Assembly: GCA_022709525.1 (NCBI GenBank)
Contig: JAKLIQ010000004.1
Coordinates: forward strand, 137,260 to 188,277
Direction: 5' to 3'
From: Candidatus Omnitrophota bacterium
GTDB lineage: Bacteria > Omnitrophota > Omnitrophia > Omnitrophales > Aquincolibacteriaceae
Length of the DNA: 51,018 bases
Positions 1-51,018 of the stretch are shown here, piece after piece. Position numbers and translations under genes: made by a program. Every line of letters begins with the position of its first letter. Position 1 is the stretch's first letter. The notes under the pieces are model-generated. The model had not been told where the DNA came from. It saw nothing but the letters and a program-made list of their open reading frames with translations, and did not search any database.

Positions 1-497
1 CAGCGCGTTTTGACATCATCGGGTATATTGATGTGGATCTCTCCTGCGGCATGACTTATCTCGTCGACGCGTTGCGGCGCCTGGACCGGAAAAACGCTGA
101 CATCGTCATCGGAAGCCGTTACATCAAAGGAGCCAAGGTTACCCGCGAACCCTTTCGGAGGATCATGAGCTTTTTTTACAATCTGGCCATTCAAATACTT
201 TTCGGATCGCGTATCCTAGACCATCAATGCGGGCTTAAGGTTTTTCGAAGAGAAGCCATCGAGCCCATCTTCAAAGAGATGGGGTACGACCACCAATACC
301 GTCGCGGCTGGTTCTGGGATGCGGAATTCCTGATCCGCGCCCAGGCGCGCAAGCTCAAGATCATTGAAATGCCGGTCGAATGGCATTTTGCAAGAACAAG
401 CACTTTCCGCTTTTTCCGCGAATGGAAATGCATCGGAACGATGCTTCATTTAAAAGTAGCGTTAACGCCCTGGCTAAGAAAACTTTTTGGAAAATAA
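1..497 (+). CDS. Polyprenyl-phosphate hexosyltransferase-like GT2 (5'-truncated by window edge)
   Basis: Family 2 glycosyltransferase cut by the left window edge: the frame is open from base 3, so the true start and much of the nucleotide-binding fold lie outside. Visible in order are DVDLS (a DxD-type metal/nucleotide-sugar site) at the edge, GSRY, DHQCGLKVF and WFWDAEFL. This order is known from dolichyl/polyprenyl-phosphate glucosyl- or mannosyltransferases (ALG5/DPM1-like), which load a hexose from a nucleotide sugar onto a lipid phosphate at the inner membrane. No C-terminal membrane helix is seen. It opens the glycan block, and the GT-C-like proteins downstream could use its product (inference). 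The transferred sugar cannot be told. Confidence 0.8.
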   Translation, partial: ARFDIIGYIDVDLSCGMTYLVDALRRLDRKNADIVIGSRYIKGAKVTREPFRRIMSFFYNLAIQILFGSRILDHQCGLKVFRREAIEPIFKEMGYDHQYRRGWFWDAEFLIRAQARKLKIIEMPVEWHFARTSTFRFFREWKCIGTMLHLKVALTPWLRKLFGK

Positions 498-505
498 AAA
501 AAACG

Positions 506-1633
506 ATGGATCAAAACTTTAAAGCTCTATTTGTTTTTGGAACGCGCCCTGAAGCTTTGAAAATGGCTCCTGTGATCGAAGAATTTCGGCGGCATAAAAA
601 ATGCAGAGTCTGGACCTGCCTGACAGGGCAGCACCGCGAAATGGTCGATCAGGTTTTAAGAATCTTCGGGATTAAAACGGATTTTGATCTTAATCTGATG
701 GAACGGGGGCAAACGCTTGAAAATCTGACCGCTCGCGTCTTCAGCCGAATGGATCGTGTCCTTCGCCGAACATCTCCCGATTTACTTTTCGTGCAGGGCG
801 ACACCACGACGGCTTTCACGGTCGCGCTTAAAGCGTTTTACAGCCGGATCCCCGTCGCTCACATTGAGGCGGGTCTCCGCACTTTTAACAAATATCAGCC
901 TTTCCCTGAAGAGATCAACCGGGTGCTTATTTCGCATCTAGCCGATTATCACTTTCCGCCGACTAAACAGGCTGCCTTAAATCTTCGCCGCGAAGGCGTG
1001 CCGCAAGATCGGATCTTTGTGACCGGAAATACCGTTGTCGATGCTCTTCAGTCCATCCGAAACAAATTATCTCGATCATTGCTGCCGGTCCTAAAGCGCA
1101 TTCATCCCTCCCGCAGGATCGTTCTTGTAACCGCACATCGGAGAGAAAGCTTCGGAACCCCTCTTCGCTCGATCTTCAAAGCCCTCCGCACCATTGCAGC
1201 GCGATATCCGGATGTCGAGATCGTCTATCCCGTGCATCTTAATCCGAATGTCCAGAAAGCGGCTTATCATGAACTGACGGGGATACCCAGGATCCATCTT
1301 TTACACCCGCTTTCATATCTGGAATTCCTGACACTGATGAAATATTCTCATCTCATTTTAACCGATTCAGGCGGCGTTCAGGAAGAAGCGCCCTCGTTTC
1401 ATAAACCGGTCCTTGTCATGAGAGAAGTTTCTGAGCGCAATGAAGGCGTCGAGCTGGGCGTGGCCAAGCTTGTCGGAACCTCTAAAGAAAAAATCATCAA
1501 TGAAGCCGCCAAACTTTTATCTGGGAACAAAGCTTATCGCGAAATGATCCGCAAAAGAAATCCTTATGGTGATGGAAAAGCCTCTCAACGGATCTTTCAG
1601 ATCACTCGGAAGATCCTCGGAAGACGCAAATGA
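506..1633 (+). CDS. wecB: UDP-N-acetylglucosamine 2-epimerase (non-hydrolysing)
   Basis: Interconverts UDP-GlcNAc and UDP-ManNAc in the cytoplasm, feeding ManNAc-type sugars into surface glycans. The 375-residue length is normal. FGTRPEALKMAPV sits at 11-23 and the GDTTT loop at 98-102. Residues matching the E. coli catalytic acids D95, E117 and E131 are D99, E121 and E135. A long open stretch continues upstream into the preceding gene, but the family begins at FGTRPE, so the ATG at 506, just after the GT2 stop, is the start. The stop overlaps the next ATG (ATGA). It is the only nucleotide-sugar epimerase in the window; the dehydrogenase that makes ManNAcA is not present. Confidence 0.93.
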   Translation: MDQNFKALFVFGTRPEALKMAPVIEEFRRHKKCRVWTCLTGQHREMVDQVLRIFGIKTDFDLNLMERGQTLENLTARVFSRMDRVLRRTSPDLLFVQGDTTTAFTVALKAFYSRIPVAHIEAGLRTFNKYQPFPEEINRVLISHLADYHFPPTKQAALNLRREGVPQDRIFVTGNTVVDALQSIRNKLSRSLLPVLKRIHPSRRIVLVTAHRRESFGTPLRSIFKALRTIAARYPDVEIVYPVHLNPNVQKAAYHELTGIPRIHLLHPLSYLEFLTLMKYSHLILTDSGGVQEEAPSFHKPVLVMREVSERNEGVELGVAKLVGTSKEKIINEAAKLLSGNKAYREMIRKRNPYGDGKASQRIFQITRKILGRRK

Positions 1634-2673
1634 AGGTCGCCTTTTACGTCTATCCCACGGCTTTCCAAAATCCCGGCGGGGGAGAAGTTCAGCTCTTAAA
1701 AACAAAAGAATATCTGGAAAAAGCCGGGATCTCCGTTCGTTTGTTCGACGCTTGGCAGGATAAGCTCGAGCATTTTGATATTTTCCATGTCTTTGGCTCT
1801 GTGAAAGATTGTCTTCCGATGATGGAACTGGCCCGTCGCCGCGGCGTCAAGATCGTCCTTTCCACGATCTGCTGGTACAGTTGGAAATCAGCGTGGGGAA
1901 CTTACGAGGATCCCTGGAATCGAGCTAAATCGCTGGCCCGCCAGGCCGCTAAAGAATTTTTTCCTTTCTGGCCCTCACAAAGAAAAACAATGATCCGGAT
2001 TTCCGATCTTCTGCTTCCAAATTCTGAAAGTGAGGCGCGGCAAATCCAAAGATATTTCGGCGTCGCTAAAAGTAAGATCCAGATCGTCCCGAACGGCGTT
2101 GACCGTCTTTTTGCGGACGCGCGGCCGGAACTTTTCCGTTCAAAATATCCGTTTAAGGATTTTGTTTTATGCGTGGGGAGGATCGAGCCGCGCAAGAACC
2201 AACTGAATATGATCCGGGCGCTAAGCCAAACGGATATCCCACTTGTGATCATCGGGGATCCCGTCCGGCATTATCCGGAATATGACCGCGCATGCCGTCG
2301 GACAGCCGGCAAGAACGTCCATTTTTTAGGTGGCTTTCCGCATGATTCGGAAATGCTCCGGTCGGCATTCTCTGCCTGCAATACATTTCTATTGGCAAGC
2401 TGGCTTGAAACACCCGGTCTGGCCGCTTTAGAGGCGGGACTGGCAGGCGCTAAAGTTGTAATCACACGAGAAGGCGCTACGCGCGAATATTTCGGGAAGT
2501 ATGCCCAATATGTCGCTCCCGACAATCTCCGCGATATCCGGGAAACAGTCATGAAAACTTTAAAAATGCCGGCCGACAAACGCTTCAAAGACCATATACT
2601 GAAGAATTATTTGTGGGATCGGGTTGCCGAAAAAACCCTGCAAGCTTACCGATCGTTATCGAAAAACGCATAA
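1630..2673 (+). CDS. Glycosyltransferase family 4 (GT-B fold)
   Basis: A 347-residue retaining glycosyltransferase. The N-terminal half carries a glycine-rich acceptor-side loop (NPGGGEVQLL at about 15-24). The C-terminal GT-B half has the family 1/4 Pfam signature: VPNGVD, VGRIEPRKNQ (strand plus donor-phosphate-binding basic residues) and the late ETPGLAALEAGLAGAKV stretch with the catalytic-region E-x7-E pattern. It probably adds a sugar from a nucleotide donor to a lipid-linked glycan on the cytoplasmic face. The ATG overlaps the wecB stop, so the two are probably translationally coupled. Donor and acceptor cannot be read from sequence. Confidence 0.85.
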   Translation: MKVAFYVYPTAFQNPGGGEVQLLKTKEYLEKAGISVRLFDAWQDKLEHFDIFHVFGSVKDCLPMMELARRRGVKIVLSTICWYSWKSAWGTYEDPWNRAKSLARQAAKEFFPFWPSQRKTMIRISDLLLPNSESEARQIQRYFGVAKSKIQIVPNGVDRLFADARPELFRSKYPFKDFVLCVGRIEPRKNQLNMIRALSQTDIPLVIIGDPVRHYPEYDRACRRTAGKNVHFLGGFPHDSEMLRSAFSACNTFLLASWLETPGLAALEAGLAGAKVVITREGATREYFGKYAQYVAPDNLRDIRETVMKTLKMPADKRFKDHILKNYLWDRVAEKTLQAYRSLSKNA

Positions 2674-2694
2674 CACGCGGATAAGACCCCTGAC

Positions 2695-4350
2695 ATGACC
2701 AATAAACCGCAAACTTACGAACTGAAATTCCACATAATCAATATGCTGCTGGTGACAGCGGCAACGTTGACGCTGTTTATTCTTTTCACCAATCTTCTAC
2801 CGCTGGTCCAGGCAGGGTGGATTAAGAGCCTCGGCAAAAAAACACGCTATGTCAACCTGATGGCTGCCGCGGTTTCGATCTTCACAGCACTTATGATCCT
2901 CGTTCGCTGGAAAACGCCAACGCTTTTTGACCGGACATGGCCCGTTTTGGTTTGGAAAAAACTCTGCCGTCTGCACCCAGCCCTAACCGCAAGCATCTTT
3001 TTTCTGCTTTATACAGCCGTCATGACCTGGACAGGTTTCGAACGTCAAGAAGCGCTTGAAACACGCGCTTTCGATCTTGGAATTTTTGTTCAAGCGGTTT
3101 GGAATACTCTGCATGGTGACTTTCTTTTCTCTTCCATAAAAGAAAACATTAATCTGCTCGGAGATCATGTAAGCCCGATCCTGGCCCTTCTAACACCTGC
3201 CTATGCCTTGTGGCCCGATCCGAAAGCGCTTATCCTCATCCAAGCGATCGCAGCGGCAAGCTGCATGTTCCCTCTGGCCTATTTGGCGCAGGAAAGACTC
3301 AAAGACCGGTTTTGGGCCGTTATTTTTGTTTTAATGTATTTTTTTTATCAACCGACCCGAGCCGCGCTCCATGAGGATTTTCACCCTGAAGTCCTGATCG
3401 AGACTTTCCTGATCCTTGCTTTCATTTTCCTGGAACACAGAAAAAAACTGCCCTTTCTTCTTAGCTTGCTTGTTGCAGTTTCCGCCAAAGAAAATATTCT
3501 CGGCATCGCGTTCATGCTCGGATTTTATGCGCTGGTCTGGAAACGGATGCCGGCTTTAGGTATTTCCGTTATGGTCGCTTCGGTCGGCTTGTTCCTTTTT
3601 GAAACCCGATGGCTTATTCCGTTCTTAACCCATGAAAAATACTTTTATGGCGGCAATTACGCCGTCATCATGACAAATCCCATTTCCGGGATCTTTCAAA
3701 AACTCCTGGGTCCCGAACAACTTTCTTATATCTTTAAATGCTTTCTGCCGTTTCTTTTTCTTCCTTTTTTCCACCTCCCGACGCTCATCTTGACATTTCC
3801 CGTTCTTTTTCAAAATCTCCTTTCGCAAAACACAATGATGCGATCCTTCAATCACCATTATCTGACCGGAATGACACCTTTTCTTTTTATTTCCACAATT
3901 TATGCAGTCAATTCACTTTCCTTGAAATTCCAGTGGGTCCAAAAAAATATCCGCTGGCTTGGGCTTGCCTTGCTGTTCGCCGGCATTATTCGTTCCGGAC
4001 CTTCGGAATATTACTATTTTTCGCAATCCCGTTCTCACCGAAATGCACATACCGAAATGGTCAAAAATAAATTACGGCAGATCCCCGGCGACCAAACGGT
4101 CTTGACGCATAATAATCTCATCCCGCAGCTGATCAACCGGAAGTCCATATATCAATTCAGCTATAATTCCGATCCTACGAAGATGCGGCAAGCCGATCAT
4201 TATCAAGCTGATTACGTCATATTCGAAAAAACTTTTTGGGAGCCCAACACGCTATCGATCGAAGAGACCCTTCGCGATTTTCAAGCGGCGGGATTTGCGG
4301 TTGAATTCAGTGAAGATGGTTTCTATATCTTGAAACGGGGGACGTCATGA
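2695..4350 (+). CDS. DUF2079 multi-span membrane protein (GT-C-like)
   Basis: An integral membrane protein of 551 residues with about 10-11 hydrophobic segments. The first three lie near residues 12-40, 52-70 and 95-113. Hallmarks of the DUF2079 family are FDLGIF (126-131) in a long first loop, GDHVSP (156-161) and HEDFHPE near 226. DUF2079 proteins resemble GT-C glycosyltransferases that take sugar from polyprenyl-phosphate donors, but their reaction is not established. The hydrophilic C-terminus (last ~120 residues) probably lies outside the membrane. It has a weak ribosome site after a 21-base gap and overlaps the next gene by ATGA. Family assignment is fairly sure; enzymatic activity is inference. 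Confidence 0.75.
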   Translation: MTNKPQTYELKFHIINMLLVTAATLTLFILFTNLLPLVQAGWIKSLGKKTRYVNLMAAAVSIFTALMILVRWKTPTLFDRTWPVLVWKKLCRLHPALTASIFFLLYTAVMTWTGFERQEALETRAFDLGIFVQAVWNTLHGDFLFSSIKENINLLGDHVSPILALLTPAYALWPDPKALILIQAIAAASCMFPLAYLAQERLKDRFWAVIFVLMYFFYQPTRAALHEDFHPEVLIETFLILAFIFLEHRKKLPFLLSLLVAVSAKENILGIAFMLGFYALVWKRMPALGISVMVASVGLFLFETRWLIPFLTHEKYFYGGNYAVIMTNPISGIFQKLLGPEQLSYIFKCFLPFLFLPFFHLPTLILTFPVLFQNLLSQNTMMRSFNHHYLTGMTPFLFISTIYAVNSLSLKFQWVQKNIRWLGLALLFAGIIRSGPSEYYYFSQSRSHRNAHTEMVKNKLRQIPGDQTVLTHNNLIPQLINRKSIYQFSYNSDPTKMRQADHYQADYVIFEKTFWEPNTLSIEETLRDFQAAGFAVEFSEDGFYILKRGTS

Positions 4351-6014
4351 ACATGAGCGGCTCCTCAAGATTCAAAGGAAGAACCGCGTTCACTGCGATC
4401 GTTGTTTTCTGCCTCGTTCTCGTCTGGGCTGCCTTTTTATTGCAAGGACTTCCCGCAAGCGACCTCGATGATTGGTACCGGGTCCTTTCAGCGCGTGAAA
4501 CGCCATGGCATGTCTATGCGACCTCTTTTTTAAGACCTTGGTCTCTTTCTCAAGGCTGGGACGGACAAACCGAAGTTTTGGACGGAATCCACACAAAAAG
4601 GCTCTTGCCGCTGATCCTGCTTAAATTCTCCCAGGAATGTTTCGGACTGAATCCATTCGCAATGTATTTTTTCACCAAAGCCGTCTTTTTTGCAGGAACT
4701 GTCACGGTCTTTTTTATTCTTCTCTCACAAATCACTCCCTGGCTATTCGCTGTTTTGGGAACCATCGTCTTTGCCTTAATCCCGGTCCATTACACTCATA
4801 TCCTTTGGCTGGCAGATGCCGTCACTCCCTGTTACTTCTTTCTTTTTCTGGGGATCTGGGCGTTCTCAAAAATCCAAAAAAATATCAGCAATGGGGGGCG
4901 GGGAAAGGAATTCGGAGCGCTCCTGGCGCTGGTCTTTTTGATCGGTTGGACCGGTATAAAAACTAAAGAGCCGATGCTTGTTTTGCCGATCGTGGTCTTT
5001 CTGCACACGCTCTTCAATTTCCGGTCTTGCGGCAAGTCGCCTTTAAAAGTTTTATTTTTGAATCTTGCAATGGCGTTCGTCGCCTTTCAAGTCGTTCCCA
5101 TCACGAATCTGGGACATGGATCCGTACCGAGCATCAATTTTAATCTCAAAACACTGGGAAGGATGCTGTTTCTTAATTACGGCTCCGGATATGATGATGA
5201 AATAAGGACGGCTTTTTTTTCCTGGAATCATGTCTTTCCGGTTTCGATAGCAAGGGCTCTTGGATTCTTCGCCTTATGGAGCGCAATCATCTCGATTATG
5301 GTGCTTGTACTCCGGAAAAAGAACGGGCAAAACGGGGAAACTGTATCTTTTTGGAAGGATCCGCTAGTGCCTATCTGCGGCCTTTGGTTTCTCGCCGAAA
5401 TCCCGTTTCTTGCCATGTTCCAACCGGACCCGAGGTATTTTAGCGGCACCATGGCTCCGATCATCATTCTTGTCACGCGTTTAGCCTATTGCGCTATCGC
5501 CAATAGCGGTCCGAGGCTTAAAAAAATCCTGTTGCTGCTCTGGATCGTTTCAGCGGGATTCAACATCGCAGAAAACGTTCAAAGCTGTATTTCTGTAAGG
5601 ATCATGCTCGGACGGAAATTGAACTATTTCCTTGAAACTTCCCGGGTCATCTTGCGGGATCTAAGAAAGCAGGAAACGGCTGGCGATCTTGAGGTCGGAC
5701 AATTTTATGCGTCGCCTCGTCAGACCGGAAAAAATGAAGAAGCGATTGAAAAATATGTCTTCTACGCTGAACTCGGATTTGAAGGATGGAATCAAGTGCC
5801 GCTTGGACAAGACAGTTTAGAAAACTTTTCGCGCCAAGCGCCTGCGGGTTATCTTTATTACATTACCAACAAGAACCTTGATCTTTCGGCTTATTCGAGG
5901 ATCCGGCAAATAGGAACCGTTGATGGGATCAATCAAAAAAGCCTATTCGAAAAATTAATTTACAGCAAAAAGAAGAAGCGGCCGGCTGTTATGAAAGTTT
6001 ATAAATATGAATAG
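4347..6014 (+). CDS. Multi-span membrane protein, probable GT-C glycosyltransferase
   Basis: A 555-residue inner-membrane protein with about 9-10 hydrophobic helices and a hydrophilic C-terminal domain of roughly 140 residues. After the first helix (about 15-33) comes an acidic loop, DLDDWYR (D39, D41, D42). Acidic residues at this place are the catalytic site of many GT-C enzymes using polyprenyl-phosphate sugars. I cannot place it in a named family with confidence. The start ATG overlaps the previous stop, and the 3' end overlaps the next gene by 8 bases, so the three membrane-protein genes form one translational chain. Possible roles are transfer of a lipid-linked sugar to a periplasmic glycan; this is inferred from topology and neighbours. 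Confidence 0.6.
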   Translation: MNMSGSSRFKGRTAFTAIVVFCLVLVWAAFLLQGLPASDLDDWYRVLSARETPWHVYATSFLRPWSLSQGWDGQTEVLDGIHTKRLLPLILLKFSQECFGLNPFAMYFFTKAVFFAGTVTVFFILLSQITPWLFAVLGTIVFALIPVHYTHILWLADAVTPCYFFLFLGIWAFSKIQKNISNGGRGKEFGALLALVFLIGWTGIKTKEPMLVLPIVVFLHTLFNFRSCGKSPLKVLFLNLAMAFVAFQVVPITNLGHGSVPSINFNLKTLGRMLFLNYGSGYDDEIRTAFFSWNHVFPVSIARALGFFALWSAIISIMVLVLRKKNGQNGETVSFWKDPLVPICGLWFLAEIPFLAMFQPDPRYFSGTMAPIIILVTRLAYCAIANSGPRLKKILLLLWIVSAGFNIAENVQSCISVRIMLGRKLNYFLETSRVILRDLRKQETAGDLEVGQFYASPRQTGKNEEAIEKYVFYAELGFEGWNQVPLGQDSLENFSRQAPAGYLYYITNKNLDLSAYSRIRQIGTVDGINQKSLFEKLIYSKKKKRPAVMKVYKYE

Positions 6015-7971
6015 TTTGATGACTTACAAACCAAGCCAGGCTCAACAAAAAACCATCGTCTCGGTCGCGGCGGCTCTTCTTTTGATGATTCTTTTCGCGC
6101 AATGCGTGATCAGCGCCTGGAAGCTTGGCCCCACGGTTGACGAACCCTATTATAACGGCAGCGGCTATCCTATGGTCCGTTACAATAATTACAAATTCCT
6201 GGGAGAACAGCCGCCTCTTTTAATCCAACTTGCTTCTCTTCCTCTGCTCCTATTTCAACCAAAATTCCCGATCAAAGACCCGGTCCTCTTGCCGGGATCG
6301 GACGCGATAGATATTTCCAAGACAGGAGCTAAATTCCTTTATCGTATGGGAAATAATCCTCAAATGATCCTTTTTGCTGAGCGTTTGGCGATGATCTTAA
6401 TCACGGTTCTTCTGGGATTTGGGATCTTCCGCTTCGGTCAAGAGATCTACGGGGACTGGGGCGCTCTCCTAGCTCTTTTTCTTTATGCGTTTACACCCGA
6501 TATCATCGGGAATGGAAGTCTTTTTATGACCGATATGGGTCTTGCCGCTTTTTATTTCTTTTCGATCTATGCCTTAAAACGGTTCTTTGATCACCCCGAT
6601 CTCCGGCATAGCATCTTGCTGGGCATTTGCTGCGGACTGACATTCTTATGCAAAGTCAGCGGGTTGATCCTTTTTCCGATCATAACGCTTTTATTTTTTC
6701 TTTTTTTTGTGTTCGAACCTAAATCGCGGAATATCGCTTCTTTTTCCGGATCGACCGATAAAACGCTTGGGATCCTGGCATTATTCCTGATCATTAACGC
6801 TATTGCTCAAAAACAAGCGATGGTCACCTTTGGACCGCTTTGTTTGTTGGCGTTCTATCTTTGCCTGAGAAATACACCGTTTTTCTCGAAGCCTCGATAC
6901 ATGCCCTACATCATGAAAGGGCTTTTGATCGGCGGGTTCATCCTGTCCCTCGTTTTTTCTGTCAGATTGAAAAGAAAATACGGCATCGAAACCACGATGG
7001 TTTTTCTGACTTGGAACATTTTTGCCGCGCTCTTTTCTTTTCTCTTGCTCCGTTTCTGGAACAAAGAAAACATTATCAATTACACCAAACTTTTTCTCGC
7101 TGTATGGCTTATAGCGGCCTTGACGATTATTTTAGACTATACGGATTTTTTCTATAAATTTTACCGATTTATCGGATTCGGGAATTATGTCAAACCCTTC
7201 GGAATTGTATTATCCCACTCCCTTGGCGGCCACCAGAGTTGCTTCGAAAGCTCTTTTATCACTTGCGATTGGAAGTATTTCTTTGGCGTCATAGCCGTGC
7301 GCACGCCGATTTTGGTGCTGGGCCTTTCTGTGTTCGGTTTTTTTCTTTTTCTCCGCTCAAAGATTCACTGGCTCCTTAAGTGCCTTGTGATCCTCCCAAT
7401 CGCCTTCTTTCTTAGCGCGGCCATTTTAAATAAAATCAACATCGGGATCCGCCATATCCTGCCGGTCTTTCCGTTTCTGTTCATTTTGTCAGGTTTTTCA
7501 GGAGCAGTGCTGGCCAAAATGCGCATGACCGCTCTTAAGATGTTTTCTGTGACCGGCCTTTTCGTCCTTCTTTTTCTCTTGGGAGCACGAACCCTTCATA
7601 ATGCGCCGGATCATCTCGCTTCTTTCAATGAGATCGTCGGCGGAGTCGAAAGAGGAGCCCAGCTTATGCCTGTCGATTGGGGACAAGATAATAAAGCGCT
7701 TGCCGAATTTGTTGCTGTGCAACGCCTGCCTTCGATTAAGATCGCCAGCGAAGCTTCAAATCCCGACATTTATGATTACTACAATATCCCTTGGCAATGG
7801 ATGACGGAGAGTGATTTTGAAAATCCGGTTCCCGGTTTTTACGCTCTTGCCATAGGCTCCCGCGTCAATCAAAGGAAAAACCCGAGATCGTGGTTTCGAG
7901 AGCGCCGGCCAAACTTTCGCATCGGAAAAACATTTTATATTTACGAAGTACCGGCTACGAATAAAACATGA
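6007..7971 (+). CDS. GT39/ArnT-like membrane glycosyltransferase
   Basis: A 654-residue protein with about 12 hydrophobic segments. The first helix (about 15-37) is followed by GPTVDEPYY with D45 and E46. This matches the acidic DE motif in the first periplasmic loop of protein-mannosyltransferase/ArnT-type enzymes (GT39, GT83), which transfer sugar from polyprenyl phosphate. EQPPLLIQL follows soon after, like the E-x-PP-L pattern of that group. A hydrophilic C-terminal stretch of ~120 residues follows the last helix (about 505-528). It probably decorates lipid A, a glycan or a protein on the periplasmic side. It starts 8 bases before the preceding stop and is ATGA-coupled to the next gene. 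Confidence 0.7.
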   Translation: MNSLMTYKPSQAQQKTIVSVAAALLLMILFAQCVISAWKLGPTVDEPYYNGSGYPMVRYNNYKFLGEQPPLLIQLASLPLLLFQPKFPIKDPVLLPGSDAIDISKTGAKFLYRMGNNPQMILFAERLAMILITVLLGFGIFRFGQEIYGDWGALLALFLYAFTPDIIGNGSLFMTDMGLAAFYFFSIYALKRFFDHPDLRHSILLGICCGLTFLCKVSGLILFPIITLLFFLFFVFEPKSRNIASFSGSTDKTLGILALFLIINAIAQKQAMVTFGPLCLLAFYLCLRNTPFFSKPRYMPYIMKGLLIGGFILSLVFSVRLKRKYGIETTMVFLTWNIFAALFSFLLLRFWNKENIINYTKLFLAVWLIAALTIILDYTDFFYKFYRFIGFGNYVKPFGIVLSHSLGGHQSCFESSFITCDWKYFFGVIAVRTPILVLGLSVFGFFLFLRSKIHWLLKCLVILPIAFFLSAAILNKINIGIRHILPVFPFLFILSGFSGAVLAKMRMTALKMFSVTGLFVLLFLLGARTLHNAPDHLASFNEIVGGVERGAQLMPVDWGQDNKALAEFVAVQRLPSIKIASEASNPDIYDYYNIPWQWMTESDFENPVPGFYALAIGSRVNQRKNPRSWFRERRPNFRIGKTFYIYEVPATNKT

Positions 7972-8843
7972 CGCTACCGCAAACAGCCAGAGTCATCATC
8001 CTTAATTACAATGGGGAAGCGATATTGCCGCAATGCCTTCCGAGCATCGCTGAAGCCGCGCGGTCCGCAAAAACTCCGACCCGGATCACTATTCTGGACA
8101 ATCTTAGCACCGACCAAAGCGAGCTATACGTCAGAAAAAACTTCCCGGATATGGAATTCGTAAAAGCGCCGCAAAATCTTGTGCTTTGTTCTTATAATGA
8201 CTACCTTAAAAAAATCAAAGAACCCGTTACAATCCTCCTCAATAACGATATCCGGGTCGATAAGGATTTCATCGATCCTCTCGTCCGAAAATTCCAAGAG
8301 GATCCGCAAACCTTCCTGGCCGCTCCGAGAGTCATGAGTTTTGACGGAAAATCGATCGAAGCGGTTGATTCCCGCTGGAAATTAAAATACGGTATGCTCT
8401 GGTCCTCAGCACGCTATCCGGGCTATGAGTCTCATGCCATGGTCCCGGGCCGGACATCTGCCTCCGGATTCGGCGCCTTCTCGAGGGAAAAATTCCTGGA
8501 ACTTGGCGGGTATGACCTGCGCTATCTCCCGGGAACTCTGGAAGACCTGGATCTTTGCTATCGCGCCGCTCAAAAAGGATACACGCTTTACTACGAACCG
8601 CGAAGCATTGTTTTCCATATGGGGCAAGCGAGCTTCAAAAAGGCCTTTTCCGATCTTCGCAGGGAAACGCTCGCATATCGAAATACATTCCTTTTTTTAT
8701 GGAAAAACTTTCACGGCTTCAGTTTTTGGATCCCTCATCTTTTCTTTTTGCCGCCTCGGATGCTTTGGATGCTTTTAAAAGGACGCTTCGGATTCATCGC
8801 CGGCTTCTTTGAGGCATTGATGCGTTCGGTGCAAAAAAAATGA
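7968..8843 (+). CDS. Glycosyltransferase family 2, rhamnosyltransferase (WbbL)-like
   Basis: An inverting GT-A enzyme of 291 residues. It begins directly with the first beta strand (VIILNYNGE), followed by LDNLSTD and the LLNNDIRVD acidic motif (the DxD equivalent, about residues 84-92). The late LEDLDLCYRAAQKGY segment carries the catalytic-base ED pair. The D-L-D-x-C-Y-R pattern is typical of WbbL-like rhamnosyltransferases, though the sugar cannot be fixed from sequence. A hydrophobic C-terminal stretch (FWIPHLFFLPPRMLWML) may anchor it to the membrane. Its ATG overlaps the preceding stop and its own stop overlaps the next ATG. Confidence 0.83.
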   Translation: MTLPQTARVIILNYNGEAILPQCLPSIAEAARSAKTPTRITILDNLSTDQSELYVRKNFPDMEFVKAPQNLVLCSYNDYLKKIKEPVTILLNNDIRVDKDFIDPLVRKFQEDPQTFLAAPRVMSFDGKSIEAVDSRWKLKYGMLWSSARYPGYESHAMVPGRTSASGFGAFSREKFLELGGYDLRYLPGTLEDLDLCYRAAQKGYTLYYEPRSIVFHMGQASFKKAFSDLRRETLAYRNTFLFLWKNFHGFSFWIPHLFFLPPRMLWMLLKGRFGFIAGFFEALMRSVQKK

Positions 8844-9583
8844 AACTGTCCGCTATCGTCCTCACCTACAACGAAAAGCGTAATATTGAAGACTGTTTAA
8901 ACGGCATTTCCTGGGCTGATGAAATATTGGTGATTGACTCGGGAAGCGAGGATGGAACGACCGGACTTGCGGCCCAAAAAGGGGCGAAGGTCATCTCTCA
9001 TTCGCTTACGGATTTTGCCGCCCAACGGAATTTTGCGATGTCGCAAGCGGCGGGGGATTGGGTCCTTTTCATTGACGCCGATGAGCGGGTCACGCCGGAA
9101 CTTGCGAACGAGATCAAAAATTTGATCGCCAAACCCTTACCGCTTTACGTTTATGCGATCCCGCGACAAACTTTTTTCTTCGGACGCCTCCTTCGCTTTT
9201 CGGACGCCCGCCACGATACCCCGGTTCGGCTTCTGCCGCGAGATCACGCGCGGTGGGCTCAGCCAGTCCACGAAAAAGTCGAGACCTCCTTACCGCAGCG
9301 TCAGCTCGCCAGCCCGCTCCTTCATTACAGCACCCGCGATATGAATCATTACCGTGCTAAAATCGTTTCGTACATACCGTTTGAACTCGAGGTTATGAGA
9401 TCCAAAGGGCTTAAGGCGCGTTTCTCCGATATTCTTTGGAAACCCTCGGCCAAATTCCTTTTTCTCTACTTTTGGAAGCTTGGAATTTTAGATGGTGTCG
9501 CGGGTTTCCAATATGCTATTCTTTCCGCTTATTACTATACATTTCGAAAGTACTGGCTGTATTGGAAAGGGAGAAAAAAATAG
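8840..9583 (+). CDS. WaaE/KdtX-like glycosyltransferase family 2
   Basis: A 247-residue GT2 with the compact pattern of WaaE/KdtX-type lipopolysaccharide core enzymes: IVLTYNEKRNIEDCL at the N-terminus, ADEILVIDSGSEDGT (D36 and following), AAQRNFAM, and FIDADERV (DxD site, about 76-83). WAQPVHEKV near 140 is also usual for this group. The C-terminal ~50 residues are aromatic and basic and probably lie on the membrane. In known systems these enzymes add glucose to the inner-core heptose; here the acceptor is unknown. It is ATGA-coupled to the preceding GT2. A paralogue lies at 15684-16457. Confidence 0.85.
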   Translation: MKLSAIVLTYNEKRNIEDCLNGISWADEILVIDSGSEDGTTGLAAQKGAKVISHSLTDFAAQRNFAMSQAAGDWVLFIDADERVTPELANEIKNLIAKPLPLYVYAIPRQTFFFGRLLRFSDARHDTPVRLLPRDHARWAQPVHEKVETSLPQRQLASPLLHYSTRDMNHYRAKIVSYIPFELEVMRSKGLKARFSDILWKPSAKFLFLYFWKLGILDGVAGFQYAILSAYYYTFRKYWLYWKGRKK

Positions 9584-9597
9584 CTTCTTCTAGAACC

Positions 9598-10842
9598 ATG
9601 ATCAACATTCATAAACTCGATCTTCGGACTTGCGCCGCGATCAGCATGCTCGCGCTGTGGGCTTCGCTTACCTTTTCCATAGCTCTTATGGAGATTTCTT
9701 TTGTTTGCGCTTTGGTATTTTGGCTGGCCTGGCGCATCCGTTCTCGAGAGGGAACGGGATTAAAAGATTTGACTGGTTTTGACTGGCAATTATGGGGCCC
9801 TCTCGTATTGTTTCTTCTTGCGGTATTTATCTCCTTTGTCGTTTCTGAATATCCCAAACAAAGTTTTCGGGGTATTTTCAAGATCGCAAAACCGGCGCTT
9901 GCCTTCTTTATCGCGATGGACCTTTTTCGGGAAAATAGATCATTCGAGCGGTTCCGAAGCGTTTTCCTCTGGACGTTCCTTATTGTCGCGATCGACTGCT
10001 CCATCCAATACGCGTTCGGAAAAGATATTCTCCGAGGATTCGCAGCCGAGGATTCGAGCGCCGGGATCCGCCTCGTCGGTCCTTTTGGAAATTTCGCAAA
10101 AATGGCAACCTATTTAGTGCTCGTGATCCCTGTTTTTAGCTTGTTATTTTGCCGTGATTTCATTCAAAAAGAACGGCGAAAAAAATCATTCTACTTTTTA
10201 CTGCTCGCGTTGGCGGGTTTTACGCTCCTTTATTTAACCCGTTGCCGCGGGCCTGTCCTGGCCCTCGCAGTAAGCTTTCTGCTCCTTTTCTCCTATAAAC
10301 GTTGGTTTAAGGCTATCGGCGTCATGTTCATCCTGCTCCTTGCTTTGCTAGCCGTCACACCGCGAGAGATGATCATCCATCTGGATGCGGAAAAGAAGGA
10401 ACAGTCGATCATAGAACGCTTTGAGCTCTGGAAACGAGCGCTTCATGTGATCGAGATCAAGCCGTGGACGGGAACAGGAATCAACACCTACAACGTCGCG
10501 CACGAAAAATACGACAAAACCAAGAATTGGCGCGTACGGGGTTACTACGCTCATAACGGCTATCTCCAGCTGACGGCGGAGATCGGCATCCCGGGAATTC
10601 TTTTTCTTCTTTTTTTCTTTTTGATGCTTTTTAGAAAATCGCTTAAAGCGGCTCAAAACCTGAAGGGGTTGCCGCAAGAATATGACCTATTAGGACTTTT
10701 GACAGCCCTTCTGGCTTTTTTAATCTACGCGGCCTTTGACAACAACCTTCAAAGCCCGCCGTCCCTCATGATGTTCTGGTATCTGGCCGGAATAACCTTG
10801 GCGTTGACCCGCCCAAACACCGCCCCTAAAATCAACACTTGA
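9598..10842 (+). CDS. O-antigen ligase / polymerase (Wzy_C family)
   Basis: A polytopic inner-membrane protein of 414 residues with about 10-11 helices. The Wzy_C domain is recognised by the RCRGPVLALAVSF helix near 220 and by the large periplasmic loop with RFELWKRAL, PWTGTGINTY and AHNGYLQ (around 318-324). In this family the loop takes lipid-linked glycan and joins it to lipid A core, or polymerises it. WaaL-type ligases and Wzy-type polymerases cannot be told apart here. The frame stays open upstream, but residues before MINIHKL only shadow the preceding gene, so the ATG at 9598 is the preferred start. It sits among the LPS-type transferases. Confidence 0.85.
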   Translation: MINIHKLDLRTCAAISMLALWASLTFSIALMEISFVCALVFWLAWRIRSREGTGLKDLTGFDWQLWGPLVLFLLAVFISFVVSEYPKQSFRGIFKIAKPALAFFIAMDLFRENRSFERFRSVFLWTFLIVAIDCSIQYAFGKDILRGFAAEDSSAGIRLVGPFGNFAKMATYLVLVIPVFSLLFCRDFIQKERRKKSFYFLLLALAGFTLLYLTRCRGPVLALAVSFLLLFSYKRWFKAIGVMFILLLALLAVTPREMIIHLDAEKKEQSIIERFELWKRALHVIEIKPWTGTGINTYNVAHEKYDKTKNWRVRGYYAHNGYLQLTAEIGIPGILFLLFFFLMLFRKSLKAAQNLKGLPQEYDLLGLLTALLAFLIYAAFDNNLQSPPSLMMFWYLAGITLALTRPNTAPKINT

Positions 10843-10846
10843 AAAT

Positions 10847-12010
10847 ATGAAACGCTACCTTTTTAAAGACTCCTGGAAGCGGTGGCTGGCGGGCTGCTTT
10901 GACGCGGTCGGCAGCGTCCTTTTCTTTCCGTTCAGGCGGCTGCGTCACCCGCTCGATCTGGCAACTGTTAGAAAGATCCTTGTGATCCGATTGGATCATA
11001 TCGGGGATGTCGTCATGTCCCGGCCGGCGATCCGCGCACTGCATAAGAAATTTCCCCATGCCGAGATCGATTTTCTTGTCACGGAAGATATCGCTCCGCT
11101 TTTTGAAAGTTCCAGAGAGCTCCATAAAGTGATCACCGCCAAACATGGGTGGTTTTTAAGAAAATCCTCTTTCATCGAAAAATTTTCTGAATTCTGGAGG
11201 CTTGTCGGTCTTTTAAAATCGGGGTCCTACGACGTCGGCATTGATCTGCGGGGAGATATCCGCAACATCCTGCTCATGTTTTTGGCCGGTACACGCTACA
11301 CGATCGGGTACGGCATTACGGGAGGGGGATTCCTTTTGAATGAAAATGTGTCGTACGACCGGAACCTGCATCAGATTTGGTTAAACCTCGGTCTTTTAAG
11401 TTCGTTTTTTGTCGCGCAGGACAACAAACTCCTGCCATTTGAATATTCCGCCGAAAGAGCCCAGCAATTCTGGAAAAAGATCCAGACCCTTCCGCCCACG
11501 ACCTTGTTGCCGCGCGTCATGGTCCATATGGGCTCAGGGTACCCGTCCAAGCGCTGGCCCCTGGAAAATTTCAAGGCCCTCATCCAAAAGATCGACCAAG
11601 AGGCGCTTGCTCAAATTGTTCTGATCGGGACTGAGGCCGAAAAGGACGCCTCTCCGGACCTGAAGATCCGCTCCGAGCGGTTGATCGATCTGCGCGGCAA
11701 AACCGATCTTTCGGACCTGCCCGTTCTGCTGGACGTATGCGATATGTTCATCGGCAACGACTCCGGACCCGCTCATATTGCGGCGGCTCAAGGAGCTGAG
11801 GTTATTCTGCTAGCAAGCGGGACAAATGACATTCGTATCTGGCATCCCTGGACTGAACGCCTGCATATTCTGCAGCATGCTGTTCCGTGTTCTCCGTGCG
11901 AAGCCGAGATCTGTCCGGTGGAAGGACATCCTTGCGTGGAAGAGATCACGGTCGATCAAGCTTTTGATGCTTTTTCCTCGGTTCTCAGTCGCCTTCAAAA
12001 AAAATCCTGA
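10847..12010 (+). CDS. Heptosyltransferase family (GT9), WaaF/RfaF-like
   Basis: A GT-B enzyme of 387 residues. After a ~40-residue N-terminal extension come ILVIRLDHIGDVVMS (start of the GT9 domain) and RPAIRALHKKFP. The C-terminal half has HMGSGYPSKRWPLENF (the usual G-x-KRWP nucleotide-sugar site) and FIGNDSGPAHIAAA with the conserved D-SGP-H. A cysteine-rich tail (CSPCEAEICPVEGHPC) near the C-terminus is shared by many GT9 proteins. Known members add L,D-heptose to the inner core of lipopolysaccharide; the GmhB-like phosphatase at 17584 would fit heptose synthesis. The gap to the preceding gene is 4 bases. Confidence 0.87.
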   Translation: MKRYLFKDSWKRWLAGCFDAVGSVLFFPFRRLRHPLDLATVRKILVIRLDHIGDVVMSRPAIRALHKKFPHAEIDFLVTEDIAPLFESSRELHKVITAKHGWFLRKSSFIEKFSEFWRLVGLLKSGSYDVGIDLRGDIRNILLMFLAGTRYTIGYGITGGGFLLNENVSYDRNLHQIWLNLGLLSSFFVAQDNKLLPFEYSAERAQQFWKKIQTLPPTTLLPRVMVHMGSGYPSKRWPLENFKALIQKIDQEALAQIVLIGTEAEKDASPDLKIRSERLIDLRGKTDLSDLPVLLDVCDMFIGNDSGPAHIAAAQGAEVILLASGTNDIRIWHPWTERLHILQHAVPCSPCEAEICPVEGHPCVEEITVDQAFDAFSSVLSRLQKKS

Positions 12011-12048
12011 GCTATCATGGTCCTTTTCAATGAAAGAAGCGGGAAATC

Positions 12049-13194
12049 ATGACCTCCCAAGTCACCATTCATGAAAAAAAAATAAAGACTTGGGAGGTGC
12101 CACGTCACCGGGTCGGTCTCGATGTGAGAATGCTGCAGCATTCGGGGATCGGGACCTATCTCCGCGGATTGCTTGCCGGTTTTGAAACGCTATCGCTTAA
12201 AAAAGAACTTGCCCTCTTCGGCCCGGATGAAAAAGGCCGCGCCTTTTTCTCCGCTCCGATCTATTCTGTCCGGGAGCAGCTCCAGTATCCCGCGCGGGTC
12301 AGGCAATGTCTTTTATGGCACGCGCCGCATTACAATGTGCCGCTTTGGAAGGGGAAAACCAAACTTGTCGTCACGATCCATGACATCATTCACTGGATCT
12401 TCCGCGAACAGTTCCTGACGCCGCTTCAAACCGCCTACGCCGGATTCATGTTGAGGCGAGCAATCGTATCCGCCGATCATATTATCGCCGTCTCCCATCA
12501 TACAAAAAACGACCTCATCGAACATTTTCGCGCCCCGGAAGAAAAGATCACCGTGATCCACGAAGGAGTCGGCGAAAACCATAAGGAACTTCCTCCAAGC
12601 GAATTAAAATCCGCCTTTGAAAAAATCCGGACCAAATACGGCCTTCCAGAGGATTTCTTTCTCTATGTCGGCCTTATGAAACCACATAAAAATGTCCTGA
12701 TGCTGATGAAGATCTTCCGCAAACTCAAAGAAGAGGGGAAAGTTCGAAGCTCGCTCGTCCTGATCGGCAGAAAAGATAAAAAATATCCCCGCGGATACGA
12801 AGAATTGTCCGCCTTGAGCTCAACAAAAGATATCATTCATCTGTCAACGATCGATCCGGACGAATTGAAGGTCTTCTATAACCAAGCGCTTGCGCTGATC
12901 CACCCGTCGCTTTATGAAGGATTCGGCCTGACGCTCCTTGAGGCCATGCGATCGGGAACGCCGGTGCTTACGACCCATGCCTCTTCTATCCCGGAAGTGG
13001 TCGGAGATGCCGCTCTGCGCGTTAATGCTACCGATGAAGCCGCCATGCGGGATGCCATCATCCGGCTGGACCAGGATGGGTCATTGCGAGCATCGCTTCG
13101 GGAAAAAGGCCTTGCGCGGGCTGAAACATTCAGCTGGAACGAGACAGCCGCCAAAACGGCTGTCGTCTATGAAAAGGTGCTGGCCGAAACATGA
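12049..13194 (+). CDS. Glycosyltransferase family 4, mannosyltransferase-like
   Basis: A 381-residue GT-B glycosyltransferase. The domain begins at RVGLDVRMLQHSGIGTYLRGLL, with the acceptor-side G-x-G-TYL loop. The donor half has VHEGVGE, YVGLMKPHKNV and HPSLYEGFGLTLLEAM with the family's E-x7-E pattern. The first ~20 residues (MTSQVTIHEKKIKTW...) are not family-like and are encoded by a perfect 12-bp inverted repeat (12052-12098). The true start could therefore be a later GTG/ATG (12097, 12124 or 12130), and the ATG at 12049 has only a weak ribosome site. The 3' end is ATGA-coupled to the next GT4. Sugar specificity is unknown. Confidence 0.83.
   Translation: MTSQVTIHEKKIKTWEVPRHRVGLDVRMLQHSGIGTYLRGLLAGFETLSLKKELALFGPDEKGRAFFSAPIYSVREQLQYPARVRQCLLWHAPHYNVPLWKGKTKLVVTIHDIIHWIFREQFLTPLQTAYAGFMLRRAIVSADHIIAVSHHTKNDLIEHFRAPEEKITVIHEGVGENHKELPPSELKSAFEKIRTKYGLPEDFFLYVGLMKPHKNVLMLMKIFRKLKEEGKVRSSLVLIGRKDKKYPRGYEELSALSSTKDIIHLSTIDPDELKVFYNQALALIHPSLYEGFGLTLLEAMRSGTPVLTTHASSIPEVVGDAALRVNATDEAAMRDAIIRLDQDGSLRASLREKGLARAETFSWNETAAKTAVVYEKVLAET
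12052..12098. repeat. Perfect 12-bp inverted repeat (candidate mRNA hairpin) at a GT4 start
   Basis: ACCTCCCAAGTC at 12052-12063 is exactly complementary to GACTTGGGAGGT at 12087-12098, with a 23-base A-rich loop. The left arm follows directly after the ATG at 12049. The right arm contains GGGAGG, a Shine-Dalgarno-like sequence that the hairpin would hide. The loop also holds a tiny frame, ATG-AAA-AAA-AAA-TAA (12071-12085). No T-tract follows on either strand, so it does not look like an intrinsic terminator. The repeat is plain in the sequence; a role in translation control is inference. Confidence 0.7.
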
Positions 13195-14282
13195 AAGTCG
13201 CTTTAGTCCATGACTGGCTCATTCATATGCGGGGAGGGGAAAAGGTCTTAGACGCTCTCGCCGAACTTTATCCGGACGCGACCCTTTACACGCTTTTTGT
13301 CGACCGCCGCAAGATCAGCCCGAACCTCGCCCGATTAAAGATCAAAACTTCCTTTCTTCAATATCTTCCAGGCATCCGGACTTACTACCGATGGCTTTTA
13401 CCCATTCTTCCGCTCGCGATCCGTTCGCTTAAGATCGAGGATGCGGACCTCGTGATCTCAAGCTCCCATTGCGTCGCGAAAGGCATTGGCGTCCCGAAAA
13501 ACGCCTATCACATCTGCTACTGCCATACACCGATGCGTTATCTCTGGGGATTTCAGGATGTTTATTTCAGCCGTTATCTTATGCCGGTCCGCGTTCTCAT
13601 TAACTTCTTTCTTCGCCCCCTTAAGGCATGGGATCTTGAGTCCAACAAGTCCGTGGATCTCTTTATCGCGAATTCCGAATACATCAAAAACCGCATCAAA
13701 ACGGTCTATCAGCGCGACGCCCTGGTCGTTCATCCACCGCTTGAAACGGCTTTTTTCAAACCCTCCGGGCCCGATGAAAATTTTTATCTTGCAGTTTCAC
13801 ATTTTGTTCCGTATAAAAGACTCGAGCTTGTGATCGAAGCTTTTAATAAGCTGGCGCGCAAACTCGTCGTGATCGGCTCCGGCCCCTTGGCGACCCAATA
13901 TCAGAAACTCCGCACAAGCGATCTGATCTCCTTCTGGGGAAGTGTCAGCGACGAAGAGCTTCGTAAGGCCTACGGCGGCGCCAAAGCGCTGGTCTTTCCG
14001 ACAGAAGAAGATTTCGGGATCGTCCCGCTTGAGGCGCAAGCCTGCGGAACGCCGGTCATCGCGTTCCGGAGAGGCGGGGCGCTTGAAACGGTGCAAAGCG
14101 GCGTTTTTTTTGACGAGCAAACACCGGAGGCCGTCCGCGAAGCGGTGTTGCGATTCGAAAGCCAGCATTTCGAGAGGGACGAGGTCTCAAAAAAAGTTCA
14201 AAGATTCGGCCGGGACCGGTTTCTTGAAAACATGAAAAACATAGTTGCGAATAATTACTTAAAACAAACGAAAAAAACATGA
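13191..14282 (+). CDS. Glycosyltransferase family 4, WbaZ-like
   Basis: A GT-B glycosyltransferase of 363 residues. The N-terminal part is the WbaZ/mannosyltransferase type: VALVHDWLIHMRGGEKVL (glycine-rich loop), DLVISSSHCVAKG, and CYCHTPMRYLWGFQD around 108-122. The donor half shows FVPYKRLELVIEAF, VIGSGPL, and FPTEEDFGIVPLEAQACGTPVIAF with the conserved E-x7-E. Members usually transfer mannose or related sugars to O-antigen or capsule intermediates. It is ATGA-coupled on both sides, directly before the initiating phosphosugar transferase, which supports a role early in repeat-unit assembly. Confidence 0.86.
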   Translation: MKVALVHDWLIHMRGGEKVLDALAELYPDATLYTLFVDRRKISPNLARLKIKTSFLQYLPGIRTYYRWLLPILPLAIRSLKIEDADLVISSSHCVAKGIGVPKNAYHICYCHTPMRYLWGFQDVYFSRYLMPVRVLINFFLRPLKAWDLESNKSVDLFIANSEYIKNRIKTVYQRDALVVHPPLETAFFKPSGPDENFYLAVSHFVPYKRLELVIEAFNKLARKLVVIGSGPLATQYQKLRTSDLISFWGSVSDEELRKAYGGAKALVFPTEEDFGIVPLEAQACGTPVIAFRRGGALETVQSGVFFDEQTPEAVREAVLRFESQHFERDEVSKKVQRFGRDRFLENMKNIVANNYLKQTKKT

Positions 14283-15673
14283 GATCGACGCATTCGAGAC
14301 ATCTTGTCAAAGCCGCCATCCTCGTCGATTCGGCGATGATCGTCCTGAGCTTTGTGATCGCTTACTTTTTCCGCTTTATGTTCGGTCTGCCCACAAACCT
14401 CGGTATCCCTCCGATCTCCGATTATTGGCATGCGCTGTGGGGTATCATCCCGGTCTACCTTTGGCTTTTCCACGAAGCGGGCCTCTACCAGCCCTCCCGC
14501 CATATGCGCCGCATCGAGGAGATCTTTCTTGTCATTAAAGTCGTTACCTACGCGATCGTCCTCCTGATGGCGGCCACATTTTTCTACCGCGAATTCTCGT
14601 ATTCACGTCTCTATCTTGTCTTTATGTGGCTTTTTTCGTGCATCTTCATCAGCGTGGGCCGCTACGCTTTGATTCAATGGGGTTATTGGCGGCGGCTGAG
14701 GAAAAAAGATATGACCGAAGTCCTTCTGATCGGGCTGAACCGCAATACGCGCGACCTCATCCAGTGGATGAAAAATAATCCGCACTACGGCCAAAAACCC
14801 GTCGGCATTCTGGTCAAGAGCGTCGAAGATATCGGAAAGCATGTGGAGGATGTTCCCATCCTGGGCCTTCACGAACACTGGGAAACTTTCATTGAAAAAC
14901 TTCAGCCCGATCAGGTCGTACTGCTGGATGAACAATTTTCCCGCGAAAAGATCACGGACCTTGTAGCGGCCTGCGAGGACGCTTTTATCGATTTTAAGAT
15001 GGGCGCCGATATTTACGGCCTCATCGCCAGCAACGTCGGCGTGGAATATGTCAGCCATATCCCGCTCCTGGGTTTCCGTTCGCTTCCTTTGGACGATCCC
15101 TGGAACCGTTTCCTGAAAAGGATCTTTGACTTTTGCGTGGCGGGCATCATGACGCTTGCGTTCCTTCCGATCGGAATGGTCATCGCGATTTTGATCAAGC
15201 TGGGGGACGGAGGACCTGTATTCTATTTCCAGGAACGCATGGGCCGCGACGGAAAGGTTTTCCGTCTCATCAAGTTCCGCACAATGAGGATCAACGCCGA
15301 GCAAGAAACCGGCCCCGTCTGGGCGAAACCGGAAGATGAGAGACGCACGCCGACCGGAGAGATCCTTCGCCGCTGGAATCTTGACGAATTTCCGCAACTT
15401 TTGAATGTGCTTGCCGGAAACATGAGTCTTGTGGGCCCGCGTCCCGAACGACCGCATTTCGTGGATAAATTCCGGGAACATGTGCCGCGTTACATGGCCC
15501 GCCATAAAGTTAAATCCGGAGTGACCGGCTGGGCCCAAGTCCATGGGCTTCGGGGAGATACTTCGATCGAGGAGCGCATCAAATATGACCTTTATTACAT
15601 GGAACATTGGTCGTTACTCTTGGATATTGAAATCCTGGTCATGACGCTATTTGCATTCAAAAACGCTTATTGA
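14279..15673 (+). CDS. Polyprenyl glycosylphosphotransferase (WcaJ/WbaP-type initiating enzyme)
   Basis: Starts glycan assembly by moving a sugar-1-phosphate from a nucleotide sugar to undecaprenyl phosphate on the inner membrane. The 464 residues hold four to five N-terminal helices (to about 125), a Rossmann-like CoA-binding domain (about 145-265), a re-entrant helix near 280-300 and the bacterial sugar-transferase domain. Motifs in that last domain are KFRTM (~332), NLDEFPQLLNVL (~366), SLVGPRPERP (~383) and the terminal GLRGDTSIEERIKYDLYY stretch. Family members transfer glucose, galactose or their derivatives; which one is unclear. The start overlaps the preceding GT4 stop (ATGA). This marks the region as a lipid-carrier-dependent glycan pathway. 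Confidence 0.9.
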   Translation: MRSTHSRHLVKAAILVDSAMIVLSFVIAYFFRFMFGLPTNLGIPPISDYWHALWGIIPVYLWLFHEAGLYQPSRHMRRIEEIFLVIKVVTYAIVLLMAATFFYREFSYSRLYLVFMWLFSCIFISVGRYALIQWGYWRRLRKKDMTEVLLIGLNRNTRDLIQWMKNNPHYGQKPVGILVKSVEDIGKHVEDVPILGLHEHWETFIEKLQPDQVVLLDEQFSREKITDLVAACEDAFIDFKMGADIYGLIASNVGVEYVSHIPLLGFRSLPLDDPWNRFLKRIFDFCVAGIMTLAFLPIGMVIAILIKLGDGGPVFYFQERMGRDGKVFRLIKFRTMRINAEQETGPVWAKPEDERRTPTGEILRRWNLDEFPQLLNVLAGNMSLVGPRPERPHFVDKFREHVPRYMARHKVKSGVTGWAQVHGLRGDTSIEERIKYDLYYMEHWSLLLDIEILVMTLFAFKNAY

Positions 15674-15683
15674 GAAAGGGTGT

Positions 15684-16457
15684 ATGGAAAAAGCCGCTAT
15701 TTCTGTTGTCGTGATCGCAAAGAATGAAGAAAAGCGACTCGCCGAGTGTCTTCAAAGCGCTTCTTTCGCGGCTGAGATCGTTGTCCTCGACGATATGTCG
15801 ACCGACCGCACTGTGGAGATCGCCAAACAATTCGGCGCGAAAGTCTTTCAGCGCGCTATGGACATCGAAGGACGGCACCGCAATTACGCCTATAGTCTCG
15901 CCACTCAACCGTGGGTCTTTTCACTCGATGCCGATGAACGCATCACGCCCGAACTCGCCGAAGAGCTCGCCAAAGTCGCGTCGAACCCGAACGATCCGCA
16001 TACCTGCTATTCCATGCCGGTGAAGACTTTTATCGGAACCGACTGGATCAAGGGCGGCGGCTACTATCCGGCGCCCAAAACGCGGTTTTTTAAACGGGGG
16101 CAATTCAAGTACGAGGAAGCCCGCGTCCATCCCAAAATGTTCTACGAAGGGACTTGCGGCTCTCTGAAAGGGGATATCCTCCACTATTCCAGCCCAAGCT
16201 GGGAGAACTGGATCTCGAAGTTCAATCGTGAAACAGGCCTCGAAGCGGAAAAATGGGTCAAAGACGGACGGAAAATGGGGCCCTGGCGCGTGCTCCGGAA
16301 GGCAGCGAGCCGCTTTCTAAAGTATTATTTCCAAAAAGATGGCATCCGGAACGGCTACACCGGATTCCTCATGTCCTTTTTCCATTCCGCGTATCAGATC
16401 ATCGCTTACGCGAAATACCGCGAACTCAAGCGTGCTCTGGAAACCAACACCAAGTAG
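15684..16457 (+). CDS. WaaE-like glycosyltransferase family 2 (paralogue)
   Basis: A 257-residue GT2 related to the protein encoded at 8840-9583. It has VVVIAKNEEKRLAECL at the start, VVLDDMSTDRT, RHRNYAYSLA and SLDADERITPELAEEL (DxD site near 83). The ~90-residue C-terminal region, rich in basic and aromatic residues, ends with FFHSAYQIIAYAKYRE and may lie on the membrane. The ATG at 15684 is chosen because GAGAAAGGG stands just upstream and the family begins at this point; an in-frame ATG at 15651 would overlap the previous gene. It probably adds a core or repeat-unit sugar; donor and acceptor are not readable. Confidence 0.83.
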   Translation: MEKAAISVVVIAKNEEKRLAECLQSASFAAEIVVLDDMSTDRTVEIAKQFGAKVFQRAMDIEGRHRNYAYSLATQPWVFSLDADERITPELAEELAKVASNPNDPHTCYSMPVKTFIGTDWIKGGGYYPAPKTRFFKRGQFKYEEARVHPKMFYEGTCGSLKGDILHYSSPSWENWISKFNRETGLEAEKWVKDGRKMGPWRVLRKAASRFLKYYFQKDGIRNGYTGFLMSFFHSAYQIIAYAKYRELKRALETNTK

Positions 16458-16463
16458 GAAGCC

Positions 16464-17582
16464 ATGATGAAAGTTCCGTATTTCGATCTCGCACGTTCCC
16501 ATCAAAAATTCTTCGATCAGGCGCAGAGCGCGTTCGACCGGATCTTGAAAAGCGGCGCCTACATCCTGGGGCCCGCCCTTAAAGACCTCGAAGCCGAATT
16601 CGCGGCTTACATCGGAACAAAATACGCCTTGGGAGTCGGTTCTGGCACGGATGCGTTAACCTTTTCGCTTAAGGCCTTAGACATTAAAAAAGGAGACGAG
16701 GTTATTGTCCCATCCTTTACTTTTACTTCGACGGCGCTTGCCGTGATCCACGCCGGTGCGATCCCGGTGTTTGCGGACGTGGACGAAGAGACTTTCAATC
16801 TGGACCCCCGGTCCGTCACGCAGGCCTTGAGCCGGAAAACCCGCGCTATGATACCGGTACATCTGTTCGGGCAATGCGCCAATATGACGGCCCTCATGAC
16901 GATCGCGAAACAAAAGAAACTCAAGGTCGTGGAAGATGCCTGCCAGGCTCACGGCGCCCTGTGGAACAAGACTATGGCGGGCGCCTTTGGCCATGCCGGC
17001 TGTTTCAGCTTTTATCCCACAAAAAATCTCGGCGGCGTCGGCGACGGCGGCATGGTCACCACCTCGGATGAAAAGATCATGAGACGCGTCATTCAGTACC
17101 GAAATCTCGGGAAAGGGATCGACGATCCTTTTGTGCATGATGAGATCGGATGGACCAGCCGGCTCGACAGCATTCAGGCCGCATTTTTAAGCATCAAGCT
17201 GAAATTCCTGGATGAGCTCAACCGGGAACGCCGCGCCGTCGCCGAAATGTATCACAAAAAACTCGCGCGCACGCCGCTTTGTTTACCGCACGAAGCCCGC
17301 GACGCTTATCACGTTTATCATCTTTATGTTGTCCGGGTCCCGGACGGAAAGCGGGATGCCCTCAAAGAGCATCTGGCCAAGGAAGGGATCCCCACCATGG
17401 TCCACTACGCAACGCCGGTCCATGCCCAACCGATCATCAAAAAAAACAAGCTCCGTAAAATTAAACTTCCTGTCACGGAAAAGCTCCGCGGGGAGGTCCT
17501 CACGCTCCCGCTTTTTCCGGGAATGACCGAACCGGAGATCGACGCCGTGGCCGCCTCCGTCAAACGATTCTTCGGGGATTAA
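16464..17582 (+). CDS. DegT/DnrJ/EryC1/StrS family PLP aminotransferase
   Basis: A sugar aminotransferase of 372 residues that would add an amino group to a nucleotide-bound keto-sugar. The fold-type-I features are all present: SGTDALTFSLKALD (phosphate-binding start), VVEDACQAHGA with D158 (pyridine-nitrogen partner) and SFYPTKNLGG with the PLP lysine K187. The N-terminal VPYFDL is typical of the family. AGGAAG precedes the ATG at 16464; a second ATG follows directly. The oxidase or dehydratase that would make its keto-sugar substrate is not in this window, so the amino sugar formed is unknown. One base separates it from the phosphatase gene. Confidence 0.88.
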   Translation: MMKVPYFDLARSHQKFFDQAQSAFDRILKSGAYILGPALKDLEAEFAAYIGTKYALGVGSGTDALTFSLKALDIKKGDEVIVPSFTFTSTALAVIHAGAIPVFADVDEETFNLDPRSVTQALSRKTRAMIPVHLFGQCANMTALMTIAKQKKLKVVEDACQAHGALWNKTMAGAFGHAGCFSFYPTKNLGGVGDGGMVTTSDEKIMRRVIQYRNLGKGIDDPFVHDEIGWTSRLDSIQAAFLSIKLKFLDELNRERRAVAEMYHKKLARTPLCLPHEARDAYHVYHLYVVRVPDGKRDALKEHLAKEGIPTMVHYATPVHAQPIIKKNKLRKIKLPVTEKLRGEVLTLPLFPGMTEPEIDAVAASVKRFFGD

Positions 17583-17583
17583 T

Positions 17584-18141
17584 ATGCAAAAACCGCTCCG
17601 CAAAGTCGTCTTCGTCGACCGCGACGGCGTCATCAATGTCGACCTCTGGAAGTACGTGGAATCCTGGGATGAATTTCGTTTTGAAAAGGGAGCGCTTGAA
17701 GGCCTCAAAATGTTAAGCGAGGCCGGATTCGATATCTACATCATCTCCAACCAGGCCGGCGTCGGAGACGGCATCTTTACCGAGGCGGCCATGTGGCAGG
17801 TCCATGAAAAAATGGTCGAAGCCATGAAAAAATACGGGATCCTGATCCGGGGAGCCCGATACTGCACTCACGGTAAAAAAGAAAACTGCGACTGCCGGAA
17901 ACCGAAAACCAAACTTCTTGAAAAGGCAGTGACAGGCGTCAATTTCGATAAAAAAAAGACTTTCTTCATCGGCGACAAATCAAGCGATCTTGAGGCGGGA
18001 AAGAATTTCGGCGTTCATACGATTCTTGTGCGCACGGGTTACGGCCCCAAAACAGAGAAAAAACTGACGGAAGCGCTCCGGCCCGAGCATATCGCCCACA
18101 ACCTTGTCGAAGCCGCCTCCATCGTCATCCAAAACTCTTGA
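17584..18141 (+). CDS. HAD-IIIA phosphatase, GmhB-like (heptose bisphosphatase or histidinol-phosphatase)
   Basis: A 185-residue HAD phosphatase. Motif I is VFVDRDGVIN (nucleophile D12, D14), motif II is the ISNQAG serine, motif III the lysine in CRKPKTKLL, and motif IV GDKSSDLEAGK. A zinc-site pattern C-x-H...C-x-C (YCTHGKKENCDCRKP) matches GmhB, which removes the 7-phosphate from D-glycero-D-manno-heptose 1,7-bisphosphate. The glycan neighbours and the GT9 gene favour heptose synthesis, but the other heptose genes are absent. The same family includes HisB-type histidinol-phosphatases, and the his cluster 28 kb downstream shows no phosphatase, so that role stays possible. Confidence 0.82.
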   Translation: MQKPLRKVVFVDRDGVINVDLWKYVESWDEFRFEKGALEGLKMLSEAGFDIYIISNQAGVGDGIFTEAAMWQVHEKMVEAMKKYGILIRGARYCTHGKKENCDCRKPKTKLLEKAVTGVNFDKKKTFFIGDKSSDLEAGKNFGVHTILVRTGYGPKTEKKLTEALRPEHIAHNLVEAASIVIQNS

Positions 18142-18147
18142 TAAATC

Positions 18148-19263
18148 ATGAAGATCGATATCCTTCACGCTACGGCCGGGGAAGGCCACCGGAAGATCGC
18201 TCTCGCGATCCAGGAAGGTTTCACCCGGCTTGGCCCCTCCACGCTTCAGCTCCGCACGCTTGACAGCCTGAAATATACGGACGATTTATTCCAAAAAACC
18301 TACACGCCCTTTTATTACTGGGCGGTGCGCCACGCCCCGAACCTCTGGGGCTGGTCCTATGACATTCTTGATCATGCCTGTGTTTACAAAACCCTTCGTC
18401 CGTTACGTTCCTTGACGAATTCCGCGCATACAAAACTTCTGCTTGAAGACGCCGTCAAAAATCAACCTGATGTCATTATTGCGACCCACTTCATGCCGCC
18501 CGAGATCCTTGGCCGCGCTAAATTGAAGGGCCTTATCCGCTCGAAAATTGTCACGGTCATTACGGATTTTTTCCCCCATACTTTTTGGGTCAACCCGGGA
18601 ACCGACCATTACTGGGTCATGGCCGAAGAAACCAAGCAAGAGCTTGTCAGGCGGGGCGTCCCTGAATCGATCATTACAGCGGGCGGCATTCCGGTCGCCG
18701 CGGCATTTAAACCTACAGGAAGAAAAATTGAGATCTTAAAAAAATACGGCCTCGAAGAAAACCGATTTACACTGCTTCTTACAAGCGGCAGCTTCGGACT
18801 GGGACCCCAGGAAGCGATCCTCGAAGAGCTGAAGGCGTTCAAGGATAAGGTCCAGTGCTTCGTCGTCTGCGCCAACAACAAAGAGCTCAAAGCGATCCTG
18901 GATGCCAAGACCTATCCTTATCCCGTGAAGATCTTCGGTTTTATCGATTTTATGCCGGACCTCATGGAGGCAAGCGATCTTATGGTGGCAAAATCCGGTG
19001 GGTCGACAACCTCGGAAGCCCTCGCTAAAGGCGTCGCCATGGCCGTCATGGAACCCATTCCGGGCCAGGAGACCCGCAATGCCAAACTGCTCAAATTACG
19101 CGACGCCGCGTTTTTTCTCAAAAAACCCGAAGAGATCCGCGGGATCGTTCAAACCATTCTCGAAGATCCGGCGACGCTTTCAAAAAAACGGGCGGCGATC
19201 GCCCAGCTTGCCAGGCCCAATGCCGCCGATGATCTTGTAAAAATGGTTTTAACGGACGGGTGA
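18148..19263 (+). CDS. MGDG-synthase-like glycosyltransferase (GT28-type, glycolipid)
   Basis: A GT-B enzyme of 371 residues related to monogalactosyl-diacylglycerol synthases, UgtP and MurG. The N-terminal ATAGEGHRKIALAI loop (about 8-21), the TDFFPHTFWV segment and the GGIPVAAAF turn define the MGDG_synth domain. The second half has LLTSGSFGLG, GFIDFMPDLMEASD and the donor-site KSGGSTTSEALAKG (about 284-297). Known members glycosylate diacylglycerol on the cytoplasmic membrane, giving glycolipids such as those replacing phospholipid under phosphate shortage; this use here is inference. It starts 6 bases after the phosphatase and its stop overlaps the following GTG. Confidence 0.85.
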   Translation: MKIDILHATAGEGHRKIALAIQEGFTRLGPSTLQLRTLDSLKYTDDLFQKTYTPFYYWAVRHAPNLWGWSYDILDHACVYKTLRPLRSLTNSAHTKLLLEDAVKNQPDVIIATHFMPPEILGRAKLKGLIRSKIVTVITDFFPHTFWVNPGTDHYWVMAEETKQELVRRGVPESIITAGGIPVAAAFKPTGRKIEILKKYGLEENRFTLLLTSGSFGLGPQEAILEELKAFKDKVQCFVVCANNKELKAILDAKTYPYPVKIFGFIDFMPDLMEASDLMVAKSGGSTTSEALAKGVAMAVMEPIPGQETRNAKLLKLRDAAFFLKKPEEIRGIVQTILEDPATLSKKRAAIAQLARPNAADDLVKMVLTDG

Positions 19264-19949
19264 CGCCGGTGAAAAAAGACGACTCTCTTTCATTTTTAAA
19301 GGCCCTCAAGGAAGACGGTGTGGAACATATCTATATGCCTGGAAAAGAAAAAAATGTTATCCGTTCTCAAGCTGATTCCAAGCCGGTAAAAGATGACATC
19401 CTCCGACTTCGTGATAAAGTTTTAAAATGCAGACTTTGCGCCGAGCTTGCCCGGACGCGTCAAAAAGTTGTTTTTGGAGCCGGAAATATCCATGCGAAAC
19501 TCGTTTTTGTCGGAGAAGCTCCGGGCGCGGATGAAGACCAGCAGGGATTGCCGTTCGTGGGACGCGCCGGTCAGCTTTTGACCAAGATCATTGAAGCGAT
19601 GGGTTTGTCGCGCGAGCAGGTTTTTATCTGCAATGTCCTGAAATGCCGGCCGCCCAACAACCGTCCGCCGGCGCCTGACGAAGTTGTCAACTGCAGACCC
19701 TATCTTAAGCGGCAGATCGAACTTATCCGGCCCAAAGTGATCGTGGCTTTGGGAAATCACGCGGCCAAAGCCCTGCTTCAAACGGAGCGGGGAATTTCGG
19801 AGATGCGCGGCACCTTTCAGGAATATGAGGGAATCCCTGTCATGTGCACCTATCATCCGGCTTATCTCTTGCGCAGCCCCGGAGAGAAACGCAAAGTCTG
19901 GGAAGACATGAAAAAGGTCATTCAACTCCTTGAAAGGTCCGAGGAGTGA
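19260..19949 (+). CDS. Family 4 uracil-DNA glycosylase (4Fe-4S)
   Basis: Removes uracil from DNA as the first step of base excision repair. The protein has 229 residues: a ~50-residue N-terminal lead, then the family 4 core. Four iron-sulfur cysteines are in place (C57, C60, C129, C145, the C-x2-C...C-x15-C pattern). Motif A is GEAPGADED (85-93) and the late motif is TYHPAYLLR. The GTG at 19260 overlaps the previous stop; another in-frame GTG at 19269 is equally possible. It overlaps priA by four bases (GTGA), linking repair with replication restart. The group is often annotated as phage SPO1 DNA polymerase-related protein. Confidence 0.9.
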
Positions 19950-22036
19950 GCGAAAAAGAGCTCCCCAAGCAGCTTTGCGCCGCGGTCGCAGTGCCGCTTC
20001 CGATCCCGACAGTTTTTACCTACCTTATTCCCGAAGAACTTCGCTCCAAAGCCGTTCCGGGCGTCCGCGCAACCGTTCCGTTCCGCAACACCGAAATCAC
20101 CGGCTACATCGTCACCGTAGAACCCTTTTCAAGCTCCGAGGTTGAAATGGGTTCCCGGCCCGTCAAAATAAAACCTCTCCTTACCATTCTTGATGATCAA
20201 CCCGTCCTGTCTTCGAAAATGCTCGAACTTACAAAATGGGTGGGGGAATATTACGGCTCAAGCTGGGGAGAGGCGATCGAGAATGCGCTTCCGCGATGGG
20301 TGAAATACGGAAAAAAAACCGAGAAATACATCGAAAAGGCCAAGGAAAAGAGCATCGTTCCTTCAGTCAATCCTGCGGAATACGATCTTACCGCCGAACA
20401 GAAGAAGGCGTTTGAAGTGATTAAAAAAGCACTGGATGGCGGAAGGCGGATGGCGGAAGACCCCGAGCAAGGCCCTCCATCCGCGCCCGTGTTGATCTAT
20501 GGCGTCACCGGAAGCGGAAAAAGCGAGCTCTACATCCGCACGATCTGCGAGGTCCTCCGGCGCAAACGTGCGGCGATCTGCCTTGTGCCCGAAATCGCTC
20601 TTACCGAACAACTGAAACGATTCTTTGCCGGGCATTTTGGGGATCAGCTCGAGATCCTCCATAGTAAAATGACGGACAGCGAACGGTTCCTCACCTGGAA
20701 ACGAATCGAAATGGGAATGTGCCGCGTCGTGCTTGGGCCGCGTTCCGCGGTTTTTGCGCCGGTCCAGGACCTTGGCCTCATCATCATGGATGAGGAACAC
20801 GAAGGGTCTTATAAACAGGAAACCGCGCCGCGTTATCATGCGCGCGAGGTCGCCGCTTGGCGTGCGCGGCAGGAACGCGCGCTTTTTTTAATGGGAACCG
20901 CCACGCCGTCCTTGGAAAGCATGGCGCTCGCCGAGCAGGGGAAGATCGGCCGCATTGATCTCACGCAGCGGATCGATCTTAAAGCTATGCCCAAGGTCGA
21001 AGTGATCGATCTTAAACGTTATGAAGGCGATAAGCGGCCGAGCCTCCTTTTTTCTCCGCCCCTTTTGCGCGAGATCGAAACCAACCTTAAGAACCGGGAA
21101 GGAACGATGCTGCTCCTGAATCGCCGCGGATTTTCGACTTCGATCCGTTGCTCCCAATGCGGCGAGGCCGAGAAATGCAAGCTCTGCCAGGTCGCGCTCA
21201 CGTTCCACCAAGAAAAAAATCTCCTGCTTTGCCATTACTGCAACTATCAGAGAAAGATCCCTCAGACCTGCAGCGAATGCGGCGCGCCGGTGCTCCGCTT
21301 CATGGGTTTTGGGACCGAAAAGATCGAAAGCGAGGTAGCGCGCCTTTTCCCGCATGCCCGCCTCGCCCGCATGGATGCCGACACAACGCAAAAAAAGGAA
21401 TCCCACGAACTGATCCTTGAACGCTTTCGTGAACAGAAGATCGATATCCTGATCGGGACCCAGATGATCGCTAAAGGTTTTGATTTTCCCCACGTCACGC
21501 TCGTGGGCGTTGTCCTGGCGGATATCGGCCTCCGGCTCCCTGACTTTCGTTCCGCCGAGCGCACCTTCCAACTCTTGACCCAGTTCGCCGGCAGGGCGGG
21601 CCGCGGGACCAAGCCCGGCCGCGTCATGATCCAGACCTGGATGCCGGAACATCCGAGTATCCGATTCGCTAAAGATCACGATTTCCTCAGCTTTTACCAT
21701 CACGAAAAAAAATGCCGCGAAGAATTCCATTATCCGCCTTTCCGGTCACTTGCAAATATCATCATCCGTTCCGGGGATGAAAAAAAGGCTTACATATTCG
21801 CGCGCGAACTCCGGGATACCCTGAAGAAAGAATTCCAGGACATACCGGGGATCGAGTTCGTGGGCCCTGCGCCGTTGCCTTTTTACAAGCTGCGAGGTCA
21901 TTTCCGGTGGCATGTGATGCTCAAGATCCCCAAAGAACTCGAGATCGGGCCGCGGCTCTACGCCCGCCTTTTGGGCCTTAAAAAGCCTTCCGGCGTTGCG
22001 TTTCAACTCGATGTGGACCCGTTAAGCATCCTGTAA
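19946..22036 (+). CDS. priA: Primosomal protein N', replication restart helicase PriA
   Basis: A 3'-to-5' superfamily 2 helicase that reloads the replisome at collapsed forks. The 696 residues begin with the DNA-binding domain (to about 110). Next come Walker A GVTGSGKS (186-193) and the DEEH box (282-285). Eight zinc-binding cysteines in C-x2-C pairs follow between about 402 and 447, and then helicase motifs IGTQMIAKGFDFP and QFAGRAGRG. The C-terminal domain ends at DVDPLSIL as usual. Translation starts at a GTG that overlaps the uracil-DNA glycosylase stop. Length and motifs are complete. Confidence 0.95.
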   Translation: MSEKELPKQLCAAVAVPLPIPTVFTYLIPEELRSKAVPGVRATVPFRNTEITGYIVTVEPFSSSEVEMGSRPVKIKPLLTILDDQPVLSSKMLELTKWVGEYYGSSWGEAIENALPRWVKYGKKTEKYIEKAKEKSIVPSVNPAEYDLTAEQKKAFEVIKKALDGGRRMAEDPEQGPPSAPVLIYGVTGSGKSELYIRTICEVLRRKRAAICLVPEIALTEQLKRFFAGHFGDQLEILHSKMTDSERFLTWKRIEMGMCRVVLGPRSAVFAPVQDLGLIIMDEEHEGSYKQETAPRYHAREVAAWRARQERALFLMGTATPSLESMALAEQGKIGRIDLTQRIDLKAMPKVEVIDLKRYEGDKRPSLLFSPPLLREIETNLKNREGTMLLLNRRGFSTSIRCSQCGEAEKCKLCQVALTFHQEKNLLLCHYCNYQRKIPQTCSECGAPVLRFMGFGTEKIESEVARLFPHARLARMDADTTQKKESHELILERFREQKIDILIGTQMIAKGFDFPHVTLVGVVLADIGLRLPDFRSAERTFQLLTQFAGRAGRGTKPGRVMIQTWMPEHPSIRFAKDHDFLSFYHHEKKCREEFHYPPFRSLANIIIRSGDEKKAYIFARELRDTLKKEFQDIPGIEFVGPAPLPFYKLRGHFRWHVMLKIPKELEIGPRLYARLLGLKKPSGVAFQLDVDPLSIL

Positions 22037-22052
22037 ATTTGTCGCGCTCCTA

Positions 22053-22061
22053 TGTTATAAT
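22053..22061 (+). promoter_or_regulatory. Extended -10 promoter for def-fmt
   Basis: TG at 22053-22054, one base, then TATAAT at 22056-22061: a perfect extended -10 element. No good -35 is seen 17 bases upstream (TGTAAA at best), which is usual for extended -10 promoters. A transcript would be expected to begin near 22067-22069, at the def ATG (22068), predicting a leaderless mRNA. The motif is visible; its activity is inferred. Confidence 0.6.
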
Positions 22062-22067
22062 TCGGCT

Positions 22068-22574
22068 ATGCCAAAACTTAAGATACGTACCTACCCGGAC
22101 CCTATCCTCAAGAAAAAAGCGGCACCGGTGACCGATTTCGGACCGGCCGCGCAAAAACTTTTCGATGATATGGTCGAGACCATGCATGTTTCCGACGGGG
22201 TCGGCCTTGCCGCGCCGCAGATCGGGATCTCCCAGCAGATCTTCATCGCGTGCCCCACCATGAAATTCGGAGAAGAGTTCGTCATGATCAATCCCGTGAT
22301 CGAAGAAAAATCCGGCGCGGCCGCGGGCCTGGAAGGGTGTTTGAGCGTGCCGGGCATCTCCGCCGAGATCATCCGCTATACAAAACTCACGCTGAGTTTC
22401 CAGGACCGCCACGGGAAAAAACACAATGGCTCTTTTGAAGGGTTTTTCGCACGCGTTATTCAGCATGAGATCGACCATCTGAACGGCCTGCTTCTGATCG
22501 ATCATTTCTCCGGAAAGAAACGCGAAGAACTTTTGGCTCAATACGCAAAAGTGAAAAACCCTCCTAAATTATGA
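22068..22574 (+). CDS. def: Peptide deformylase
   Basis: Removes the N-formyl group from new proteins in the cytoplasm with a metal ion, usually Fe2+. All three family motifs are intact: GVGLAAPQIG (44-53), EGCLS with metal ligand C91, and QHEIDH with H133, E134 (catalytic) and H137. The 168 residues are typical. There is no Shine-Dalgarno sequence before the ATG; instead an extended -10 promoter ends 7 bases upstream, so the mRNA may be leaderless. It overlaps fmt by ATGA, the common def-fmt pairing in which one gene adds and the other removes the formyl group. Confidence 0.95.
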   Translation: MPKLKIRTYPDPILKKKAAPVTDFGPAAQKLFDDMVETMHVSDGVGLAAPQIGISQQIFIACPTMKFGEEFVMINPVIEEKSGAAAGLEGCLSVPGISAEIIRYTKLTLSFQDRHGKKHNGSFEGFFARVIQHEIDHLNGLLLIDHFSGKKREELLAQYAKVKNPPKL

Positions 22575-23506
22575 AAATCGTCTTTTTCGGGTCCGACGCT
22601 TTCTCCATTAAGGCGCTTGAGGCCTGCCTGCATTCCGGAATGGAGGTCGTGCTCGTTGTGACGGTCCCTCCGAAAAAAAAGGGGCGGGGATTGAAGTTGG
22701 AGCCGAGTGAAATCTTTGGCTACTGTCAGGCCAAAAAGATCCCCGTCGTAGAATATACAACGCTTCGCGACGCCAAGGTCGCCCAGGAACTTCTGGCGTT
22801 GCGGCCGGACATCTTTGTGGTCGCTTCCTACGGAAAGATCATCCCGAACATCCTGCTGGAGATCCCGAAATACCGGCTCAACGTTCATCCGTCGCTCTTG
22901 CCGAAGTATCGCGGCGCGGCGCCCATCCACTGGCCCATTTTGAACGGGGACACGGAAACCGGCGTCAGCATCATCGATATCGCGGAAAAACTCGATGCCG
23001 GCGATATTTATTACCAGGAAAAGATCGCGATCGGACCCAAGGCTGATGCCGCGCAACTTGCTTCCGAATTAGCGCGCCTGTCCTACGGGATCCTCAAAAA
23101 GGTCCTGGACGAGGTCAAAAAGGGCCGGCTCTCCGGCGTCCCGCAGAATGAGAACGAAGCAACGCTTGCGCCTCAACTTTCCAAAGAGGACGGAAAGCTT
23201 TCGCTCGCCGAAATGAGCGCCGAAGAGATCGACCGCAAGGTCCGCGGGCTCCAGCCCTGGCCGGGGGCTTATTGCCTCATCGGGGACGAACGCCTCGCAA
23301 TACTTAAAGCCGAGCTGGGGGATCCCGCCTCCGATGCGAAATCGGGAACGGTCCTCACGGTCGCAAAAAGCGGCGGGATTGACGTTGCGACCGGGCGCGG
23401 CGTTCTCAAGATCCTCCTCGTCAAGCCGGAGGGAAAGAAAGCTATGAGCGCCGCCGATTTTATCCGCGGCAAGCATCTGGCTCCCGGCGCAGCGCTTTTG
23501 AGTTGA
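22571..23506 (+). CDS. fmt: Methionyl-tRNA formyltransferase
   Basis: Formylates initiator Met-tRNA with 10-formyltetrahydrofolate. The N-terminal catalytic domain shows FFGSDAFSIKAL at the start, YGKIIP, and NVHPSLLPKYRGAAPIHWPI (about 107-126) with the catalytic asparagine and histidine and the SLLPxYRG loop. The catalytic aspartate lies in GDTETGVSI (about 129-137). The C-terminal tRNA-binding domain begins near 205 (LSLAEMSAEEIDRKVRGLQPWPG pattern). The length of 311 is normal. Its ATG overlaps the def stop; 118 bases with a strong promoter separate it from gap. Confidence 0.95.
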   Translation: MKIVFFGSDAFSIKALEACLHSGMEVVLVVTVPPKKKGRGLKLEPSEIFGYCQAKKIPVVEYTTLRDAKVAQELLALRPDIFVVASYGKIIPNILLEIPKYRLNVHPSLLPKYRGAAPIHWPILNGDTETGVSIIDIAEKLDAGDIYYQEKIAIGPKADAAQLASELARLSYGILKKVLDEVKKGRLSGVPQNENEATLAPQLSKEDGKLSLAEMSAEEIDRKVRGLQPWPGAYCLIGDERLAILKAELGDPASDAKSGTVLTVAKSGGIDVATGRGVLKILLVKPEGKKAMSAADFIRGKHLAPGAALLS

Positions 23507-23522
23507 ACCTCCCTAGAATTCC

Positions 23523-23550
23523 TTGACACTCGGAACCGCACGCTTATAAT
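23523..23550 (+). promoter_or_regulatory. Consensus sigma-70 promoter for gap operon
   Basis: TTGACA at 23523-23528 and TATAAT at 23545-23550 are both perfect consensus hexamers, 16 bases apart. Transcription should start near 23557, giving a leader of about 68 bases that ends in AGGAGG (23612-23617), 7 bases before the gap ATG. This is the strongest promoter-like sequence in the window and would drive gap-pgk-tpiA-secG and perhaps genes beyond. Confidence 0.82.
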
Positions 23551-23564
23551 TGACCAAAATTTGA

Positions 23565-24698
<1,134 letters not shown>

Positions 24699-24721
24699 CT
24701 GCTTACAAAAAGGAACGTCCG

Positions 24722-25984
24722 ATGAAGAAAAAAACGGTTAGGGATATCGACGTTCAGGGAAAGCGCATTCTCATGCGCGTCGACTTTAACGTGCCGATGA
24801 AAGACGGCGTCGTACAGGATGACACCCGCATCAAAGCCGCGCTTCCCACGATCAAGTATGTCCTTGAACATGGCGCCAAAAGCCTGGTCCTCATGTCCCA
24901 CCTCGGCGATCCGAAAAAAGACACGCAGAAAGCCAGGGAAAAAGCCGAAAAGGACGGCAAGCCGTTCGATGAAAAAAAATACGTTGAAGGAAAACACAAA
25001 ATGGCGCCTGTGGCCGCATGCCTCGCCAAACTTTTAGGCAAGGAAGTGAAGCTCGCGCCGGCCTGCATGGGGCCCGAGACCGAGGCGATGGTGAAGGCCA
25101 TCCCGCAGGGCGGCATCCTGATGCTTGAGAACACCCGTTTTCACAAAGAAGAGACCTCTAAAGACGCGGCCGAACGCGAGAAAATGGCCAAAGCGCTCGC
25201 GCAATATGGCGATGTTTTTGTCAACGACGCCTTCGGATCCGCGCACCGGGCCCATGCTTCAACCGAGACGGTCGCAAAATATCTGCCCGCCGTCGCGGGA
25301 TTCCTGATGGAAAAAGAATTGGATTATTTACAAGACAAGGTCGTCGACAATCCCGCGAGGCCCTTTGTAGCCCTCATTGGCGGCGCCAAAGTTTCCTCCA
25401 AGATCGCGGTCCTGGAAAGTCTCCTCACCAAAGTCGACCGTTTGATCGTCGGCGGCGGCATGGCTTACACTTTTCTGAAAGCGAAAGGGCTTTCGGTCGG
25501 CTCCTCGCTCGTGGAAGACGACATGATCGAGACGGCGCGCCAGATCCTTCAAAAGGCCTATGAAACGCATATCTATATCTATCTCCCGATCGATCACATC
25601 GTGACCACGGAATTTTCCCCCGATGCGACACCCAAGCACGTCGCGCGCGGTAATATTGACGCCAACGAAATGGGTATGGACATCGGGCCCCTAACCATCG
25701 AAAAATTCAAAGGCGCGCTCAAAGGAGCGAAAACTGTTTTTTGGAACGGCCCGGTCGGGGTTTTTGAATTCCCGAAATTCGCGACCGGCACCATGGCGAT
25801 CGCAAAAGCCATCGCGGAACTACCGGACTGCGTGACCGTGATCGGAGGCGGGGATTCGGTCTCCGCGGTCAATAAATCCGGAGTCGCTTCGAAGATCTCC
25901 CATATTTCCACGGGCGGCGGCGCTTCGCTTGAGCTTGTGGAAGGCAAAGTGCTGCCCGGCGTGGCCGCACTTCTAGATAAATAG
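24722..25984 (+). CDS. pgk: Phosphoglycerate kinase
   Basis: Transfers phosphate between 1,3-bisphosphoglycerate and ADP. RVDFNVPM (19-26), R36, NTRFH with R139, AHRAH, GGAKVSSKIAVL, NGPVGVFE and the late GGGDSVSAV are present. At 420 residues it is 20-30 longer than most bacterial forms. The extra length sits after SHLG (59-62), in a lysine- and glutamate-rich segment to about residue 92, and the usual arginine of SHLGRP is D63 here. The ATG at 24722 follows AAGGA. An in-frame start 90 bases earlier would lie inside gap and adds non-family sequence. It lies between gap and tpiA. Confidence 0.95.
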   Translation: MKKKTVRDIDVQGKRILMRVDFNVPMKDGVVQDDTRIKAALPTIKYVLEHGAKSLVLMSHLGDPKKDTQKAREKAEKDGKPFDEKKYVEGKHKMAPVAACLAKLLGKEVKLAPACMGPETEAMVKAIPQGGILMLENTRFHKEETSKDAAEREKMAKALAQYGDVFVNDAFGSAHRAHASTETVAKYLPAVAGFLMEKELDYLQDKVVDNPARPFVALIGGAKVSSKIAVLESLLTKVDRLIVGGGMAYTFLKAKGLSVGSSLVEDDMIETARQILQKAYETHIYIYLPIDHIVTTEFSPDATPKHVARGNIDANEMGMDIGPLTIEKFKGALKGAKTVFWNGPVGVFEFPKFATGTMAIAKAIAELPDCVTVIGGGDSVSAVNKSGVASKISHISTGGGASLELVEGKVLPGVAALLDK

Positions 25985-26008
25985 CTTGAAAACAGAACGG
26001 ACCCCGTG

Positions 26009-26794
26009 ATGAAAAAAAGACCTTTAATTGCCGGAAACTGGAAAATGTACAAGACGGCCGCGGAAGCCGTCACGCTTGTCCAGACCATGAAAGCAGCCGC
26101 CCATCTTGTCTCCAATGTTGCGATCGTCATTTGTCCGCCTTTTACGGCCCTGAGCGAAGTCTCGAAGGTCCTTAAAGACACGGCCATCGAGCTCGGCGCG
26201 CAAAACATGTACTCGGCTCCGGAAGGGGCCTTTACAGGCGAGATCTCGCCTGTCATGCTCAAAGAAAGCGGGTGCCGCTACGTGATCTTGGGGCATTCCG
26301 AACGCCGTCAATATTTCAAGGAAGATGACATCCTGATCCACGAAAAAGTAAAGACCGCGCTCAAATACAGCATTATTCCGATCGTCTGCGTCGGAGAAAC
26401 GCTTGCGGAACGGGAGGCAAAAAAACATTTCGACGTGGTCAAAACACAGTTCGACGACTCGCTCGGCCGACTTGAAAAAGACGACATCGCAAAGGTCGTC
26501 ATTGCCTACGAACCCGTTTGGGCCATCGGTACCGGGAAGACCGCGACGCCGGACCAGGCCGAACAAATGCATTCTTATATCCGCCGGTTGCTCAACGAGA
26601 AATACGGGCAAGAGACCGGAAGCCGCATTTCGATCCTTTACGGCGGAAGCGTCAAGCCGGATAACACCAAGGCCTTGATGGAAAAGCCGAACATTGACGG
26701 CGCTTTGGTCGGCGGCGCGTCTCTTAAAGCGGAATCTTTCGCCCAGATCATCCAGGAAGCCCAGCAAACCTACGAATCGGGGAATCACTCATGA
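26009..26794 (+). CDS. tpiA: Triosephosphate isomerase
   Basis: Interconverts dihydroxyacetone phosphate and glyceraldehyde 3-phosphate. It is a 261-residue TIM barrel with every catalytic residue: N10 and K12 in AGNWKMY, H96 in ILGHSERR, and E168 in AYEPVWAIGTG, whose following residues form the mobile loop. ILYGGSVKPDN and the LVGGASL phosphate-binding loop follow. A GTG stands directly before the ATG at 26009, but the family begins at the ATG. The ribosome site is weak, and the gene follows pgk by 24 bases. Its stop overlaps secG by ATGA. Confidence 0.96.
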   Translation: MKKRPLIAGNWKMYKTAAEAVTLVQTMKAAAHLVSNVAIVICPPFTALSEVSKVLKDTAIELGAQNMYSAPEGAFTGEISPVMLKESGCRYVILGHSERRQYFKEDDILIHEKVKTALKYSIIPIVCVGETLAEREAKKHFDVVKTQFDDSLGRLEKDDIAKVVIAYEPVWAIGTGKTATPDQAEQMHSYIRRLLNEKYGQETGSRISILYGGSVKPDNTKALMEKPNIDGALVGGASLKAESFAQIIQEAQQTYESGNHS

Positions 26795-27192
26795 ATATTC
26801 TTGTCATCTGCATTCACGTTATTGTCTGCCTTGTCCTGATCATTGTGATCCTTCTCCAGGCGGGACGGGGACAAGGCCTCACCGGCTCAAGTTTTGGCGG
26901 CAATGTCCAGTCGCTTTTCGGCACAAAGGCGTCATCGTTTTTAACCAAAGCCACAAGTATTTGCGCGATCCTTTTTCTTTTTACCTGCATCGGGTTGAAC
27001 GTCCTGGAAGTTCAGAAGAGCCGTTCGCTTTTCAAGGCTCCCGGCACCCAAGCGCCGCTCGATGTGGAACAGATCAAGAAGGCGCTCGAAAAGGTCAAGA
27101 AAGTCGAAAAGGACGCCTCCCAAACGGCGAACAAACCCGCTGAGACCGCGGAAGCGGCAACGAACCAAGCTGCCGAAACCGCTAAGTCGTAA
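26791..27192 (+). CDS. secG: Protein translocase subunit SecG
   Basis: A small inner-membrane partner of SecYE in protein export. Of 133 residues, the first ~75 are the SecG domain. It has two helices (about 3-22 and 52-73) joined by the QAGRGQGLTGSSFGG loop, which is the family's most conserved stretch. The remaining ~55 residues form a charged, Lys/Glu/Ala-rich tail, probably disordered; such tails are common in longer SecG proteins. The ATG overlaps the tpiA stop. The gap-pgk-tpiA-secG order is widespread in bacteria. Confidence 0.92.
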   Translation: MNILVICIHVIVCLVLIIVILLQAGRGQGLTGSSFGGNVQSLFGTKASSFLTKATSICAILFLFTCIGLNVLEVQKSRSLFKAPGTQAPLDVEQIKKALEKVKKVEKDASQTANKPAETAEAATNQAAETAKS

Positions 27193-27225
27193 CGTCCGTC
27201 CGGTCCACCTTGGAGATCTAACGGG

Positions 27226-29289
27226 GTGAAAACCTCCGAGACCCAAAACGGAGAGTTGCGCTACATTCGGGGCGTCGGCCCCAAACGCTCCCTTATTTTC
27301 CAAAAGATCGGCATCCATTCGGTGCGCGACCTGCTTTATCTTTTTCCCCGCCGCTATGAAGACCGATCGCGATTCGCCTCTCTGAAGGACCCGCCCCTCG
27401 GCGAGCCCGTCACATGCAAAGGCGAGATCATGGATGTCAAATTCAAGCCCATCCGGGGCATGCCGCTTGTAGAGGTGCTTGTAGGTGACGCGGAAGGAAC
27501 TTTGAAGGCGGTCTGGTTCAATCAACCTTATCTTAAAAAACTTTTCCAGCCGGGCCAGCAGATCATTCTGTACGGGAAAATCGAGTTTTATCAAAAATAC
27601 CTTCAAATGCCGAATCCGGAATTTGAACTTGTGGAAGACCTTGAAGCGGCCTCCATCCACACCGGGCGCATCACGCCCATTTACCCGTTAACGGAGGGGC
27701 TTTTCCAACGATCTCTCAGAACCACGCTAAAAGAGGCGGTTGACCACCACCTTGATCACGCCATCCATGACCATCTTTCCCCGGAACTGCGGGAACGCAT
27801 GGATCTTTTGCCGTTGGACCGCGCGCTCCGCGAAATGCATTTCCCGGCCTCTTTTGAAGAACTCCAAAAGGCGAGACGCCGGATCGTTTTTGACGAATTC
27901 TTTTCCTTTGCGCTGCGGCTTTTTCTGAAAGTTAAAGCGATCAAAACGCAATACCGTTCGCCGGCCTTCCTGATCGACGGAAAATTAGCCGGCGAGTTTG
28001 AGAAATCCCTACCGTTCGCGCTCACGGAAAGCCAAACAAAAGCGATCCAAGACCTCTTCCAAGACCTAAGCCGGGAGATCCCCATGAACCGGCTCCTCCA
28101 AGGGGACGTGGGCTCCGGCAAAACCGTCGTGGCTGCGTTCGCATTCCTTGCCGCGCAACGCGCGGGATTTCAATCCGCATTCCTTATTCCAACCGAGATC
28201 CTCGCCGAACAGCATTACCGGACGCTTTTAAGGTTCCTGGAACCGCTTGGGATCCGTCCGGAACTTCTTACCAAAAGCACGGAACCCGAAAAACGCGCCC
28301 GCCTTATCGCGGAGCTCAAACAGGGGAAAGTTCCCGTTGTGATCGGCACGCACGCACTTTTACAGGAAGACGTCCATTTCAAAGGTCTGGGCCTTCTTGT
28401 GGTGGATGAACAGCACAAATTCGGCGTTCACCAGCGTAATCAGCTTTTGCGAAAAACGCCGCGGCCGCATCACCTCGTCATGACCGCTACGCCGATCCCG
28501 CGAACGCTCGCGCTTACGACTTACGCCGATCTTGATATTTCCGTTATGAAAGAAATGCCCAAAGGGCGCCGGCCGATCAAGACTTACTGGATCACTCGCA
28601 AAAAACAACCTGAAGTTCTTACCCACATGGCTTCTCGGATCCAAAAAGGGGAACAGGCTTACATCGTATTTCCCCTGATTGAAGAAACCGAAAAAGCCGA
28701 CCTGCTGGCCGCCAAGAAAGAATTTGAACGGTTGCGGAAAACGGTGTTCCAGAAATTCCGCCTTGGCTTAGTCCATGGAAAAATCGAGCGACCCGAGCGG
28801 GAAGCGATCATGCGCGCCTTTTCACGACGCGAACTCGATATCCTGGTCGCCACGTCGGTCATTGAGGTGGGGGTCGATCAACCGAATGCTACGATGATGA
28901 TCATCGAGAACGCGGAGCGTTTTGGCTTAGCCCAGCTTCATCAGTTGCGAGGACGTATCGGCCGCGGTTCGGTTGAATCCGCATGCTTCCTTTTCGGCGA
29001 ACCAACGACCGAGGAGGGGAAAATGCGCCTGCGGCTTCTCACCAAGATCACGGACGGCTTCAAGATCGCCGAGGAAGACCTCAAACTCCGCGGCCAGGGT
29101 GACCTGTGGGGCATCCGCCAATCGGGGGAACCCCTTTTCCGGATAGCCCATCCGGCGCTTGACGAGCCGATCCTTCTTGAAGCGCGAAAGGAAGCTCAAA
29201 AATTGATCGACGAGATTCCCGGCGGCACTCTCGAAAAAACCCCATTCTGGGTTCAAAAATATCTCGAACAAATGCCTAAAACCGATTAA
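27226..29289 (+). CDS. recG: ATP-dependent DNA helicase RecG
   Basis: Remodels stalled forks and branched DNA. The N-terminal wedge domain holds an OB fold (about 60-150) after RYIRGVGPKRS. Walker A GDVGSGKT lies at about 293-300 and the DEQH box at about 394-397. Later motifs are MTATPIPRTLA, VATSVIEVGVDQPNA and QLRGRIGRG. The TRG region follows (EDLKLRGQGDLWGIRQSG). The 687 residues are full length. The start is a GTG with GGAG ten bases upstream. With priA and the uracil-DNA glycosylase nearby, several repair genes are interspersed among metabolic genes, with no sign of a dedicated operon. Confidence 0.95.
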   Translation: MKTSETQNGELRYIRGVGPKRSLIFQKIGIHSVRDLLYLFPRRYEDRSRFASLKDPPLGEPVTCKGEIMDVKFKPIRGMPLVEVLVGDAEGTLKAVWFNQPYLKKLFQPGQQIILYGKIEFYQKYLQMPNPEFELVEDLEAASIHTGRITPIYPLTEGLFQRSLRTTLKEAVDHHLDHAIHDHLSPELRERMDLLPLDRALREMHFPASFEELQKARRRIVFDEFFSFALRLFLKVKAIKTQYRSPAFLIDGKLAGEFEKSLPFALTESQTKAIQDLFQDLSREIPMNRLLQGDVGSGKTVVAAFAFLAAQRAGFQSAFLIPTEILAEQHYRTLLRFLEPLGIRPELLTKSTEPEKRARLIAELKQGKVPVVIGTHALLQEDVHFKGLGLLVVDEQHKFGVHQRNQLLRKTPRPHHLVMTATPIPRTLALTTYADLDISVMKEMPKGRRPIKTYWITRKKQPEVLTHMASRIQKGEQAYIVFPLIEETEKADLLAAKKEFERLRKTVFQKFRLGLVHGKIERPEREAIMRAFSRRELDILVATSVIEVGVDQPNATMMIIENAERFGLAQLHQLRGRIGRGSVESACFLFGEPTTEEGKMRLRLLTKITDGFKIAEEDLKLRGQGDLWGIRQSGEPLFRIAHPALDEPILLEARKEAQKLIDEIPGGTLEKTPFWVQKYLEQMPKTD

Positions 29290-29300
29290 ACTACGTCCCC

Positions 29301-29900
29301 ATGCGCATCATCAGCGGCAAATTCAAATCCCGGAAGATCGATTTCCCCAAGAACCGTCTGACCCGTCCCATGACGGACCGGACCAAGGAAACGCTTTTTA
29401 ATATCGTGGGGTCATTTGTCTTCGGAAAGCACGTCCTAGACCTCTATGCGGGATCGGGAAGTCTGGGGCTGGAGGCATTGAGCCGGGGAGCGATCAGCGC
29501 CACGTTTGTGGACCAGGCGTCGTGGGCGCAGAAGATCATCGAAAAGAACTTGAAGAGCCTCGGGCTGGAATCGCAAGCGACCATGGTCGGCATGGATATG
29601 CTTGCAGCGATCCGAAAACTTGAGAAAAAAAAGGTGGGATTTTCCCTTATTTTCGTGGACCCCCCGTTCATGAAGGGGCTTGTCAAAAAGACATTGCTGC
29701 GGCTGGACGGCTCTGATATAGTCCTGCCCTTTGCCCAGGTCGTCGTCGGACATATGTGGCGGGAAGAGCTGCCGGACGCCGAACTAAAGCATCTTAAGTT
29801 GGTCCGCACGAAACGCATCGGGCAAGCATGCCTTTCTTTCTATTTCCGATTGGAATCAACCGATGAAAAAACGAAAAGCTATATATCCGGGGAGCTTTGA
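29301..29900 (+). CDS. rsmD: 16S rRNA (guanine(966)-N2)-methyltransferase
   Basis: Methylates G966 of 16S rRNA in the assembling 30S subunit using S-adenosylmethionine. The RsmD pattern is clear: MRIISGKFKSRKI at the start, RPMTDRTKETLFNI, the SAM-binding DLYAGSGSLGLEALSRGA (about 49-66) and the catalytic DPPF motif near 115. The length of 199 is slightly above average. The last 38 bases overlap coaD in another frame. The rsmD-coaD pair is common in bacteria and often co-transcribed. Confidence 0.93.
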   Translation: MRIISGKFKSRKIDFPKNRLTRPMTDRTKETLFNIVGSFVFGKHVLDLYAGSGSLGLEALSRGAISATFVDQASWAQKIIEKNLKSLGLESQATMVGMDMLAAIRKLEKKKVGFSLIFVDPPFMKGLVKKTLLRLDGSDIVLPFAQVVVGHMWREELPDAELKHLKLVRTKRIGQACLSFYFRLESTDEKTKSYISGEL

Positions 29901-30363
29901 TCCGGTCACGTTCGGTCATTTAGACCTGATCGAACGGGCGCTCAATCTTTTTGACGAGCTGATCGTGATCGTCGCCTCCAACCCGTCTAAAAAAACCTTA
30001 TTTACCGCCGCAGAACGCTCGAATTTCCTCAAGGTAGCTCTTAAAAACGAACCACGCGTGAAGGTCAGGACTTGGCAGGGCCTCACGGTCGATCTCGCCG
30101 AAAAAGAAGGGGCCTCGACGCTGATCCGGGGGATCCGGGCGACTTCTGACTTTGATTATGAATTTCAGATGGCGCTCACGAACCGGAAGCTTGCCCCAAA
30201 GATCGACACTCTATTTCTCATGCCTTCCGAAGCGTACTTCTATCTTTCTTCGCGCCTTATCAAAGAGATCGCACAGCTGGGCGGGGACGTGACGCGTTAC
30301 GTGCCGGCTTCTGTCGCCAAAATGATCAAGAAGAAATTCTCGCAGGGCGGGGTGCGCGCCTGA
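29863..30363 (+). CDS. coaD: Pantetheine-phosphate adenylyltransferase
   Basis: Makes dephospho-CoA from 4'-phosphopantetheine and ATP, the fourth step of coenzyme A synthesis. The nucleotidyltransferase signature YPGSFDPVTFGHLDLI opens the protein, followed by the RGIRATSDFDYEFQMALTNR segment and the late LSSRLIKEIAQLGGDV. The usual ISS is LSS here, which is conservative. It has 166 residues. The start lies 38 bases inside rsmD, and the family really begins there, so the overlap is genuine. The stop and the next ATG share one base (TGATG). CoA feeds the acyl-carrier pathway encoded downstream. Confidence 0.95.
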   Translation: MKKRKAIYPGSFDPVTFGHLDLIERALNLFDELIVIVASNPSKKTLFTAAERSNFLKVALKNEPRVKVRTWQGLTVDLAEKEGASTLIRGIRATSDFDYEFQMALTNRKLAPKIDTLFLMPSEAYFYLSSRLIKEIAQLGGDVTRYVPASVAKMIKKKFSQGGVRA

Positions 30364-30845
30364 TGAAATTCATCCTTTCGGAATTCTCGGAAGGGGTCCG
30401 GGTCCCCGTTGAAGGTTTCTACGATCCTAAAGCCATCGAGATCGAATTTCCGGACATGATCTATACGGCCTCCATCGAATTGCGCGGTACGGCCGAAAAA
30501 AGCGCCGGCACTTTCCGTTTCCAAGGAGTGCTCAAAACCGCCGTGAAGCGCACCTGCGGCAAGTGCCTGAAAGAGAAAAGCGAGCCCTTATCGTGCAATT
30601 TTGACTGGATCTTTGATGTTCTCGATAAAGAATCTATCGAGCCGCTTGAGAATGTTCGAGAGCTTTTGATCCTCGAGCATCCGCTCGTCTACCGGTGCAG
30701 GCCGGAATGCCGAGGTCTTTGTCCGCATTGCGGCACCGATCTCAATGATGGCTCTTGCAATTGTAAGGAAAATGGCTATCATGCTTCCCCAGTCATCATA
30801 AAAAAAGTGAAATCCAAGAAGGAGCGCAATCATGGCAAATCCTAA
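30363..30845 (+). CDS. DUF177 (YceD-family) protein
   Basis: A 160-residue member of the DUF177 family, whose genes almost always precede rpmF; family members have been linked to large-subunit rRNA maturation. The central VKRTCGKCLKEKSEPL (C-x2-C) and the C-terminal RCRPECRGLCPHCGTDLNDGSC segment show the family's cysteine pattern and may bind a metal. It starts one base inside coaD and overlaps rpmF by 14 bases. The rpmF ribosome site (AAGGAG) lies inside its last codons. Function in this organism is inferred from family and position. Confidence 0.88.
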   Translation: MKFILSEFSEGVRVPVEGFYDPKAIEIEFPDMIYTASIELRGTAEKSAGTFRFQGVLKTAVKRTCGKCLKEKSEPLSCNFDWIFDVLDKESIEPLENVRELLILEHPLVYRCRPECRGLCPHCGTDLNDGSCNCKENGYHASPVIIKKVKSKKERNHGKS

Positions 30846-31029
30846 ACGAAGACATTCGAACACCCGCTCGCGGCTGCGCCGGGCCCACGACCATTTGGCC
30901 GTGAAATCCAGCTCACAATGCGCTCAGTGCGGGGCGTTCGTCCTGCCGCACCGGGTCTGTACCGCCTGCGGTTACTATAAAGGCAAGCTGGTCAAGACCA
31001 TCAAGGTCAAAACCAAGGAGAAGGCCTGA
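30832..31029 (+). CDS. rpmF: Large-subunit ribosomal protein L32
   Basis: A 65-residue basic ribosomal protein of the 50S subunit. MANPKRRHSNTRSRLRRAHD is the standard L32 start, and the zinc ribbon has all four cysteines (C30, C33, C43, C46), i.e. the zinc-dependent form. The lysine-rich tail KTIKVKTKEKA is a little longer than average. AAGGAG inside the DUF177 gene serves as its ribosome site. plsX follows after 4 bases, keeping the classical rpmF-plsX-fabH arrangement that links ribosome output with membrane lipid synthesis. Confidence 0.96.
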   Translation: MANPKRRHSNTRSRLRRAHDHLAVKSSSQCAQCGAFVLPHRVCTACGYYKGKLVKTIKVKTKEKA

Positions 31030-31033
31030 TCCC

Positions 31034-32083
31034 ATGATCCGTATTGCGCTCGACGGAATGGGCGGGGATTACGCCCCGCAAGTTGTAGTCGAAGGAGCGG
31101 TCATGGCCGCCAACGATTTTGAGCATCTCGAGATCGTCCTGGTCGGTCAAACGGCCGCTTTAAAAAGGGAACTCAACAAACACAAGGTCCTGGGCGGCAA
31201 GATCATTCTCCACGAAGCCAACGATGTGATCGGGATGGGGGAATCGCCCGTCGCCGCGCTCCGCAAGAAAAAAGACTCCTCGATCGGCGTTTGTATCGAC
31301 TTGGTAAAAAAGAAAGAAGCGGCAGCGGCTGTTTCTGCCGGAAACACGGGCGCCATGGTGGCTGCTGCGACGCTTAATCTCGGCATGCTGCCGGGCATCA
31401 AACGTCCGGGCATCGCCATCGCGACCCCGACGCTGCACGGGATGTCGGTCACGGTGGACGTCGGCGCGAATCTTAATCCTTCCGCTTATGAACTCTTCCA
31501 ATACGCCATCATGGCGGATGTCTTCGCCAAAAGTATCCTCAAGAAAAAACGCCCTTCGATCGGGCTCCTGAATATCGGCGAAGAAGAATCTAAAGGCACG
31601 GAAGTCCTTAAAGAAACCTACAAACTTCTCCGCGAATCGACGCTTAATTTTATCGGGAACATCGAAGGCCGCGATTTCTTCTCGGGCAAGGCCGACTGCA
31701 TCATCTGCGACGGATTTGTCGGGAACGTGGTCCTCAAAATGGTGGAAAGCGTCCTTGAAACCTCGGTGGCGCTGATCGGCCGGGAACTCCGCAAGAATTG
31801 GATCACATCGATCGCGGCATGGCTTCTCAAGCCAACGCTGTCAGCCATCCGCCGCGAAACCAACTATGAAGAAGCTGGCGGCGCGCCGCTTTTGGGCGTT
31901 GACGGCAATATCATCATCAGTCACGGCATTTCCTCAGCCCTCGCCATCCGCAACGCGATCCGCGTCGCAGGCGAGCTCGTCACAACGCGCGTCAACGCGC
32001 AGATCATCGAAGCGATCACTCCGTACCTGAACCACGCCGTTCCGCCTGCCGCTCCGGCCGAACGCAAACCCGGCAATGTCTGA
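31034..32083 (+). CDS. plsX: Phosphate acyltransferase PlsX
   Basis: Converts acyl-ACP to acyl-phosphate, the acyl donor for PlsY in phospholipid synthesis. It starts with the family's IALDGMGGDYAP and has ESPVAALRKKKDSSI, SAGNTGAMVAAA, VDVGANLNPSAYELFQ, LNIGEEESKGTE and CDGFVGNVVLK in order. The 349 residues are full length. It is a peripheral membrane enzyme. PlsY, its partner, is encoded at 40643, and the ACP and FabH it works beside lie directly downstream. Confidence 0.95.
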   Translation: MIRIALDGMGGDYAPQVVVEGAVMAANDFEHLEIVLVGQTAALKRELNKHKVLGGKIILHEANDVIGMGESPVAALRKKKDSSIGVCIDLVKKKEAAAAVSAGNTGAMVAAATLNLGMLPGIKRPGIAIATPTLHGMSVTVDVGANLNPSAYELFQYAIMADVFAKSILKKKRPSIGLLNIGEEESKGTEVLKETYKLLRESTLNFIGNIEGRDFFSGKADCIICDGFVGNVVLKMVESVLETSVALIGRELRKNWITSIAAWLLKPTLSAIRRETNYEEAGGAPLLGVDGNIIISHGISSALAIRNAIRVAGELVTTRVNAQIIEAITPYLNHAVPPAAPAERKPGNV

Positions 32084-32100
32084 TTGATCCCAAAGGAATC

Positions 32101-33087
32101 ATGACCGCACCTTATCGTGCCGCCATCACGGGGCTCGGGGCCTACGTGCCCGAAAAGATTTTGACAAATGCTGATCTCGAAAAAATGGTGGAAACCACAG
32201 ATGAGTGGATCCGCACACGCACCGGTATCCGTGAACGCCACATCGCCGCGGCGGACCAGGCCACAAGCGATCTCGCGCTCCCGGCCTCACAAGAGGCATT
32301 GAAAAACGCCGGCCTTACCCCCAAAGACCTTGATCTGATCATTGTCGCAACCACCTCGCCGGACATGTTTTTCCCTTCGGCAGCCTGTTTTCTCCAAGCA
32401 AAGCTCGGCGCATCTTGCGGCGCCTTTGACATGGCGGCCGCTTGCTCCGGTTTTGCCTACGCACTTTCGGTGGCAGAAAGCTTCGTTAAATCAGGCCTTC
32501 ATAAACATATCTTAGTTGTCGGCGCCGAGACCATTTCCAGATTTATCAACTGGACCGACCGCGGAACATGCGTCCTCTTCGGCGATGGCGCCGGCGCGGC
32601 CGTTGTTTCCCGCTCCAAGGACGGACATGGCATCCTGGCTTCCTATCTGGGGGCTGACGGCCGCGAGAGCGAGATCCTCCAGATCCCGGCGGGCGGATCC
32701 CGGATCCCTCCGAGCGCGGAAAGTATCGCGAATAACCTGCACTATATTCGCATGCAAGGGCCGGAACTTTTCAAGATCGCGGTCAAAACCATGGAGCAAG
32801 CCGTTCACAAGGTGTTGGAATACGAGCATCTTAAAATAAAAGACATTAGTTGTCTCATCCCGCATCAGGCCAATGACCGCATCCTGCGCGCCGTCGCCGA
32901 CCGTCTGAAGATCCCGCATGAAAAAGTTTTTATCAATGTGGACCGATACGGCAATATGTCCAGCGCCTCCACCGTCATCGCTCTTTATGAGGCCGTGAAG
33001 ACCGGGGTTGTTAAAAAAGGGGATTACGTGGTCCTCGTCGCCTTTGGCGGCGGGCTAACCTGGGGCGCAAGCCTCATCAAGTGGTAA
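32101..33087 (+). CDS. fabH: Beta-ketoacyl-ACP synthase III
   Basis: Starts fatty-acid chains by condensing acetyl-CoA (or a branched acyl-CoA) with malonyl-ACP. The thiolase fold has the nucleophile C115 in AAACSGFAYAL, the catalytic histidine in IPHQANDRI (about 257) and the asparagine in GNMSSAS (about 285). RTGIRERHI near 40-48 is the CoA-binding loop. Its 328 residues are normal. AAAGGAATC precedes the ATG. Substrate preference cannot be read reliably. It stands between plsX and fabD in the standard order. Confidence 0.95.
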   Translation: MTAPYRAAITGLGAYVPEKILTNADLEKMVETTDEWIRTRTGIRERHIAAADQATSDLALPASQEALKNAGLTPKDLDLIIVATTSPDMFFPSAACFLQAKLGASCGAFDMAAACSGFAYALSVAESFVKSGLHKHILVVGAETISRFINWTDRGTCVLFGDGAGAAVVSRSKDGHGILASYLGADGRESEILQIPAGGSRIPPSAESIANNLHYIRMQGPELFKIAVKTMEQAVHKVLEYEHLKIKDISCLIPHQANDRILRAVADRLKIPHEKVFINVDRYGNMSSASTVIALYEAVKTGVVKKGDYVVLVAFGGGLTWGASLIKW

Positions 33088-33094
33088 ATCTTCC

Positions 33095-34036
33095 ATGAAA
33101 AAACCTATCGGCTTTTTATTTCCCGGGCAAGGCGCGCAATTCGTCGGTATGGGAAAAGATCTGATTGAACAAAGCCCCGCCGCGCGCGCGGTCTATGAAA
33201 AAGCTGATGCGACGCTTGGTTATTCGATCAGCAAGATCTGTTTCGAAGGGCCCGAAACCGAATTAACACGGACGCTTTACGCGCAAACCGGCATTCTCGT
33301 CACAAGTCTTGCGGCACTCGCTGCTCTGCGCGAGAAGATCCCGGAGCTTGAACCGTCGCTTGTAGCGGGATTGAGTCTTGGAGAATTTACGGCCCTGACG
33401 GCTTCCGGCGCCATTTCGTTTGAAGATGCCCTGAAGCTCGTACAAATTCGTGCCGAGGCGATGGAAAGCGCTGCGAAGAATAATCCCGGAACCATGGCTT
33501 CTGTCATGGGCCTTGATGTCGAACAATGCAGAATTGTCGCCCAGGAAGCCGGATGCGAAGTCGCGAATCTTAACACGCCGGATCAAACGGTCCTTTCGGG
33601 AACGCTCGCCGCGATCGAAAAAGCATGCAAGATCGCGGAGGCGAAGGGCGCGAAACGCGCGATGCCACTAAAGGTGGGCGGGGCCTTTCATTCGTCGCTC
33701 ATGAGTGACGCGAAAGCGCGCCTTGAAGCGGCGCTCGCAAAAACCTCGGTTCAAAAACCTCGGTGTTCTTTTATTCCTAACGTCACGGCCCAAACGGTAT
33801 CTGATCCGGAAATGATCCGCTCGCTTTTAGCCAAACAACTGACAAGCTCGGTCCAATGGGTCCGAACCATGGCGGTGGCGAAAGAATCGGGGATCGCCAC
33901 CTATCTTGAGATCGGCCCCGGAAAAGTCCTGAAGGGACTCGCCCGGAAATGTCAGCCCGAACTTGAAGTTTTGTGTTTTGGCGGCATGGCTGATTTCAAA
34001 ACCCTTGAGCCGCTCGCATTGCCGGCAAAATCTTAA
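33095..34036 (+). CDS. fabD: Malonyl-CoA:ACP transacylase
   Basis: Moves malonyl groups from CoA to ACP for chain elongation. FPGQGAQFVGMG (about 8-19) forms the oxyanion side, GLSLGEFTAL (about 92-101) carries the nucleophile serine, and GGAFHSSLM (about 201-209) the catalytic histidine. The late NVTAQ is also typical. The 313 residues are full length. Two copies of CAAAAACCTCGGT, 14 bases apart, fall at 33738-33764, but the protein aligns with E. coli FabD there without a gap. It follows fabH by 7 bases. Confidence 0.94.
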   Translation: MKKPIGFLFPGQGAQFVGMGKDLIEQSPAARAVYEKADATLGYSISKICFEGPETELTRTLYAQTGILVTSLAALAALREKIPELEPSLVAGLSLGEFTALTASGAISFEDALKLVQIRAEAMESAAKNNPGTMASVMGLDVEQCRIVAQEAGCEVANLNTPDQTVLSGTLAAIEKACKIAEAKGAKRAMPLKVGGAFHSSLMSDAKARLEAALAKTSVQKPRCSFIPNVTAQTVSDPEMIRSLLAKQLTSSVQWVRTMAVAKESGIATYLEIGPGKVLKGLARKCQPELEVLCFGGMADFKTLEPLALPAKS

Positions 34037-34055
34037 CAAAAGAAGGAGATCATTT

Positions 34056-34799
34056 ATGATGCTTAAAGATAAAGTCGCGCTTGTCACGGGAGCAGGCCGG
34101 GGGATCGGCCAGGCGATCGCGCTTGCGTTCGCAAAAGAAGGCGCTATTTTGGTTCTTTCGGACCTTAAAACCGAGTTTTTGACCGAAACCGAGGCACTCG
34201 CTAAACAAGCGGGATCCCCGAAATGTCTTTTGACGCAAGCCAATGTGGCAAATGGGGATGAAGTGGACCAAGTCGTCAAAATTGCCCTTGACACCTTTGA
34301 ACGCATCGATATACTCGTCAACGTCGCGGGCATCACGAAGGACGGATTGCTCGCCACCATGTCCGAACAGGACTGGGATGATGTTCTTTCGATCAATTTG
34401 AAGAGCGCGTTCCTCTTTACCAAGGCATGCGCCAGGCCCATGATGAAGCAAAGAAGCGGGGCCGTTATTAATATCGCTTCGATCATCGGGATCGCCGGGA
34501 ACGCCGGGCAGGCGAATTACGCGGCTTCCAAAGGCGGCATGATCGCCTTGACAAAAAGCACCGCGAAAGAGTTGGCCAAGCGCAACATCCGGGCTAACGC
34601 GATCGCGCCGGGGTTCATCAAGACCAAAATGACCGACAAGCTTCCGCCGGATCTGGTGGAAAAAATGAAAGAGCAGATCGGCCTGAAGCGTCTTGGCGAG
34701 CCTCAAGATGTAGCGAATGTTGCCGTATTTTTGGCATCGGAAGCGTCGGCATACGTCACCGGACAGACGATCGTTGTAGATGGTGGCCTCGTACTCTGA
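34056..34799 (+). CDS. fabG: 3-oxoacyl-ACP reductase
   Basis: An NADPH-dependent short-chain dehydrogenase that reduces beta-ketoacyl-ACP. TGAGRGIGQAIA (cofactor loop), NVAGITKDG, IASIIGIAGNAGQANYAASKGG (catalytic Ser, Tyr and Lys) and the C-terminal SAYVTGQTIVVDGG are all present. The 247 residues match the family exactly. The ATG at 34056 is chosen because AAGGAG stands 7 bases upstream; a longer reading frame runs back into fabD but is not family-like. It is followed by acpP with its own strong ribosome site. Confidence 0.95.
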   Translation: MMLKDKVALVTGAGRGIGQAIALAFAKEGAILVLSDLKTEFLTETEALAKQAGSPKCLLTQANVANGDEVDQVVKIALDTFERIDILVNVAGITKDGLLATMSEQDWDDVLSINLKSAFLFTKACARPMMKQRSGAVINIASIIGIAGNAGQANYAASKGGMIALTKSTAKELAKRNIRANAIAPGFIKTKMTDKLPPDLVEKMKEQIGLKRLGEPQDVANVAVFLASEASAYVTGQTIVVDGGLVL

Positions 34800-34845
34800 C
34801 GCAGACATCAAGCAGTAAAGCTTTAAATCATTAAAGGAGGAATCG

Positions 34846-35085
34846 ATGGGCGTTCAAGAAAAGATCACAGAAATTATTGTCGAACAGCTTGGCGTAAAAC
34901 CCGAAGAGGTCGTTCCGGAAGCGTCTTTCGTGGATGATCTCGGCGCGGATTCTTTGGATACGGTCGAATTGGTCATGGCCTTCGAAGAAGAGTTCGGAGC
35001 GGAAATCCCTGACGAAGATGCCGAAAAGCTCCAGACCGTAGGGGACGCCATCAAGTACGTCGAAGAAAAAACAGGACAGAAGTAG
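34846..35085 (+). CDS. acpP: Acyl carrier protein
   Basis: The 79-residue acidic carrier that holds growing acyl chains on a phosphopantetheine arm. The attachment site is S36 in [22 protein letters not shown]; the four-helix pattern and acidic helix II are normal. AAAGGAGG stands 5 bases upstream of the ATG, one of the best ribosome sites here, fitting the high amount of ACP cells need. CoA for its arm would come through CoaD; the ACP synthase gene is not in the window. Confidence 0.97.
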
Positions 35086-35139
35086 TCGCCTGTTGTTTCA
35101 ACTCCTACAGATCCTTTCACCTACGGAAAAATTTTCACC

Positions 35140-36381
35140 ATGCGTCGTGTAGTTATTACCGGTGTTGGCATGATCACGCCTCTGGCCAATACCGCCGCAG
35201 AGACCTGGCAAGGCTTCCTGAAAGGCAAGAGCGGGACGGGTCCGTTGACCCAGCTCGATCCGGCTCCCTTCAATTCCAAGGTCGCCGCCGAGGTCAAGGG
35301 CTTCGATCCCGCCAAGTATATGACCCTCAAAGACATCAAAAAAACGGATGTCTTTGTCCAGTTCGGCGTTGCCAGCGCCAAAATGGCCATGGAAGACGCA
35401 AAGCTGGATATCGCCAAAGAGGATGTCCGCCGCATCGGTATCCTCGTGGGATCCGGGATCGGCGGCCTTCGCGTCATTGAGGAACAGCACCGCCAGATGA
35501 TGGAAAAAGGGCCAAGCCGTATTTCGCCGTTCCTCATCCCGATGTTGATCGTCAATATGGCGCCGGGCCAGATCTCCATTGCGCTCGGACTGAAAGGTCC
35601 CAGCAACTGTGTGGCCACGGCTTGCGCCACAGGATCTAATGCGATCGGCGATGCTTTTAAGCTCATCCAGCGCGGTGAAGCCGATGTCATGTTCGCCGGC
35701 GGCACGGAATCCTGCATCACAAATCTTGGATTCGGCGGCTTTGACGCCATGAAAGCGCTCAGCACGCACAACGCACACCCTGAAACCGCGTCACGCCCGT
35801 TTGACAAGACCCGCAGCGGATTTGTTATGGGGGAAGGCTGCGCGATCCTGATTATGGAAGAATTGGAGCGTGCCAAAAAACGGGGCGCCACGATCTACGC
35901 GGAGATGGCAGGTTATGGGATGACCTCTGATGCGAGCCATATTACCGCGCCCGATCCGAGCGGGGAAGGCGCCGCGCGCTGCATGGTCCTCGCGATGAAA
36001 GACGCCAACCTCCGTCCCGAAGATGTCGATTACATCAATGCTCACGGAACTTCGACGCCACTGAACGATAAGGTTGAAACGCTGGCGATCAAAAAAGCTC
36101 TCGGCGAGAACGTTGCTAGAAAGATCAAGATCAGTTCGACTAAGTCTATGACCGGTCATCTTCTTGGAGCTGCCGGAGCCGTGGAAGGCGCCGCCTGCGT
36201 CCTAGCGATCCGGGACCAGATCATACCGCCGACCATCAATTACAAGCATCCGGACCCGGATTGCGACCTGAATTACGTTCCAAACGAAGCTCTATCCTGC
36301 CGCGTTCGCGTTGCTCTTTCCAACTCGCTCGGCTTTGGGGGACATAATGCCTGTATCGCGTTCAAAGCGTACCAGGACTAA
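35140..36381 (+). CDS. fabF: Beta-ketoacyl-ACP synthase II
   Basis: Elongates acyl-ACP by condensing it with malonyl-ACP. It has the nucleophile C162 in ATACATGSNAIG and catalytic histidines in NAHGTSTPLND and SMTGHLLGAAGA. The gating region GFGGFDAMKALS and the C-terminal SNSLGFGGHN are also present. The 413 residues are full length. The 54-base gap after acpP has no strong ribosome site (CGGAAAAA only). It closes the fab cluster; fabZ, fabA and fabI are not found here and must lie elsewhere. Confidence 0.96.
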   Translation: MRRVVITGVGMITPLANTAAETWQGFLKGKSGTGPLTQLDPAPFNSKVAAEVKGFDPAKYMTLKDIKKTDVFVQFGVASAKMAMEDAKLDIAKEDVRRIGILVGSGIGGLRVIEEQHRQMMEKGPSRISPFLIPMLIVNMAPGQISIALGLKGPSNCVATACATGSNAIGDAFKLIQRGEADVMFAGGTESCITNLGFGGFDAMKALSTHNAHPETASRPFDKTRSGFVMGEGCAILIMEELERAKKRGATIYAEMAGYGMTSDASHITAPDPSGEGAARCMVLAMKDANLRPEDVDYINAHGTSTPLNDKVETLAIKKALGENVARKIKISSTKSMTGHLLGAAGAVEGAACVLAIRDQIIPPTINYKHPDPDCDLNYVPNEALSCRVRVALSNSLGFGGHNACIAFKAYQD

Positions 36382-36483
36382 TTCCCCTTTTTTCCCTCTT
36401 CAGACACTACCCCTATCTGCCGAAATATTAGATGTGAGCGTCAACCCTAAAAGGGATGATTTCTGTTCTAAAAACACCCGATC
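36382..36483. other. Intergenic gap fabF-smc, no convincing signal
   Basis: A pyrimidine-rich 102-base gap. TATTAG at 36426-36431 could be a -10 box but has no matching -35. CCCTAAAAGGG near 36446-36456 is a very short palindrome. There is no Shine-Dalgarno sequence in front of the smc ATG, and no terminator-like stem with a T-run is seen. Confidence 0.4.
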
Positions 36484-39400
36484 ATGCGCCTTAAAAAACT
36501 CGAGTTATTAGGTTTTAAGTCCTTCGCCGACAAAACCGAGGTTGCTTTTGACCAAGGGGTCACTTGCATCGTCGGTCCTAACGGTTGTGGTAAGAGCAAT
36601 GTCTCGGACTCTATCCGTTGGGTTTTGGGAGAACGCAGCGCAAAACTTTTGCGCGGTTCTACCATGGAAGACGTCATCTTTAACGGCACAGAGGTTCGCA
36701 AACCCCTTGCCTTTGCCGAAGTTTCCCTGACGATCGACAACGCCGACCGTGGGATGCCGATCGAATATAACGAAGTGACGATCACGCGCCGTCTCTATCG
36801 CACCGGCGAAAGCGAGTACCTTCTTAACAAGACCGTTTGCCGGCTCAAAGACATCCAGGACCTGATCCTCGACACCGGCATCGGCTCTTCCTCCTATTCC
36901 ATGATCGAGCAGGGAAGGATCGACTACATCCTCAAGGCCGATCCCGAAGAGCGCCGATTTTTGATCGAAGAAGCCGCAGGGATCGCCAAATATAAAGCCA
37001 AAAAGGATGAATCCATCCGCAAGCTGGAACGCACGGAGGAAAATCTCAAGCGCCTCAACGATATCGTCTTCGAGGTCCAAAAGAACATTCAGTACGCCGA
37101 ACGGCAGGCAAAGCGCGCCGAGCGCTACAAGCTGGAACTGGAACGGCTGAAGACCCTGGAAATCAAGCGCGCTTTTTATGAACGGCAAAAGATCGAACAG
37201 AAAAAACAGGATCTTACGCAAAGCTTTCAGGGCAAAAAAGACGGGCTGGAAGCCCTGGAAGGGAAGATCCGGTCCCAACACGATCTGATCGCGGAGCAGG
37301 AATCTTCCGTTCGCGCGACCGGCCAGCGCTGCCATGTGAAAGAGGGCGAACGCTACCAGACTCTTGCGCAGATCGAAACGAACGACCAAAAACTTCAATT
37401 CATCCGTGACAAGCGCGTCGAACTCGCGCAACAGCGCGGGCAACTGCTTCAGGAGCAGGATCAGCTGCGTCAATCCCTTGAAGCGGCGACGGCCAAAAAA
37501 ACCGAGCTTGCCGGCCTTCTGGAAACCCGGAAAGACGAGCGTTCTCAGCTTGAGACATCGCTTGCGGAAGCGAACCGGGAACTTGAACGCCATGAAACTC
37601 TGGTTCAAAACGCCAAAAACGTCCTTGAAGCCGCACGCCAGGAATTTTTTAATGCGGTCCAGGCCACCACCCATACCCGGAACGAATTCCACCGTCTTAA
37701 AGCGCACGGCGAAAATCTTGCGTCTCAATCCCGCCGAGCGAATGCCGGCGCCTCCCGCGTCGATGAACAGATCGCGGCATGGAATGAAAAACTCGCCGCA
37801 TGCCTTAGATCCCTGGAAGACATTAACTCCCGTCTTCAGGAAACCTTGAGCGGCCATCAGGGATTGCGATCCACGACACACGCGTTCGAACACGAGCTGG
37901 CGGAGTTGCGGCAACAGGCCCATGATATGCGCCTTTCGCTCCGGGAAAAGGAGTCCCGCCTTCTTACCATCACGGAAATGGAAGGGGGCTCTTCGGCCGC
38001 ATTCCAGGAATTCTTAGCTGATCTATCGCGCCAGTCCCCGGGATTGGTCCGCGACCTTCAACAAACCATCAAGGTTCGCGAGGGCTACGAATGGGCCGTG
38101 GATGTCGCCTTGGGGCAATTTGCCAGATCCCTCGTCGTTGAAAATGCGGCTAATGCGCGTTCTTTGCTTGAAAAATTGACTTCTAAGAAATCCGTCGTTT
38201 CAGGGATCCTGCTTAAAAAACAAACCTCTGTGGATCCGGAAACGGTTCGCCGCTACGCTTCGTTCGGATTCCGTCCGATCTCCGAATACGCGCAGATCGA
38301 ACTGGGGTACGAAGGGATCTTTACGAATATCTTTATTCGTGAGACATTTCCGATCGATTCGCTCGATGCCATTCTTCAGCTTCCGGGCGGGATCCATCTT
38401 GTGACCCGCGACGGGCTTTTCCTCGACGCCCATGGGCGGCTCTTTTTCTGGAGCGATCAGAACCGTTCCCAGTTCTTTTTTTCAAAAAAATCTGAGCTGG
38501 AAAAGATCCGCCAAGAGATCGATTCTTTGACCGCGCAAGCGCAGGAAAAGGAATCGAAGATCGGCTTTCTGCAAACCGAGCTTTCCGCCCTGCGCACCCA
38601 AGGAGCGGAAGCTGACGAGCAAAAGACTGAAACGCTTCTGACGAAGGAATCGTTGGAGAACGAAAAGAAAAACATCGAAGACCGCCTGGAGGCTTTCCGT
38701 AAAGAAACCCAGCTGGTCGCCGAGGAGATCGCCAATCTCGGCCGCGAATCTGAACAAAACCGATTTTCCTTTGACGAGGTTCGAAACGTTTTGACGCAAA
38801 AAGAACAAGCGGAATCCAAGCTTGCCGAGATCCAGCGCCAAAAAGAAAAAGAGCTAGAAAACGCTCTGATGGTCCGGGAAGAAGCGATGAACGCGGTGCG
38901 TGAGCGCCAAGGACAAGCCGAACAATTCGAGCAGGGGATCCGGCATATTGAAGAATCCTTAAGACTCGTAGGGGAGCACACGCAGAAAGATCAGGAAAGG
39001 CAGGCCTTTCTCGCGCAGGGCCATGAACGCATCGCGGCTAAGGAGCAGGAGCTGGATCGCGACGAGGTTGTCTGCACGCGCCTTGCCGAAGAACATCAGC
39101 AAAAACTTCGGACCCTTGATGTTGAGCTTGAAATGCTGCGAAAGAGTCAGGAGGAACAGGAAGGGCTTTTGGCGAGCCGCCGGCAGGACCTGGATGAGAT
39201 GCTTCGCGTTCAAAAATCGCTCCAAGATGAGGAGCACCAGATCTCGCTCCAGCAAATGGATCTTGACTATCAACTTAAGAACGTGGGGGAACGTCTTCTC
39301 CAACGCTATCGCCTGAACCTCGCGGATCTCAATCCTCAGGATTATGTCTTTACGGAAGAAGAACTGGCCTCGGCGGAAGAGGTGATCGCAGGGCTTCAGA

Positions 39401-40113
39401 ACAAGGTCGATTCGCTCGGCACCGTCAACCTCCTCGCGATCGAAGAATACCAGGAATTAAAACAGCGCTATGATTTCCTGCTTGCCCAGCAAAAAGACCT
39501 CGATGACGCGCGCGGCTCGCTCATGGAAGCGATCCGCAAGATCAATCAAACGACCAAACAGCTCTTCGAAGACACCTTCAAGCAGGTCCAGGAAACCTTC
39601 AAGCAATATTACCAGATCCTTTTCTGCGGCGGTGAGGCCCGGCTCTTTTTGATCGATGAAGCGCATCCGCTTGAATCCGGGATCGACATCGTCGTCCGGC
39701 CTCCGGGGAAGAAATTGCAGAATATGTCGCTCCTTTCCGGCGGCGAAAAAGCTTTGACGGCGGTCGCGCTCCTTTTCGCGCTTTTTAAGATCAAACCGTC
39801 GCCCTTCTGCCTTCTTGACGAGATCGACGCGCCGCTTGATGAGGCCAATATTGACCGTTTCCTGACCGTCCTGCGCTCTTTTATCGAGCAGTCGCAATTT
39901 ATCATCATCACGCATAATCGAAAGACGATCGCCATGGGGGATTCTCTCTACGGAGTCACCATGGAAGAACCCGGCGTTTCCAAGATCGTTTCCGTCAAAG
40001 TCCGCTCCGGCGAAGAATCCCTGCCGGGCGGTAATGCTACGGTGCGCACCCACGAAGAAGCAGTCGCGGTCGACGAAACGCCCGAAAAAACTACGGATAC
40101 CGTCAGCGCTTGA
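36484..40113 (+). CDS. smc: Chromosome segregation protein SMC
   Basis: The condensin ATPase that compacts and separates chromosomes. The 1209 residues show the full layout. The N-terminal head begins MRLKKLELLGFKSFADKT, with Walker A GPNGCGKSN (31-39). The first coiled coil runs to about 500, the hinge to about 670 (around LVRDLQQTIKVREGYEWAV and later glycine-rich turns), then comes the second coiled coil. The C-terminal head has LLSGGEKALTAVA (about 1082-1094) and Walker B FCLLDEIDAPLDEAN (about 1105-1119). A short acidic tail follows. No Shine-Dalgarno precedes the start. scpA and scpB are not in the window. TTGA couples its stop to pgsA. Confidence 0.96.
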   Translation: MRLKKLELLGFKSFADKTEVAFDQGVTCIVGPNGCGKSNVSDSIRWVLGERSAKLLRGSTMEDVIFNGTEVRKPLAFAEVSLTIDNADRGMPIEYNEVTITRRLYRTGESEYLLNKTVCRLKDIQDLILDTGIGSSSYSMIEQGRIDYILKADPEERRFLIEEAAGIAKYKAKKDESIRKLERTEENLKRLNDIVFEVQKNIQYAERQAKRAERYKLELERLKTLEIKRAFYERQKIEQKKQDLTQSFQGKKDGLEALEGKIRSQHDLIAEQESSVRATGQRCHVKEGERYQTLAQIETNDQKLQFIRDKRVELAQQRGQLLQEQDQLRQSLEAATAKKTELAGLLETRKDERSQLETSLAEANRELERHETLVQNAKNVLEAARQEFFNAVQATTHTRNEFHRLKAHGENLASQSRRANAGASRVDEQIAAWNEKLAACLRSLEDINSRLQETLSGHQGLRSTTHAFEHELAELRQQAHDMRLSLREKESRLLTITEMEGGSSAAFQEFLADLSRQSPGLVRDLQQTIKVREGYEWAVDVALGQFARSLVVENAANARSLLEKLTSKKSVVSGILLKKQTSVDPETVRRYASFGFRPISEYAQIELGYEGIFTNIFIRETFPIDSLDAILQLPGGIHLVTRDGLFLDAHGRLFFWSDQNRSQFFFSKKSELEKIRQEIDSLTAQAQEKESKIGFLQTELSALRTQGAEADEQKTETLLTKESLENEKKNIEDRLEAFRKETQLVAEEIANLGRESEQNRFSFDEVRNVLTQKEQAESKLAEIQRQKEKELENALMVREEAMNAVRERQGQAEQFEQGIRHIEESLRLVGEHTQKDQERQAFLAQGHERIAAKEQELDRDEVVCTRLAEEHQQKLRTLDVELEMLRKSQEEQEGLLASRRQDLDEMLRVQKSLQDEEHQISLQQMDLDYQLKNVGERLLQRYRLNLADLNPQDYVFTEEELASAEEVIAGLQNKVDSLGTVNLLAIEEYQELKQRYDFLLAQQKDLDDARGSLMEAIRKINQTTKQLFEDTFKQVQETFKQYYQILFCGGEARLFLIDEAHPLESGIDIVVRPPGKKLQNMSLLSGGEKALTAVALLFALFKIKPSPFCLLDEIDAPLDEANIDRFLTVLRSFIEQSQFIIITHNRKTIAMGDSLYGVTMEEPGVSKIVSVKVRSGEESLPGGNATVRTHEEAVAVDETPEKTTDTVSA

Positions 40114-40646
40114 GCATCCCGAATTATCTGACCCTTTTCCGGATCCTTCTCACCCCTGTTTTTTTCATCACCCTTATCTCATACACGCCGGAAAAGGAGG
40201 GATTCCGCCTTATTGCCCTGGCGATCTTTGTGATCGCCTCGCTGACCGATGCCCTGGACGGCCTCCTGGCGCGCTTCCTCAAGCAGAGGACGACTTTGGG
40301 TCAAATGCTCGACCCTCTGGCGGATAAAATCCTCCTCGTGAGCGCTTACATCGGTTTGCTTTGCGTTCCGTCCCTGCCGTACCGGCCGCCGCTCTGGGTC
40401 ACCATCACGATCATTTTCCGCGATATGATCCTGCTTTTTGGATTTTTCACCTTACATTTCGCCGCCGTCAAGATCAAGGTTCAGCCGAATATCTGGGGCA
40501 AACTGACCACGGTCTCGCAAATGTTCCTGCTTTGTTTTGTGCTTCTGGAATGGCCTTTGGCGGTTCCGCTGGCCTATCTGACCGTCGCGTTCACGATCTT
40601 CTCAGGGGTTATCTATATCATGCGAGGATTAAAATTCATCCAATGA
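40110..40646 (+). CDS. pgsA: CDP-diacylglycerol-glycerol-3-phosphate 3-phosphatidyltransferase
   Basis: Makes phosphatidylglycerol phosphate in the inner membrane. The CDP-alcohol phosphatidyltransferase signature is exact: D47-x2-D50-G51-x2-A54-R55-x8-G64-x3-D68-x3-D72. About five to six hydrophobic helices fill the 178 residues. Translation begins at a TTG that overlaps the smc stop (TTGA); MSIPNYLTLFRI is the usual family N-terminus, which supports that start. Its stop overlaps plsY (ATGA), placing two phospholipid enzymes together. Confidence 0.92.
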   Translation: MSIPNYLTLFRILLTPVFFITLISYTPEKEGFRLIALAIFVIASLTDALDGLLARFLKQRTTLGQMLDPLADKILLVSAYIGLLCVPSLPYRPPLWVTITIIFRDMILLFGFFTLHFAAVKIKVQPNIWGKLTTVSQMFLLCFVLLEWPLAVPLAYLTVAFTIFSGVIYIMRGLKFIQ

Positions 40647-41254
40647 GTGATGTCTTGATCGCCGTTTTTTTTGTCCTGGCCGCCTATTTCCTGGGCTCTG
40701 TCCCGTTCGGCCTTCTCGCCGGCTTCGCCGCAAAAAAAATCGATATTCGGGAGCACGGAAGCAAGAATATCGGCGCGACCAATGTTTTCCGCGTCGTAGG
40801 AAAAAAGTGGGGGATTGCCGTGCTGGCGCTGGATGCCCTTAAAGGTTATATCGCGTGCGTCCTTCCTTCCTTTTTCGGACAAACAACCGCTACACCCTTT
40901 CAACTCCTGCTGGGAGTCAGCGTGATCATGGGGCACAGTTTTCCGGTCTGGCTGAAATTCAAAGGGGGCAAGGGGGTCGCCACCTCGCTCGGCGTATTCC
41001 TTGCGGTCATCTGGATTCCGACCCTCATCACATTCGGGATCTGGATCCTTTGTTTCACTTTTACCCGGATCATCTCGATCTCATCCCTCGTCGCGGCCGC
41101 CGTTTTTCCCGCCATGGTTGCGGTATTTTACCGGGGAACTCCCGATCTTATGTTTCTCCTGCCATTAAGCATCGCCTTGGCCTGTTTTATTTTCTATACC
41201 CACCGGGCGAATATCCAGCGCCTCCGCGAGGGGACCGAAAAGAAGCTTTTTTGA
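40643..41254 (+). CDS. plsY: Acyl-phosphate:glycerol-3-phosphate acyltransferase PlsY
   Basis: An integral membrane enzyme that acylates glycerol 3-phosphate using acyl-phosphate from PlsX. Family motifs are GSVPFGLLAG (about 18-27), REHGSKNIGATNVFRVVGKKWG and GHSFPVWLKFKGGKGVATSLG, with five to six helices. The open frame extends far back into pgsA, but the ATG at 40643 gives the standard N-terminus and the ATGA overlap with pgsA; 203 residues is the normal size. A promoter for recA begins 9 bases after its stop. Confidence 0.94.
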   Translation: MSDVLIAVFFVLAAYFLGSVPFGLLAGFAAKKIDIREHGSKNIGATNVFRVVGKKWGIAVLALDALKGYIACVLPSFFGQTTATPFQLLLGVSVIMGHSFPVWLKFKGGKGVATSLGVFLAVIWIPTLITFGIWILCFTFTRIISISSLVAAAVFPAMVAVFYRGTPDLMFLLPLSIALACFIFYTHRANIQRLREGTEKKLF

Positions 41255-41262
41255 ACCTCCTC

Positions 41263-41290
41263 TTGACAATTTATTTAAATCAAATATTAT
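41263..41290 (+). promoter_or_regulatory. Sigma-70 promoter for recA
   Basis: TTGACA (41263-41268) and TATTAT (41285-41290; one mismatch) are 16 bases apart in an AT-rich stretch. The expected start near 41297 gives a leader of about 105 bases ending in AAGGAG (41388-41393), 8 bases before the ATG. I see no copy of the known LexA boxes (CTGT-N8-ACAG or CGAAC-N4-GTTCG) here, so damage control, if any, uses another operator. Confidence 0.75.
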
Positions 41291-41401
41291 ATTTATAAAA
41301 GTAATATTCTAGAGGCCGCTTCCTCCTGAAATTGTCTTTACAGAAGGGGTATAGGCCGATAGAATTTTAAACCTCACGTCTTCCTTAAAGGAGAAAATTT
41401 T

Positions 41402-42475
<1,074 letters not shown>

Positions 42476-42501
42476 TCCTCGCGGATCACTCATTCTCAGA
42501 G

Positions 42502-42537
42502 AGGACGGTTCCCAGGATCCCGGGCCGTCCTTTTTTT
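42502..42537 (+). terminator. Intrinsic terminator/attenuator between recA and recX
   Basis: AGGACGG (42502-42508) pairs with CCGTCCT (42525-42531), and CCC with GGG pairs further inside across a small bulge. Seven Ts (42531-42537) follow the stem. It lies 27 bases after the recA stop, and the last T touches the recX ATG. In E. coli a terminator between recA and recX keeps recX low by partial read-through; the same arrangement is inferred here. Confidence 0.82.
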
Positions 42538-43035
42538 ATGGCTAAAACGCTAGCGGAAGAACAAACCAAGCAGGCGCTCATTACCGCTCTTCGCCTGCTT
42601 GCCGCAAGCCCCAAAAGCGACCAGGAACTCAGAAAAAAGCTCGCGGCGAAAGGTTATCCGCGCGAGATCCTCGAGCGAGCGATCAACGAACTAAAAGCTC
42701 AAGGCGTCCTGGATGACCGGGTTTACGCCAAGGACCTGATGGCGCGGCTTACGCAGGGCAAAGCAGCCGGTCGTTATAGGGTCGCTTTCGAATTAAAACG
42801 GCACGGGGTTCCGCAAAAGATCCGGGAAGAGTTGCTGGATACTTTGACGGACGAAGCCGAAACAGAACGTGCGCTTGAACAAGCCCGCCTCAAATGGGTC
42901 GGCTGGTCTAAGCTGGAGCCGCAAAAACGGAAAAAACGGCTTTATGATTTTTTGATACGGAAAGGATATGATTTCCAGATCGCGCAGGAGATCTTGCAAA
43001 AACTGGCGAAGGCCCCTGCGGATGACGGAATTTGA
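42538..43035 (+). CDS. recX: Regulatory protein RecX
   Basis: Modulates RecA filament activity. The 165-residue protein is helical and basic, with the family's three repeats visible: ALRLLAASPKSDQELRKKL, the DDRVYAKDLMARLTQGKAAG block and the late RLYDFLIRKGYDFQIAQEIL. The ATG follows the terminator T-tract with no Shine-Dalgarno and no upstream in-frame start. A later start would cut into the first helix. Translation must therefore be SD-independent or weak. It sits between recA and alaS, the recA-recX-alaS order known in several bacteria. Confidence 0.9.
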   Translation: MAKTLAEEQTKQALITALRLLAASPKSDQELRKKLAAKGYPREILERAINELKAQGVLDDRVYAKDLMARLTQGKAAGRYRVAFELKRHGVPQKIREELLDTLTDEAETERALEQARLKWVGWSKLEPQKRKKRLYDFLIRKGYDFQIAQEILQKLAKAPADDGI

Positions 43036-43038
43036 TCT

Positions 43039-45660
43039 ATGATAAAAACGGCCACGAACAATCTCCGGAAGGCCTTCCTGGATTTTTTCCAGTCCAAGGG
43101 CCATACGGTGGTTCCAAGCGACTCGCTGGTGCCCCAAAACGACCCCTCCTTGCTCTTTACCGGGGCCGGGATGAACCAGTTCAAGGAATACTTCCTGGGG
43201 GTCAAAAAGGACCTAAAAAGGGCTACAACTTCTCAAAAATGCCTCAGGACGGGCGATCTTGACGAGGTGGGCCGGACCCCCTACCACCACTCTTTTTTTG
43301 AAATGCTGGGTAATTTCTCCTTCGGAGATTACTTCAAAAAAGAAGCGATCGAATGGGCGTGGGAGTTCCTGACCCGGACCCTCGCGATCCCGAAAGAACG
43401 GCTCCGCATTACGGTCCATGAAAAAGACGCGGAAGCCTTTGAGATCTGGAACAAAGTGATCGGTCTGCCCGAGGATTGGATCTTCCTTTGCGGCGACAAA
43501 TCGAATTTTTGGCCCGCGAACGCGCCCAAGGACGGTCCCAACGGTCCCTGCGGCCCGTGCTCCGAGATCTATTTTGATCAAAAGCCGGAGATCGCGGGAA
43601 CGCCCGTTGATGACTCCGGGAAATTCGCGGAGATCTGGAATCTGGTTTTTACGCAATATGACCGCCAAGACGGCGGAAAGCTTGTCCCGCTTAAGAATAA
43701 AAATATCGACACCGGCATGGGCCTTGAACGGCTTGCATGCGTCCTCCAGGGCAAGGCTTCCAATTTTGAGATCGATATCTTTGTTCCGATCCACGAAGCA
43801 ATCCTTCACGCGCTCAGCCTTGATCCTAAAAAAACCGCGCTAAAACAGGTCTATGCGATCTCCGATCATTTGCGGGCCGCCGTTTTTTCCATCGCCGACG
43901 GCGTCGTCCCGTCGAACGAAGGCCGCGGGTATGTCATCCGGAAACTGATCCGCCGCGCGATCTGGCAAGCGCATCAACTAACGGCGCAAAAAAAGCTGAC
44001 GAAGCCATTTCTTTTCAAAGCTGTCCCGACCGTCGTTAAGGTCATGGGAGAAGCTTACCCGGAGCTGCGAGAAGCGGAGGAAAATATCCGGACGGTCCTT
44101 TCTCAGGAAGAAGAACGCTTTCTGCGAACGCTCGAAGACGGCCTCCGGATCCTTACGGCCCGGCTCGCGGATTACAAAAAAGACGGCCTAAAAATGGTTC
44201 CGGCCGAAACGGTTTTTGAACTCTATGATACTTACGGATTCCCGGAAGAGCTTACCCGGGGTATCGCGGAAGCGGAAGGATTCACCCTCGACCGTAAAAG
44301 ATTCGAAAAACTTATGGAAAATCAACGCGCACGCTCAAAAGAGGGAAGTAAGATCTCGGCGGAGATCTTTGCGTCATCCGGGCTTGATAAGATCCCGTCG
44401 AATGTCCCGGCCACAAATTTTCTCGGTTACGAAACACTCGAATCAAAAGCCAAGGTCTTGTGGCATCAATCTGAAGCAAAAAGGACAACCGTGATCCTGG
44501 ATCAAACGCCTTTTTACGCCGAAAGCGGCGGCCAGGTCGGGGATCAAGGCCGTATCGAAGGACAAGGATTCAAGCTCAGGGTCGTCGACACTAAGAAACT
44601 CGACCGCTATTTTTTACACCATGCCGAGATCTTGGAAGGCGAGGTCAAAGACGGCGTATCGGTCACCGCGACCGTTGACGCCGCATTCCGCGAAGGCGTC
44701 ATGCGCAACCACACGGCGACGCATCTTTTGCATGCCGCGCTCCGTGAGACGCTCGGAAGTTCGGTGCGTCAGCTTGGATCGCTCGTCGCTTCCGACCGCC
44801 TGCGTTTCGATTTTTCGTTCGGCCGCGCAGTAACGCCTGAAGAACTCCGCGCTATTGAAAAATCCGTCAATGATCAGATATTTCAGGACCGGCCGCTAAA
44901 AAAAGAATCTAAAAGCCTCGAAGCCGCCAAAAAAGAAGGCGCGCTTGCGTTCTTCGGCGAAAAATACGGTGATCAAGTACGCATGATCAGTATCCAAGAA
45001 TTCAGCAAAGAATTATGCGGCGGAACCCATTGCGACCGTACGGGCCAGATCGGCATGTTGATCATCACGGGGGAATCTTCCGTGGCGAGCGGCGTGCGCC
45101 GGATCGAGGCGGTTACGGGCGCCGGGGCTTTAAATTATGTGTGCGATCTTCAAGATCTTATTTCCGGACTCTCCAAAACTCTTAAAGTGGGTACCGCTGA
45201 CATCCAGACCCGCATTGCGAAACTCATGGAAAACGCGAAAGCGCAGAAAAAAACAAGCGCTCAGACGGGCATGAGCCCTGCGGAGATCAAAACTCTCATG
45301 GAGGCTGCCGCGCAAGCCGGCTCTTGCCGGATCGCGGTAACAATGCTGGAAAACGCAGGCATTCCGGCGCTTCGGGACCTTTCGAACCGGCTTCGGGAAG
45401 AAGGTAAGAAACTTGTTTATGTGATCGCGACCTCTCAAGAGGGAAAGCTTCACGTGATCGTTGGCCTTAGTGCCGATCTGCTGAAAAGCTCCTTGGACAT
45501 GAAAGCTCTTTTTGGTAGGCTATCAAATCTCCTCCGAATTACCGGCGGGGGAAAGCCGGACCTTGTTCAGGCCGGCGGGCCCGACCAAGGGCAATTCGCA
45601 GACTCAAAAGCCAAGATCGAAGAAACGGTTGCGGCTTATCTGAAAGAAAAAGGAAATTAA
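43039..45660 (+). CDS. alaS: Alanyl-tRNA synthetase
   Basis: Charges tRNA-Ala in the cytoplasm. The class II core starts with LRKAFLDFFQSKGHTVVPS and includes LFTGAGMNQFKEYFLG, HHSFFEMLGNFSFGDYFK (motif 2 region) and NIDTGMGLERLACVLQG (motif 3). The editing domain has the zinc-type HTATHLLH and CGGTHCDRTGQIG sites. The C-terminal C-Ala region follows, ending in the glycine-rich GGGKPDLVQAGGPDQG. At 873 residues it is full length, a few residues short in the QKCLRTGDLDEVGRT loop compared with E. coli. It begins 4 bases after recX. Confidence 0.97.
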   Translation: MIKTATNNLRKAFLDFFQSKGHTVVPSDSLVPQNDPSLLFTGAGMNQFKEYFLGVKKDLKRATTSQKCLRTGDLDEVGRTPYHHSFFEMLGNFSFGDYFKKEAIEWAWEFLTRTLAIPKERLRITVHEKDAEAFEIWNKVIGLPEDWIFLCGDKSNFWPANAPKDGPNGPCGPCSEIYFDQKPEIAGTPVDDSGKFAEIWNLVFTQYDRQDGGKLVPLKNKNIDTGMGLERLACVLQGKASNFEIDIFVPIHEAILHALSLDPKKTALKQVYAISDHLRAAVFSIADGVVPSNEGRGYVIRKLIRRAIWQAHQLTAQKKLTKPFLFKAVPTVVKVMGEAYPELREAEENIRTVLSQEEERFLRTLEDGLRILTARLADYKKDGLKMVPAETVFELYDTYGFPEELTRGIAEAEGFTLDRKRFEKLMENQRARSKEGSKISAEIFASSGLDKIPSNVPATNFLGYETLESKAKVLWHQSEAKRTTVILDQTPFYAESGGQVGDQGRIEGQGFKLRVVDTKKLDRYFLHHAEILEGEVKDGVSVTATVDAAFREGVMRNHTATHLLHAALRETLGSSVRQLGSLVASDRLRFDFSFGRAVTPEELRAIEKSVNDQIFQDRPLKKESKSLEAAKKEGALAFFGEKYGDQVRMISIQEFSKELCGGTHCDRTGQIGMLIITGESSVASGVRRIEAVTGAGALNYVCDLQDLISGLSKTLKVGTADIQTRIAKLMENAKAQKKTSAQTGMSPAEIKTLMEAAAQAGSCRIAVTMLENAGIPALRDLSNRLREEGKKLVYVIATSQEGKLHVIVGLSADLLKSSLDMKALFGRLSNLLRITGGGKPDLVQAGGPDQGQFADSKAKIEETVAAYLKEKGN

Positions 45661-45663
45661 TGC

Positions 45664-46926
45664 ATGCAGGCTCTTAACTGGGACAAACAGACGCAGAAGA
45701 AGATCCGGCGGGACTACGCCTCGATCTTTGACCCGTTGATCTTTAAGAAGGTAAACCGCATCCTCGCGGAAGTGCGCCAATCGGGCGATTCCGCGCTCCG
45801 GCGTTACACACGCGAATTTGACGGGATCGATCTTCCGCTCAAACGTATTGCCGTCACGCAAGGGGACATCAACCGCGCCTTTGAGAAGATCCAGGTCCAG
45901 TTCGTCCCGCTCCTGAAACAGATCACGGAAAACGTCCGTGAATATTATGAAAAAGAACTGAAACAATCCTTTGAGATCAATGGCGCCAACGGCGTTCACC
46001 TCGGTAAACGCTACGAGCCCATTGAGCGTGTCGGGATCTATATCCCGGCGGGAACAGCACCTCTCGTCTCGACGGTTTACATGACGGTGATCCCGGCCAA
46101 AGTAGCGGGGGTCAAACAGATCGCGATCGCAACGCCGCCCCGTCGCGACACAGGCGACATCGATCCTCACATCCTGGCGGTCGCCAATCTTTTGGGCGTC
46201 AACGAGATCTATCGCGTCGGCGGCGTCCAAGCCATCGGCGGGCTCGCTTTCGGCACCAAAACCATTCCAAAGGTTGATAAGATCGTCGGCCCGGGGAATG
46301 CCTATGTGACCGAAGCGAAACGCCAAGTCTATGGTTTTGTGGATATCGACATGGTCGCTGGCCCAAGCGAGGTCGCTATCTTGGCCGACGCGACCGCGAA
46401 CCCGGACTTTGTTACCTGCGATCTATTGGCCCAGACCGAGCATCACGGCGGGATGAGCTATCTTGTCACGAATTCCAAAAAACTGGTCGAGGGCATGCGT
46501 AAACGCGTGGATTCCGGCATCATTATCCAGGTAAAGTCCCTCGCGGAGGGCTGCGAGGTCATTAATGAGATCGCGCCTGAACACCTCGAGATCATGACGG
46601 AAGAACCGGAAAAGATCGCGAAATCCATTCGCCACGCCGGCGCCATCTTCCTCGGGTCTTACGCGCCTGCCGTGGTCGGGGATTATATTGCCGGACCGAG
46701 CCACGTGCTGCCAACAGGCGGAACGGCCCGATATTTTTCGCCGCTTAGCGCTTCGACTTTCATCAAAAGCTCTCAGATCATCCGTTACACGCCTGAAGCG
46801 CTTCAGGCCGCGCGCGAACATGTTCAAAAATTGACGGATATGGAAGGGCTCTTCCTGCACCGGATCTCGCTGGAAGCGCGCCTTGTTAAAAAAAGCACGG
46901 AAACCGAAAAGGAGTCTAAATCATGA
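45664..46926 (+). CDS. hisD: Histidinol dehydrogenase
   Basis: Carries out the last two oxidations of histidine synthesis, histidinol to histidine, with NAD and zinc. The 420 residues contain ERVGIYIPAGTAPLVSTVYM, RVGGVQAIGGLAFGT, VGPGNAYVTEAKRQVYG, AGPSEVAILADATANPDFV, LLAQTEHHGG and the late GPSHVLPTGGTARYFSPLS. These include the zinc and base residues. It begins 3 bases after alaS with GGAAA upstream. ATGA links it to hisB. The other enzymes hisG, hisC, hisIE and a phosphatase are not in the window. Confidence 0.96.
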   Translation: MQALNWDKQTQKKIRRDYASIFDPLIFKKVNRILAEVRQSGDSALRRYTREFDGIDLPLKRIAVTQGDINRAFEKIQVQFVPLLKQITENVREYYEKELKQSFEINGANGVHLGKRYEPIERVGIYIPAGTAPLVSTVYMTVIPAKVAGVKQIAIATPPRRDTGDIDPHILAVANLLGVNEIYRVGGVQAIGGLAFGTKTIPKVDKIVGPGNAYVTEAKRQVYGFVDIDMVAGPSEVAILADATANPDFVTCDLLAQTEHHGGMSYLVTNSKKLVEGMRKRVDSGIIIQVKSLAEGCEVINEIAPEHLEIMTEEPEKIAKSIRHAGAIFLGSYAPAVVGDYIAGPSHVLPTGGTARYFSPLSASTFIKSSQIIRYTPEALQAAREHVQKLTDMEGLFLHRISLEARLVKKSTETEKESKS

Positions 46927-47519
46927 AGGCCAGAAAGGCTGCGGTCAAACGCAAGACTTCGGAGACCAATATCCAGATCGAACTTGTCGTGGATGGAAGG
47001 GGTTCGTCAAAGATCGACACCCAGATCCCGTTCCTCGATCATATGCTGACGCTTTTGGCAAAACACGGTCTTTTTGACTTGAAACTCAAAGCTCGCGGCG
47101 ATCTTGAGGTGGATATCCACCACACAAACGAAGATATCGGGATCGCGCTCGGCCAAGCATTTACAAAAGCCTTAAAGGACAAAAAAGGGATACGCCGTTA
47201 CGGTTCCTTCGCTGTCCCGATGGATGAAGCGCTTGTCCGCATCACTTTGGATATTTCGGGAAGACCGTCGCTTTTTGTGACAAAAGCCAAAGAAGTCCGC
47301 CTTTCGCGGCAACCCCAGTACACATTCGATGACGCCGTGGATTTCCTGCGATCGTTCTGCCAGCACGCGGGCCTCAACATGCATATCGGCGTGCTTGCAG
47401 GCGAGGACACGCATCATATCATCGAAGCCATGTTCAAAGGCATCGCCAAGACGCTGGATATGGCGACCTGTCTGGACCCTCGTGTCCGTGGCATCCCGTC
47501 GACTAAAGGAAAGCTTTAG
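46923..47519 (+). CDS. hisB: Imidazoleglycerol-phosphate dehydratase
   Basis: Dehydrates imidazole glycerol phosphate in histidine synthesis. This is the monofunctional form with 198 residues; the phosphatase half found in E. coli HisB is absent. The metal-binding repeats are FLDHML, DIHHTNEDIGIALGQ, FCQHAGLNMHI and DTHHIIEAMFKG, all with their histidines. A valine usual after HHT is asparagine here (HHTNED), outside the metal ligands. It overlaps hisD by ATGA and precedes hisH by 24 bases. Confidence 0.95.
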   Translation: MKARKAAVKRKTSETNIQIELVVDGRGSSKIDTQIPFLDHMLTLLAKHGLFDLKLKARGDLEVDIHHTNEDIGIALGQAFTKALKDKKGIRRYGSFAVPMDEALVRITLDISGRPSLFVTKAKEVRLSRQPQYTFDDAVDFLRSFCQHAGLNMHIGVLAGEDTHHIIEAMFKGIAKTLDMATCLDPRVRGIPSTKGKL

Positions 47520-47543
47520 AAACTCGAAATTTGAGATCTCATC

Positions 47544-48149
47544 ATGATCGCGATCATTGATTACGGTATGGGGAACCTCCGTAGCGTCTCCAAGGCCCTT
47601 GAATATCTCGGAGCCTCCTGCAAACTCTGCACAAAGGGCAAAGACCTCGCCAAAGCTTCCAAGATCATCCTGCCGGGCGTCGGCGCCTTCGGCGATGCGA
47701 TGAAGGAGTTGAAAACCCGCGGCTTCATCGAGCCCATACACGAGGCGATTGCCCGCGGAAAGAAACTTATGGGGGTATGCCTCGGCCTTCAGCTTTTTTT
47801 TCAAAGAAGTGAAGAAAATCCCGGGGTTAAGGGTCTTGGCGTTTTTGAGGGAACGGTGCGAAAATTCAGGTCCGCAAACGTCAAAATCCCTCACATGGGC
47901 TGGAATGACCTTAAGATCCTGAAGAAACATCCGATGCTTGAAGGGATCGCGAGCGGGGACTATTTTTATTTTGTTCATTCGTATTGGGGTCGACCAAAGC
48001 AACAAAAGCTGGCGCTTGCGAGCTGTCATTATGGCCGTGAGGACTTTGCCGCCGTGATCGGCAACTCATGCGTTTTCGCAACCCAGTTCCATCCGGAAAA
48101 AAGCCAGGAAAAAGGCCTCCGGATCCTGAAAAATTTCATGCGGTGGTGA
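47544..48149 (+). CDS. hisH: Imidazole glycerol phosphate synthase, glutaminase subunit
   Basis: Releases ammonia from glutamine and passes it to HisF. The class I amidotransferase triad is in place: C79 in MGVCLGLQLFF, and H183 and E185 in QFHPEKS. IIDYGMGNLRSV at the N-terminus and LPGVGAFGDAM form the oxyanion and interface region. The 201 residues are normal. The first five codons make the 14-bp palindrome ATGATCGCGATCAT, preceded by TGAGATCTCA. The protein motif alone can explain the first, so no role is claimed. hisA starts two bases after its stop. Confidence 0.95.
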   Translation: MIAIIDYGMGNLRSVSKALEYLGASCKLCTKGKDLAKASKIILPGVGAFGDAMKELKTRGFIEPIHEAIARGKKLMGVCLGLQLFFQRSEENPGVKGLGVFEGTVRKFRSANVKIPHMGWNDLKILKKHPMLEGIASGDYFYFVHSYWGRPKQQKLALASCHYGREDFAAVIGNSCVFATQFHPEKSQEKGLRILKNFMRW

Positions 48150-48150
48150 C

Positions 48151-48870
48151 ATGAATCTTTATCCCGCAATCGATATCTTTCAAGGCAAGGTCGTGCGCCT
48201 CACGCAGGGTGACTATAATTCCTGCGTCGTTTATTCCAAGGACCCCGCGGCGGTGGCCAAAGCCTGGGAAGAAGAAGGCGCTAAATGGATCCATGTGGTG
48301 GATCTGGAAGGGGCTAAGGCCGGAACTCTCATCAATGCAGCTTCGCTATCGGCTATCTGCGGCGGCGTTAAAGCTAAGATCCAGTTTGGCGGCGGTTTGC
48401 GGCATATAAAAGATATCGAGCAGGTTCTGGCGCTCGGTGTTTCCCGCGTCGTGCTCGGCACAAAGGCGCTGGATCAAGCCTTCTTAGAAGGAGCCATTCT
48501 TAAATTTAAAGATAAGATCGCTGTGGGATTGGACGTACGCCGCGATCAGGTCAAAACAGCCGGCTGGATGCGCGACGGAAACGCCACGCTTCAGGATGCC
48601 TTAAAACTTTTCACCCAGCTGGGCGTTTCCACTTTGATCTACACCGATATTGAAAAAGACGGTGTTTTGCGGGGACCGAATTGGAAAACGCTTTCGACCG
48701 TCCTTGCCGGCACTCAAGCCCGCGTGATTCTGTCGGGCGGGATTAGCGAGCTTTCGGATATCGAAAAGTGCCGCCAGATCCGGACTCCTAATTTCGAGGG
48801 CGTCATCATCGGCAAAGCTCTTTACGACAAACGTTTCAAACTTTCGGAGGCTGTGCGCCTCGCGGAATAA
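48151..48870 (+). CDS. hisA: Phosphoribosylformimino-5-aminoimidazole carboxamide ribotide isomerase
   Basis: An Amadori-type isomerase in histidine synthesis. The 239-residue TIM barrel has the acid D8 in LYPAIDIFQGKVVRL and its partner aspartate in VGLDVRRDQ (about 129). Both phosphate-binding halves are visible: FGGGLR and GTKAL in the first half, SGGISELSD and VIIGKALY in the second. DIEKDGVLRGPNW is the usual substrate loop. Normally hisF follows directly; here a small membrane-protein gene stands between them. Confidence 0.94.
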   Translation: MNLYPAIDIFQGKVVRLTQGDYNSCVVYSKDPAAVAKAWEEEGAKWIHVVDLEGAKAGTLINAASLSAICGGVKAKIQFGGGLRHIKDIEQVLALGVSRVVLGTKALDQAFLEGAILKFKDKIAVGLDVRRDQVKTAGWMRDGNATLQDALKLFTQLGVSTLIYTDIEKDGVLRGPNWKTLSTVLAGTQARVILSGGISELSDIEKCRQIRTPNFEGVIIGKALYDKRFKLSEAVRLAE

Positions 48871-48897
48871 ATAAGAAAGAAGAGGGAAAACAACCTT

Positions 48898-49302
48898 ATG
48901 GATACTTTGAAGAACTTCTGGGATATGGTCCTGACGCAGCGGGCCTGGTCATGGGCCGTGATCGGGATCGTCTATCTTCTTGTTTTTCTCTTTATCCGGG
49001 GTTTCTTCTTCCGCCAGCTCACCAAACGGGCCCGCGCGCTCAACTCGAAGTGGTATCATGAGATCAAAAAGGTCTACGTGCGAAAATGTTTCCCGGGATG
49101 GGTTCTTTTTCTGGTTTCTTTTCTTTTCCTCATCTTTTTCTGGCAAACCGGGAACTTCCAACAACCTTCGCTTTATGAGGTCGCAATGGTCTTTTTGATC
49201 ATTTTAACGATCCTTTTGGCGATCATGTCGCATCTGATCGCTTTTGGCGCCTCCGCCGTTTATGTTCTGAAGCAGCTTGAAAATAACCAAATGACCCTTT
49301 AA
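48898..49302 (+). CDS. Unknown three-helix membrane protein within the his operon
   Basis: I do not recognise this 134-residue protein. Three hydrophobic helices are visible: about 17-38 (aromatic-rich), 65-84 and 93-121. Between the first two is a strongly basic stretch ([24 protein letters not shown]), expected on the cytoplasmic side. The C-terminal tail is short and polar, and there are no catalytic-looking motifs. AAGAGGG stands about 10 bases before the ATG, 27 bases after hisA; hisF follows after 5 bases. Codon use looks like its neighbours and the frame is uninterrupted, so it is probably a real, co-transcribed gene. A role in histidine synthesis is not implied by the sequence. Confidence 0.7.
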
Positions 49303-49307
49303 AACCT

Positions 49308-50066
49308 ATGTTCGCGCGCCGTATTATCCCATGCCTTGACATTGACCGCGGAAGGGTCGTCAAAGGCGTTAAGTTCGTTTCCCTGCGGGACGCAGGAGAT
49401 CCCGTCTCCTGCGCTATGGCCTATGATCAGCAAAACGCCGATGAACTTGTCTTCCTTGATATCACCGCCTCGCATGAAAAACGCCGCACCATGATCGAAG
49501 TGGCCGAAAAAGTAGCCGCCACGATCTTTATCCCGTTTACCGTCGGAGGCGGCATTAACAAGACCCAGGATATCCGCGAGCTTCTGTCTACGGGATGCGA
49601 TAAGGTCTCGATCAACACGAGCGCCATCAAAAACCCAAAATTCATCCTGGAAGCCAGCAGACGTTTCGGCAGCCAGTGTATCGTCGTAGCGATCGACGCA
49701 AAACGTGAAGGCAAAGAACGCTGGGGCGTCTACACGCACGGCGGACGAAACCCGGCGGGTCTTGACGCTGTCAAATGGGCGCAAAAGGCCGCAAAACTCG
49801 GAGCGGGGGAGATCCTGCTCACCAGTATGGATTGCGACGGCACTAAAGACGGCTATGACCTTGAGCTTACGCGCCGCGTGTCCGAATCCGTCTCCATCCC
49901 CGTGATCGCCTCCGGGGGCGCGGGGAATTTGAATCACCTCTATGACGCATTCAGCGCCGGAAAAGCTGACGCCTGCCTTGCCGCTTCGATCTTCCATTTC
50001 GGAGAATACACCATCCCGGAGACCAAATCCTTCCTCCGCGCCAAGGGCATCCCTGTCCGCCTCTGA
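49308..50066 (+). CDS. hisF: Imidazole glycerol phosphate synthase, cyclase subunit
   Basis: Joins ammonia from HisH with PRFAR to give imidazole glycerol phosphate and AICAR. The TIM barrel carries D11 in [17 protein letters not shown] and the second acid in [13 protein letters not shown] (about 130). The phosphate loops TVGGGI and [11 protein letters not shown] are complete, as is the late [15 protein letters not shown]. The 252 residues are typical. No Shine-Dalgarno is seen before the ATG (CCCTTTAAAACCT), so it may depend on coupling with the small gene upstream. hisI does not follow; a peptidase gene does. Confidence 0.96.
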
Positions 50067-50069
50067 TCC

Positions 50070-50867
50070 ATGATGTTTCGAAAAATTCTCGTTTTTCTCT
50101 TTTTGACTACGGTCGCTTTATTTCTGCTGTTGAGACCGCCGGCGATCCGGTTGAATGTTGAAAAACTCTCTTCCGAACATATCGAGGAAGTAAAAAAACT
50201 CATCGTCAAACTTGAGCCCTTTATTAATGAAAAAGACGCGCGAGGAGAGTTACCGGCCTTGACCATAAAAGAACTGGAATCGCCGTTGAATGCCGAGGAA
50301 AAACGGCTTTTGAGAGCTTTTCAATATCTTAAAGGATCCAAGATCGGCGTCCGGATCCCGTTCCGGGGCTTCTCGCAAGGAGAGAAAAATCTTATAGCGC
50401 TCCAGGGTCAGAAAATCCGTTCTAAAGGGGAAACCAAAGAGCTTCCGCCGCAGTTTTTGAGCCCCCATGTTTACAAAGCCTACCAGGACATGATGGCGGT
50501 GATGGAAAAAGAGATCGGTAAACGTCTTTTTGTAGAGTCCGGATACCGGTCAAGCGCTTACCAGCTCTACCTTTTTATTTTCTACTTGAGCAATCATGAT
50601 TATTCCATTCGCGAAACCGCAAAGTGGGTCGCTTTACCCGGATATAGCGAACACGGCGATCCGGAACATCTGGCGCTCGATTTCATTAACGCAGACGGCA
50701 TCAACGGGGAGGAGAACGCCGCGGAATTTGAGGTTTTGCCGGAATTTCAATGGCTTCTTAAGAACGCGGCCCGTTTCGGATTCGCTCTCTCTTATCCCAA
50801 AATCGCCAACTCCGGGATCACCTACGAACCTTGGCATTGGCGTTATGATGGCATCGCAACCTCATAG
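50070..50867 (+). CDS. VanY-like D-alanyl-D-alanine carboxypeptidase family protein
   Basis: A membrane-anchored or secreted peptidase of 265 residues. An N-terminal hydrophobic helix (about 5-21) is followed by a ~130-residue stalk and an M15-type domain. ESGYRSSAYQ (156-165) is the family arginine/serine motif. Zinc ligands are expected at H195 (GYSEH), D204 (LALDF) and H256 (EPWHW), with E253 as the base. The H-to-D distance is x8, whereas SEHQTGLALD-type members have x6, so the metal loop has two extra residues. It would trim peptidoglycan stem peptides in the periplasm. It begins 3 bases after hisF, a chance or operon-end neighbour. Confidence 0.83.
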   Translation: MMFRKILVFLFLTTVALFLLLRPPAIRLNVEKLSSEHIEEVKKLIVKLEPFINEKDARGELPALTIKELESPLNAEEKRLLRAFQYLKGSKIGVRIPFRGFSQGEKNLIALQGQKIRSKGETKELPPQFLSPHVYKAYQDMMAVMEKEIGKRLFVESGYRSSAYQLYLFIFYLSNHDYSIRETAKWVALPGYSEHGDPEHLALDFINADGINGEENAAEFEVLPEFQWLLKNAARFGFALSYPKIANSGITYEPWHWRYDGIATS

Positions 50868-50950
50868 CTTTATCCTTCACGTCAAAAGCATATCCTGCTA
50901 ATTTCTGGATTTTGCAGAGAAAAGTTCGCAGGAATTTCCCGCCGCTCCTT

Positions 50951-50985
50951 CCTCGCCGTTCGTCCCGCCGCCGGCGAGGCGGGAC
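50951..50985. repeat. Two overlapping inverted repeats in the 3' intergenic tail
   Basis: CCTCGCCG (50951-50958) is complementary to CGGCGAGG (50972-50979). GTCCCGCC (50962-50969) is complementary to GGCGGGAC (50978-50985). Both are perfect 8-bp stems, with loops of 13 and 8 bases, and they share 50978-50979, so only one can form at a time. No T-run follows, so a plain intrinsic terminator is unlikely. The GC-rich surroundings resemble a REP-like intergenic element. The rest of 50868-51018 shows no gene. Confidence 0.55.
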
Positions 50986-51018
50986 TCACTCGCACCCTTG
51001 CCCTCGCTCGATAAGACA

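Follow-up and report, generated by a model that had tools for sequence, protein, structure and literature searches.

A hairpin at the start of a GT4 glycosyltransferase gene as one copy of a dispersed double-hairpin repeat of an Omnitrophota clade

The hairpin at the GT4 gene start

The window analyzed here is a stretch of 51,018 nucleotides from the genome (G000) of a Candidatus Omnitrophota bacterium. Within it, an upstream gene (10847..12010) is followed by the ORF of a GT4 glycosyltransferase (12049..13194; Glycos_transf_1, E 2.2e-27), and both lie on the + strand, to which all features of this locus refer. The original prediction described a perfect 12-bp hairpin with a 23-base A-rich loop directly after the ATG of this ORF, and its coordinates proved exact: the ATG at 12049-12051 is followed by the left arm ACCTCCCAAGTC (12052-12063), the loop (12064-12086) and the exactly matching right arm GACTTGGGAGGT (12087-12098). 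The short frame claimed for the loop, Met-Lys-Lys-Lys-stop, is likewise there (ATG-AAA-AAA-AAA-TAA). Folding of 12049-12101 as RNA gave -21.1 kcal/mol (z -5.45), a stability that none of 200 shuffles equaled.

The pairing taken alone is within chance: perfect 12-bp inverted repeats with loops of 3-40 bases number one in the whole window, and 60 Markov-1 simulations gave 0.33 on average. The reality of the hairpin at 12052-12098 comes instead from its membership in a family of repeats. An Rfam scan of the whole window returned no match, and an intrinsic terminator was rejected, the right arm having no T-run downstream.

A dispersed family of double hairpins

The search for further copies in the same genome, proposed with the original prediction, failed for the literal hairpin and succeeded for the structure. 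As an exact string the 47-base hairpin is unique in the genome (listed on both strands, since its arms are self-complementary). The arm pattern was discarded as a finder of other copies: apart from the two places in the window itself it yielded six with one mismatch, and its reversed control yielded four. When 25 genomes were searched by BLAST with positions 12005-12102 of the window, however, the own genome and each of the five congeners returned related sequences (E 3.5e-14 to 8.5e-7), and outside the genus E was 0.006 or worse. Of 49 class genomes, seven contain the pattern CCAAGTCRCCN{14,20}AAGACTTGG (five places in G000, 17 in G001, two in G002, eight in G004, two in G005, six in G016 and three in G025) and none contains its reversed control. 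A slightly stricter pattern run against 84,980 named species matched 27 stretches, 24 of them in six Omnitrophota MAGs, including fen_1321, RIFOXYB12_FULL_50_7 and AM-2014-D6_bin-627; the remaining three are single matches in unrelated bacteria, where by our own estimate a handful would be expected by chance, and Rickettsia is not listed among the matches.

Thirty-eight copies were aligned (alignment A1) and used to build the covariance model R1; they had been selected with a rough hairpin-A rule from sequences that carry the CCAAGTC pattern or match the window copy by BLAST (one of 39 was dropped). The model matched in 12 of 27 genomes of the family and in none of the other 15. There were 40 matches in the own genome, merging to 33 sites, and 71, 58, 93, 105 and 91 in the congeners G002, G005, G004, G001 and G003, respectively; a second genus carried 36 (G016), 9 (G023) and 24 (G025), and elsewhere in the family 27 (G021), 3 (G007) and 1 (G026) were counted. 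These counts are lower bounds with rough E-values, 150 candidates per genome having been scored, and matches exceed sites since some sites match on both strands.

The window copy, itself one of the 38 training rows of R1, matches the model over 12008..12101 with 78.1 bits (E 2.4e-15 in the window, 9.4e-14 in the genome), the core running from about 12014 to 12098. The reported hairpin is thus the 3′ half of a double hairpin of roughly 85 bp. Hairpin A, the 5′ module (12014..12053), has arms at 12014-12022 and 12045-12053 that pair imperfectly in this copy and covary across the family, as judged from alignment A1 and pair counts; hairpin B, the 3′ module (12052..12098), is the perfect 12-bp hairpin, identified on the same basis. 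Relative to the family, hairpin B of the window carries a G-C to T-A change at 12055/12095 and three extra outer pairs, the outermost of which reaches the start codon. Across the rows of A1 the copies consist of two adjoining hairpins of about 9 bp, separated by one base and closed by A-rich loops (for example GTCATGATT-loop-AATCATGAC for hairpin A and GTCCAAGTC-loop-GACTTGGGC for hairpin B), and the loops of hairpin B measure 21-23 nt. A second model match in the window (30739-30830) is weak (E 0.045) and was not accepted as a family copy.

Arrays of the same kind also hold modules with other stems, among them CCCAATT, CCTTGTC, CCTGGC and CCAAACT. In G016 (contigs C45, C53 and C63) and G025 (C71), tandem or clustered double hairpins spaced 80-86 bp apart run to the contig ends (loci L110, L112, L113 and L114), so that the full arrays are probably longer and interrupt assemblies. 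At L060, L061, L071, L073, L077 and L102, two or three hairpins are enclosed by an outer stem such as GGGGACAGGC...GCCTGTCCCC, giving larger composites.

The GT4 site is empty in five relatives

Comparison of the orthologous site (30 loci, two without the motif) revealed the same gene pair without the element in G001, G003, G004, G016 and G023; only these five count as empty sites, because G002, G005 and G025 carry other sequence before the GT4 gene. In all five the end of the upstream gene is similar and adjoins the GT4 gene directly, with a gap of 0 to 7 bases or an overlap as read from the DNA, whereas 86 bases, nearly all of them element, separate the stop at 12010 from the GTG at 12097..12099 in the window. 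Read from this GTG, the protein begins V-PRHRVGLDVRML and aligns with the relatives' M-PDYRLGLDIRML, M-KPHRIGLDIRML and M-TSHRVGLDIRML. The empty site and this alignment together indicate that the ATG at 12049..12051, which belongs to the 3′ arm of hairpin A and shares the frame of the GT4 gene, and the 16-residue N-terminal extension come from the insert. At 23 nt, the loop of hairpin B lets the frame of this ATG read through, and 34 of 54 B loops have the same length modulo 3. No direct repeat was found at the ends of the window copy (0 of 7 columns). The same arrangement, MTVQVTTKEKKVKTWAS, recurs at an SDR gene of the same genome (L175).

The suggestion in the original prediction of a small inserted element is thus borne out by a dispersed family and by a site that is empty in five relatives. 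It had also noted, fairly, that two starts are possible and, correctly, that the long form departs from the family in its first residues: the relatives' starts line up with GTG 12097, the ancestral position, and ATG 12049 was brought by the element.

Sister copies in proteins, at tRNA ends and at start codons

Nine of the 33 sites of the own genome, picked from the ORF listing, were translated, and five of them proved to lie in frame inside long ORFs. According to Pfam, the insert falls between the catalytic and anticodon-binding domains of a glutamyl-tRNA synthetase (gltX; named from 24 PDB sequence matches to glutamate-tRNA ligases and relatives), inside the HATPase_c domain of a histidine kinase, before the domains of a tyrosine recombinase, which we take to be XerC-like, and outside the domain of both a zinc-ribbon protein and an antiporter-type subunit. 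Rickettsia is the best-known source of palindromic inserts of this in-frame type. Filled and empty sites were compared across relatives for GT4 and gltX. The gltX insert measures 28 residues in G000 and 46 at the same place in G004, and is missing from G001, G002, G003, G005 and G016; it is flanked by GAGAAG/GGCAAG in G000 and by GAAAAG/GACAAG in G004, and the empty site of G001 and G005 has GGCAAG or GACAAG once. Direct repeats that may be target-site duplications also lie beside other copies (GACAAG/GACAAG at L156, GGCAAG/GGCAAG at L152 and GACAAG/GGCAAG at L154), those at gltX being imperfect. When the two filled gltX genes (L205 and L206) are compared, two other hairpins in G004 replace most of the second hairpin of G000 and add 18 residues.

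A tRNA gene lies no more than 40 bp from four of the 33 own sites (tRNA-Pro in three cases, tRNA-Phe in one), and five other tRNA genes in the same loci lie farther away. In 59 loci of other genomes, each of the three tRNA genes found adjoins a copy. Many copies at start codons show CGYCATR. Under a stricter rule and in the selected A1 set, 16 of 35 edge ATGs open a gene-like frame, compared with 123 of 1558 ATGs in the same loci; under a looser rule applied to the 33 own sites, start-codon placement was not significant (6 of 33 versus 3.4 expected, p 0.11).

Stems that change and stay paired

The stems vary between copies yet stay paired. In A1, where the B stem is largely fixed by how the copies were found, 91.4% of cells pair and 40 cells are changed on both sides, versus 16.1 after shuffling and 0-8 in slid structures. 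In a second alignment (A2) of 37 own-genome matches, which is fitted to the model structure and contains four of the training copies and, for five sites, matches on both strands, there are 153 double-changed cells (17 of 18 pairs), versus 50.4 after shuffling and 11-32 in slid structures.

At the 5′ end of tRNA-Pro(TGG), for which the flanks of G000, G003, G004 and G005 were compared, upstream hairpins occur in G000, G004 and G005, and their distal arms (ACCCCGATG, ATCCCGATC and CTCCGATG, respectively) are complementary to the start of the tRNA, the second and third by way of G-T wobbles; in G003 the near flank is the same but the hairpin arm is lacking. At the 3′ end of tRNA-Phe, the stems read CCAAGTTT/AAACTTGG in G000, CCAAATTTTTT/AAAAAATTTGG in G001 and CCCATC/GATGGG in G002, their first bases being the tRNA's own. 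The tRNA-Pro and tRNA-Phe stems thus keep their pairing at orthologous sites through sequence change, one arm being partly host DNA. Template switching in replication can create and repair such stems (PMC8794818), and either template switching or selection may keep the arms of the element complementary.

Interpretation and alternative readings

Family membership, covarying stems, the empty site, the alignment of the GT4 start with GTG 12097 and sister copies in ORFs, at tRNA ends and at start codons are all direct observations. The reading that best accounts for them, to which we assign a probability of about 0.88, is that the feature belongs to a non-autonomous and dispersed palindromic repeat of REP/RPE-like kind, built as a double hairpin and found in an Omnitrophota clade, one copy of which inserted where two glycan genes meet, at the GT4 start codon. 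The element would move as a small mobile or self-templating unit. At landing, the base of the stem could consist of host DNA on one side and of its complement in the opposite arm, as with the GGT of the start region against ACC in the window copy; the host-matched arm may date from the insertion itself or from a later repair of the palindrome by template switching. Translation of GT4 would then begin at the element's ATG, adding 16 residues, or, with lower efficiency, at GTG 12097, which lies partly in the stem. From the sequence, the N-terminal extension and perhaps lower initiation are best read as by-products of the element, whose effect on GT4 translation may be incidental, and a dedicated regulatory role would be unnecessary.

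How such a repeat spreads bears on the first alternative, that it is a classical REP moved by a clade-encoded RAYT (Y1) transposase. Y1 transposase matches of the RAYT type occur in four of the six genomes of the genus, and one RAYT locus, in G002 (L093), has a family model match on either side, although the RAYT's own palindrome differs; at one Y1 locus of G004 (L096) a model match lies about 1.2 kb away. No Y1 transposase was found, however, in G003 (82% complete) or G005, despite their 91 and 58 R1 matches, and the palindromes of the RAYT in G000 and G002 have a CACACC..GGTGTG core of their own. The GTAG tag next to the stem is present in 0 of 38 copies. We regard mobilization by a RAYT of the clade as unlikely. 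Neither a mobilizer nor a parent insertion sequence was found in the clade loci examined. The RAYT-type gene itself (L095, 1936-2334, in G000 C34, and L093 in G002 C27) is accompanied by ACCCTGTACACACC in G000 and by ACACACC.GGTGTGT in G002, and a like palindrome in L065 marks a second REP family. A perfect 44-bp palindrome with 22-bp arms and no loop also lies near Y1 transposase genes in G004 (L118, 5285-5328, contig C147).

A tentative idea, to which we would give less than even odds, is that the hairpin family spreads or persists with no dedicated transposase: stems would be rewritten from a host flank such as a tRNA end or start codon, the other arm being copied as its reverse complement by template switching, so that stems diverge and stay paired while modules stack, swap and enter proteins in frame.

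The strong covariation, and the orthologous tRNA-Phe hairpins that keep pairing through changes, would also be expected of a structural RNA family kept by selection in each transcript, for example as processing or stability hairpins, rather than of an insertion family. This reading is quite improbable, given that the family is clade-restricted, that the window copy is missing from five relatives, that copies lie in frame in gltX and a HATPase domain, and that at the gltX site of G004 other hairpins replace most of one.

It is unlikely that the hairpin serves the GT4 gene as a dedicated switch. Such a cis-regulatory switch, in which the hairpin sequesters a Shine-Dalgarno sequence or start codon and opens on a signal, had been put forward in the original prediction, and the stable hairpin at the start codon, with GTG 12097 overlapping the stem and ATG 12049 abutting it, speaks for it, as do other family copies at start codons. 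Conservation at orthologous gene starts, expected of a cis-regulatory RNA, was not found: relatives keeping the protein start without the pairing had been named beforehand as the outcome that would count against a switch, and five relatives show just this. Sister copies, moreover, are found within ORFs, at tRNA ends and both before and after gene starts, and the window lacks any Rfam match. Sequestration of a Shine-Dalgarno sequence was rejected, as no ATG, GTG or TTG starts 5-10 nt downstream of the GGGAGG at 12092-12097, which GTG 12097 overlaps, and GGGAGG is present in just 2 of 54 family copies; a leader tetrapeptide was rejected as well, an ATG..stop frame occurring in 7 of 54 loops and being no conserved family feature. 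We hold the switch to be very improbable. Chance or an assembly artefact, for which the 0.33 such repeats expected in the window and the position of some sister arrays at contig ends might be cited, has next to no probability against a model match of E 2.4e-15 and a filled gltX site common to two separate genomes, G000 and G004.

If the feature is a copy of the dispersed repeat, covariation among such copies need not mean regulatory RNA, and annotators should be warned that start codons and N-termini near copies can derive from an insert. Omnitrophota would then offer a second system of this type besides Rickettsia, and its filled, empty and rebuilt orthologous sites in sequenced relatives make two questions testable: by what route small palindromes are dispersed if they show no transposase of their own, and what preserves the complementarity of their arms as the sequence changes.

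Relation to known palindromic elements

No report of such repeats in Omnitrophota was found among the titles and abstracts listed in searches of the PMC open-access library. By analogy, the closest kinds appear to be the Rickettsia palindromic elements (RPEs) and the REPs. Like the RPEs, as described in excerpts of PMC10969869 and PMC2229807, the element is a small, dispersed, clade-specific palindrome found between genes, in frame in conserved protein genes and at RNA genes, a likeness of description. It is present in many copies in one clade and has entered conserved proteins in frame, in gltX with empty sites in relatives and inside HATPase_c, and three more ORFs carry in-frame copies seen without a filled/empty comparison. 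The RPEs are given in the same excerpts as elements of about 105-150 bp with long stem-loops, whereas the element consists of two or more hairpins of about 9 bp with A-rich loops of 21-23 nt (hairpin B, A1), its stems covary between copies, its copies also lie at start codons and tRNA ends, and it belongs to a different phylum.

The REP superfamily, in the excerpts of PMC3733652, shares short stems with complementary changes, dimers and clusters, and both intergenic and intragenic units; the CGTC class described there has no associated transposase. REP loops are given there as 2-20 nt for the GTAG class and 4-5 nt for the CGTC class, both differing from the longer loops of the element, where hairpin B has 21-23 nt. 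Since GTAG is missing, CGTC mostly so (present in 9 of 38 left ends), and the loops are longer, the element is filed outside the named families. Double-hairpin and repetitive hairpin elements of Allomyces and sponge mitochondria (excerpts of PMC2800124) likewise form adjacent hairpins, dispersed, often near tRNA genes and clade-restricted, with mobility inferred, but those are mitochondrial and the resemblance is one of description. Bacterial MITEs resemble the element in being non-autonomous, about 100 bp long and palindromic, with direct repeats beside some copies; unlike theirs, its ends are not a fixed terminal repeat, because stem bases differ between copies, and no parent insertion sequence accompanies it in the loci looked at. 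Judged against the descriptions of the named kinds, the element is a variant of dispersed palindromic repeats outside any named family, and what is new here are its long A-rich loops, two-hairpin modules and host-matched stems.
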